Origin: Oscillospiraceae bacterium
GTDB lineage: Bacteria > Bacillota > Clostridia > Oscillospirales > Ruminococcaceae
NCBI GenBank assembly: GCA_009782265.1
Contig: WRJM01000004.1
Location: forward strand, 1 to 37,323
Length of the DNA stretch: 37,323 nt
Direction of reading: 5' to 3'
Part shown: positions 1 to 37,323 of the stretch, piece by piece
Layout of the letters: each line of letters begins with the position of its first letter
How positions within the stretch are numbered: the first letter of the stretch is position 1
Position numbers and translations under genes: made by a program
Notes under the pieces: model-generated
Seen by the model: only the letters and a program-made list of their open reading frames with translations
What the model was told of the DNA's origin: nothing
The model's database searches: none

Positions 1-1
1 T

Positions 2-439
2 TATAAAATTTTCGCCGTTTTTCAATCTAATGTAAAACCCCCTAACGGAGAGGTTTTTGAATATTGGAAACAGATTTATTTTTCAAGTAAATCTCATTTC
101 GATAATTTTGTTGCTGATTGTCTTGACAGAAGCATGTATTACACCAATGTTGACCTTGAATACGGGGATGAGCTTTTAATGCTGTCAACCTGCGATTTTT
201 CAATGTTCGCAAACAACGATGATTCAAGCGTGCGGTTGGTGATTGCGGCAAGGCGCGTCAGAGAAGACGAATTCGCAAGATTCACAGAGGAAGAATTAGA
301 TGCTTTCATTGATAACCGCTTCGGTGAAAACGGATTTGTGCGGCGCAAAATGTTTGACGCTTATTATAAATCGTTCTACCCGAACGGCTGGACAGGCAGG
401 AACTGGAATTTAAACTATATTAAAGACTTTAAAGGTTAA
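2..439 (+). CDS. srtB: Class B sortase, 5' end outside the window
   Basis: The reading frame is open from the window edge, so the start lies upstream. The visible 145 residues carry the sortase active-site signature LSTCDF, with the catalytic Cys codon at 191-193. About 20 residues later comes a beta strand SVRLVIAARR, whose Arg fits the catalytic Arg of the family. The residues before the Cys (EVFEYWKQIYF, DNFVADCLDRSMYYTN) match the class B pattern rather than housekeeping class A. Class B sortases are membrane-anchored transpeptidases that attach surface proteins to peptidoglycan. In spore-forming clostridia a single SrtB is common. The catalytic His, signal anchor and any substrate gene lie off the left edge. 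The stop codon TAA directly abuts the inverted-repeat element at 440-600. Family confidence is high. Confidence 0.85.
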   Translation, partial: YKIFAVFQSNVKPPNGEVFEYWKQIYFSSKSHFDNFVADCLDRSMYYTNVDLEYGDELLMLSTCDFSMFANNDDSSVRLVIAARRVREDEFARFTEEELDAFIDNRFGENGFVRRKMFDAYYKSFYPNGWTGRNWNLNYIKDFKG

Positions 440-600
440 GAACGTGTATTCAATAACGCTCAACGCTCATATTTTGGCGCATTTTACACCACTTTTCGTT
501 AAATCTTCTTGAAATAAACAAATTATTTCTGCGAAAATTTGCCTTAATTGGTACAAAATTCGCCTAAAATCTGAACATTTCGATTATTGAATACAAGTTC
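440..600. repeat. MITE-like element with 17-bp terminal inverted repeats
   Basis: The ends GAACGTGTATTCAATAA (440-456) and TTATTGAATACAAGTTC (584-600) are inverted copies with one mismatch and bound a 161-bp AT-rich segment with no credible ORF. TAA is found immediately outside both ends (437-439 and 601-603), as a 3-bp target duplication would leave. The left copy is the stop codon of the sortase gene. This looks like a small non-autonomous mobile element or a dispersed repeat. No transposase is in view. Confidence 0.55.
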
Positions 601-613
601 TAAATATAAGAGC

Positions 614-637
614 GTAGGGGCGGACATTGTTCGCCCG
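614..637 (+). repeat. Palindromic GTAGGGG repeat, copy 1
   Basis: GTAGGGGCGGAC, a short loop, then GTTCGCCCG forms a hairpin of the same design as copies at 12381, 16922, 25820 and others in this window. It lies directly upstream of the spoIID ribosome binding site. Confidence 0.7.
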
Positions 638-650
638 CGAAAGGACAACT

Positions 651-2000
651 ATGACAAATTCATCATTACTGCGCTGTGCGGCGGCGTTTTTGGTGCTTTC
701 GGTTTACATATGGCTTTTCGGAATCAGCGGAGTTATCGAGGATTCGGCAGAAGAAAAATTCGCCGACGAAAGCCTTGAATTTATACCGCCCGCTAAAGAA
801 GTGCTTGAAAACGGCATAAACGAAGGTTTAAGCGCGGCGAATATCGCGGTTAATCCTATTAACGACCCAAAACCCGGCGCGGCGGATTTTCCGGCAAGCG
901 AAGTGTTAAGTTATGAAAGCATACATAGCGCAAACAGCGCAAATAATGCAAATAATCATTCAGCTTCTTCAGACGAATTAAATGATGAAGATGACGAAAC
1001 GCCGGAAGAAATTGCACCGCCGACAACGCCTGTACCGACAGCCCCGGCGGCGACAACCACAACTACGCCGGCTCCGACTACGACAACAACCACCACGACC
1101 ACTATAACTGCTCCGACAACGACTACGCCCGCTCCGCAAACAACCACCACAACGCCGGCAAACGGAAGCGAAACCGCGATTAATCCCGCGCTTTCGCAAA
1201 GACTAACCGTGATTACCTCAAACGGCAGTGTAACCGATACCGCGCTGAACATTGTTTCCAGAATCGTACAGCATGAAATCGGCAGTTCTTTTCACACGGA
1301 AGCAATCAAGGCGCAGGCTATCGCCGCTTATACCTATGTTATGCTTCCGCTCAGTCAGGACGGTACGGCGCGTGTTGAGCTGGCGCATACGGCGTCCGAC
1401 CACGTTAAGGACTGCGTCAGGGAAGTTTTGGGGTTGGCGCTTTATTATAACAACGAATATATACAAGCAGTATATCATGCGTCAAGCGCGGGGTATACGG
1501 CTTCTTCCAAAAACGTATGGGGAACGGATTTTCCGTACCTGAGAAGCGTTAAGTGCGATTTTGATAAAGAGCATGACTCCAATTTCGGCGTAATCAATAC
1601 CATATCTTCCACGGACATTAAAGTCGCTGTACTTGAAAAAACCGGTATACAGCTTTCCGGCAATCCTGATAACTGGCTAAAAATTATAAATAACGATTAT
1701 GTTGATGAGGTTTATGTAGGCGCAATGACGGTCGGCGGACATTCCTCCTATACCGCGAACGGTTCGCAGGTAAAATTTACCGGTAAAATACTGCGCGACA
1801 TATTGGGAACAAGAACACTCCGCTCCGCCGCCTTTGATTTTACCTACAACGCCGCAACAGACCGCTTTACATTCGTAACCTACGGGTACGGGCACGGCGT
1901 CGGCATGAGCCAGAACGGCGCGAATATTTTAGCAAGGCATTACGGATATGATTATAAACAGATTTTAGCGCATTATTATCCTGGAACGACTTTAAAATAA
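651..2000 (+). CDS. spoIID: SpoIID/LytB-domain protein (sporulation peptidoglycan hydrolase)
   Basis: 449 aa from the ATG at 651, chosen because AAAGGA at 640-645 sits at good spacing; an in-frame TTG further upstream has none. Residues about 8-27 are a membrane anchor. A long Thr/Pro-rich linker (about residues 125-175) follows, made of runs of Thr with Pro and Ala, then the SpoIID/LytB domain. Its hallmarks include IVQHEIGSSFHTEAIKAQA, the region KNVWGTDFPYLRS, and the terminal GYGHGVGMSQNGA and YYPGT motifs. SpoIID is a lytic transglycosylase that removes septal and peripheral peptidoglycan during forespore engulfment, acting with SpoIIM and SpoIIP. The SpoIIQ-like gene at 3271-3996 agrees with this: spoIID and spoIIQ are neighbours in several clostridia. 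The Thr-rich linker is unusual for SpoIID and could instead mark a vegetative LytB-like paralogue. Confidence 0.85.
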   Translation: MTNSSLLRCAAAFLVLSVYIWLFGISGVIEDSAEEKFADESLEFIPPAKEVLENGINEGLSAANIAVNPINDPKPGAADFPASEVLSYESIHSANSANNANNHSASSDELNDEDDETPEEIAPPTTPVPTAPAATTTTTPAPTTTTTTTTTITAPTTTTPAPQTTTTTPANGSETAINPALSQRLTVITSNGSVTDTALNIVSRIVQHEIGSSFHTEAIKAQAIAAYTYVMLPLSQDGTARVELAHTASDHVKDCVREVLGLALYYNNEYIQAVYHASSAGYTASSKNVWGTDFPYLRSVKCDFDKEHDSNFGVINTISSTDIKVAVLEKTGIQLSGNPDNWLKIINNDYVDEVYVGAMTVGGHSSYTANGSQVKFTGKILRDILGTRTLRSAAFDFTYNAATDRFTFVTYGYGHGVGMSQNGANILARHYGYDYKQILAHYYPGTTLK

Positions 2001-2014
2001 TTGTAATAAAAAAT

Positions 2015-2042
2015 CAGGGCGGAAATGAAATCCGCCCTTGTT
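2015..2042 (+). terminator. Terminator between spoIID and the convergent hydrolase gene
   Basis: The arms AGGGCGGA (2016-2023) and TCCGCCCT (2031-2038) with a 7-nt loop are followed by TTGTTTTA. It lies in the 48-bp gap between two convergent stop codons and probably serves both. Confidence 0.75.
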
Positions 2043-2048
2043 TTATAG

Positions 2049-3140
2049 TTAATTAACTTGAATCCAATCCGCAATATCTTTTAATACCTGTCCGTCAACA
2101 TTCGCTTTAATTTTATATTCATCGTGTATATCCACGCTCCTTGTTACCGTTGAGGGCATGAACAAATGATTCAGATTCTCATACAGTTTAAACGTCACGT
2201 TTGAACGCCCGCTCAATAATTCTTTATAAAGAGCAAAATCCTTATCGGTAAAAACCTGAAAATCGTTATCGGCGTGCATGACAAGAAACGGCGCGGTTAT
2301 ATTTTCAATAAACATATCTGCCGGATTGATTTCCAAATCCTTGTAATAATAAACGGACGTGCCGAATGTGTCAATTTGCGTTTTTGCTTCTTCATCGGGT
2401 GTGTTAATAACGGCGGTGATTTGCTCCTTTACGATGCCTGATTGAAATAGTGCCGTCATCTCTTCTAATTCTTCACCCTCCATGGTTTCCGTAACAGCCA
2501 AAAATTGCTGGTCAGCCATCAATTCCATTAAAGAACGCGGCGTTCCCGCATATAAGATTAGTCCCGCATAATTTCCGCCCATTGCATGAATTCTCGGCGC
2601 AAGCGAACCGCCCATGCTGTGACCGAGTATATAAACCTTATTTTCATTTATGCGCGGGTCTGCTTTCAAAATTTCGGTTGCTGACAGTGCGTCCTTTATC
2701 GTTTCTTCCCAAACCGTAAAGCTTCCGCCCAATTCCTGTAGCATTTTTGCGCCGTGCGTAAAAGTCCGCTTATCATAACGAATCACCGCGATTCCGTTTG
2801 ACGACAGGTATTCCGCTATTTCAAGGAAAGGTTTGTTTTCGTAAACCGTACCGTTCATATCCGACGGACCTGAACCGTGAACCAACACAACAGCAGGTAC
2901 TTTCTGCCCGGTATTATCAGGCAGAGTCAATATCCCGTCAAGTTCCCATCCGCTTCCTTCTCCGATAATAACAGGAATTTCAATAAATCTTTTTTCCGAT
3001 TCTGATTCTTCGCTTAGTGGGTTTTCATTATTCAACTGCGGGAATTCGGATTCCTTTTCCGGAAGCACTTCGGATGAATCATTCCCGCCGCAAGCGGTGA
3101 ACAGGAAAACAAGTGTTAAAAGCATAATCAGTTTTTTCAT
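2049..3140 (-). CDS. Lipoprotein alpha/beta hydrolase
   Basis: 363 aa. A signal peptide ends in the lipobox FTAC, with the lipidated Cys at residue 17, so the enzyme should sit on the outer face of the membrane. A low-complexity acidic tether (residues 20-50) follows, then an alpha/beta-hydrolase fold. The oxyanion loop is LVHGSGPSD (residues 87-95), the nucleophile elbow is GHSMGG with Ser175, a probable acid lies in HADNDF and the His in LNHLF near the C terminus. This matches dienelactone-hydrolase/prolyl-oligopeptidase-like esterases, often annotated as alpha/beta hydrolase or S9-like. The substrate cannot be predicted. It is convergent with spoIID and shares the terminator region at 3245 with the M23 gene upstream. 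Confidence 0.85.
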   Translation of the reverse strand: MKKLIMLLTLVFLFTACGGNDSSEVLPEKESEFPQLNNENPLSEESESEKRFIEIPVIIGEGSGWELDGILTLPDNTGQKVPAVVLVHGSGPSDMNGTVYENKPFLEIAEYLSSNGIAVIRYDKRTFTHGAKMLQELGGSFTVWEETIKDALSATEILKADPRINENKVYILGHSMGGSLAPRIHAMGGNYAGLILYAGTPRSLMELMADQQFLAVTETMEGEELEEMTALFQSGIVKEQITAVINTPDEEAKTQIDTFGTSVYYYKDLEINPADMFIENITAPFLVMHADNDFQVFTDKDFALYKELLSGRSNVTFKLYENLNHLFMPSTVTRSVDIHDEYKIKANVDGQVLKDIADWIQVN

Positions 3141-3244
3141 TGTTATAACCGTTTCTTTCTGAAATTTTATCGGTAAATTATATTTACCTTTTCAGTATAG
3201 CATATTAATTTATAAATGTCAACATAGATATTTTTCTGTAAATA

Positions 3245-3272
3245 AAAAAAGGCGGCTGTGCCGCCTTTTTTT
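3245..3272 (-). terminator. Rho-independent terminator after the M23 peptidase gene
   Basis: GGCGGC (3251-3256), loop TGT, GCCGCC (3260-3265), with an A-run on the left and a T-run on the right, so it can work in both directions. In the minus direction it follows the M23 stop codon immediately. Confidence 0.85.
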
Positions 3273-3996
3273 AATTTATCAAACTCATCGGGTCAATCCA
3301 TTCGCCGTTTTTCTTGACCCCGAAGTGGATATGCGGTTCCTCGGCAATCTCAATCTCCGCTGTATTCCCCACAACGCCGATAACATCGCCGGAGCTTACC
3401 CCCTGCCCGACAGCAACCTTTACGTTTTTGTCCAAGCCGAAGTAGCACCCGAATAATCCGTCCGCGTGGTCAATGACGACGCATACCCCCCATAACGGGT
3501 CTGAAAAAACCTCACTCACTTCGCCGTTTGTCATTGCCTTAACATCTGTCCCGAGCGGCGCGATTATATCAATACCGTCATGGGTTTTCCAAACACCGAG
3601 CGTTTTGGATTTCACCAATTCACCGTTTGAGAAATTTTCGCCGATTTCACCCTCAACAGGTATAATCATGGGCGGTTTTGAGCGTATGGGATTATTTGCT
3701 TCTTCCGCGTCGTTATCAAGCAAAGCGGTTTCATCGGTAAAATCGCTTTCATACGCAATATCGGGCGGGGTGATTTCCGAATCGGGAACGCCCGATTGCG
3801 GCATATTCACCTGAGCGTTGTCCCCGAACATGAATATTTCGTCGCCGAGCTCAGGAAGACCGCCGATTTTACTGACCGCTTGGTTATACGCTATATATGT
3901 CGAAACGCCGACCGCCGCAACAGACAGTCCCAGCGCAATGACGAAGCCTTTACCCCGAAGCGCTCTTCTTACGTCGCCAAATTTAACTTTTTTCAT
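3271..3996 (-). CDS. spoIIQ: SpoIIQ-like M23 (LytM) peptidase
   Basis: 241 aa from the ATG at 3996, chosen for the AAAGGA ribosome site just upstream and the standard start MKKVKF. An upstream in-frame ATG at 4161 would add 55 atypical residues. There is one membrane segment (residues about 17-37), a linker with acidic stretches, then a LytM domain. The zinc ligands are retained: His139 and Asp143 in HDGID, and His222/His224 in HIHFG. SpoIIQ is a forespore membrane protein that pairs with SpoIIIAH to form the channel between forespore and mother cell. Bacillus SpoIIQ has a degenerate zinc site whereas clostridial ones keep it, as here. Proximity to spoIID supports the assignment. A general cell-wall M23 endopeptidase is the alternative. 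Confidence 0.7.
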   Translation of the reverse strand: MKKVKFGDVRRALRGKGFVIALGLSVAAVGVSTYIAYNQAVSKIGGLPELGDEIFMFGDNAQVNMPQSGVPDSEITPPDIAYESDFTDETALLDNDAEEANNPIRSKPPMIIPVEGEIGENFSNGELVKSKTLGVWKTHDGIDIIAPLGTDVKAMTNGEVSEVFSDPLWGVCVVIDHADGLFGCYFGLDKNVKVAVGQGVSSGDVIGVVGNTAEIEIAEEPHIHFGVKKNGEWIDPMSLIN

Positions 3997-4160
3997 TCTT
4001 TTGTTCCTTTCAGAAAATATAAAATGTATTGAGCGATATTCAGCCGCTCTGATAAATGTAGTTTTAACAAATTTTACAGTTTTATGCAATTTAAAAAGAA
4101 AAATATAAAAATACCGCTTTTTCAAATTTGGAAAAGCAACGCGGCAAACAAAACCTGACA

Positions 4161-4213
4161 TAAAAATTTCTCCTCGTCGAAAAATAATAATAAATCGAAA
4201 GGAGAATTTTTAT
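4161..4213 (+). promoter_or_regulatory. Inverted repeat that would hide the ribosome site of the 65-aa gene
   Basis: TAAAAATTTCTCCT (4161-4174) pairs with AGGAGAATTTTTA (4200-4212), 13 bp with one bulged T. The right arm contains the Shine-Dalgarno and the A of the start codon of the gene at 4212. Read on the minus strand, the left arm gives a mirrored Shine-Dalgarno plus ATG at 4161. If transcribed, it would act as a translation-blocking hairpin. Confidence 0.45.
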
Positions 4214-4409
4214 GTATATGAATGGTGCTGACCACGGAATCCCTTTAGGGTTGGGAATGGCTTTAGCGCAGAACAGCGACGCGCTTTCGCATTTCGCGGG
4301 GCTTCCTAAAAACGAAAGACAGCAGATTATTGACAGAACGCACAGCATAGGCTCGAAGAAAGAAATGAGAAGCTTTGTGGATAATTTATCCAAGGGCTGG
4401 GGAATATAG
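4212..4409 (+). CDS. Conserved small protein of unknown function, 65 aa
   Basis: The ribosome site AAAGGAG (4198-4204) stands 7 nt from the ATG. The protein begins with a Gly/Leu-rich stretch (GIPLGLGMALAQN), followed by a helical part with LPKNERQQIIDRTHSI and a C-terminal SFVDNL. I recall proteins of this shape in gut clostridia (short, cytosolic, all-helical, with an AL..N..A...F..L....Q..I motif) but know of no function. There is no signal peptide and no membrane segment. It stands alone on the plus strand, divergent from the SpoIIQ-like gene. The strong ribosome site and clean ORF make it a real gene. The hairpin covering its start is noted separately. Confidence 0.7.
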   Translation: MYMNGADHGIPLGLGMALAQNSDALSHFAGLPKNERQQIIDRTHSIGSKKEMRSFVDNLSKGWGI

Positions 4410-4411
4410 TA

Positions 4412-4444
4412 GAAAAACCGCCGCTTGTGTTACGCAAGCGGCGG
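4412..4444 (-). terminator. Terminator for the minus-strand lipoprotein gene
   Basis: A perfect 10-bp stem, CCGCCGCTTG (4418-4427) with CAAGCGGCGG (4435-4444). On the minus strand it is followed by TTTTT. It lies just after the stop codon at 4463 and also just after the stop of the plus-strand 65-aa gene. Confidence 0.8.
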
Positions 4445-4462
4445 GAGCGTTTATAATAAAAT

Positions 4463-5755
4463 TTACTTCGAGAAAAACAAATATTTTTCATTACCTGTTC
4501 TCTCATAATTTTCATTAAACTCCGCAATATAAAGCAATCCGGCATTTCCGTTAAGATAGAACGTATAATCACAACGTTCATATGCGAAATCCCCTGTAAA
4601 TTCATACAGTATGTTTTCATTAAAATCATAAATACAGGGCGGTTGGTGCGGCATTGATGTGTGCCAAGCGATGAAATCACGGTTCGCTTGTAATCCGGTT
4701 AAAATATTCCCTCTACGGGATTCCGCAACGGCAGTATCGCTGTCCCATTCAAAAACACCCGTTAAAGACGTACCTAATGCTTCATCTTCACCCATGCCCC
4801 GAATCGTGAACAGTTTATTATTTGAACTTACCAAATCACCGATTTGATGATTATTTTGTATAAAATCATTACCGCTTTCAGATTGTAATTGTCTGTAAAC
4901 ACCGTCCTCGTCCGGAGTGAAAAACCATATTTCGTTTCGGTATACAATCGGATTCATAGCGGATTCGCTTACAATGCGTAATTCGCCGCTTTCGATATTA
5001 TAAGCATACAATACAGGATTATTTGAATGTACAAAATCATCAAAATAAACTTGATTTTCCCATATAGTAATATTATTCGGGTGATAACCTGTATAATGGG
5101 GCGGGTCGGATTCTCTGTTATAATAATATTCAAAAATAACTTTATAAGTATTATTCAGCAGGTCAAATAAAATCAGCTTTCCTTCTGTATATGCCATTGG
5201 GTCTGTTGTTGTTGAAACTATGCAGTAATTTTCATCAATATATACAACCCACATCATATTTTTATAAAAAATATCATCTTTTTCAATTGAATTTAATGGT
5301 TCGTCCCATTCACCGGTTATAAAGTTATACACAACTATATCTGCAGGAGACGACGGATAATAAATCCAAGCATCCTCATCCTTACGTTGTCTTCTTAATA
5401 ACACATGATTATTATCAAGCGGATGTAAAATGCTGACACTTCTGTTATACTCGGCTTGATATTCTTCCGAGAACGCTTCGATTTCTTTCGGAATTTCTAC
5501 CTCTGCAATAAAAAGTTCCGAATCCGCAATACTTTTTACAGGTACATTATATACGGGAATATCGTTATATGCGGGTTTTTCGGAGAGAATGGAATCGTCG
5601 GGTTTGGAATTATCAGGTTTGGAATCGTCAGATTTACTATCATCAGCCGATTCGGGTAAATCATCGGGAACAGGTTGCGGTTCTCCCCGTGTTTCACACG
5701 AGGAGAACATAACGCATAAAAGCAATAAAATCATAAAAAACTTATAAATTTTCAT
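4463..5755 (-). CDS. Lipoprotein, predicted beta-propeller, unknown function
   Basis: 430 aa from the ATG at 5755; an ATG four codons upstream (5767) lies too close to the AGGA site. The signal peptide ends in FSSC. An acidic Asp-Ser-Lys repeat tether follows (DDSKSDDSKPDNSKPDDS), which holds the domain away from the membrane. The rest has repeated blocks in which a hydrophobic strand, an aromatic pair and Asn/Asp turns alternate (YNFITGEWDE, LFDLLNNTYK, YNIESGELR, YDFNENILYEF). This is typical of DUF5050/WD40-like surface propellers. No enzyme motif is visible. It may be a surface sensor or binding protein. A palindrome TTGAAAGAT-TT-ATCTTTCAA at 5773-5792 lies in its leader and could be an operator or hairpin. 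Confidence 0.75.
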   Translation of the reverse strand: MKIYKFFMILLLLCVMFSSCETRGEPQPVPDDLPESADDSKSDDSKPDNSKPDDSILSEKPAYNDIPVYNVPVKSIADSELFIAEVEIPKEIEAFSEEYQAEYNRSVSILHPLDNNHVLLRRQRKDEDAWIYYPSSPADIVVYNFITGEWDEPLNSIEKDDIFYKNMMWVVYIDENYCIVSTTTDPMAYTEGKLILFDLLNNTYKVIFEYYYNRESDPPHYTGYHPNNITIWENQVYFDDFVHSNNPVLYAYNIESGELRIVSESAMNPIVYRNEIWFFTPDEDGVYRQLQSESGNDFIQNNHQIGDLVSSNNKLFTIRGMGEDEALGTSLTGVFEWDSDTAVAESRRGNILTGLQANRDFIAWHTSMPHQPPCIYDFNENILYEFTGDFAYERCDYTFYLNGNAGLLYIAEFNENYERTGNEKYLFFSK

Positions 5756-5850
5756 ATTTACAACCATTCCTGTTGAAAGATTTATCTTTCAAACATTTCC
5801 TTTTAAAATTGCAGAAATCTATATAAAATATAGCATAAAAAAGGAAAGAA

Positions 5851-5880
5851 GTCAACCGCCCGAAAGTGGTTGACTTTTTT
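5851..5880 (-). terminator. Terminator after the protease-lipoprotein operon
   Basis: GTCAACC (5851-5857) pairs with GGTTGAC (5868-5874). There is TTTTTT on the plus-strand side and TTCTTTCCTTTTTT on the minus-strand side. It lies six bases past the stop codon of the minus-strand lipoprotein at 5886. Confidence 0.65.
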
Positions 5881-5885
5881 AATTA

Positions 5886-6539
5886 TTAATTAACTTTATC
5901 AACCCTGTAAAGGTTTCCCTCTATAAAGAAATCTTTAGAATTTCTCACAACTTCATACAACTCCGATTTTTTCTTACTGTCAAAAGAAGAAAGTTCTTTT
6001 GAATTTGAGAATGAATAAAGCTTTTCGGTTTTATCTTCATACGTAAAAATACTGTGTTCATAATCAATGGGTATAAAGAATAAACACCCTTCCCTAAAAC
6101 GCGAATTGATAAATAAGATAAGATTTTCTCCGTCATTTGGCTTTGTCATACGATAATCAAGAAGAACATAAATTTCTTCTCCGTTGACCACTTCTTTTCC
6201 GTCAATATCGCCTCTGATTGTTTCTTTTACCTTAAACACAGAAAATGTGTAAGTTATTTCATTCGGCATACCCTGCGCTATTTCCTCTTTTGAATACATA
6301 TCTCCTGTTGATAAGGTTACTTCTTTCGTGCTGGTTACGTTGCCGTCAACCACTAATTCGGCAAACCTTAAATTTAAATCCATTGAAGGAGGGGAAACTC
6401 TGGAATAGAGTTGGTCGGATAAAATGATTTTATCTTCGGGGTCAACAATTACGTTATAATTGCGTTTATCATTACCGGCGCAACCTGCGAACATTATTAT
6501 ACACAAGAGTGCACTGATGATTTTATTTAATTTTTTCAT
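5886..6539 (-). CDS. Lipoprotein, paralogue of the gene at 6622-7308
   Basis: 217 aa from the ATG at 6539 (MKKLNK), with AAAGG upstream; the more distant ATG at 6560 has no ribosome site. The lipobox is FAGC. The mature part shares a clear ordered set of motifs with its neighbour: YNVIVDPEDK, PPSMDLNL, a beta strand ending KETIRG, then EHSIFTYEDKTEKLYSFSN and KELSSFDSKKKSELYEVV. The two are tandem paralogues of unknown function, roughly 40 percent alike by eye and much closer in the C-terminal block. Last gene of the minus-strand unit that starts with the secreted matrixin-like protease, so it may act with that protease at the cell surface (inference). Confidence 0.8.
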   Translation of the reverse strand: MKKLNKIISALLCIIMFAGCAGNDKRNYNVIVDPEDKIILSDQLYSRVSPPSMDLNLRFAELVVDGNVTSTKEVTLSTGDMYSKEEIAQGMPNEITYTFSVFKVKETIRGDIDGKEVVNGEEIYVLLDYRMTKPNDGENLILFINSRFREGCLFFIPIDYEHSIFTYEDKTEKLYSFSNSKELSSFDSKKKSELYEVVRNSKDFFIEGNLYRVDKVN

Positions 6540-6621
6540 TAAAAACCATACCTTTTTCATTTGATTTGTTTTTATATCATATCTCTATTTTACCATAAAT
6601 TTCTAAAAAGTAAAGAGTGTG

Positions 6622-7308
6622 TTAATCTGCTGTATTTTCCCAATTTCTTCCCGTGCCGAAAATTTCGGACTTTTGAACCACATCATACAGTTCTGATTTG
6701 TTTTTCCCGTCAAAGTCTGAAAGCTCTTTAATGTTTGAAAAAGAATATAGCCTTTCGGTTTTATCCTCGTAAACAAACATGCTGTGTTCATCGCTGAGCG
6801 GTACATAAAAAGAAAACTCATCGAGAATTCGTTCATCTGCAAAGAATATTACGTTTTCCCCTAAATTCGGGTTATTAATACCGCTGTTCACCATAAGATA
6901 AATTATATCATTGCTATATTTACCTCTTATTGTTTTGTTCACATGAATTACAAAGAAATGTATATCCAATGTTTTAGGATATCCGCTTTCTTTAAATTCT
7001 TCATAAAACGGATTATTAAATGTTTTTGTTTCAAAATTAATAATTTTTCCGTCAATTGCTACTTCGGCAAGTTTTAAATTTAAATCCATTGACGGTGGTT
7101 CAAGCATTGCGCCCATGTTGAAATCCGATAAAACCTCTTTATCAGCGGGGTCAATGATTACATCATAATTTCTTGGTTCGGTGGGGGTTATATGAGCGTA
7201 ATCGTTATTGCTTTGGCTAGTTGGTTGGGTTGCTTCCTGTGAAGCGCAGGAAACGAGAAGTATTGCGCAAACTGTTAAAACTATTAAAATTTTTATGTTT
7301 TTAATCAT
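6622..7308 (-). CDS. Lipoprotein, paralogue of the gene at 5886-6539
   Basis: 228 aa, lipobox VSC (residues about 19-21) after a short signal peptide, then a Gln/Ser/Thr-rich tether. Shared motifs with the downstream paralogue include YDVIIDPADK, PPSMDLNL, KTIRGK and EHSMFVYEDKTERLYSFSN, followed by KELSDFDGKNKSELYDVV. The start is 17 bp after the protease stop codon, so the two genes are surely co-transcribed. The paired signature PPSMDLNL...(K/E)TIRG...EDKTE.LYSFSN defines a small family I cannot name. A duplicated lipoprotein beside a secreted metalloprotease could be an anchor, inhibitor or substrate; this is inference only. Confidence 0.8.
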   Translation of the reverse strand: MIKNIKILIVLTVCAILLVSCASQEATQPTSQSNNDYAHITPTEPRNYDVIIDPADKEVLSDFNMGAMLEPPSMDLNLKLAEVAIDGKIINFETKTFNNPFYEEFKESGYPKTLDIHFFVIHVNKTIRGKYSNDIIYLMVNSGINNPNLGENVIFFADERILDEFSFYVPLSDEHSMFVYEDKTERLYSFSNIKELSDFDGKNKSELYDVVQKSEIFGTGRNWENTAD

Positions 7309-7325
7309 TGTTTTTTACCCTTTCA

Positions 7326-7958
7326 TCAATAAAAAGAAGCTAAATCGGTTCTGTCGTGTGCTTGAACGGTTCTGTAAGTGCTAATGAGGTTAAACATAAT
7401 TGAAGCAGAAACCGACCCATCCGGATGACCTAAACCGAGAACATGCCCCATTTCGTGTCTGATTAAATATTGTTTTTCATTATCAGTGGTATTTGAGCCT
7501 ACAGTATTGGGGTTCATTTGAATAACCGCATACCGTATAGTTCCGCTATTAAATCCTCCGGGAGAATCATATGGATTATTTGCGTTTTCGCATAAACCGC
7601 CTTTATACCCGCTATAAACAAAAGTATATGCGCTATATGAACTACCGACTAACCAATATGACGGACATTGAATTTCGCAATCCGCAGAAGCTTTTGCGCG
7701 GTCACTAAAAAAAGCTTTACTTCCCGAATTGTTATTCCATTCAGCCAAAGAGGATAGATAATGATTTTTAAATTCGACTGACATTCCGTCTCCGTTGATT
7801 CTTACAAATGCTTGTGTTATGTAAGAGCCGGCTACCCCTCTTTCGTGCCACCGATATGGACGCCCCGGGTAAAGTTCATGCGCACTTGCTGTAAACGACA
7901 GCATTGAACCAAACACGATTGCCACTGATAAGCTGAACGCGATGATTTTTTGTTTCAT
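7326..7958 (-). CDS. Secreted matrixin-like zinc metalloprotease
   Basis: 210 aa with a Sec signal peptide cleaved after ASA (residue 26). The zinc-binding motif HEMGHVLGLGH (His168, Glu169, His172, His178) is the metzincin consensus, and SIMF (Met188) fits the Met-turn. Length and spacing fit matrixin/M10-like or M12-like small bacterial metalloproteases. A pair of Cys at 94 and 98 and one at 123 could form a disulfide. There is no obvious propeptide with a Cys switch; only about 30 residues lie between the signal peptide and the first domain strands, so latency, if any, is by other means. Ribosome site AAGGAC upstream. First gene of an operon with two paralogous lipoproteins. The target is unknown; surface proteins or host mucus proteins are possible. 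Confidence 0.85.
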   Translation of the reverse strand: MKQKIIAFSLSVAIVFGSMLSFTASAHELYPGRPYRWHERGVAGSYITQAFVRINGDGMSVEFKNHYLSSLAEWNNNSGSKAFFSDRAKASADCEIQCPSYWLVGSSYSAYTFVYSGYKGGLCENANNPYDSPGGFNSGTIRYAVIQMNPNTVGSNTTDNEKQYLIRHEMGHVLGLGHPDGSVSASIMFNLISTYRTVQAHDRTDLASFY

Positions 7959-8009
7959 TAATTTTACCGTCCTTTTTGTTTTAATTTGCTATTTTCATAA
8001 CATGCTTAT

Positions 8010-8015
8010 ATTATA
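8010..8015 (-). promoter_or_regulatory. Extended -10 promoter of the matrixin-lipoprotein operon
   Basis: Minus strand reads TGGTATAAT, an extended -10 element, about 52 bp before the protease start. No good -35 is seen. Confidence 0.5.
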
Positions 8016-8060
8016 CCACAGAAAAACGAAAAAGAAATGATGTTCACGAATGCTGTAGAG

Positions 8061-8100
8061 TGAAGTTGAATGAAGTTGAATGAAGTTGAGTGAAGTTGAA
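8061..8100. repeat. Four tandem copies of a 10-bp unit
   Basis: TGAAGTTGAA is repeated four times exactly in register (third copy ends in G). It lies in the 207-bp gap between the end of folC and the protease gene. No ORF is supported here. It is a simple tandem repeat, possibly variable in copy number. Confidence 0.85.
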
Positions 8101-8165
8101 CAATAGTTTTGAAAATACCTCCGCTTTTATATATAGTATATGAGCAAAGTACCGAAAACTTGTTT

Positions 8166-9485
8166 CTAATCCCTCACCGCTTCCGCCAACCTTAAAGTCC
8201 CCGTCACCAATACAATCCCCCCGCCGCACAGCTCTGCCGCTAATTCCACTGCCCGTTTCGGTTCGCTCACTGTAAAAATAAGCTCATGGAAGAACCCTGT
8301 CATTACTGCTGCGCGGTATAAATCCGAGCAGGAAACCGCGTTTTCCGCGAACCCGTCCGTCAGAATCAAATAATGCGTAAAGTGAACCAATTCCTGAAGC
8401 GCGCCGATATAATCCTTGCCGCTCAGCATACCGAGCACCACTGCTTTTCTTACCCGCCACGCGGAAAAAACAGCTTTTGCCGCCGTTAATCCCTGCCGGT
8501 TATGCGCGCCGTCAAGAACAATCAGCGGATTCTTGCGTATAATCTGCATGCGGGCAGGAATCTGCGCGGTTTTTAAACCGCTTTTTATATGCTCAAAGGG
8601 AATATTCAGGAATTTAAGCGTTTCTATTGCGGTTAATGCGTTTAAAACCTGATGTTTCCCGCCCATAATGGTTGAAAACGCTTCGTTTTTATATTGAAAA
8701 GAATTTCCGTATATTGAGATTTTCTCGTCTGTTACTGAATCAACATCCGGAATAATCAGCTCCGCACCTGTTTTTTCGCATTGCTTTCTGATTTCAACAT
8801 AAGTTTCACGCTCCTGAACCGGATACATGACGCACGGCGGGGAATTGCCGACACCGGCTTGGTGCTTGATAATTCCCGCCTTATGTCTTGCAATATCGCT
8901 GAGCTCTGTGCCTAACAAAGCCGCGTGGTCGTAACCGATTGCGGTAATCACGCTGAGCTTTTGGGTAACGATGTTGGTGCAGTCTAAAAGTCCGCCAATC
9001 CCGGTTTCAAGCACAACAAAATCTGCTTTTTTCTCCTTGAAATACAAAAACGCCGCCGCAGTCAAAATCTCAAACTGGGAGTATACCGTGCCGGCATTAT
9101 GCGTTTGTGTTAATGCCGCATTTATTGCGGTATTAACATATTTATCAAAATCTTTTTCCGAAATCGGTTTGTTTTGCAGTTGAATCCGTTCGTGTATATT
9201 ATAAATATACGGAGAAGTAAATTTTCCGGTTTTAAATTTTGCGTTTACAAGTGCGCGGGAAATATATTCGGACACACTGCCTTTGCCGTTTGTACCGGCG
9301 ATGTGAATAAAATTTATATTGTTTTGGGAGCAGACCGTCTGTTGGGAGCAGACCGTCTGCTGGGAGCAGACCGTCTGTTGGGGGTTGCCGAGTGCATGAC
9401 AAAGGGCGGTAAACCTGCTTAAATCCTTAACCGGTTTACCGCTCACTGTAAATATTTTTAAATTTTCAACCGCCGGATTATTCAT
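8166..9485 (-). CDS. folC: Folylpolyglutamate/dihydrofolate synthase
   Basis: 439 aa from the ATG at 9485, which overlaps the stop of the upstream ispH-rpsA gene (TAA at 9478-9480), so translation is probably coupled. It is a Mur-ligase-family ATPase: P-loop GTNGKGS at about residues 64-70, TSPYIYNIHERIQ after it, VLETGIGGLLDCTNIV (the conserved LExGxGGxxDxTN), ITAIGYDHAALLG, and LDGAHNRQG in the C-terminal ligase domain. FolC adds glutamate to dihydropteroate and folates in the cytoplasm. Oddity: between LGNP and the beta strand NFIHIAGTNGKGS, where homologues have only a few residues, an 18-bp repeat is present three times and encodes three QTVCSQ units (about residues 37-54). The frame is kept and the catalytic motifs are intact, so the protein is likely functional. 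Confidence 0.92.
   Translation of the reverse strand: MNNPAVENLKIFTVSGKPVKDLSRFTALCHALGNPQQTVCSQQTVCSQQTVCSQNNINFIHIAGTNGKGSVSEYISRALVNAKFKTGKFTSPYIYNIHERIQLQNKPISEKDFDKYVNTAINAALTQTHNAGTVYSQFEILTAAAFLYFKEKKADFVVLETGIGGLLDCTNIVTQKLSVITAIGYDHAALLGTELSDIARHKAGIIKHQAGVGNSPPCVMYPVQERETYVEIRKQCEKTGAELIIPDVDSVTDEKISIYGNSFQYKNEAFSTIMGGKHQVLNALTAIETLKFLNIPFEHIKSGLKTAQIPARMQIIRKNPLIVLDGAHNRQGLTAAKAVFSAWRVRKAVVLGMLSGKDYIGALQELVHFTHYLILTDGFAENAVSCSDLYRAAVMTGFFHELIFTVSEPKRAVELAAELCGGGIVLVTGTLRLAEAVRD
9325..9378. repeat. Triple 18-bp tandem repeat inside folC
   Basis: TGGGAGCAGACCGTCTGY occurs three times without gaps. Each unit contains the near-palindrome GCAGAC-C-GTCTG. In frame it inserts QTVCSQ units just before the P-loop of FolC. 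Confidence 0.9.
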
Positions 9486-11643
9486 CAACCGATTCGGTTA
9501 ATTCACCCGTAGCTTCATCGGGTTTCACATCATCGTCGGAATAAATCACTTCTAACTGTTCTCTCGGCGAACCTAATTCTTCCGGCGGCTCAGGCGGTAA
9601 TGTATCACTAATTGTCAACGGTTCGTCCGGAAGCGGCTCAAGCAAATCCTTCATGGATAAGCTGATTCTGTTTTTATCTTCGTCTATATCCGTAATTTTC
9701 GCGTCAACCTTTTGTCCGACGGAAAGAACCTGCGCTACATTGGTCACTCTTTCGCGGGAAATCTGTGAAATGTGAATCAACCCGTCTATGCCCGGCAAAA
9801 TCTGCGCAAACGCACCGAAAGGCGTAATACTTACAATTTCCGCGCTGACTGTATCGCCGACTGCATAATCTTTAATGAAACCGGTCAACGGATTTGCATC
9901 AGGGTCTTTTGCGCCGAGCGAAACACGTCTTTTTTCGGGGTCAAAGCTTTTAACATACACTTCAAGCTTATCGCCCACGGAAACCAATTCCTTCGGGTGA
10001 CGGATTCTGTTCCAAGTCAGCTCGGAAAGGTGAACCATGCCGTCCACGCCGCCGAGGTCTACGAAAACGCCGTAGCTTTCAATGGATTTCACTTCGCCTT
10101 TGTAATGCTTTCCTTCAGTAATTTCGTTCCAGAAAGCTTCTTTCTTCGCGTCATTGATTTCTTTCACGGCGGCGCGGATTGAACCCACAATCCTGCCCCT
10201 GTTCTCGTTGACTTCTATAATCTTAAACTGTACTTCTTTTTTTTGTAAATCCTCAAGCTTGCCGGTTTTAGGAACGCCGCTCTGGGAAGCCGGCACAAAA
10301 ACCTTAGCACCTTCACAAACTACGATTACGCCGCCCTTTACCGCCGCCATGACCGTACCGGTCAGAGTTGCGCCCGTGGCTTCGGCTTCGGCGATTTTTT
10401 CAAGCCCGAGCGCGGAATCCACTTTCTTTTTGGAAAGGTAGACAATGCCCTCCGCGTCGTTGATTGACGTAACAACGCAGTCAATTTCATCGCCGGATTT
10501 TACGATATCAGACGGAAACTTAGACGAATCGTTTGACAATTCATCTGCGGGTATGTAGCCCGAATGTTTTGTTCCGATGTCAACAACAACTTCGCTTCTG
10601 TTCACCGACACAACCAAAGCCTTGACCCTGTTCCCTATATATACTCTTTTGAAAGTTTTATCAATCTCCGCCATAAAATCAATGTCGCCCGCCATGCTTT
10701 CGGTATCAGTATCGGTTTCGGCGATATTTTTTAATTCCTCGTTCATCAATTTATGAACCTCCTCTTGTTTTTCCGCAGGTACGGAAGCACCCGCGATTAT
10801 CCCTACCGCCGGTACAGAGGTTGCTTTTCGTGAAGCCTCTGTTTGTGCGGATAATAAGGTTTTAACTTTTTCTATATCAAGCTGATGTATATTTTCAATA
10901 AATACGGTTTCGGTATTTTTTCCGCAGATTTCCGCAAGCTTCCGTGAATTACTGCTTTCCGGTGAACCCAAAACAATCATCAGGCTACATTCGGCGGACA
11001 GCTTTTCGGCTTCCTCCTGCCTAAATATAGTTGTACTACATATTGTATCAAATATTTGTGCGTTTGTACAGTGCTTTTTCACAATTTCTTTGCAATCTTT
11101 CCACTTTGCCCTATCAAAAGTGGTTTGAGCGGCAAGTATTAGTGCATTATGCTCAAAATATGTTTCACTATTTAACAAATCTTCCAAACTTTCGGGAGAA
11201 TCCGCAACGAAACAAGCATTTCTTTTTTCCGGCGGGGAATTTCGTTTTGCGCGGTTGATGATTCCTTTTACTTCGGGGTGGTTTTTATCGCCTATAATGA
11301 TGAAAATACAGCCCTCCGCTGTTTTTTCAGCGGCAATCTGCTGTATCTTAACGACATGCGGGCAGGTCATGTCCGCATACCGCAAGCCAAGACGTTCAAT
11401 TTCATCAGTTTCGTCAGCACCGATACCGTGGCTTCTGATAATGAGGGTTTTGTCACGCGGGCAATCGGAAATGCGCTCGATTTTGCTTACGCCGCGTTCG
11501 GTAAGCTCCCGCAGAATATCGTTGTTATGGGTAAGCTCCCCGTAAACAACCGCACTGCTCCCAAGTTCCTTTGCACAGTCTACAGCGCGCTTTACGCCGT
11601 AGCATAAACCTGAATTTTCGGCGGTTTTAATTTGCACGTTCAT
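9478..11643 (-). CDS. ispH-rpsA: IspH - ribosomal protein S1 fusion
   Basis: 721 aa. The N-terminal part (residues 1-about 290) is 4-hydroxy-3-methylbut-2-enyl diphosphate reductase, the last step of the MEP isoprenoid pathway. The three Fe-S cysteines are present: Cys14 in SGLCYGVKRA, Cys94 in MTCPHV and Cys202 in TICSTT; the His motifs LTHN and NHPEV are also kept. After a linker, four S1 RNA-binding repeats follow (starting near residues 335, 420, 510 and 595; the last two, KGEVKSIESYGVFVDLG and AEIVSITPFGAFAQILPG, are canonical) and an acidic tail. The same fusion is known in many Clostridia and is not a sequencing artefact. Transcribed between plsC and folC. No separate rpsA is in view. 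Confidence 0.93.
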   Translation of the reverse strand: MNVQIKTAENSGLCYGVKRAVDCAKELGSSAVVYGELTHNNDILRELTERGVSKIERISDCPRDKTLIIRSHGIGADETDEIERLGLRYADMTCPHVVKIQQIAAEKTAEGCIFIIIGDKNHPEVKGIINRAKRNSPPEKRNACFVADSPESLEDLLNSETYFEHNALILAAQTTFDRAKWKDCKEIVKKHCTNAQIFDTICSTTIFRQEEAEKLSAECSLMIVLGSPESSNSRKLAEICGKNTETVFIENIHQLDIEKVKTLLSAQTEASRKATSVPAVGIIAGASVPAEKQEEVHKLMNEELKNIAETDTDTESMAGDIDFMAEIDKTFKRVYIGNRVKALVVSVNRSEVVVDIGTKHSGYIPADELSNDSSKFPSDIVKSGDEIDCVVTSINDAEGIVYLSKKKVDSALGLEKIAEAEATGATLTGTVMAAVKGGVIVVCEGAKVFVPASQSGVPKTGKLEDLQKKEVQFKIIEVNENRGRIVGSIRAAVKEINDAKKEAFWNEITEGKHYKGEVKSIESYGVFVDLGGVDGMVHLSELTWNRIRHPKELVSVGDKLEVYVKSFDPEKRRVSLGAKDPDANPLTGFIKDYAVGDTVSAEIVSITPFGAFAQILPGIDGLIHISQISRERVTNVAQVLSVGQKVDAKITDIDEDKNRISLSMKDLLEPLPDEPLTISDTLPPEPPEELGSPREQLEVIYSDDDVKPDEATGELTESVDE

Positions 11644-11731
11644 GTGTATTTTTCCCTGAATTTATAAATTTATGTGATTTAATTTTTGTTTGATTCGGTT
11701 GGGCGGGGACTATTTTTCAAGTTAAGTGAAA

Positions 11732-12349
11732 TTATTTTGATGTGTTATCAAGGATTTGCCTCTGCAATTCCTTAATCGCGCTCATTACCCGCTCGGAAAC
11801 CCTTTTCAGTTCCTGCCTGTCCTGATTCTGTACAGCGATTTCTTCCGCCGGAATCATATCGCCCACCGCGAAATCAAGCCTTTTTTTCTCGTCTTTTAAC
11901 CCGTACATTAGGCAAACCGGTAAAACAGGCGCGTTCGCCATGGACGCAATCATTGCCACGCCGCTTTTGCCGCGCCCGATTGTCCCGTCCTTGGAGCGCG
12001 TACCTTCCGGAAAAATCACAAAAATCCTGCCTCTTTTTATATCATCGAAAGCCCTTTGCAAGCCCGCTTCCGCGCCCGCACCGCGCACCACCGGAAACGC
12101 TCCGCACCGCCGGATTATAAAAGCGAACAACTTTTTTTCAAACAATTCTGCTTTTGCCATAAAGGAAAACTTCCCCTTGACAAGTGCCGCCACGGCGGGC
12201 GGGTCCCAGTAATACTGATGATTGCAGGCAATGATAAAGCCGCCTTTTCGGGCGATTTTCGGAGCGGGTATTTTTTCCCTGTTATGAATATGAATTTTAA
12301 ATTTTGAACGTATATAAATTTCAACGATTTTCCGTGCGATTAAATACAT
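11732..12349 (-). CDS. plsC: 1-acyl-sn-glycerol-3-phosphate acyltransferase
   Basis: 205 aa. The acyltransferase motifs are in order: NHQYYWD (the H-x4-D catalytic motif, His44 and Asp49), a conserved Arg in PVVRG, and FPEGTRS with GRGKSGVA. The enzyme transfers the second acyl chain in phosphatidic acid synthesis at the inner face of the membrane. It has a short N-terminal hydrophobic region but no clear transmembrane helix. It sits between cmk and the ispH-rpsA fusion, the usual clostridial order. Ribosome site GAGGT precedes the ATG. Confidence 0.92.
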   Translation of the reverse strand: MYLIARKIVEIYIRSKFKIHIHNREKIPAPKIARKGGFIIACNHQYYWDPPAVAALVKGKFSFMAKAELFEKKLFAFIIRRCGAFPVVRGAGAEAGLQRAFDDIKRGRIFVIFPEGTRSKDGTIGRGKSGVAMIASMANAPVLPVCLMYGLKDEKKRLDFAVGDMIPAEEIAVQNQDRQELKRVSERVMSAIKELQRQILDNTSK

Positions 12350-12380
12350 TTATTAACCTCGTACTGCGTATTTTTATAAC

Positions 12381-12406
12381 GGGCGGACAGAGTCGTCCGC
12401 CCCTAC
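12381..12406 (-). repeat. Palindromic GTAGGGG repeat, copy 2, supplying the cmk stop codon
   Basis: On the minus strand: GTAGGGGCGGAC, loop, GTCCGCCC. The TAG of GTAGGGG is the stop codon of cmk (12403-12405). It fills most of the gap between cmk and plsC. Confidence 0.8.
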
Positions 12407-13146
12407 AGTTTAGAATTTATTATTTCCATGACCTGTTCGACCGACTGCTCGAATGTGTTTCCGGTGGTGTCAAGCAGAACGGCGTCCTCCGCTTGTTTCA
12501 GCGGGGCGTGAGCGCGGCTTGAATCCGCACTGTCGCGCTTTTGCAAGTCTGCTAAAACCTCATCAAAAGTAATTTTTGCACCTTTTTCCTTTAACTCGTC
12601 ATAACGACGTTTGGCACGCTCTTCCGGGTCGGCTTTCAGGAAGATTTTCACTTTCGCGTTGGGTAAAATCACTGTTCCGATGTCGCGCCCGTCCATAATG
12701 ACGTTGTTTTTCGCGGCGAAGTCACGCTGTAAATCCAGCAGGAACGCCCGTACCGCCCCGTAGGACGACACTTTTGAAGCAAGCATGGAAACGTCGGGCT
12801 CGCGGAGCTTGCCGGTAATATCGCTGTCATTTAATATTATGCGCTGAACCGGCGGTGATTTATAACCGGCTTCATTAAATGCAATGGTGATAACGCTTTC
12901 TTTTTCTCTTTTAATTTCGAGCGAAATTTTATCAAGTATACCCGCAACCGCTTCTTCGTTATAAGCGTCAATGTTGTTTTCTTTGCAATAAACCCCGACA
13001 GCGCGGTAAAGCGCGCCGGTGTCCATATAAACGAAGCCGAGCCTTCGCGCACATTCTTTGGCGATGGTGCTTTTTCCCGCGCCTACAGGTCCGTCTATGG
13101 CTACCGCCGAACCGGCGGCGGTAATATTTTTGTGCGTATCTGACAT
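12403..13146 (-). CDS. cmk: Cytidylate kinase
   Basis: 247 aa from the ATG at 13146. P-loop GPVGAGKS is at residues 19-26, followed by YMDTGALYRAVG, DGRDIGTVILPNA (NMP-binding) and a lid region DLQKRDSADSSRAHAPL. Cmk phosphorylates CMP and dCMP in pyrimidine salvage. The start was chosen from family length (about 220-230 aa) and an AAAGG site about 12 nt upstream. A second in-frame ATG at 13254, with a good GGAGAAATAAA site, would add 36 residues (an amphipathic Leu/Ala-rich stretch with a charged end) and starts directly after the upstream gene's stop codon. Which start is used is open. The TAG stop codon belongs to a palindromic repeat. Confidence 0.92.
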   Translation of the reverse strand: MSDTHKNITAAGSAVAIDGPVGAGKSTIAKECARRLGFVYMDTGALYRAVGVYCKENNIDAYNEEAVAGILDKISLEIKREKESVITIAFNEAGYKSPPVQRIILNDSDITGKLREPDVSMLASKVSSYGAVRAFLLDLQRDFAAKNNVIMDGRDIGTVILPNAKVKIFLKADPEERAKRRYDELKEKGAKITFDEVLADLQKRDSADSSRAHAPLKQAEDAVLLDTTGNTFEQSVEQVMEIINSKL

Positions 13147-13255
13147 GTTGGTTGTACCTTTCTTTCTTTCGCTGATTAATTCTACCGCAACATTTGCGGT
13201 TAAATCTACAGCAGCCTCTGCGGCTAATCCTAAAAAATCAAATAATAATTCCATT

Positions 13256-14518
13256 TTATTTCTCCGTTGCCGCCGCAAACGCCGTTGAAAACGCAATCTG
13301 CAGATTAAACCCGCCCGTGAACCCCGCAACGTCAATAATTTCCCCCGCAAAATGCAAACCCTTCACTAATTTGGACTCCATGGTTTTAGGGTTGATTTCC
13401 TTAACATCAACGCCGCCGTCCGTAATCACCGCTTCTTCAATCGAACCGAGTTCCGCGAAAGTCAGTGTAAAACCTTTCAATGTTTCAAGAAGCCGTCCGC
13501 GTTCAAGCGCAGTAATTTCGTTTACCCGCTTTTCGGGGTCGATTTTCGCTTGTAATATTACAGGAAGTATAATTTTCTTCGGAAGCAGTTCGCCAAGCGC
13601 GTTTTGAATCTGCCTGTTTTTATTTTCCGCAAAATCCCGCAAGAGCCGTGAATCAAGCTTTGCGCGGTCAAGCACGGGTTTGAGGTCGATTAAAATCCTG
13701 TAGGGGACGGCGTCCCGAATAATTTTTTCGGCGTCCCGTCTAATATTAACCGGTTGTATATAACACGACGCAGACAGCACTAAAGGTCCGCTGATTCCCG
13801 AATGGGTAAAAAGCAGTTCTCCCTGCTCCGTATACAAAGGCTTGTTTACACCTTCTGCGAATAAAGATAAGCGCACGTTTTTAAGCGTCAGCCCCGCAAG
13901 CGCGGAAACATCTTCCCTTGTCACAATCGGTACAAGCGCGGGTTTCGGCTTAATAATATTATGCCCTAAAGCCGCGGCGATTCTGTAGCCGTCGCCGGTT
14001 GAACCGGTTTTCGGGTAGGAAAGCCCGCCCGTAGCAAGAATGATTTTCGGCGCGTAATAAACGCCTTTTTCGCATTTTACGCCTGTAACGGCATTGTTTT
14101 CAATTAAAACCGAAACAACGCGGTCATATATAATCTTTACTCTGAGTATATTCATACGGTTTTGCAAAGCGTCCGTAATTTCCTCTGCTTTGTCCGAAAC
14201 GGGAAAAACTCTGTTCCCGCGCTCGGTTTTAAGCTCAACGCCGCGCCTTTCAAAAAAAGCCATTACGTCCTGCGCGCCGAATTGATGAAGTGCGCTTTGC
14301 ATAAAACGGGGATTGGTCTTGATGTTTCGCAGAACGGTTTCAATGTCTGCGTTATTGGTAAGATTACAACGCCCTTTGCCTGTAATGGAAAGCTTGTGCA
14401 TTAATCTGCCGCTTTCAAGCAGAAGCACGTTTTTGCCCTGTTCGGCGGCAATAACTGCCGCAAAGCAGCCCGCCGCGCCGCCGCCGGTTATAATTATATC
14501 GCTGTTATTTGCCGTCAT
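13256..14518 (-). CDS. HI0933/BaiN-like FAD-dependent oxidoreductase
   Basis: 420 aa from the ATG at 14518 (AGGA 8 nt upstream), overlapping the end of the rpiR gene by 14 bases. N-terminal FAD-binding GGGAAG (residues 12-17), then KLSITGKGRCNLTNN, the family signature ATGGLSYPKTGSTGDGY, and the C-terminal GLHFAGEIIDVAGFTGGFNLQIAFSTG-like block (GGFNLQIAFST). These are hallmarks of the HI0933 flavoproteins, annotated either aminoacetone oxidase family or BaiN-like. The real substrate is usually unknown. Residues about 260-273 (RDAEKIIRDAVPYR) are encoded by a palindromic GTAGGGG repeat inserted in frame between structural elements. Confidence 0.88.
   Translation of the reverse strand: MTANNSDIIITGGGAAGCFAAVIAAEQGKNVLLLESGRLMHKLSITGKGRCNLTNNADIETVLRNIKTNPRFMQSALHQFGAQDVMAFFERRGVELKTERGNRVFPVSDKAEEITDALQNRMNILRVKIIYDRVVSVLIENNAVTGVKCEKGVYYAPKIILATGGLSYPKTGSTGDGYRIAAALGHNIIKPKPALVPIVTREDVSALAGLTLKNVRLSLFAEGVNKPLYTEQGELLFTHSGISGPLVLSASCYIQPVNIRRDAEKIIRDAVPYRILIDLKPVLDRAKLDSRLLRDFAENKNRQIQNALGELLPKKIILPVILQAKIDPEKRVNEITALERGRLLETLKGFTLTFAELGSIEEAVITDGGVDVKEINPKTMESKLVKGLHFAGEIIDVAGFTGGFNLQIAFSTAFAAATEK
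13700..13740 (+). repeat. Palindromic GTAGGGG repeat, copy 3, inside a coding sequence
   Basis: GTAGGGGACGGCGTCCCGA followed by a second half TCGGCGTCCCGTC. It is translated, antisense to its GTAGGGG strand, as part of the flavoprotein without breaking the frame. Confidence 0.7.
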
Positions 14519-15374
14519 AAACGTTTTCCTGATTCCAGATTTTTTCAAGCTTGGCGAAAACCTGTTCGATTTCTATGCGCTTTTTCATGCCGATAGCGAC
14601 AATCAGCGCGTTTATCAGCGACAAAGGCGCGACAAGGCTGTCTGCGAAGCTTGCCATATCGCTTTTAGCAAGTAAAATTCTGTTAGCGTGAGAGGCAAGA
14701 GGAGAGTTTTTGCTGTCGGTAATAGCAACGACGGACACACCTCTTGCTTTTGCGAAGCGGGCGGTTTCTGCCGCAGAGTTACAATAACGCGGAAAGGAAA
14801 TGCAAATCAGAACATCGCCTTCACCGGCGCGAATCATCTGCTGTTTAATACCGCTGACACCGACTTCGTCCACAAAAACAACATTATCGAAAATAAGGCG
14901 CAGGTAATAATCTAAAAACCTTGCGGGCATGTTGGAGCTCATTGCGCCGAAAATATAGATTTTTTCGGCGGCAACAATCTGCTCAACCGCAAGCGCGAAT
15001 TCGGCGGAATCCGCTGCGTCTGAAGTAGCGCGGATTTGGTTTATATCATGGTTCAAAACGCTTTGCAGGATATTGCTTTTATCCACGCGGTCGTCGGCGA
15101 TTTCGAGCCTTTGAAGCGCGGTTAAGCGGGTTTTAGTATACGCCTGAAGGCTTTTCTGCATTTCCGGATAACCCTCAAAGCCCAACTCAAGCGCAAAGCG
15201 CACCACCGTGCTTTCGCTCGTGCCGACTGTTTCGCCGAGCTTCTGCGCGGTCATGTAGGACGCTTTTTCATAATGCTCTAAAATAAAGGTTGCAATGAGC
15301 TTCTGCCCCTTTGAAAAACCGGGCAGTTTTTCTTTGATGATGTCAATGGGGGGGATTCCGTGGTCGTCTGTCAT
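14505..15374 (-). CDS. MurR/RpiR-family transcriptional regulator
   Basis: 289 aa. N-terminal RpiR HTH domain (residues 1-77) with KGQKLIATFILEHYEKASYMTAQKLGETVGTSESTVVRFALELGFEGYPE compressed into the family's typical pattern. A SIS sugar-isomerase domain follows (residues about 125-250) with the phosphosugar loops IFGAMSS and VLICISFPRYC. Such proteins sense sugar phosphates and usually control sugar catabolism. Here it heads the minus-strand operon with the flavoprotein and cmk, an arrangement seen in clostridia. A diverged duplicate of its 5' end and leader lies 900 bp away at 16289-16407. Confidence 0.9.
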   Translation of the reverse strand: MTDDHGIPPIDIIKEKLPGFSKGQKLIATFILEHYEKASYMTAQKLGETVGTSESTVVRFALELGFEGYPEMQKSLQAYTKTRLTALQRLEIADDRVDKSNILQSVLNHDINQIRATSDAADSAEFALAVEQIVAAEKIYIFGAMSSNMPARFLDYYLRLIFDNVVFVDEVGVSGIKQQMIRAGEGDVLICISFPRYCNSAAETARFAKARGVSVVAITDSKNSPLASHANRILLAKSDMASFADSLVAPLSLINALIVAIGMKKRIEIEQVFAKLEKIWNQENVYDGK

Positions 15375-15437
15375 GTTTCAAATGCCTTTCCGGTATTATA
15401 TACATATCATACACTATTTTTTGGAAAAAGGCAAGCG
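15320..15437. repeat. Direct repeat, copy A (rpiR 5' end plus leader)
   Basis: Aligns over about 118 bp with 16289-16407 in the same orientation. Shared blocks include TTGATGATGTCAATGGGGG, GTGGTCGTCTGTCATGT and ATACACTATTTTTT. The two copies bracket the PIN-toxin module. Confidence 0.75.
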
Positions 15438-15486
15438 ATTTAACGGTGAAACTTTTTAAAGCGGACTTTACGATTAAAATTATCTT

Positions 15487-15515
15487 TTGACAATATAGTA
15501 TAATCGTGATATAAT
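15487..15515 (+). promoter_or_regulatory. Consensus sigma-A promoter of the PIN module
   Basis: TTGACA at 15487-15492, 17-bp spacer, TATAAT at 15510-15515. Both boxes match the consensus. Expected start near 15522, 32 nt before the toxin ATG. Confidence 0.85.
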
Positions 15516-15553
15516 AAATATCAAGCGAATATATTTGAAAGGATTGCCCCTAA

Positions 15554-16006
15554 ATGGATAAATTAAAAATATATTTTGATAATTGTTGTTACGGCAGACC
15601 TTTTGACGATTTATCAATAGGAATGAACGGGTTGGAAGCAACTGCTAAAATGTATATTCAATCGTTAGTGAAATTTAATAGTCTTTATTTATATTCCTCG
15701 TTTATGACTTTCCGTGAAATAAAAGATATTCCTTATGTAAGCATAAAAGAAAATATAACAAACTATGTTAATGAATATTCATCATATTTTATAAGTGATG
15801 AACGTAAAAATGATGTTAAATCCATTTCAGAAGATATAATGAAAACAGGAATAAAGAAAAAGGACGCTACTCATTTAGCTTGTTCAATAATCGCTGAATG
15901 TGATTATTTTATAACAACTGATAAACGCGTACTTAATTATAAAACGGATAAAATAAATATAGTAAATCCAATCGATTTTTTGAAAATATGGGAGGAAACA
16001 AAATGA
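15554..16006 (+). CDS. PIN-domain protein, probable type II toxin ribonuclease
   Basis: 150 aa. It begins with the PIN signature strand KIYFDNCCYGRPFDD (Asp9), has acidic residues Glu28 and Glu55 in helices, then KKKDATHLACS (Asp104) and YFITTDKRVLNY (Asp123), and ends INIVNPIDFL. This is the layout of four-acid PIN nucleases, and the CC-RPFDD version is frequent in gut Firmicutes. VapC-like toxins cleave RNA and are held in check by a small partner. The stop overlaps the next start as ATGA, so the downstream gene is the likely antitoxin. Driven by a consensus promoter. Base composition is more AT-rich than in the flanking operons, consistent with acquisition. Confidence 0.8.
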   Translation: MDKLKIYFDNCCYGRPFDDLSIGMNGLEATAKMYIQSLVKFNSLYLYSSFMTFREIKDIPYVSIKENITNYVNEYSSYFISDERKNDVKSISEDIMKTGIKKKDATHLACSIIAECDYFITTDKRVLNYKTDKINIVNPIDFLKIWEETK

Positions 16007-16260
16007 ATGAAAATATTCAAGTAATTGAAAACGCTCAAATTTCTGCTATAATGAGTGCAGGAATGAAATTACTGCGCGAAAATCTCGGTTTAATCGAATG
16101 TGAGCTTTTTGTAAGCAATATAAGCCAAAATCGTTTTGATTACACGAAATGGCGTGAAAATCTTTATGAAGATATGTCGCTTGATGAACTTTTAGACAGT
16201 GCGGCAACTTATATGAAAGAACACCCCGAACTTGTGCCTAAAAATGCAAAGATTATCTAA
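16003..16260 (+). CDS. Probable antitoxin partner of the PIN protein
   Basis: 85 aa from the ATG at 16003, with GGAGG (15991-15995) 7 nt upstream; it overlaps the PIN stop codon by 4 nt (ATGA). The protein has the run SAGMKLLRENLGLIECELFVSNIS, then RFDYTKWRENLYEDMSLDELL and a C-terminal helix. Small proteins with L...LG....E.F...I....DYT.WR.......S.DE are often found next to PIN genes, hence the call. Coupling, order and size fit; no DNA-binding motif is evident. The order toxin first, antitoxin second is the reverse of most VapBC loci. Confidence 0.65.
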   Translation: MNENIQVIENAQISAIMSAGMKLLRENLGLIECELFVSNISQNRFDYTKWRENLYEDMSLDELLDSAATYMKEHPELVPKNAKII

Positions 16261-16266
16261 CACAAT

Positions 16267-16302
16267 AACCGCCCGAATGTTTAAATTCCGGGCGGTTTTT
16301 CC
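16267..16302 (+). terminator. Terminator of the PIN module
   Basis: AACCGCCCGAAT (16267-16278) pairs with ATTCCGGGCGGTT (16285-16297, one bulged C) followed by TTTT. Its right arm coincides with the start of direct repeat copy B. Confidence 0.8.
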
Positions 16303-16342
16303 TTGATGATGTCAATGGGGGGATTTCGTGGTCGTCTGTCAT
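16289..16342 (-). pseudogene. Remnant of the rpiR N terminus
   Basis: From an ATG at 16342 the sequence reads MTDDHEIP, matching MTDDHGIP of the intact gene at 15374. One G of a run is missing (six instead of seven on the plus strand), shifting the frame, after which the out-of-frame translation still shows IDIIKEK. About 18 codons remain before the terminator of the PIN module. Confidence 0.7.
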
Positions 16343-16407
16343 GTAACGATTCCTTTCGCTTTATAAACCTATAATTCAATAATACACTATTTTTTAAAAA
16401 AGCAAGT
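16289..16407. repeat. Direct repeat, copy B (diverged rpiR 5' end plus leader)
   Basis: Second copy of 15320-15437, diverged by substitutions and small indels. It lies downstream of the PIN module and includes what was the rpiR start and leader. Confidence 0.75.
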
Positions 16408-16419
16408 ATGGCGAAAAAT

Positions 16420-16650
16420 TTAATCTTTGCTGAAAATATACTGATATGAAACATTGAGCGCATATTTTAAACTGAATAAAGTATCAACAGACATATTCAC
16501 TTTTCCTGCTTCTATACCATATAAAAAACTTTTGCTTATTCCCGCTCTTCTCGAAAGTTCTGTTATTGACCAGCCAAGTTCTTTTCGTCTTTCTTTAATT
16601 CTGCGCCCGATAGTGGTTATAAAATCCTTATAATCTTTAAAATTGTTCAT
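16420..16650 (-). CDS. XRE-family HTH regulator
   Basis: 76 aa, essentially one helix-turn-helix domain: IGRRIKERRKELGWS, ITELSRRAGISKSFLYGIEAGK and VDTLFSLKYALNV. It is the Cro/C1 type. GGAGG stands 5 nt before the ATG. It is divergent from a ribbon-helix-helix gene at 16752, and its own consensus promoter lies between them. It probably represses this divergent region. There is no partner toxin next to it, so it may be a leftover of a mobile element or TA system. Confidence 0.85.
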   Translation of the reverse strand: MNNFKDYKDFITTIGRRIKERRKELGWSITELSRRAGISKSFLYGIEAGKVNMSVDTLFSLKYALNVSYQYIFSKD

Positions 16651-16754
16651 TTTTTACCTCCTGTATATCCATAAATTAGATATATATAATAGATATAGAT
16701 ATAATATCACAATTATGATATATTGTCAATATCAAACATTGGAGGTAAAAAATG
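16648..16754. promoter_or_regulatory. Divergent control region with mirrored ribosome sites
   Basis: CATTTTTTACCTCC (16648-16661) and GGAGGTAAAAAATG (16741-16754) are a perfect 14-bp inverted repeat, so both divergent genes start with the identical ribosome site and start codon. The AT-rich middle contains several GATAT/ATATC repeats, likely operator material. Confidence 0.7.
16701..16729 (-). promoter_or_regulatory. Consensus sigma-A promoter of the XRE gene
   Basis: On the minus strand TTGACA (16729-16724), 17-bp spacer, TATTAT (16706-16701). The start would be near 16694, about 44 nt before the ATG. Confidence 0.8.
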
Positions 16755-16925
16755 TTTACGATTACGAAAAAGAATAAAAACACAACTATTCCGGTCAGTA
16801 TAAGGTTTAATGAAGAATTACACGCAAAAATAAAAGAATTCACAGATAAGCATGATGTTTCTTTTAATTCATTAGTATTGCAGTGCTGTGAATACGCGCT
16901 GGACAATTATGCGGAAAACGAGTAG
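16752..16925 (+). CDS. Small ribbon-helix-helix (Arc/CopG-like) protein
   Basis: 57 aa with GGAGG 6 nt before the ATG. After a basic start (MFTITKKNKN) comes TTIPVSIRFNEELHAKIKEF, a beta strand then helix, and HDVSFNSLVLQCCEYALDN, the second helix, which is the Arc/CopG fold. Proteins of this kind act as dimeric DNA-binding antitoxins or plasmid/ICE regulators. Divergent from the XRE gene. The TAG stop codon is part of a palindromic repeat that begins at 16922, so the C terminus may have been trimmed or altered by that insertion. Confidence 0.75.
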   Translation: MFTITKKNKNTTIPVSIRFNEELHAKIKEFTDKHDVSFNSLVLQCCEYALDNYAENE

Positions 16926-16946
16926 GAGCGGCAATCTGCCGCCCGA
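16922..16946 (+). repeat. Palindromic GTAGGGG repeat, copy 4, supplying the RHH stop codon
   Basis: GTAGGAGCGGCAATCTGCCGCCCGA: stem GGAGCGGCA/TGCCGCCC with a short loop. TAG at 16923-16925 ends the ribbon-helix-helix gene. Confidence 0.75.
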
Positions 16947-16964
16947 AAAATTAAAACGATTTTA

Positions 16965-17035
16965 TGTAGGGGACGGCGTCCCGAAAATAAACCGGTCAAA
17001 TTCAATAGGGGACGCCGTGGGCGTCGTCCCCTACA
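16965..17035. repeat. Double palindromic GTAGGGG repeat, copies 5 and 6 head to head
   Basis: TGTAGGGGACGGCGTCCCGA at the left; GGGGACGCCGTGGGCGTCGTCCCCTACA at the right in inverted orientation (17008-17035, given as two blocks: GGGGACGCCGTGGGCG and TCGTCCCCTACA). The pair would fold as one long hairpin. It fills the non-coding stretch before the VTC gene. Confidence 0.75.
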
Positions 17036-17134
17036 ATTGTAAACCAGTATAAAAATAGTACCCAAAAATAAAATAATCGTACCAAAAAGCAAAAAAAGCT
17101 TGAAATATAATCCGGTTTGTGTTAAACTTACAAT

Positions 17135-17857
17135 ATGTTTACACAAATTTTACATAACACCTCCCAGAAATTACGGCATGAACGAAAATTCGCGCTGAAT
17201 TACGGGGTGTACGAGATTTTTAAAAGACGCTGTAACGCGGTGATGAAGCGGGATGAGTATTCAATCGGAGAGGGCTACAGAATCACCAGCCTGTATTTTG
17301 AAGATATTTACCGCACTGCTTACAAGGATAAAGTCGGCGGATATTACAAACGGCGTAAATTCAGAATCAGAGCTTATAATATGAATCCGGACAGAATTGT
17401 CTTAGAGGGCAAGGTAAAAGAAGGCGAGCACGTTTATAAAACAACCGCTCTTCTGACACAGGAGGAATATGAAAAGCTGCTTCGCTGTGACTACGGCTTC
17501 TGCGCCGACCGGAAAGAACTGCACGGTTTTTATGTCTGGGCGAAAAGCACAAACCTGAAACCTGCTGTGATTGTGGATTATTACAGGGAGGCTTTCACGG
17601 AAACAGCGGGGAATGTGCGGATTACGTTCGACAGGGATATTTCGGCGGGATTCGGTTCAGCCGATATGTTTAAAGCGGATTACTCGCCCGCTTATGAATA
17701 TGTTGTTATGGAAATAAAGTTTGATGAATTCCTCCCGCCTTATATTCAGGAGTTGTTTTCAGGCTTTGCGCTTACGGAAGAACCGATTTCAAAATATTTA
17801 ATATGCGCAGATACCGCTTCACAACGCAGAATACAACAGGTTTTAGGGGTTATATAA
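17135..17857 (+). CDS. VTC-domain (polyphosphate polymerase-like) protein
   Basis: 240 aa. The motifs of the VTC/tunnel metalloenzyme fold appear in order: RHERKFAL at the N terminus, YRITSLYFED, YYKRRKFRIRAYN, IVLEGKVKEG, KPAVIVDYYREAF, VRITFDRDIS, YVVMEIKFDEFLP and ISKYLICAD. These supply the basic residues and Glu of the tunnel that binds triphosphates in yeast Vtc4. Bacterial members are commonly next to a DUF4956 membrane protein, as here, and often to CotH kinases. The pair is thought to act at the cell envelope, but the exact reaction is not established. Start: the ATG at 17135 has no clear ribosome site; a TTGAAA-17-TAAACT promoter ends about 7 nt before it, so the message may be leaderless or nearly so. 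Confidence 0.85.
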   Translation: MFTQILHNTSQKLRHERKFALNYGVYEIFKRRCNAVMKRDEYSIGEGYRITSLYFEDIYRTAYKDKVGGYYKRRKFRIRAYNMNPDRIVLEGKVKEGEHVYKTTALLTQEEYEKLLRCDYGFCADRKELHGFYVWAKSTNLKPAVIVDYYREAFTETAGNVRITFDRDISAGFGSADMFKADYSPAYEYVVMEIKFDEFLPPYIQELFSGFALTEEPISKYLICADTASQRRIQQVLGVI

Positions 17858-17900
17858 TTTTTATTAACACATACGGAAAATTTATGGAGGTTACTAAAAG

Positions 17901-18590
17901 ATGTTCAATTTAAGTTTAGTTTCGGAAATACGCGATTTAATTTCGGAAAGTTTTTCAGATTTGGAGTTGTACCAAAGCCTTTCACCGGCGCGCATTATCG
18001 TTGCGCTCGGTACAGCGGCACTGTGCGGATTAGTGATTTACTTAGTCTACCGCTTCTTTTACCGCGGCATTGTCTACAGCGAAAATTATAATATCCTGCT
18101 TGTGCTTGTAACGGTTGTGACTGCTTTTATTATTAACACCATCAGCGCGAACCTTGTGCTTTCGCTCGGTATGGTGGGTGCGCTGTCCATTGTACGTTTC
18201 CGCTCAGCAATCAAAGACCCGCTTGACGTCGGCTTTCTGTTCTGGGGAATCGCGGCGGGGGTTACAACGGGTGCGGGACTGTATTTTACCGCGCTGTCGG
18301 GAACAGCTTTTATCGCCGGACTTTACATTATTCTGACTTTCCTGAAGAAAGATAAAAAAAGCTATCTGCTGATTATTAAATACGCTGTAAAAGCGGAAAG
18401 TGAAATTAATAACGCGCTTGCTTCGGTAAGCTATAAGCTTAAAAATAAAACCGTTATGAACGAAATAACCGAGCTGACGATTGAGATAAAGGTCAAGAAA
18501 AACGACCCGTCGGCGGCGAAAAAATTCGGGGATATTGACGGGGTTGATACGGTGACGCTGTTGGAATACAGCGGGGAGTATATTAATTAA
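17901..18590 (+). CDS. DUF4956 membrane protein
   Basis: 229 aa, with GGAGG 10 nt before the ATG. Predicted membrane segments are at about residues 31-52, 63-85 and a long hydrophobic region 90-150 holding two or three more. The most conserved part of the family, GMVGALSIVRFRSAIKDPLDVGFLFWGI, is present between them (residues about 91-118). The C-terminal third is a cytosolic alpha/beta domain. It follows the VTC-domain gene after 43 bp, and this pair is a recurrent bacterial neighbourhood. It probably forms the membrane part of the VTC system. Function not known. Confidence 0.88.
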   Translation: MFNLSLVSEIRDLISESFSDLELYQSLSPARIIVALGTAALCGLVIYLVYRFFYRGIVYSENYNILLVLVTVVTAFIINTISANLVLSLGMVGALSIVRFRSAIKDPLDVGFLFWGIAAGVTTGAGLYFTALSGTAFIAGLYIILTFLKKDKKSYLLIIKYAVKAESEINNALASVSYKLKNKTVMNEITELTIEIKVKKNDPSAAKKFGDIDGVDTVTLLEYSGEYIN

Positions 18591-18596
18591 TAACAG

Positions 18597-18625
18597 TTGA
18601 CATTTTGATTAATCCTTGTTATAAT
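18597..18625 (+). promoter_or_regulatory. Perfect consensus promoter of the small-peptide RNA
   Basis: TTGACA (18597-18602), 17-bp spacer, TATAAT (18620-18625). Start expected near 18632. Confidence 0.9.
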
Positions 18626-18702
18626 TAATTTGCGGCGCAAGCCGTCAAAGGCAACTTAACGGTTAGGCGGTTGGCTGAACCTTCCGAGAGGAGGTGAGGC
18701 GT

Positions 18703-18771
18703 ATGGAATTGATTATAACATTTCTCGTACTATATTTAATTTTCATTATAATCAAGGAAATAAAAAAATAA
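18703..18771 (+). CDS. 22-aa hydrophobic peptide, candidate type I toxin
   Basis: ATG at 18703 with a full AGGAGGT site (18689-18695) 7 nt upstream. The peptide starts MELIITF, has one membrane-spanning stretch of Leu, Ile, Phe, Val and Tyr (residues 3-17) and ends KEIKK. Such a short single-helix peptide with a charged tail resembles membrane-acting type I toxins. Its mRNA has the long-range end pairing and ribosome-site hairpin typical of them, and an antisense promoter faces it. It is too short for standard gene callers. Alternatives are a leader peptide or an accidental ORF in a structured RNA, but the perfect ribosome site and the promoter argue against chance. Confidence 0.6.
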   Translation: MELIITFLVLYLIFIIIKEIKK

Positions 18772-18846
18772 ACCGCCCCACGACCAAATGTAAGCGGTTT
18801 ATTATCATTACTTAAAGGTCAACCGTCTAACAGTTGCCTTTGTCTA
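18762..18846 (-). ncRNA. Predicted antisense RNA (candidate antitoxin)
   Basis: Promoter TTGACA (18881-18876), 17 bp, TAAAAT (18858-18853) on the minus strand gives a start near 18846. The hairpin 18801-18769 followed by seven T gives an end near 18762. The roughly 85-nt RNA is complementary to the last codons and 3' UTR of the small-peptide mRNA, including its 3' pairing arm. Layout resembles txpA/RatA. Confidence 0.6.
18769..18801 (-). terminator. Terminator of the predicted antisense RNA
   Basis: TAAACCGC (18769-18776) and GCGGTTTA (18794-18801). On the minus strand a T-run (18768-18762) follows. The left arm overlaps the peptide stop codon. Confidence 0.75.
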
Positions 18847-18852
18847 TTTTTT

Positions 18853-18881
18853 ATTTTAACATATATTTTTTGTTTTGTCAA
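18853..18881 (-). promoter_or_regulatory. Consensus promoter of the predicted antisense RNA
   Basis: Minus-strand TTGACA (18881-18876), exactly 17-bp spacer, TAAAAT (18858-18853). Confidence 0.8.
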
Positions 18882-18894
18882 CATAAATAAAAAT

Positions 18895-18923
18895 AACCGC
18901 CGCGTTTTAAAAACGCGGCGGTT
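18895..18923 (-). terminator. Terminator of the bactofilin gene
   Basis: AACCGCCGCGTTTT (18895-18908) and AAAACGCGGCGGTT (18910-18923) form a perfect stem; ATTTTTATTT follows on the minus strand. Confidence 0.85.
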
Positions 18924-18945
18924 AAATATATTCATTAACTGTCCG

Positions 18946-19878
18946 TCATTCCGCAATACTAATGGATTCAGGGAAAATATTCCTGCTCTCTTCCTTATTC
19001 AGGAACGTCGTGCTGACATACCCTTGAATAATCGCGCCGTCGTCAACCGTAATCGTAGACGCGCTGATGTCCCCGAAAATCACCGAATCGCCTTTCAGTT
19101 CCGCTTTCCCGCCGACTTCAAGATTACCCTTGATTTTACCGTTGACCATTGCGTATGTAGACACAAGGTCGCCGATTAACAGGGTGTCGCGCCCCATGGT
19201 AATATTGCCTTTCATGCGGATATTTCCTTGAATCTGCGACGTAAGCATTTGCGCGTTATTGCAGGTAAGATTACCGACAATTTTACCGTTAAGCTCAATG
19301 TTCTTTGTGGTTTCAATATCGCCCCGTACATTTCCGTCAACGTTCATATTCGCAAACGAACGGATATTGCCCTCAATGACCGTGTTTTTTGAAATAACCG
19401 TCAGCTCGTCGCCCAATCCGTCGTCGCCGTTGCCAAGCGAAGCGTTGAACGCCGGTACAATCCCGGGTTCTGTCATACCTAAGCCGCCAAGTCCGCTTAT
19501 ATTGGGTTCTGCGGAATTGCCCGCAGTGCCGGATTCGCCCTGCGGAACCGAAAACAAGGGCGGTACGGGGGGAGGTGTTGCATCCTGCGCTTCCGTATCA
19601 AACCCGGTTGGAACGGCTTGTTCAGTTTGCGTTCCCTGCGAAGCGGGCGGGATTTGCGCAAGCACAGACGGAAGCTCCGCCGGCGTTACCTGAATCGGCG
19701 GTGCGGATATTTTGCTTTCCGCCGCAGGTACTACCGATTTTTCGGCTGTTTCTGTTTCGATGGCGCGGCGTAAATCATCTACCTTTGAGGTTTTATTTTT
19801 ATCCTGTGTTTCGGGCTGGCTTTTTCCGCCTCCTGTGAGTTCTTTAACCGCCTGCGTGAAATTCTCTTTGATTCCCAT
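18946..19878 (-). CDS. Bactofilin (polymer-forming cytoskeletal protein)
   Basis: 310 aa from the ATG at 19878; an upstream in-frame TTG overlaps the AAAGGAC ribosome site and is not the start. The N-terminal half is disordered and rich in Pro, Gly, Ala and Gln. From about residue 165 the bactofilin beta-helix begins: TVISKNTVIEGNIRS, then six-residue steps with Gly and hydrophobic residues (VDGNVRGDIETTKN, LNGKIVGN, IQGNIRMKGN, VNGKIKGNLEVGG, ELKGDSVIFGDISAS). Bactofilins polymerise into filaments at the membrane and guide cell shape, wall synthesis or sporulation. The long disordered N-terminal region is more than most members have. The upstream polysaccharide deacetylase reads the same way and may be co-transcribed. 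Confidence 0.88.
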   Translation of the reverse strand: MGIKENFTQAVKELTGGGKSQPETQDKNKTSKVDDLRRAIETETAEKSVVPAAESKISAPPIQVTPAELPSVLAQIPPASQGTQTEQAVPTGFDTEAQDATPPPVPPLFSVPQGESGTAGNSAEPNISGLGGLGMTEPGIVPAFNASLGNGDDGLGDELTVISKNTVIEGNIRSFANMNVDGNVRGDIETTKNIELNGKIVGNLTCNNAQMLTSQIQGNIRMKGNITMGRDTLLIGDLVSTYAMVNGKIKGNLEVGGKAELKGDSVIFGDISASTITVDDGAIIQGYVSTTFLNKEESRNIFPESISIAE

Positions 19879-19926
19879 TTTTATAAGTCCTTTCAAAGTT
19901 GCTGTTGCCGATTTTTTACTCTTACG

Positions 19927-21063
19927 TTAAAATTGTACGGGTTCTGTTTCGGGTCTGATAATGCTGAACGTATATCCTCTTGCGTCGGCGGTCAGCGATT
20001 TTAATATATCGTCCATTACGTAAACCGTGTTTGCACCGCCGTGCCGGTCATGGAACAGAACAACCGAACGGTTTTTACCGGACACGCCGTTAATAACCAA
20101 ATCCATCATGGTCGTCCAGTTGGCGTCGTCTGCGTCCCTGCTGTCCACATTCCAGTCATAGTAGACAAAGCCGCGCCTTGTCATTTCTTCAATAATATCT
20201 TTATAAATATGTGTGTTGAAATCGTTTTTGCTTCCGCCGGGGAAACGGAAAAGATAAGGCTTATAACCGGTCTGCTCGTAAATTAAATTAAAAGCTTGGT
20301 TGAAATCATCAAGATACGCTTCCACGCTTGCGTAAATATCCCTGTAAACATGCGTCATGGTATGCACGCCGATTTCATGCCCCGAATCAAGGATTGTATT
20401 TAAAAGGTGCCTGTAATTTACATTATTATCATCAAATGCGCCTACGAAAAAGGTTGCTTTAACATTATACTTATCAAGATACCTGAGAATATCGGTGGTA
20501 TGCCTTGAAGGTCCGTCGTCAAAAGTAAGGTAGATATATCCGGAATCGTCCATATAGCTTTCCGGCGGCGTAATATCCGCGTACAGGTGCGGGAAAAGAG
20601 CTAAATAAGGGCTTTCCGGTTCAGCGGGCTCTGCAGGCTCGTCCGGCTCGGGAGGAACAGGTTTTTCTTCGTTTCCGCCGTTATTCGGTTGGGGAGTGCT
20701 TTTATCCGGATTTTTATCCTCATTATCGTTGACGCCGTCAGCGTTTGCGGAGGTGTCGGTGCTTTCAAGTGCGTCAATAATATCCCCGAAAGCTTCCTTT
20801 TCGCTTTGGTACATAGTATTTACCAAATCTTTGCTGTCAATTCCAAGATTCTTTAAAATAATCAGAATTTCGGAAGAATCGCCGCTGTTAAAATTATTCA
20901 GTGCCTGAAGCGCGGACTTGTCCGAGTTCAGTTCTTCGATTCTGCGGGATTTTTCATCGCTTCCGAGCGCAAGAAACACAGTCGCAGCCGTAAGTCCCGC
21001 GATAATTATTAGTATAATCATTATAATCAGATGTTTGAAAAATCTTACGCTTCCGAGATACAA
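19927..21063 (-). CDS. Membrane-anchored polysaccharide deacetylase
   Basis: 378 aa. The start is TTG at 21063, supported by GGAGG 8 nt upstream; no ATG precedes the membrane anchor (residues 10-32). A coiled, acidic stalk and a Pro/Glu linker (135-150) lead to a NodB domain (about 170-370). Catalytic motifs: TFDDGPS (Asp182 and metal ligand Asp183), GVHTMTHVY (His234, His238), RFPGGS, YDWNVDSRD and VLFHDRHGG. This family removes acetyl groups from cell-wall glycans, often making peptidoglycan resistant to lysozyme. It lies directly before bactofilin, which can localise wall enzymes. Confidence 0.9.
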   Translation of the reverse strand: MYLGSVRFFKHLIIMIILIIIAGLTAATVFLALGSDEKSRRIEELNSDKSALQALNNFNSGDSSEILIILKNLGIDSKDLVNTMYQSEKEAFGDIIDALESTDTSANADGVNDNEDKNPDKSTPQPNNGGNEEKPVPPEPDEPAEPAEPESPYLALFPHLYADITPPESYMDDSGYIYLTFDDGPSRHTTDILRYLDKYNVKATFFVGAFDDNNVNYRHLLNTILDSGHEIGVHTMTHVYRDIYASVEAYLDDFNQAFNLIYEQTGYKPYLFRFPGGSKNDFNTHIYKDIIEEMTRRGFVYYDWNVDSRDADDANWTTMMDLVINGVSGKNRSVVLFHDRHGGANTVYVMDDILKSLTADARGYTFSIIRPETEPVQF

Positions 21064-21189
21064 TACGGCTTCCTCCGGTTAAAAATTTAGTACATATATA
21101 ACAATAATACTATAATATAACCGAATTGTCAAGAAAAATCGTATAATATAAGGATTTTCATAAAAATAGTGTCGTTTTCCGGCGAATTT

Positions 21190-21633
21190 TTACATTTTTT
21201 TTTCCGGAAAAGACCGCGCCAGCTCATCACAGCGTTCGTTTTCAGCGTGTCCGGCGTGTCCTTTAATCCATGTGAATTTTACGGTATGAAACGCGCATAA
21301 ATCCAAAAGCTTCTCCCATAAGTCCGAATTCAGCGCGGTCTTTTTATCGCTTTTAACCCAGTTATTTTTCCGCCAGCCTTCCGCCCAGCCTTTTTCAATC
21401 CCGTCAACGACATAACGCGAATCGGTCTGCACGAGTACCGTACAGGCGCGTTTCAGCACGGAAAGTGCTTCAATCACGCCGGTAAGCTCCATGCGGTTAT
21501 TGGTGGTGTCGGGCGCAAAGCCGGAAAGTTCTTTTTCGTGTTCTTTAAAGCGGAGAATTGCGCCCCAGCCGCCGGGGCCGGGATTGCCGGAGCACGCGCC
21601 GTCGGTGAAGATTAGGACGGGTTCAGGGTTCAT
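21190..21633 (-). CDS. rnhA: Ribonuclease HI
   Basis: 147 aa. Catalytic residues are intact: Asp11 in [16 protein letters not shown], Glu49 in NNRMELTGV, Asp71 in VQTDSRYV, His126 in KGHAGH and Asp136 in RCDELAR. It degrades the RNA of RNA-DNA hybrids in the cytoplasm. The length is typical of E. coli-type RNase HI without an N-terminal hybrid-binding domain. AAAGG stands upstream of the ATG. It lies after the P-type ATPase gene, separated by a partial palindromic repeat. Confidence 0.95.
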
Positions 21634-21661
21634 GGGGTTGTTTACCTTTCTGTAAACTTTA

Positions 21662-21681
21662 TGTAGGGGACGACGCCTACG
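21662..21681 (+). repeat. Partial palindromic GTAGGGG repeat, copy 7
   Basis: TGTAGGGGACGACGCCTACG next to the ATPase stop codon (21682-21684). It holds the first half and truncated second half of the family hairpin. Confidence 0.6.
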
Positions 21682-24024
21682 TTATTTTTTAAACTTTTCA
21701 AAAACAATTTCCGCAAGCTTCGGTAAAAATATACAGGCGGGAATCATCCCCGCGCAGAGGAAAAATGTAACGCCGTGCATTTGCGGCGTGAACTGCGAAA
21801 CCGCAAGTAAATCATCAAAAAACTGCACGGCAAATGAAAATAATAAGCCGCACGCCGTAATCAGAAACAGCCTTTTCCGGTTAATCGGGCGGCAAATTCT
21901 GCAAAGCACCGCATAAGAAGCCACACCGAGAATAATCGTTGCGGCGGTACGGGTTTCTTCAAACGAAAATTGCCCCCACGCGGCAAAAACGGCAAGCAGA
22001 CTAATCCCTAAAGTCCCGCAAAGCCCGTAAGGAACAGCTTTCATTAAAACATTTTTAATAAATGAACCTTTAACAAGATTAAAATTTTTCTCAAGTGCTA
22101 AAATAAAGCTCGGCAAGCCGATAAAAAGCCCGTTAATCAAAGTCATCTGAATCGGAATAAAGGGATAAGGAGAGGACAGAAAGATAAAAATAACCGCAAG
22201 AATCAGCGAATAAACGGTTTTAGACAAAAATAACGCCGCGCTTCTTTCAAGGTTGTTGATGCTTCTTCTGCCTTCCTCAACGGCTTTAGGCAGGGAAGAA
22301 AAGTTGTTGTCAAGAAGCACAAGACCGGAAACATTCCGCGCCGCTTCCGAGCCGGACTGCATGGCGACCGAGCAATCGGCTTCTTTTAAAGGCAGAACGT
22401 CATTGACGCCGTCCCCGACCATGCCCACGACATGTTTCTTTTTAAGTGCTTTTATGATTTCAAGCTTCATCTGCGGCGTAACCCGTCCGAAAATCGTGTG
22501 TTGCTCCGCGATTTGCGGCAGACGCGCCATTTCTGTTTTATTATTAGGGTCGAAGCGGCTCATGTCTATGATTTTATCGGCGTTTTTAACGCCGGCGGCA
22601 AACGCGGTGCTTTTTACGGTCAGCGGATTGTCGCCGGAAATGATTTTAACCGTTACGCCCTGCTTTTCAAAAAAACGCAGTGTTTTCTTGGCTTCGGGGC
22701 GGACAACGTCACTGATAACCAATAAAGCGACCGGTTCAAGATTGTCGGGCAATTCATTGCTTTTAAAAAAGACCGGCGAATAAGCAAGAACTAAAACCCT
22801 TTTTCCTTCAAGATGAGCGGGGATTTTCTGCGGCTGTTTAAATACAAATTCCATTGCACCGAGTATGTAACTGCCTTTATTTTTGAAGCAAGCGCCGCTC
22901 CATTTCCGCGCACTGGAAAAAGGCACAGTTTTAACGGCTTTCCAGTCGATATTTTTCATGCAGGTTTTTTTAATGGCAAGCGCGGTGGGGTTCTTGTCCG
23001 GCAGAACCCACATCAGGGCGCAAAGGATATTTTTGATTTCTTCCATGCCGGTATCGCTTAGAGGCAGAACTTCCTCAAGGAGCATATCTCCGGTTGTGAT
23101 TGTGCCGGTTTTGTCAAGGCAGAGAACGTCAGTTCTTGCCAATGTTTCCGCGCAGTACATATCGCGGGCAAGGGCTTTGTGCTTGGAAAGCCGCATGACG
23201 CTGATTGCCATAATGACGCTGATTAACAAAATCAGCCCCTGCGGAATCATGCCGATGACTGCCGCAACCGAGCTGTTGATTGCGTTGTTCAGGCTGTTCG
23301 CGCTTTCTTCTGTATAAAACAGGGATTTCAGAAGCAGAATAATTCCCACAGGGACTATAACGAAAGATAAAGCTTTTATGAATTTATCAACAGACCTCTG
23401 CATTTGCGATACGGATTTTTTTAATGTTTTCGCGCCTTTCATAATAGAAAAAGCAAAGCTTTCTTCTCCGATTCCGGTAATTAACGCCGCTGCTTCCCCG
23501 CAAATCACGAAACTGCCGGAAAGCAGGGTTGTGCCTTCGCTTTTGCCGACAGGGTCGCTTTCGCCGGTGACAAGGCTTTCATTAACTTCGATTTCACCGC
23601 TTAAAACCCTGCAGTCTGCAGGGATTTGCATACCTTCGGATAATAAAATCACATCGTCCTGAACAATCATGGAGGTTGGAATTTCGGTAATAACGCCGCC
23701 GCGCAGAACCCTTGCTTTTGCGGCGGAAAGCAGGGACAGCTTGTCTGTAACGCGCTTGGCGCGTATTTCCTGCGTAATGCCGATAGCGGTATTGGCAATA
23801 ATCACGCCGAGGAACATCATATTTTTATATTCACCGGTGAAAAAAACCGCGGCGGCAAGAAAAATATTGAGCAGGTTGAAAAAAGTCAGCGAATTTGTAC
23901 GGATAATTTCGCTGATTGACTTTGAGGGGATATTGCAATCGCCGTTTATTTTACCGGCTTTTTCTCGTTCTTGGACTTCAGAAGAGGTGAGTCCTGTCAA
24001 ATTTTGGTTATTCAGATGGCTCAT
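21682..24024 (-). CDS. Cation-transporting P-type ATPase, CtpE-like
   Basis: 780 aa. The P-type ATPase motifs are TGES (residues 153-156), the membrane motif IPQGL (260-264), DKTGTIT with the phosphorylated Asp304, and VGMVGDGVNDVLPLKEADC in the hinge. There is no N-terminal metal-binding domain. The PQGL version instead of PEGL or CPC, together with the long LARTDVLCLDKTGT segment, recalls Mycobacterium CtpE, a calcium transporter, and related ATPases of low-GC Gram-positives; substrate uncertain (calcium, magnesium or manganese). The start ATG at 24024 has no ribosome site. It coincides with the expected transcription start of the symmetric promoter, so the mRNA appears leaderless. Divergent from the Nudix gene. 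Confidence 0.88.
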   Translation of the reverse strand: MSHLNNQNLTGLTSSEVQEREKAGKINGDCNIPSKSISEIIRTNSLTFFNLLNIFLAAAVFFTGEYKNMMFLGVIIANTAIGITQEIRAKRVTDKLSLLSAAKARVLRGGVITEIPTSMIVQDDVILLSEGMQIPADCRVLSGEIEVNESLVTGESDPVGKSEGTTLLSGSFVICGEAAALITGIGEESFAFSIMKGAKTLKKSVSQMQRSVDKFIKALSFVIVPVGIILLLKSLFYTEESANSLNNAINSSVAAVIGMIPQGLILLISVIMAISVMRLSKHKALARDMYCAETLARTDVLCLDKTGTITTGDMLLEEVLPLSDTGMEEIKNILCALMWVLPDKNPTALAIKKTCMKNIDWKAVKTVPFSSARKWSGACFKNKGSYILGAMEFVFKQPQKIPAHLEGKRVLVLAYSPVFFKSNELPDNLEPVALLVISDVVRPEAKKTLRFFEKQGVTVKIISGDNPLTVKSTAFAAGVKNADKIIDMSRFDPNNKTEMARLPQIAEQHTIFGRVTPQMKLEIIKALKKKHVVGMVGDGVNDVLPLKEADCSVAMQSGSEAARNVSGLVLLDNNFSSLPKAVEEGRRSINNLERSAALFLSKTVYSLILAVIFIFLSSPYPFIPIQMTLINGLFIGLPSFILALEKNFNLVKGSFIKNVLMKAVPYGLCGTLGISLLAVFAAWGQFSFEETRTAATIILGVASYAVLCRICRPINRKRLFLITACGLLFSFAVQFFDDLLAVSQFTPQMHGVTFFLCAGMIPACIFLPKLAEIVFEKFKK

Positions 24025-24030
24025 TTAATA

Positions 24031-24076
24031 ATTATATCATAAAATTCTTGCATATGCAAGAATTTTATGATATAAT
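24031..24076. promoter_or_regulatory. Perfect 46-bp palindrome forming two mirrored promoters
   Basis: Arms of 23 bp with no mismatch, centred on CATATG. The plus strand carries TTGCAT (24048-24053), 17 bp, TATAAT (24071-24076); the minus strand carries the same pair (24059-24054 and 24036-24031). The two -35 boxes lie back to back in TTGCATATGCAA. Minus start is expected at 24024, the A of the ATPase ATG; plus start near 24083, before the Nudix gene. Confidence 0.75.
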
Positions 24077-24126
24077 AAATATAATATTGCCGAAACGGCG
24101 ACAATAAACCGAAAGGACAGATACGC

Positions 24127-24543
24127 TTGACGCTCGAAAAATCATGCGGAGCGGTGGTTTACCGGAAGTTTCACGGGAACACCGAAATCCTGCTCATCAG
24201 GCACGAAAAGTCCGGATACTGGTCATTTCCGAAAGGGCACATTGAAGACGGCGAAACCGAAGAGCAGACAGCACTTCGTGAAATAAAGGAAGAAACAGGG
24301 TTGGATGTTTTTATTGACAGCGGATTCCGCGAAACTGTTATCTATTCGCCGAGACGCGACGCTTCAAAAACCGTGGTTTACTTTATAGCGAAATCAAAAA
24401 ACGGAGATGTTCTGCCCAGAGAAGGCGAAATTTCAGATACCAAATGGGTGGAAATAGACAAAGCGGCAGGTCATCTTACATATGACAATGACCGCGTAAT
24501 TGTCAGCAGGGCAAAGGCTTTTATGTCATTAATGAAATATTAG
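24127..24543 (+). CDS. Nudix hydrolase, Ap4A-type
   Basis: 138 aa. The Nudix box GHIEDGETEEQTALREIKEETGL (given in pieces: GHIEDGE, TEEQTALRE, IKEETGL) is complete, preceded by SCGAVVYRK and SGYWSFPKG. The pattern matches bis(5'-nucleosyl)-tetraphosphatase (Ap4A hydrolase), which cleans up dinucleoside polyphosphates. Start codon TTG at 24127 with AAAGGA about 10 nt upstream; no in-frame ATG is available. Transcribed from the right half of the symmetric promoter. The SRP RNA gene follows in the same direction. Confidence 0.85.
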   Translation: MTLEKSCGAVVYRKFHGNTEILLIRHEKSGYWSFPKGHIEDGETEEQTALREIKEETGLDVFIDSGFRETVIYSPRRDASKTVVYFIAKSKNGDVLPREGEISDTKWVEIDKAAGHLTYDNDRVIVSRAKAFMSLMKY

Positions 24544-24551
24544 AACAACTT

Positions 24552-24686
24552 TTCCGAACCTTGCTTACAGCTGTAAGCCCCGCGCAAGGCTGCCCTGCGA
24601 ACCATGTCAGGCGGGGAACCGAGCAGCATTAAGCGGTAAGCAGCTTGTGCCGCGGTAACGCTTGCGGCTGTATGGAAGGTTCGGAA
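24552..24686 (+). ncRNA. ffs: Signal recognition particle RNA (bacterial 4.5S type)
   Basis: The closing stem TTCCGAACCTT (24552-24562) pairs with AAGGTTCGGAA (24676-24686). The domain IV core is present: ATGTCAGGCGGGGAACCGAG followed by CAGCAT, with the GTCAGG and AGCAGC halves of the symmetric loop around a GGAA-type tetraloop. This is the Ffh-binding hairpin. It is about 135 nt, between the 4.5S size and the Bacillus scRNA. Its position directly before dnaX-ybaB-recR is the classic Firmicutes order. Ends are inferred from the stem. Confidence 0.88.
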
Positions 24687-26126
24687 TGTAGGGGACGTGA
24701 TATTATTTACTTAGCCTTATACAGGAAATACCGTCCCGTGACTTTCAGGGACGTTTTTTCGCAGGAGCATATTACAACCACACTGCAAAACCAAATTAAA
24801 AACAAACAGACCGTTCACGCCTATCTTTTTACCGGCTCACGCGGGACGGGCAAGACTTCCTGTGCACGGATTTTAGCCAAAGCACTCTGCTGTCTTTCAC
24901 CTGAGGACGGGAATCCCTGCCTTACCTGTGAAGCTTGCAAATCAATCGCAGACGGTACAGCGCAGGACATCAGCGAAATCGACGCGGCAAGCAACAACGG
25001 CGTTGACGATGTGCGGGTTCTGCGGGAAGAAACGCGCTATGTGCCTGTAAGCCTGAAATACAGGGTTTATATCATAGACGAAGTGCATATGCTGAGCGCG
25101 GGCGCGTTCAACGCGCTGTTGAAAACGCTTGAAGAACCGCCGGCTCATGTGGTGTTTATCTTAGCGACTACTGAGAATCATAAAGTCCCTGCGACGATTC
25201 TGTCACGGTGTCAGCGGTTTGAATTCAAACGCGTGAAAACTGCCGACTGCGTTTCGGAGCTGATGAAAATTGCGCAGAAAGAAGGCGTAAAGCTTTCGCA
25301 GAGCGCGGCGGAATTAATCGCAAGGCTTTCGGACGGCGGCATGCGGGACGCGCTGTCGCTTTTGGAAACCTGTATTTCGCAAAGCGAAATACAAATTTCA
25401 CAAGTAGGGGCAGATTTCGGCGAAATTACCGGACAGGTTGTGCAAAACTGTGCGGGTGTTGCGGGCAGCGCGCATATTTTCGGGATTTCCGAAGCCGTAC
25501 TGACCGGAAATACGGGCACGGCACTGAAAATAATTACAAACCTGCATGAGCAGTCAAAAGACATGGGCAGGCTGCTGACGGAACTGATTCAGCATTACAG
25601 GAATTTAATGCTTTTAAAACTGCTTCCGGACGAAACAGAAATGATTTCATGGCTTCCGGAAGAAGCGGAGGATACCCGTGCGCTTTGCGGGCGGTATGAG
25701 ATGAGCAAAATCATGCAATGCCTTTCGGTTTTGGAGGAAGCAACCGAGCGGATTTCACGCAAGGGCGATAAAAGGCTTGTTACGGAATTGTGCGTGATTG
25801 AAATGTGCGGCGAGCCGCCTGTAGGGGCGACCCTTGCGGTCGCCCGAAATGAAACACTGTTCACCCCTACACCGCAACCCGTGCAAATTGATGTGCCGCC
25901 GCAAAAACCGCAAACACCCGGTTTTCCACCTGAACCGGCGTATGATTTACCGCCTGAACCGGAGCTTCCCCCGTGGCAGGAAGCGTTAGAAACAGTAAAG
26001 CGAATTGAAACAGGCGGAGAAAAAACACTTGACAGCCCCGTAAATGAAGTTGACAAAGTAAATGAAAAAATCACCGATTTTAAAAATTTATTAAAACAAA
26101 AAGGAATAGAGGTACGCGAACGATGA
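24672..26126 (+). CDS. dnaX: DNA polymerase III subunit gamma/tau
   Basis: 484 aa from the ATG at 24672. Motifs: LALYRKYRPVTF at the N terminus, Walker A FTGSRGTGKTS, zinc module CLTCEACKSI, Walker B IIDEVHML with NALLKTLEEPP, and sensor ATTENHKVPATILSRCQRF. It is the clamp-loader ATPase. The start is problematic: homologues begin M-Y-x-ALYRKYRP, but here the aligned codon is ATT (24705-24707) and no ATG, GTG or TTG is near in frame. The nearest in-frame ATG (24672) lies inside the 3' strand of the SRP RNA and lacks a ribosome site, while AGGGG at 24690-24694 would serve an ATT start. The C-terminal region contains a palindromic repeat in frame (VGATLAVARN). The stop overlaps ybaB (ATGA). Confidence 0.93.
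   Translation: MEGSECRGRDIIYLALYRKYRPVTFRDVFSQEHITTTLQNQIKNKQTVHAYLFTGSRGTGKTSCARILAKALCCLSPEDGNPCLTCEACKSIADGTAQDISEIDAASNNGVDDVRVLREETRYVPVSLKYRVYIIDEVHMLSAGAFNALLKTLEEPPAHVVFILATTENHKVPATILSRCQRFEFKRVKTADCVSELMKIAQKEGVKLSQSAAELIARLSDGGMRDALSLLETCISQSEIQISQVGADFGEITGQVVQNCAGVAGSAHIFGISEAVLTGNTGTALKIITNLHEQSKDMGRLLTELIQHYRNLMLLKLLPDETEMISWLPEEAEDTRALCGRYEMSKIMQCLSVLEEATERISRKGDKRLVTELCVIEMCGEPPVGATLAVARNETLFTPTPQPVQIDVPPQKPQTPGFPPEPAYDLPPEPELPPWQEALETVKRIETGGEKTLDSPVNEVDKVNEKITDFKNLLKQKGIEVRER
24687..24700 (+). repeat. Fragment of a GTAGGGG repeat at the dnaX start
   Basis: TGTAGGGGACGTGA, the left half of the family only. It begins directly after the SRP RNA closing stem and provides the only purine-rich site before the conserved dnaX N terminus. 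Confidence 0.5.
25820..25848 (+). repeat. Palindromic GTAGGGG repeat, copy 8, inside dnaX
   Basis: TGTAGGGGCGACC, loop, GGTCGCCCGAA: perfect 8-bp stem GGGCGACC (25825-25832) with GGTCGCCC (25838-25845). Translated as PVGATLAVARNE in the unstructured C-terminal part of DnaX. Confidence 0.9.
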
Positions 26127-26473
26127 AAGCAAGACTGCCTAAAGAATATCAAAACAAAGGCGCGGGGAACATGAACGACATGATTCGTCAGGCGCAGAAA
26201 ATGCAGGAGCAGGTGAAAATCAAGCAGGAAGAGCTTGCGGAGCGTGAATTTTCCACGACTGCGGGCGGCGGCATGATTGAGCTTACCATGACCGGCGCGC
26301 ATGAACTGAAGTCCGTTAAAATCAAGCCGGAGCTGATTGACCCCAAAGCACCGGAGGATTTAGAGGATATGATTATCGCGGGTGTGAACGCGGTGATTCA
26401 GAAGGTGGATGAAGAAAGCACGGTTGAAATGGAAAAAATCACGGGCGGTATGAATCTCGGCGGAATGATATAA
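26123..26473 (+). CDS. ybaB: YbaB/EbfC nucleoid-associated protein
   Basis: 116 aa. The start codon overlaps the dnaX stop (ATGA at 26123-26126), so translation is coupled. The family pattern is MNDMIRQAQKMQEQVKIKQEELAE, then GGGMIELTMTGAHELKSVKIKPELI and EDLEDMIIAGVNAVIQKV, and a Met/Gly-rich end. It is a small dimeric DNA-binding protein with tweezer-like helices. The 15-residue basic head before MNDMI is an extension over many homologues; an internal ATG at 26171 (MNDM) could also be used. Sits between dnaX and recR as in most Firmicutes. Confidence 0.93.
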   Translation: MKARLPKEYQNKGAGNMNDMIRQAQKMQEQVKIKQEELAEREFSTTAGGGMIELTMTGAHELKSVKIKPELIDPKAPEDLEDMIIAGVNAVIQKVDEESTVEMEKITGGMNLGGMI

Positions 26474-26484
26474 CAATTAATATA

Positions 26485-26562
26485 TGTAGAGGCACCCCTG
26501 TGTGGTTGCTCGTTAATAATGCAGAAACATATTACGGGACGCCACGCAGGGCGTCCCGTACA
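26485..26562. repeat. Two palindromic repeats, copies 9 and 10, between ybaB and recR
   Basis: TGTAGAGGCACCCC, loop, GGTTGCTCG (26485-26512) is a diverged copy. ACGGGACGCC, ACGCAG, GGCGTCCCGTACA (26534-26562) is an inverted copy with a perfect stem. Confidence 0.7.
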
Positions 26563-26581
26563 ACCCCGAAAGGATTATAAA

Positions 26582-27181
26582 ATGTCCGAATACAACCCGT
26601 TACCGTTGGTTTTAGCCGCCGAGCAATTCGCCAGACTGCCCGGTATCGGCATGAAAACCGCCCAAAGACTCGCCTACCATATATTAACCATGCCCGCGGG
26701 TGAGGTTGAAATGTTCGCGGAAACCCTGATTACCGCACGAAAAACCGTCCGCTGCTGTTCGGTTTGCCGCAATTTCACCGAAAAGGAAACCTGCGCGGTT
26801 TGTTCAGACGAAAGACGCAATCAAAAATTGATTTGCGTGGTTGAAGCACCCAAAGACGTCACCGTGATTGAACGCACCGGCGGCTTTGACGGCGTTTATC
26901 ACGTTCTGCACGGCTTGCTTTCGCCTATGGAGGGAACAGGTCCGGAGAATATCCACATCAAGGAGCTGATGGAGCGGCTTGCCGGTGAGGTTGACGAAGT
27001 GATTATGGCGACTAACCCAACGATTGAGGGGGAAGCAACCGCAAGTTATATCAGCAGACTGATTAAACCGATGGGAATAAAAGTATCAAGATTGGCTTAC
27101 GGACTGCCTGTGGGAGCAAGCTTAGAGTTTGCGGACGATGTGACCTTAGTCAGGGCTATGGAGAACAGGAACGAAATATAA
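26582..27181 (+). CDS. recR: Recombination mediator RecR
   Basis: 199 aa from the ATG at 26582, which has AAAGGA 7 nt upstream. Helix-hairpin-helix LPGIGMKTAQRLAYHIL, four-Cys zinc finger C-x2-C...C-x2-C (CSVCRNF, CAVCSD) and a Toprim domain (ICVVEAPKDVTVIERTGGFDGVYHVL) ending in VPVGASLEFAD-type GLPVGASLEFADDVTL. RecR with RecF and RecO loads RecA on gapped DNA. Full-length and typical. Confidence 0.96.
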   Translation: MSEYNPLPLVLAAEQFARLPGIGMKTAQRLAYHILTMPAGEVEMFAETLITARKTVRCCSVCRNFTEKETCAVCSDERRNQKLICVVEAPKDVTVIERTGGFDGVYHVLHGLLSPMEGTGPENIHIKELMERLAGEVDEVIMATNPTIEGEATASYISRLIKPMGIKVSRLAYGLPVGASLEFADDVTLVRAMENRNEI

Positions 27182-27236
27182 TTGTTACTTCTGTATAAAT
27201 TTTGATTAAAAATGTTGAAAAAAATACAAAACAGGA

Positions 27237-27265
27237 TTGACTATTTACAATTATTATAGTATAAT
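27237..27265 (+). promoter_or_regulatory. Promoter of the chemoreceptor gene
   Basis: TTGACT (27237-27242), 17-bp spacer, TATAAT (27260-27265). Start near 27272, about 90 nt before the ATG. Confidence 0.75.
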
Positions 27266-27362
27266 TAATAAAAAACCGACGATTTTTGTGATATAATCGA
27301 TTGATTTAAATTTATAAAAACAGAATATTTTATAATAAATTAATAAATCGGAGGGTAATATT

Positions 27363-29093
27363 ATGTTATGGTTCAAGAATTTAAAAACCAGCGCGAAAAT
27401 GATTGTCAGTTTTTCAATCGTGATTGTACTTATGGCGGGGCTTTCGGTATTTTCGTTTATTCAATTGGATAGTGCTACCGGCTCTTATCGATACGCGATT
27501 GACCATCCTATGAGTTCTGAAATGGATATGGCACAGTTTATCAGTGCTATCCGCGATATGCGGCGCGCTTCCGCCACTATGGGCATGTTCGCGCCTCAGA
27601 ACGACCCCGCGAAAATCGAAGCGTATTATAAAGGAGCAGTTGATTCCTATAATGAAGGTATGACAGCACTTAATAATATTGAAGAGAATGTTAAATCCGA
27701 TATTAAAGCAACGCCTGATGTTGTGGCAGGTGTAACGGGCGTAGTGGGCGACTTGCGCGATACTTTCCAAAGATACATGGATACGTTCTGCAAACCTGTG
27801 TACGAAGCGGCTCTTGTCGGCGATTATGATTCGACTTTAGTGTACGCCGCCAATGCCGCGCCTCTTGCGGCTGAGCTCAGCGAAAAAGCCGACGCGCTTA
27901 TAACAATCTGCAAACAAGAAGCGGGAGCGGCTTTGAAGGAATCGGAAGCAATTGTAAATCAAACGAAATTATTAATTGCGGTTGTGGCAATTATTTCGGC
28001 ACTGATTGCAATTTCAATTGCTTTATATGTTGCCGGTCTTTTAGCAAAACCGCTTAATATGATGGCAAGTGCATTGGAAACGCTCGGCATAAAGGGCAGT
28101 CTTGATTTACCGCCCGAAGTTATGCAAAGCGCGCAGGAATGTTCTGCTTGGCAGGATGAAATCGGTCGTTGCGCCAGAGCGTTCGGCGGGACAATTCAGC
28201 ATATCGGGAATATTGCGGGAGAGCTTGAAGATGTTGCAAAAGGGAATTTAACTACAAAAACCGAGGTTCTTTCCGAAAAAGACGTTATGGGAATCGCTGT
28301 ACAGAGAATGATTGAAAATCTAAATAATATGTTCAGCGAAATCAACCGTTCGACCGAGCAGGTTTCTCACGGCTCAAAACAAGTTGCGGAAGGTTCGCAG
28401 TCATTGGCGCAGGGTTCAACCGAACAGGCTTCTGTTGTTGAAGAACTCTCTGCTTCTATATCTGACATCGCAAAGAATACCAAAGACAACGCGGAAATGG
28501 CAAAACAAGCCGCAAGTCTTGGTGATACAATCAAGGCTAACGCTGAAAAAGGAAGCCGTCAGATGGACGAAATGATGAAAGCTGTAGCGGAAATAAACTC
28601 AGCAAGCCAAAGCATTAGCAAAGTTATTAAAGTTATAGACGATATTGCTTTCCAAACTAATATTCTCGCGTTAAACGCGGCTGTTGAAGCGGCAAGAGCG
28701 GGACAGCACGGCAAGGGGTTTGCCGTTGTTGCCGAAGAAGTACGTAACCTTGCGGGAAAAAGCGCGGAAGCGGCAAAGGAAACGGGAGAATTAATTTCAA
28801 ATTCAACAGCGAAAGCAGAGCTTGGTGAAAAAATTGCGAATGAAACCGCCGCAAGCCTTGCCGAAATCGTAGCGGGTATAAACGAAAGCAGTCAGATTGT
28901 TAATAAAATCGCTATTTCGTCTGACGAGCAATCAAACGGAATTACACAAATCAATCACGGCATTGAGCAAGTAGCAAGCGTTGTACAAAGGAACACGGCT
29001 ACTGCCGAAGAAAGCGCGGCGGCGTCCGAAGAAATGAGCGGTCAATCGGCTATACTTGAAGATTTGGTTGCGAAGTTTAAGCTTAGAGGGTAG
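27363..29093 (+). CDS. Methyl-accepting chemotaxis protein
   Basis: 576 aa with GGAGG upstream of the ATG. Membrane helix one (residues about 12-32), an extracellular four-helix-bundle sensor (33-198), membrane helix two (about 203-225), HAMP, then the long cytoplasmic coiled coil. The hairpin tip is the invariant block [37 protein letters not shown]. Such receptors sense small ligands and signal through CheA and CheW. The C terminus lacks a CheR-docking pentapeptide. No other chemotaxis or flagellar genes are in the window. It ends 8 bp from the convergent lipoprotein gene. Confidence 0.93.
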
Positions 29094-29101
29094 ATCATTT
29101 A

Positions 29102-30145
29102 CTATCCCTCAATAAAAATTTCTTCATTTGAGCCGTCTAAATCTTTTCTTCTGACATCTCCGTCGTGCATGTAATAAATCTTCCCGTTGTAAAAACTGTG
29201 TTCGATAATAAAATTTTTTGCGATTAAAATATTATCTGTGATTTGTTTTAAATCAATTTGGTCAGATTTGAATAATTTACCTTTATACACGCTGGAAAAA
29301 ACATCGCGCTCAAGAATTTTTTCATTATTAGTGCCGTTGTGGGTTATTGACCATACGCCCCACTTTGACATTTCATTAAAAATTGACATGTAATAATATA
29401 TATTATTCTCGTCCGCGACAAAATCACTTGTAAAACCGTCCGTTAAAGCTTGCGGGTTTCCGCCGTTTACGCTGACTTTATTTAAACATTGACCCGCTTC
29501 ATCTTCCGCAAGATTTACATAATAGACAAAACCGTTAATAACGGCAAAGCTATCTGCTGTTTCTTTTATTAACGCTGTATTTCCGCTTCCGTCTAAATTC
29601 ATTTTATATATTGCTTCAGAAGCGTAATAATAAACAAAATCATCAACCACGCATAAACCGCGCATAGAATCACTGCTTGCTAATGTCTGCTGTTCTGTTC
29701 CGTCTGCTTTTATTTTTTGAACCGTCATTTGTTCATCTGATTGCAGAGAACCTTCTGTAAAATAAAAATATCCGTCATAAAAATTAAGCTCTTGGAAATG
29801 AAATCCGTCAAGGTTAATGATTATTTGATGCTCACTGCCGTCTTCTTTTATTTTATGAATTTTACCCGAATAAAGAATGTAAATCCATTCGCCGTCCGAC
29901 GCAAGAAAACCGTTGTTCCGGTTTGAATTTTCAATGATATTGCCGCGTTTTTCAGTGTTCTTAACTTCTTCCTGCTCCTGATTACCGTTTGTTTGGCTGT
30001 CTGCGGGTTGATTGCTGTTGTTGCTTTGGGTGTTGCTTCGCCCCCCGCCGGTGCTTGCGCCGCTCTCGCTTTTATTATCGCCGCACGCGGTTAAAGTAAA
30101 CAGTATTGCGAATGTCAAGATAATCGCTGTGATTTTTTTTGCCAT
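29102..30145 (-). CDS. Lipoprotein with DUF5050-like beta-propeller
   Basis: 347 aa. Signal peptide with lipobox LTAC (residues about 18-21), then a Ser/Asn/Gln-rich tether. The rest is a series of blades ending in -KIKEDGSEHQIII-, -KIKADGTEQQTLA-, -KMNLDGSGNTALI-, -KVSVNGGNPQALT- and -RKDLDGSNEEIFI-, each preceded by a strand with YYY or YFYF. This repeat (K-DG-) is the DUF5050/LDL-receptor-repeat-like propeller common in clostridial surface proteins. The ligand is unknown. A ribosome site AAAGGAG precedes the ATG. Confidence 0.85.
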   Translation of the reverse strand: MAKKITAIILTFAILFTLTACGDNKSESGASTGGGRSNTQSNNSNQPADSQTNGNQEQEEVKNTEKRGNIIENSNRNNGFLASDGEWIYILYSGKIHKIKEDGSEHQIIINLDGFHFQELNFYDGYFYFTEGSLQSDEQMTVQKIKADGTEQQTLASSDSMRGLCVVDDFVYYYASEAIYKMNLDGSGNTALIKETADSFAVINGFVYYVNLAEDEAGQCLNKVSVNGGNPQALTDGFTSDFVADENNIYYYMSIFNEMSKWGVWSITHNGTNNEKILERDVFSSVYKGKLFKSDQIDLKQITDNILIAKNFIIEHSFYNGKIYYMHDGDVRRKDLDGSNEEIFIEG

Positions 30146-30216
30146 AATTTTAATTTCTCCTTTTTTAGTAAATTATATCATATAAAATAAGACAGTAGTA
30201 TGTCATATATTAATGA

Positions 30217-31362
30217 TTATTTATTGCTATTTTCGTTTGCAGTGAACAGATATAACCTGCACATCAGCATACCGTTATACAACTTTCGGTTTTTTGCCGC
30301 TTTCTGCCCGAAATATGCTTCAAAATTCTCATCAGACGTAATTACATAAAGCTTGTTATCGTTAAGCGGAGTTAAATTTACGCCCATATCGCGGTAAATC
30401 CGCTCGGTATCGGCTTTTTCAAGCATACGCTCCGCATAAGGCGGATTGGTGATGATTTTGCATGGTTCTGCGCTTTCCGGAAACTTGAAATCCTTGATTG
30501 CGCGCTTCTCCGCCTTGATATAATCCGCAACGCCCGCTTTCTTCGCGTTTTCAAGCGTTAATGCAGCACAGGCTTCGTCAATATCGAATCCTAAGGCTTC
30601 AAAAGCGGCGTCTTTCTTGATTCCCGTCCGAAGCAGTTCACGCTGTTCGCTCCACAGGTTTGCGGGAATAAACCCCCACTTCTCTGAAATAAAACTTCTG
30701 CTGATACAGGGCGGGATATTTAAAGCCTTGAACACGGATTCTATCAGGATTGTCCCGCTTCCGCAGAAAGGGTCGATGATGATTTCCCCTTGCCGGATTT
30801 TCGCAATATCAATAATCCCTGCCGCTAAGGTTTCCTTAATCGGCGCAGCACCCGCCTTTTCCCGGTAGCCGCGTTTATGAAGCCCTTCTCCCGACGAATC
30901 AAAAAACACCGTCATTTCATCTTTATACAGAAAGAATCTGATGGGATAAACCGCGCCCGTTTCAGGGAGCGTACTTGTTTTATAAATCCGGCTCATTGCT
31001 TCGGCAAGAGCTTTTTTTACGGTTCTTTGAAGCGCGGGTATGCTTGTCAGCTTTGAATTCACCGACTGCCCCTTTACAACCGGAAAAGCCGCGTCTTTTT
31101 CAAGAAAATCGCCGAGCGGGAGCGTTTTTAAATTATCATAAACATCATCAAAGCTTTCCGCTCTGAACCGCGCCAAAACCACGCCGATTCGTTCCGCAAC
31201 GGAACAGCTTATATTGGCGCGGATTAAAACCTCCGGCGAACCCTCAAAGAGAATTCTGCCGTCCGTGACCGTGATGTTTTCGCCGCCGGCGCGTTTTATT
31301 TCAAACTGAAGTGTTTTTTCCAACCCGAAATGGCAGGGTGCGGTGAAATTCAAATTTATCAT
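30217..31362 (-). CDS. THUMP-domain class I rRNA methyltransferase (RlmL/YpsC-like)
   Basis: 381 aa with AAAGGAAG before the ATG. N-terminal ferredoxin-like and THUMP region (about 1-160) with CHFGLEKTLQFEIKRAGGENITVTDGRILFEG in the usual place; then a methyltransferase domain with IIDPFCGSGTILIE as the SAM-binding loop and NPPYAERM as the catalytic motif IV. It matches B. subtilis YpsC and the N-terminal half of E. coli RlmL, which makes N2-methylguanosine in 23S rRNA. The alternative is N6-adenine DNA methylase, the common older annotation, which is less likely given THUMP. Confidence 0.9.
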   Translation of the reverse strand: MINLNFTAPCHFGLEKTLQFEIKRAGGENITVTDGRILFEGSPEVLIRANISCSVAERIGVVLARFRAESFDDVYDNLKTLPLGDFLEKDAAFPVVKGQSVNSKLTSIPALQRTVKKALAEAMSRIYKTSTLPETGAVYPIRFFLYKDEMTVFFDSSGEGLHKRGYREKAGAAPIKETLAAGIIDIAKIRQGEIIIDPFCGSGTILIESVFKALNIPPCISRSFISEKWGFIPANLWSEQRELLRTGIKKDAAFEALGFDIDEACAALTLENAKKAGVADYIKAEKRAIKDFKFPESAEPCKIITNPPYAERMLEKADTERIYRDMGVNLTPLNDNKLYVITSDENFEAYFGQKAAKNRKLYNGMLMCRLYLFTANENSNK

Positions 31363-31386
31363 TTTTCTTCCTTTAAAAACAGCTTA

Positions 31387-31412
31387 AACAACGCCCTTAA
31401 AAGGGCGTTGTT
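31387..31412 (-). terminator. Hairpin between the small secreted protein and the methyltransferase gene
   Basis: Perfect 12-bp stem AACAACGCCCTT (31387-31398) with AAGGGCGTTGTT (31401-31412). It lies just after the stop of the gene at 31436. The T-run is weak on the minus strand (TTTAAGC). Confidence 0.65.
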
Positions 31413-31435
31413 GCTACATTTCTTTAGTTTATTTA

Positions 31436-31813
31436 TTATGTATAATGATGGTAATTATTAACCATACCTTCATAAGTGCATTGATATACCATTATTGTTC
31501 TATATCGGCAAGTGCAATCCCGACCGGGAGGGGGATTATTTAAATAATAATAAGGGCATGGTTCTTGTTTACTGCTAATATGTGTAGCTTTTTTTAATTG
31601 CAGATTCCCGGTATGAGGCATCCCGCCAATATTCATAGAATAATAAATTGTTGAGGGGATAGGAACTTCTTCCCACCCGCCGCCCGGAGTATCATGCCAA
31701 AGCACAGTTTGATAATCGGTAGTCGATACTGTTCTTCCACAGGCGGACGAGGGTGTTGCTGTTGTCGTAAATATTAATACCGTTGCCATAAGAAATGCGA
31801 TGAAACGTTTCAT
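31436..31813 (-). CDS. Small secreted Cys-rich protein of unknown function
   Basis: 125 aa with AGGAGGT upstream and a consensus promoter 28 nt before the start. Sec signal peptide with cleavage near ASS-ACG (residues 20-25). The mature protein is about 100 aa and has five Cys (ACGRT, PCPYY, DCTCRY, YQCTY), several Tyr/His residues and a run of prolines (NNPPPGRDC). I do not recognise it. Size, signal and cysteines suggest a disulfide-stabilised exported peptide, perhaps a surface or antimicrobial factor, but no immunity or export gene stands beside it. It has its own promoter and terminator, so it is a single-gene unit. Confidence 0.7.
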   Translation of the reverse strand: MKRFIAFLMATVLIFTTTATPSSACGRTVSTTDYQTVLWHDTPGGGWEEVPIPSTIYYSMNIGGMPHTGNLQLKKATHISSKQEPCPYYYLNNPPPGRDCTCRYRTIMVYQCTYEGMVNNYHHYT

Positions 31814-31847
31814 AAATTTGACCTCCTAAATTTTAATTTCTAATTAT

Positions 31848-31876
31848 ATTATAAAATTTAAAAGATATAATGTCAA
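31848..31876 (-). promoter_or_regulatory. Perfect consensus promoter of the small secreted protein
   Basis: Minus strand TTGACA (31876-31871), 17-bp spacer, TATAAT (31853-31848). Confidence 0.85.
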
Positions 31877-31892
31877 CAGAATGTTTTGTCAA

Positions 31893-31933
31893 AAAATGTT
31901 TTATTATAGAAACATTTGTTGATAAAACATTTT
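31893..31933 (-). terminator. AT-rich hairpin at the end of the PBP gene
   Basis: AAAATGTTTTAT (31893-31904) pairs with ATAAAACATTTT (31922-31933). It overlaps the PBP stop codon region; on the minus strand TTTGACAAAACATT follows. A weak terminator or 3' protective hairpin. Confidence 0.45.
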
Positions 31934-34436
31934 AATTATACACCGGTCTTGTATCCGGTTTATCGCCGTATGTTTCATAATATCCGCCGTTATGCAGGGC
32001 AGGGGTGCACGCCTGCGGCAAACCCGACGGTCTGTAATACCCGATTGCGGTGTTCGGGCATGTAGCGGTCGCAAGCAGTCCGGTATGTCTGCAATACGAT
32101 TTTTCAAGCACCGTACTGTCCGGCGTAAAATTCTTCGGAACAGAATTATCGCTGATATGAGCCATCGTTTCACCCCATACTAACGCTACCTGCTTCCAGT
32201 TTCCGCCTGAACCCCATTTTTCGATTTCTCTGCCGTTGTCATACCCGACCCTGTAAACGCCCACGTATTCAGGCGTAAGCCCGCAGAATAACAGATTTTT
32301 TTCATCGTTGGACGTACCGGTTTTACCGATTACTTCAATATTATCAATCCGAGCACGCGGTCCTGAACCGTTGACGTCTTCAATTACCTTTTTCATCATA
32401 CGGTTGACAATCCACGCGCTGTCGCTTTCGATTGCCCGTGTTCCGGAATAATTCTGCTCTAAAATGATTTTCCCGTTATGGTCAACCACCTTTTCATATA
32501 AATACGGTTCGTAATAAACCCCGCCGTTCCCGAAAATCTGATACGCACCCGCTAATTCCAAAAGGTTGATTCCGTTTCGGAACGCGCCGAGCGCGAGCGG
32601 TGACCAGTTCATGTCATAATCGGGGTCAAGCGTACTGATTCCGAGTTTATCCGTAAGCATGGAATAAGAATCCTTAAAACCTACTTTTTGGAGCGTTCTG
32701 ACCGAAATCGTATTCAAGGATTGCTGTACCGCAAACCATGTTTCGCGGTATACGCCGCTGCCGCCCGGGCTTTCCGCGTAGTTGGCAGGCCATAATTCCG
32801 TCGGGGAATTGGGATCGTTGGGATTTGACCGGATTAACCCAGAAGCATCTCTTGTCATGGTGGAATAGGTGAGTTTATTGCTGTTTATCGCGGGTGCGTA
32901 AACCGCAATGGGTTTCACTGTAGAACCGATTGCCCTTACCGACTGTGTGGCGCGGTTAAAGCAGTTATCCCCCGGTTTTTCGCCGAACCCGCCGATAAGC
33001 GCGACAACCCTGCCGCCGTAATCCAAAACCACAAACCCGCCTTGAAGCACATTAATTTTATCCGTGCCTTCGGGATATTCATAACGCAGGAAGCTCATGG
33101 GGTCAGCCGCTCTTTCTTCAAGCAGTTTCTGGATTTTTAAATCTTCGTTGCTGTAAATAGTATAGCCGCCGCCTTTTATCAGCTCTAACGCTTTATCGTA
33201 TGAAACGCCGCGCAGCTTGGCAAGATGGGTCGCAACCTGCCAAATCACCGCATCAGTATACCAGTTCTGCGTGATTTCATAATCACCGTTCCATTTATAA
33301 GGTATATCGGAACGGATTTCGTCCCAAGGCGTATCTTCGTAGTAAAGGTTCTTTTCTTCGCTTTCGCCGAAAAAGCCGTAGCTTTCGTCATATCGCTCGT
33401 CAATGTATCCGAAATAATCACCCTTGACAGGCATACGGAAACGGAGCTCCTCCGCTTTGGCTTCTTCATATTCCGCCGTACTGATAAATCCGTTATAATA
33501 CATCTGCTGTAAGGCGATGGTATGGCGTTTTTTTGCCAATTCGGAATTAATGTACGGGTTATAGTTATGCGGAGAAGGAATAACCGCCGCAAGCAGGGCA
33601 CATTCTGAAACCGACAGTTCTTCAACCGTTTTTTCAAAATAATACCATGCCGCAGAACCCACCCCGTAAGAAGAACCCCCGAAACCGATTCGGTTTAAGT
33701 AACTTTCTAAAATATCAAGCTTTGTGTATTTCTGCTCAAGGCTGATTGCGCGGAAAATTTCTCTGAGCTTGCGCCCCGCGCTGACTTTATCGTCACCCGT
33801 AACGTTTTTAACCAACTGCTGGGTAATCGTCGAACCGCCCTGTACATCACCGCCGAGCGCGGCACTGACAATAACGCCGGCGGTACGATACCAGTCTACG
33901 CCGTCATGGTCGAAGTATCGGTGGTCTTCATTGGCAATAATCGCATCGATTAAATGACCCGGCATTTCACCGACGTCCACCCAAACTCTGTTCTCGTCGC
34001 TTGAAATCCGCTTGGTTTCGACCCAATCGTCCTCATCTTCGTCAAAAACCAAAATGATACTGTTGAAGTTCATTTCCGCTTCTTTCAGGTCTATATCAAA
34101 TGAATTTTCCGCAAACTGCATGACATAAACCGTCAGCGCAACCGCTACGATACAAACAGTAATCACTGCCACAAGGAATATCGTCAGAAATGTTGTTCCG
34201 ATGACGGCAAAAACACTTTTGGTTTTCTGCCCTGCGGAAAGCTTACCGTATTTTGAACGGCGCGGATTTTTCCGCTCATTTGAAGGAGCAGACGTTTTTT
34301 CTATTTCCTTACTGTCGGGCTGAGCGGATTCTTCAAGTTTTTCCGGCTCTTCAAAATCAATCGTAGTTATATTTTTTTCTTTTTTCGGGAATTTCTGTCC
34401 GATTTTTTCAAAAAAGTTTTTATCAGAGTTTTTCAT
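31932..34436 (-). CDS. pbp1A: Class A penicillin-binding protein (PBP1A)
   Basis: 834 aa. A 74-residue cytoplasmic head with charged residues, membrane anchor (about 75-103), glycosyltransferase GT51 domain with EDHRYFDHDG (catalytic Glu170) and GGSTITQQLVKN, and a transpeptidase domain with STVK (nucleophile Ser505), SLN and KTGTS near 710. Both catalytic domains are complete, so it polymerises and cross-links peptidoglycan. The C-terminal tail (GYYRPSGLP, GGYYETYGDK) is short. Ribosome site AAGGGTGG stands before the ATG. Its 337-bp upstream gap holds a terminator and a long hairpin rather than another gene. Confidence 0.95.
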   Translation of the reverse strand: MKNSDKNFFEKIGQKFPKKEKNITTIDFEEPEKLEESAQPDSKEIEKTSAPSNERKNPRRSKYGKLSAGQKTKSVFAVIGTTFLTIFLVAVITVCIVAVALTVYVMQFAENSFDIDLKEAEMNFNSIILVFDEDEDDWVETKRISSDENRVWVDVGEMPGHLIDAIIANEDHRYFDHDGVDWYRTAGVIVSAALGGDVQGGSTITQQLVKNVTGDDKVSAGRKLREIFRAISLEQKYTKLDILESYLNRIGFGGSSYGVGSAAWYYFEKTVEELSVSECALLAAVIPSPHNYNPYINSELAKKRHTIALQQMYYNGFISTAEYEEAKAEELRFRMPVKGDYFGYIDERYDESYGFFGESEEKNLYYEDTPWDEIRSDIPYKWNGDYEITQNWYTDAVIWQVATHLAKLRGVSYDKALELIKGGGYTIYSNEDLKIQKLLEERAADPMSFLRYEYPEGTDKINVLQGGFVVLDYGGRVVALIGGFGEKPGDNCFNRATQSVRAIGSTVKPIAVYAPAINSNKLTYSTMTRDASGLIRSNPNDPNSPTELWPANYAESPGGSGVYRETWFAVQQSLNTISVRTLQKVGFKDSYSMLTDKLGISTLDPDYDMNWSPLALGAFRNGINLLELAGAYQIFGNGGVYYEPYLYEKVVDHNGKIILEQNYSGTRAIESDSAWIVNRMMKKVIEDVNGSGPRARIDNIEVIGKTGTSNDEKNLLFCGLTPEYVGVYRVGYDNGREIEKWGSGGNWKQVALVWGETMAHISDNSVPKNFTPDSTVLEKSYCRHTGLLATATCPNTAIGYYRPSGLPQACTPALHNGGYYETYGDKPDTRPVYN

Positions 34437-34633
34437 TTTACCACCCTTATTATGCTGTTGCTTCTGTACCTAACATTAAATAAAAATTTTCGTATTACCA
34501 CCCGCCGCAGGCGGGCGGAAATATATAGAAATATACGCTGTTTACTTCAAATGATTATTTAATTGAATATATTATATCATAATTTCTTTATAAATTCAAG
34601 AGGTGGAAGGATTATGAAAATTATTTGAAAATT

Positions 34634-34659
34634 AAAAAGACGCTCACCGCGTCTTTTTT
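34634..34659 (-). terminator. Terminator after the metY-phosphoesterase-ydbC operon
   Basis: AAAAAGACGC (34634-34643), loop TCACC, GCGTCTTTTT (34649-34658). The A/T runs at both sides let it work in both directions. It lies within the 337-bp gap 34437-34773. The rest of that gap holds a GC-rich mini-hairpin CCCGCC-GCA-GGCGGG near 34502-34516 and the long hairpin at 34665. Confidence 0.75.
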
Positions 34660-34664
34660 AATTT

Positions 34665-34768
34665 ATACTAATACCGATTATAAAAGCTCTTAAAAATCCG
34701 TACAAAAAGCTTGCGTTTATGGGTTTTTGTGCGGATTTTTTAGAAAGCTTTTAATGAGGGATTAGTAT
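34665..34768. repeat. Long imperfect hairpin, MITE-like
   Basis: Three paired blocks: ATACTAAT (34665-34672) with ATTAGTAT (34761-34768); TAAAAGCT (34681-34688) with AGCTTTTA (34746-34753); AAAAATCCG plus TACAAAAA (34692-34708) with TTTTTGTG plus CGGATTTTT (34724-34740). About 33 base pairs over 104 bp, directly after the ydbC stop codon. It could be a small mobile palindrome or an oversized terminator. Confidence 0.6.
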
Positions 34769-34773
34769 TAGTA

Positions 34774-35010
34774 TTACTCAAACGAATCCTCTTCATCCCT
34801 TGCGTTAAACAACTCCACAAGTGAAACCATTTCTTCTTCCGTTAAAGTAATTCCCTTCCCCATGCGTTCGCGGTCGGGCGACCAGTTGCGTATGTCGTAC
34901 TTCGGCGGGTTGTCGTTCCAGCTTACCATATTAAGCTCAACGCGCCAGCCTTTTTGATTCTCGGAAATAACCCCTAATTCCTTTGTGATTTCATACTTGA
35001 TTTCTGCCAT
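34774..35010 (-). CDS. ydbC: YdbC-family PC4-like ssDNA-binding protein
   Basis: 78 aa with AAAGGAG before the ATG. The protein matches the YdbC family almost from end to end: KELGVISENQKGWRVELN, MVSWNDNPPKYDIRNWSPD and RMGKGITLTEEEM. YdbC of Lactococcus is a homodimeric single-strand DNA-binding protein with the PC4 fold and is thought to act in replication or transcription. Last gene of the metY-phosphoesterase-ydbC unit, 34 bp after the preceding stop. Confidence 0.88.
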   Translation of the reverse strand: MAEIKYEITKELGVISENQKGWRVELNMVSWNDNPPKYDIRNWSPDRERMGKGITLTEEEMVSLVELFNARDEEDSFE

Positions 35011-35044
35011 TTTAAATGTTCTCCTTTTCTGTTGATATAAATTT

Positions 35045-35731
35045 TTAATTGTTAATTTTAATTACTTCATCAGCGCGCATAACCTTGTCAAACATAGCGT
35101 AATACTTGGTTGTTACAACCCTGTTAATATGATGATGCCCGAAAAACCAGCGTTCAAACGCACAGCTTTCGCCTAAAATGTCAAGGTAAGCGTTCACCCT
35201 GCTCTTATCGGAATTCGGCAGTTCTAAAAACTCTGCGATTTTGCTCGGAGCTTCATGGCTGACAATGTAATCAACCCTGCCTTCATGCTTGGCAATTGCC
35301 TGAAGCCCGTTTCTGTACTCGCTTTCACGCTGTACCCCGTCGTTTTTCTCCACCGAAGCGTCAACATCGTCCCTGCGCCCGCCCCCGAAGGTCAAAATAG
35401 TTTTATTGCCGAGCGTAAAAACTTCACCCCGCATTAAATACCTCAAATGACCGCTGATGTGACGGGTTCTGCCGCCGTTCCACTGCTCTTCGGGGTAGGA
35501 AGCAAGCTCGTCAAAGTTCTCGTGTATGCCGTCCACAAACAGAATGTGATACTTTTTCCTACCGAGCCTTTTCAAAAGACGCTTCTCCCGTTTCGAGCCG
35601 TTCCAAATAAACCCGAAATCGCCGCAAATGAGCAGAAAATCGCCTTTTCTGAGCTTTTTTGCTTTTTTGAATCTGTCTAAATCCCCGTGGGTGTCACCTG
35701 TGATGTAAATAAAGTTTTCGTATTTTTTCAT
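35045..35731 (-). CDS. Calcineurin-like metallophosphoesterase
   Basis: 228 aa. The metal-binding motifs are in order: GDTHGD (residues 12-17), GDFGFIW, DGIHENFD in place of GNHE (an Asp-Gly-Ile-His-Glu variant), SHEAPS and GHHH. These bind two metal ions for phosphoester hydrolysis. The GIHEN variant is a small departure from the usual GNH(E/D), typical of a subfamily of Firmicutes phosphoesterases near phage-like genes. Ribosome site AAGGG before the ATG; 20 bp after the metY stop codon. The substrate is unknown. Confidence 0.88.
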   Translation of the reverse strand: MKKYENFIYITGDTHGDLDRFKKAKKLRKGDFLLICGDFGFIWNGSKREKRLLKRLGRKKYHILFVDGIHENFDELASYPEEQWNGGRTRHISGHLRYLMRGEVFTLGNKTILTFGGGRRDDVDASVEKNDGVQRESEYRNGLQAIAKHEGRVDYIVSHEAPSKIAEFLELPNSDKSRVNAYLDILGESCAFERWFFGHHHINRVVTTKYYAMFDKVMRADEVIKINN

Positions 35732-35751
35732 CTTAATCCCTTATATGAAAT

Positions 35752-37029
35752 TTATTTTCCCAGTGCTTGTTTTAAGTCGTTAATAATATCTTCCGCTGTT
35801 TCCAATCCCACAGAAATCCGCACTGTTCCCTCGCTTACGTCCATTTCGCGCAGTTTTTCGGCGGAAAGCTGGCTGTGCGTTGTCGTCGCGGGGTGGACTA
35901 CCTGCGTTCTTATGTCCCCCAAATTCGCAACATTTTGAATCAGCTCCAGCGAATCCATGAACCGCGCCGCCCTCTCCCTGTCGCCTTTTATGACAAATGT
36001 GAAAACATTCCCCGCGCCTTTGGGAAAGTATTTTTTATACAGCGGGTAATATTTATTGCTTTCAAGCGCGGGATAATTCACCGTTTCCACTTCCGGACAG
36101 GTTTCAAGAAACTTAGCTGTTTTCAGCGCGTTTTCACAGGCTCTTTCCATTCTCAGCGACAATGTTTCAACGCCGAGCAGGGTCATATAAGCGTTAAAAG
36201 GTGCAAGACACGAGCCGAAGTCCCGCATAATCAAGGCGCGAAGCCTTGTTATGAACGCGGTTTTACCTAAATCCGCGAAAACAACGCCGTGATAAGACAC
36301 GTCCGGTTCGTTGAACAGCGGGAATCTCGGATTGTTTTTATATTCAAATGTTCCGCCGTCAATGATAATACCCGCCATCACCTGTCCGTGACCGGAAAGC
36401 ATTTTTGTCGCACTGTGTATGACAATATCCGCGCCGAATTCAAACGGGCGGCACAGATACGGCGTGTTGAATGTTCCGTCAACCATGAACGGTATTTTAT
36501 ATTTTTTTGCGATTTGCGCGATTTTTTCAATATCGCTGATATTGGCGTTGGGGTTTCCGATAAGCTCTGTGAATAACAGCCTTGTCTTATCAGTGACTGC
36601 GTTTTCCCAAGCGTTCATATCATCGGAATCCACGAACTTTACAGTAATTCCGAGCCTTTTCACGCTTACGCCCATCATATTAATCGCGCCGCCGTAAATA
36701 TTCCTTGAAGAAACCACTTCATCGCCCGCCTGACACAGGTTGGCAATCGTGTTGAACATAGCCGCGTGCCCCGAAGAAAACGCTAATGCACCCACGCCGC
36801 CCTCAAGGGCGGTGATTCTTTCTTCTAAGAAGCCGTTCGTGGGGTTCATCAGGCGGGAATAGATATTCCCGGGCTGTGACAGCTCAAATAAGCTTTTTGC
36901 GTGGTTGACGTCGTCAAAATAATACGCGTTGGTCTGATAAAGCGGTGGCGTGACCGAATGGGTGGCTTCATCGCCGTCATAACCGGCGTGAATCATCTTG
37001 GTTTCAAAGCCGTAGTTGTTGTTTTTCAT
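35752..37029 (-). CDS. metY: O-acetylhomoserine aminocarboxypropyltransferase/cysteine synthase
   Basis: 425 aa. It is a Cys/Met-metabolism PLP enzyme: TKMIHAGYDGD start, PLYQTNAYYFDD, YSRLMNPTN, SGHAAMFNT, and Lys209 in HSATKMLSGHG as the PLP-binding lysine. It ends VVHPATTTHSQL and EGTVRISVGLE. The large size, NIYSRLMNPTN and the active-site order identify O-acetylhomoserine sulfhydrylase (MetY), which forms homocysteine from O-acetylhomoserine and sulfide. AAAGGA precedes the ATG. First gene of the operon. No methionine riboswitch is recognisable in the short upstream sequence in view. Confidence 0.92.
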   Translation of the reverse strand: MKNNNYGFETKMIHAGYDGDEATHSVTPPLYQTNAYYFDDVNHAKSLFELSQPGNIYSRLMNPTNGFLEERITALEGGVGALAFSSGHAAMFNTIANLCQAGDEVVSSRNIYGGAINMMGVSVKRLGITVKFVDSDDMNAWENAVTDKTRLLFTELIGNPNANISDIEKIAQIAKKYKIPFMVDGTFNTPYLCRPFEFGADIVIHSATKMLSGHGQVMAGIIIDGGTFEYKNNPRFPLFNEPDVSYHGVVFADLGKTAFITRLRALIMRDFGSCLAPFNAYMTLLGVETLSLRMERACENALKTAKFLETCPEVETVNYPALESNKYYPLYKKYFPKGAGNVFTFVIKGDRERAARFMDSLELIQNVANLGDIRTQVVHPATTTHSQLSAEKLREMDVSEGTVRISVGLETAEDIINDLKQALGK

Positions 37030-37072
37030 GTATATTATTCCTTTCTTTTTATGTGGATATAATGTTTATAAT

Positions 37073-37294
37073 GCGGGGCTTTGCCCCGCCAAACGGGGGA
37101 CGTTCATTTCTTTGCTCGTGCAAAGAAACGAACCAAAGAAACACGCGCCTGCGGCGGGCTTTTCCTCTTTTTCAAAAGATTCCTTCTTATAATCCTATAC
37201 ACAATGACTGCTACTAATAAGTTTACGCTGACTATGAATAAGTTTACAAGTAAGCAATCTACCTTGTAAGAGGACGTAGCCCGCCGCAGGCGCG
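37073..37294. repeat. Composite repeat with GC-rich inverted ends
   Basis: Hairpins GCGGGGC-TTT-GCCCCGC (37073-37089) and TTTCTTTGC-TCGT-GCAAAGAAA (37107-37128, extended by GTTC/GAAC at 37102 and 37130) are followed by CGCGCCTGCGGCGGGCT (37144-37160). Its exact inverted copy is at 37278-37294. The inner 117 bp are AT-rich. No supported gene lies in 37030-37323. The form suggests a dispersed repeat or MITE that continues past the edge. Confidence 0.6.
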
Positions 37295-37323
37295 CATTTT
37301 TGGTACTTTTTGTGCGAACAAAA

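Follow-up and report, generated by a model that had tools for sequence, protein, structure and literature searches.

A probable type I toxin-antitoxin pair with a 22-residue peptide on a bsrG/SR4-like RNA framework in an Oscillospiraceae genome

Organisation of the locus

A 37,323-nucleotide stretch of DNA from an Oscillospiraceae bacterium (analysed as a whole and called the window here) carries, between its DUF4956 and bactofilin genes, two facing promoters with a 22-codon hydrophobic ORF on one strand and an antisense RNA gene on the other. The features of this locus are:

18597-18625, + strand: toxin promoter, TTGACA-17 bp-TATAAT, 12/12 match to the consensus, TG ahead of the -10
18631-18900, + strand: predicted toxin mRNA, start at about 18631-18632, placed from promoter spacing
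18632-18645, + strand: 5' hairpin with a GCAA loop (fold prediction)
about 18646-18675, + strand: 5' arm of a long-range helix, CAAAGGCAACTTAACGGTTAGGCGGTTGGC (fold prediction, pair counts, covariation)
18679-18695, + strand: hairpin sequestering the Shine-Dalgarno sequence (folds; helix 2 of the alignment, 90.9% of cells paired)
18689-18695, + strand: Shine-Dalgarno sequence AGGAGGT (read in the sequence)
18703-18771, + strand: 22-codon hydrophobic ORF, MELIITFLVLYLIFIIIKEIKK, ATG at 18703, stop TAA at 18769-18771 (ORF list, selection, alignments)
18758-18846, - strand: predicted antisense RNA (antitoxin), ~85-90 nt, start at about 18846 (promoter and fold)
18767-18803, - strand: antisense terminator hairpin, AATAAACCGC...GCGGTTTATT (sequence, pairing, family-wide stem count)
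18818-18842, + strand: 3' arm of the long-range helix, whose bases also specify the 5' hairpin of the antisense RNA
18881-18853, - strand: antitoxin promoter, TTGACA-17 bp-TAAAAT, 11/12, TG ahead of the -10
18894-18924, no strand assigned: strong near-perfect hairpin, terminator-like for the bactofilin gene (- strand)

The initial annotation of this DNA had described the facing promoters with their TTGACA boxes and 17-bp spacing, the hydrophobic ORF with its AGGAGGT, the GCAA and ribosome-site hairpins and an antisense terminator over the stop codon, and all of these recur in our analysis, the two hairpins as elements of predicted folds. The terminator hairpin overlaps the toxin stop codon and its T run (- strand) lies over the toxin Lys-Lys codons; it is absent from a simple terminator scan because its loop exceeds the length that the scan allows. 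As judged from these signals, the antisense RNA gene has its own promoter and terminator and is complementary to the toxin mRNA, whose 3' end may be set by the hairpin at 18894-18924, a possible terminator on the + strand as well, or by read-through.

The same signals recur across the family (43 loci). On the toxin side, the best promoter reaches at least 10/12 in 41/43 loci (3.0% of mononucleotide shuffles do so) and the antitoxin-side promoter in 43/43 (4.0% of shuffles), while a perfect antisense stem of at least 6 bp, followed by at least four T in 10, is present in 42/43, a count made without a shuffle control.

The surroundings of the window copy (15554-24024 and 26519-27178) encode a VTC domain, DUF4956, bactofilin, polysaccharide deacetylase, RNase H, an E1-E2 ATPase and RecR; no phage gene was found among the eight neighbouring ORFs scanned, of which ORF 15554-16003 matched nothing, and a blastn search of the window locus against phages and plasmids returned nothing, as did one of the related locus L163 against phages. 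A bacterial small SRP RNA lies at 24572-24669 (62.8 bits, Rfam).

The peptide family and the fold of its mRNA

Relatives of the 22-residue peptide are mostly 22-28 residues long (L026 reads to 38 and L028 to 36) and share the consensus MELI..FL.LY..L.II.E.KK in an alignment of 32 of 33 loci (A3), from which L030, with a peptide identical to that of L013, was dropped and in which L026 and L028 were trimmed to 22 residues. This composition points to a membrane peptide with one hydrophobic stretch and a basic tail, probably located in the membrane. Over codons 2-20 of the 33 loci, pN was lower than pS in 512/528 locus pairs (mean pN 0.34 vs mean pS 0.64), as expected of purifying selection on the peptide, and a 20-codon open reading is retained in frame 0 in 33/33 loci, compared to 0/33 in frame +1 and 21/33 in frame +2. 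The selection test is biased towards conserved codons because most of its loci came from a protein profile search, the five paralogues in the window's own genome having been found by blastn alone.

Two variations on the gene were seen within the family. In L004, L006, L010, L013, L038 and their relatives the toxin stop has shifted into the antisense terminator, and the terminator stem therefore encodes the C-terminus (NNRP.., NRP.. or RPP..). Members of the subfamily L015, L027, L039 and L040 have two Shine-Dalgarno sequences and a short ORF upstream of the toxin, possibly for translational coupling.

Neither Pfam nor NCBIfam holds a family above cut-off for the window peptide or the family members scanned, and PHROGs and PADLOC gave no match to the peptide. 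Fst and Ldr were not matched in the Pfam/NCBIfam scans at E<=10, nor was the Hok family in the Pfam scans of the window peptide and its relatives; six matches in a solved-structure search (E 0.06 to 0.17) were judged to be chance.

Within its own genome, blastn with the window locus recovers five complete paralogues plus a further copy limited to the 3' half (another hit, L008, looks like a chance match), and these copies are only 68-76% alike over aligned DNA. With a profile built from six peptides, seven copies were retrieved from this genome and real copies were seen in 9/99 genomes, all among the 60 of the same genus, after five of 14 matched genomes were dropped for want of the architecture. 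Of the weaker matches, L018-L022 (E 0.019 to 0.08), L050 and L051 were rejected on reading since the architecture was absent, and L027 and L028 were retained despite similar E-values because it was present. At the level of the order the profile matches 7/245 genomes (E<=0.01; nine before two were dropped), and at that of the phylum only the own genome among 299 (E<=0.003). A pattern scan of named genomes gave 14 stretches, eight of them in five Oscillospiraceae bins that we take, from the bin names, to be termite-gut MAGs; of these eight, L069 was read and the other seven were attributed to loci already read. L066 and L077 from the same scan, and the first viral pattern match, L080, were chance on reading, and the stretches L070, L073, L075 and L079 lie outside the set read.

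The predicted mRNA from 18631 to 18846 folds at -74.9 kcal/mol, compared to -46.6 +/- 3.8 kcal/mol for shuffled sequences (z -7.5; 0/200 as stable), the two folds computed for the predicted toxin mRNA giving z -7.8 and -7.5; the predicted antisense RNA also folds well (z -4.4; 0/200 shuffles as stable). In the window mRNA, bases 18646-18673 pair with 18818-18842, joining the 5' end to the 3' UTR and enclosing the ORF as one domain. The antisense RNA had originally been proposed to cover the 3' UTR, and it is indeed complementary there, but the conserved 5'-3' helix of the mRNA had been missed. Minimum-energy folds of the predicted mRNAs have at least 22 leader/3' UTR pairs in 41/43 loci, the two weak folders L049 and L057 having only 5 long-range pairs each.

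Covariation was scored on an alignment (A5) that takes 22 loci out of the 43, selected by length (<=236 nt) and excluding L004, L006, L032 and the weak folders L049 and L057, with a structure that RNAalifold had derived from the same rows and in which the core helix emerged unprompted. Changes on both sides were found at 12/16 pairs and 94.3% of cells pair, whereas 0/500 shuffles reach any of these measures and slid versions pair in only 28-56% of cells. Moreover, the two arms of a locus fit each other better than they fit those of other loci: mean pairing energies are -48.3 kcal/mol for cognate arms, -36.5 for non-cognate and -22.6 for mononucleotide-shuffled ones, and the own arm beats the average other arm in 32/33 loci (the exception is L036). 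Selection thus appears to act on the 5'-3' helix and on the ribosome-site hairpin, and the helix connects the sequence targeted by the antisense RNA with the leader, next to the ribosome site.

Reach of the antisense gene and the peptides that it accompanies

The antisense gene was modelled from an alignment of 35 of the 43 loci (A6), and the resulting model, R1, is sequence-only because RNAalifold gave no pairs on this alignment. R1 matches the window at 18756-18881 (E 3.2e-18, the window locus being in its training set) and has 13 matches in the own genome at E<1e-11. Seven of these, the window's included, accompany family peptides of 22-28 residues, three accompany different hydrophobic peptides (L124, L127 and L128), and three are antisense genes without a toxin ORF:

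L125, G000:C1:4846-4969
L126, G000:C16:10378-10499
L129, G000:C3:40685-40811

On reading, the promoter and terminator of these three are intact and the leader and whole toxin half are absent. The antisense RNA of L125 is 84% identical to that of the toxin at C2:22341, with whose mRNA it is predicted to pair at -119 kcal/mol (the cognate antisense RNA pairs at -165); no comparably strong partner emerged for L126 and L129 in the pairing prediction. The initial annotation had held that broken codons on a persisting RNA structure would indicate a non-coding RNA. No stop codon occurs within the first 20 codons of any of the 33 loci, but the three antisense genes do stand without a toxin ORF. A non-coding RNA with a chance ORF, which would account for the strong RNA structure, for these three copies and for the 13/61 wider loci that lack a qualifying ORF (see below), is nonetheless hardly credible in view of the pN and pS values and of the frame that is open in all 33 loci, and the own ORF-less copies lack the entire toxin half on reading, not just the codons.

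Beyond this genome, R1 matches 181/394 genomes of the order at E<=1e-3, 120 at <=1e-6 and 103 at <=1e-8; 77, 46 and 37 of 196 genomes of the class at the same thresholds; and 13/199 genomes of the phylum at <=1e-5, nine of them outside the class. In these order, class and phylum searches the copies per genome are to be read as "at least" values, and not all matches were checked, those between E 1e-6 and 1e-3 not having been read individually. One match from outside the class, L169 (E 7.2e-7), reads like coding sequence and counts as a false match. By these searches the antisense gene extends much further than the peptide.

Most of the R1 loci that were fetched from other genomes (48/61, own-genome loci being excluded) have a Shine-Dalgarno sequence and a hydrophobic ORF of 18-45 aa that ends in the terminator, an architecture present at 26/3880 control positions. 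The qualifying ORFs observed span 20-42 residues, the 42-residue one perhaps starting too early, and four of the 48 loci are members of the training set; the count was run on 59 loci, to which L169 and L170, without an ORF on reading, were added as misses. Beside the antisense gene in L165 and L175, both among the loci from these searches, lies a remnant like the end of a Hol_Tox peptide, without a start that has a ribosome site; toxins apparently decay while the antisense gene stays. In predicted viral contigs, 27/27 pattern stretches match R1, a result that is partly circular because the search pattern was derived from the R1 core, and 19/27 carry a hydrophobic ORF. The framework occurs in tandem at L015/L027, L059, L196, L210 and L216, the copies being separated by between a few hundred and a few thousand bases.

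To compare the peptides at R1 loci with known families, 20 of them, among which four came from viral contigs and three others from the own genome, were scanned against Pfam, and 8/20 pass the cut-off of Hol_Tox (PF16935, 23.3 bits): three in the first ten (L085 with 32.0, L101 with 32.5 and L122 with 27.6 bits) and five in the second (L163 with 46.5 and L176 with 48.8 bits, and the viral L206, L207 and L215 with 39-45 bits). The window peptide has no match to Hol_Tox, a profile-profile comparison of the two peptide families is likewise negative (hhalign probability 1.1), a search of the own genome with the Hol_Tox profile returns no match at E<=0.01, and among 15 relatives scanned only L055 gives a weak match (12.4 bits). 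The RNA framework is therefore shared with Hol_Tox-bearing loci, while the window peptide is not demonstrably Hol_Tox.

The locus is, in addition, an imperfect mirror image of itself, in that the toxin promoter and 5' arm, read on the - strand, resemble the antisense promoter and 5' end. R1 matches the window in this orientation at 18597-18680 (E 0.005) and does so in 7/10 toxin-bearing own-genome loci at E<=0.03, with similar E-values reached elsewhere in the genome. Alignments of the first ~60 nt of the mRNA with those of the antisense RNA score 13.5 on average, compared to 6.9 for shuffled sequences, and lie above every shuffle in 26/43 loci. A MITE-like mobile repeat, with the arms as terminal repeats and the ORF as incidental, would likewise be multicopy and would account for the inverted arms and for the promoters mirrored at the two ends. 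Such an origin is very improbable: selection acts at the level of codons, promoters and terminator are conserved, arm pairing is kept by compensatory and G-U changes, the promoters lie outside the arms, and the low identity of the own-genome copies (see above) is a further argument against it.

Another candidate is a small, conserved membrane peptide, controlled by an antisense RNA in a locus with the build of a type I pair but non-toxic at natural levels, such as a regulator of membrane proteins or a signalling peptide. The purifying selection on the peptide and the ordinary chromosomal context of the window copy, beside DUF4956 and bactofilin, would suit it, as would the fact that the framework is not rare in the genus: R1 matches at least eight same-genus genomes, with six listed as unmatched, so that within the genus the framework looks less patchy than the peptide family. 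The latter, by contrast, occurs in only 9/60 same-genus genomes. Of 14 relatives' loci around DUF4956, one (L181, in genome G019) also contains bactofilin, with gene order and orientation preserved, and its interval of 544 bases contains a possible 69-codon ORF and no R1 match at E<=0.01, which may reflect either loss or an unoccupied site, as one case fits both; at L180 an R1 match lies about 1 kb from the DUF4956 gene. Multiple and tandem copies, differing peptides on one RNA framework and copies in predicted viral contigs also argue against a non-toxic peptide. Owing to this patchiness, multicopy state, diversity of peptides and viral occurrence, a toxin-antitoxin pair fits better than a housekeeping peptide, which we regard as improbable.

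Taking these observations together, we tentatively raise the possibility that one RNA framework, consisting of the antisense gene and the mirrored start of the toxin gene and conserved as DNA across Clostridia and beyond, bears interchangeable toxin cassettes that range from 20-residue peptides to full Hol_Tox. The antitoxin terminator would double as C-terminal codons of the toxin, antisense genes without a toxin could protect against related toxins, and the antitoxin RNA would be the conserved heritable unit and the toxin its replaceable part.

Type I pairs of this layout are already known. New, as far as we have seen, are the 22-residue peptide family, the antisense gene as a conserved unit with differing peptides, the terminator that doubles as toxin codons and the toxin-less copies in this group; no prior description was found in the literature searched, in which coverage of subscription papers is thin. 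Because their peptides are very small and change rapidly, type I toxins easily escape searches, and here the antisense gene serves better as a search key (120/394 order genomes for R1 at E<=1e-6 vs 7/245 for the peptide profile at E<=0.01, on different samples and with R1 matches not all checked). R1 connects peptides that no protein family joins, Hol_Tox included, and its matches suggest that loci of this kind are very numerous in Clostridia and in predicted viral contigs. The copies without a toxin are a natural setting in which to ask if type I antitoxins are retained because they protect; orz of E. coli, reported in 2024, was the first antitoxin of this type to be confirmed without a toxin (PMC11264685, in excerpt).

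Proposed mode of action and comparison with known systems

The reading of the locus as a type I toxin-antitoxin pair, already put forward in the initial annotation, is well supported by comparison, through selection on the peptide and conservation of the antisense gene, and we hold it to be very probably correct. The best explanation that we can offer is that this type I pair combines a bsrG/SR4-like RNA framework and a minimal peptide, which we consider likely. Sequence and comparison show the genes with their signals, the conservation of peptide and helix and the predicted direction of the structural effect; transcription, toxicity, neutralisation and the role of RNase III are inferred, and the scheme would run as follows.

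The + strand promoter would give an mRNA of ~270-300 nt in which the Shine-Dalgarno sequence lies in a hairpin, the ~30 nt that follow the 5' hairpin pair with the 3' UTR, and a 22-residue membrane peptide is encoded. From the - strand promoter, an antisense RNA of 85-90 nt would start at the outer end of the 3' arm and end over the toxin stop codon. This RNA is fully complementary to the mRNA from the stop codon to the 3' arm, and their pairing would create a long duplex, presumably a substrate for RNase III as for txpA/RatA and bsrG/SR4; for bsrG/SR4, 3'-end pairing with RNase III cleavage has been described (PMC6562991, in excerpt). The antisense RNA would also draw the 3' arm out of its pairing with the 5' arm, and the latter could then refold and bury the ribosome site further, much as SR4 lengthens the ribosome-site stem of bsrG from 4 to 8 bp (same excerpt). 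Once antisense synthesis stops, the mRNA would be translated and the peptide would be expected to damage the membrane.

Degradation of the 3' duplex is probably the main control. Regarding the added closure of the ribosome site, opening the region from Shine-Dalgarno to AUG costs 9.8 kcal/mol with the native 3' arm and 11.4 with the arm mononucleotide-shuffled, the native cost being lower in 32/43 loci and higher in 3; with the 3' arm removed the cost is 11.2 kcal/mol, opening being harder in 31/43 loci and easier in 8. Since opening costs more without the native arm, losing the 3' arm tends to close the site, as for SR4/bsrG. At the window locus this closure is small (12.8 to 13.9 kcal/mol): the ribosome-site stem is unchanged when the 3' arm is removed and the 5' arm pairs with the stop-codon region. 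We therefore put forward ribosome-site closure only tentatively, as a suggestion of the folding model.

The toxin mRNAs of hok/Sok and aapA/IsoA likewise have 5'-3' long-distance pairing. In a scheme of that kind, the 5'-3' helix would silence the full-length mRNA, 3' trimming would activate it and the antisense RNA would neutralise the trimmed form. In favour of this reading, the helix is strongly conserved and closes the ORF into one domain, and removal of the 3' arm does ease opening of the ribosome site in 8/43 loci; two-step control is moreover described as common (PMC11228461, in excerpt). We regard it as unlikely because of the arm-removal and arm-shuffling folds, in which opening hardens in 31/43 loci upon removal and in 32/43 (vs 3) upon shuffling. 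The antisense RNA, too, targets the very 3' part that trimming would remove. Unlike in hok/Sok and aapA/IsoA, folding suggests that the helix here opens the ribosome site in most loci.

The pair of bsrG and SR4 (RF01412), of the TxpA/BsrG class of B. subtilis, shares with the locus the convergent genes, the antisense overlap at the 3' end, the ribosome-site hairpin, the small hydrophobic toxin and a long helix whose 3' part is the antisense target (PMC6562991, in excerpt). The layout of this type, with its 3'-end overlap, ribosome-site hairpin and 5'-3' main helix, is found at the window locus and in its family. The two differ in that the toxin has 22 aa here and 38 in bsrG, the antisense RNA a predicted length of about 85-90 nt here and 180 nt in bsrG/SR4, and in that the antisense terminator lies over the end codons of the toxin; unlike the prophage-borne bsrG/SR4, the window copy sits between ordinary chromosomal genes.

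At gathering score, Rfam finds nothing at the locus (only the SRP RNA elsewhere in the window) and, in 19 related loci, only a tRNA and a c-di-AMP riboswitch. Below that score, the BsrG model matches the window, on the expected strand, at 18644-18865 with 20.5 bits, short of its cut-off of 55 and with several unrelated Rfam families at equal or better E-values in this small search, and the own-genome locus L124 with about 22.4-23.3 bits, also below cut-off. BsrG is matched at E<=0.5 by 4/20 loci scanned and not by the other 16; L176 (49.4 bits), L166 (44.5) and L163 (43.7) come much closer (E 1e-8 to 4e-7), although all remain below 55. L176 and L163 are thus loci that pass Hol_Tox as peptides and resemble BsrG as RNA. 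The locus is filed under neither BsrG nor Hol_Tox because it reaches neither cut-off, and the original claim of a new locus without a recognisable family needs dividing: no Pfam or NCBIfam family stands above cut-off, but the antisense gene is common to Hol_Tox loci, two of them BsrG-like.

The C. difficile pairs CD2517.1-RCd8, CD2907.1-RCd9 and CD0956.2-RCd10 also have convergent toxin and antisense genes, and the type I toxins of this species, compared by description, a hydrophobic N-terminal part and a lysine-rich end (PMC6563280, in excerpt). The same excerpt gives type I toxin sizes of 28-60 aa for B. subtilis and 34-59 aa for C. difficile, and the peptide is, at 22 residues, shorter than these Gram-positive toxins, as had been remarked at the outset. 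The framework appears to work like that of bsrG/SR4, to which intermediates link it, with a divergent and minimal peptide.
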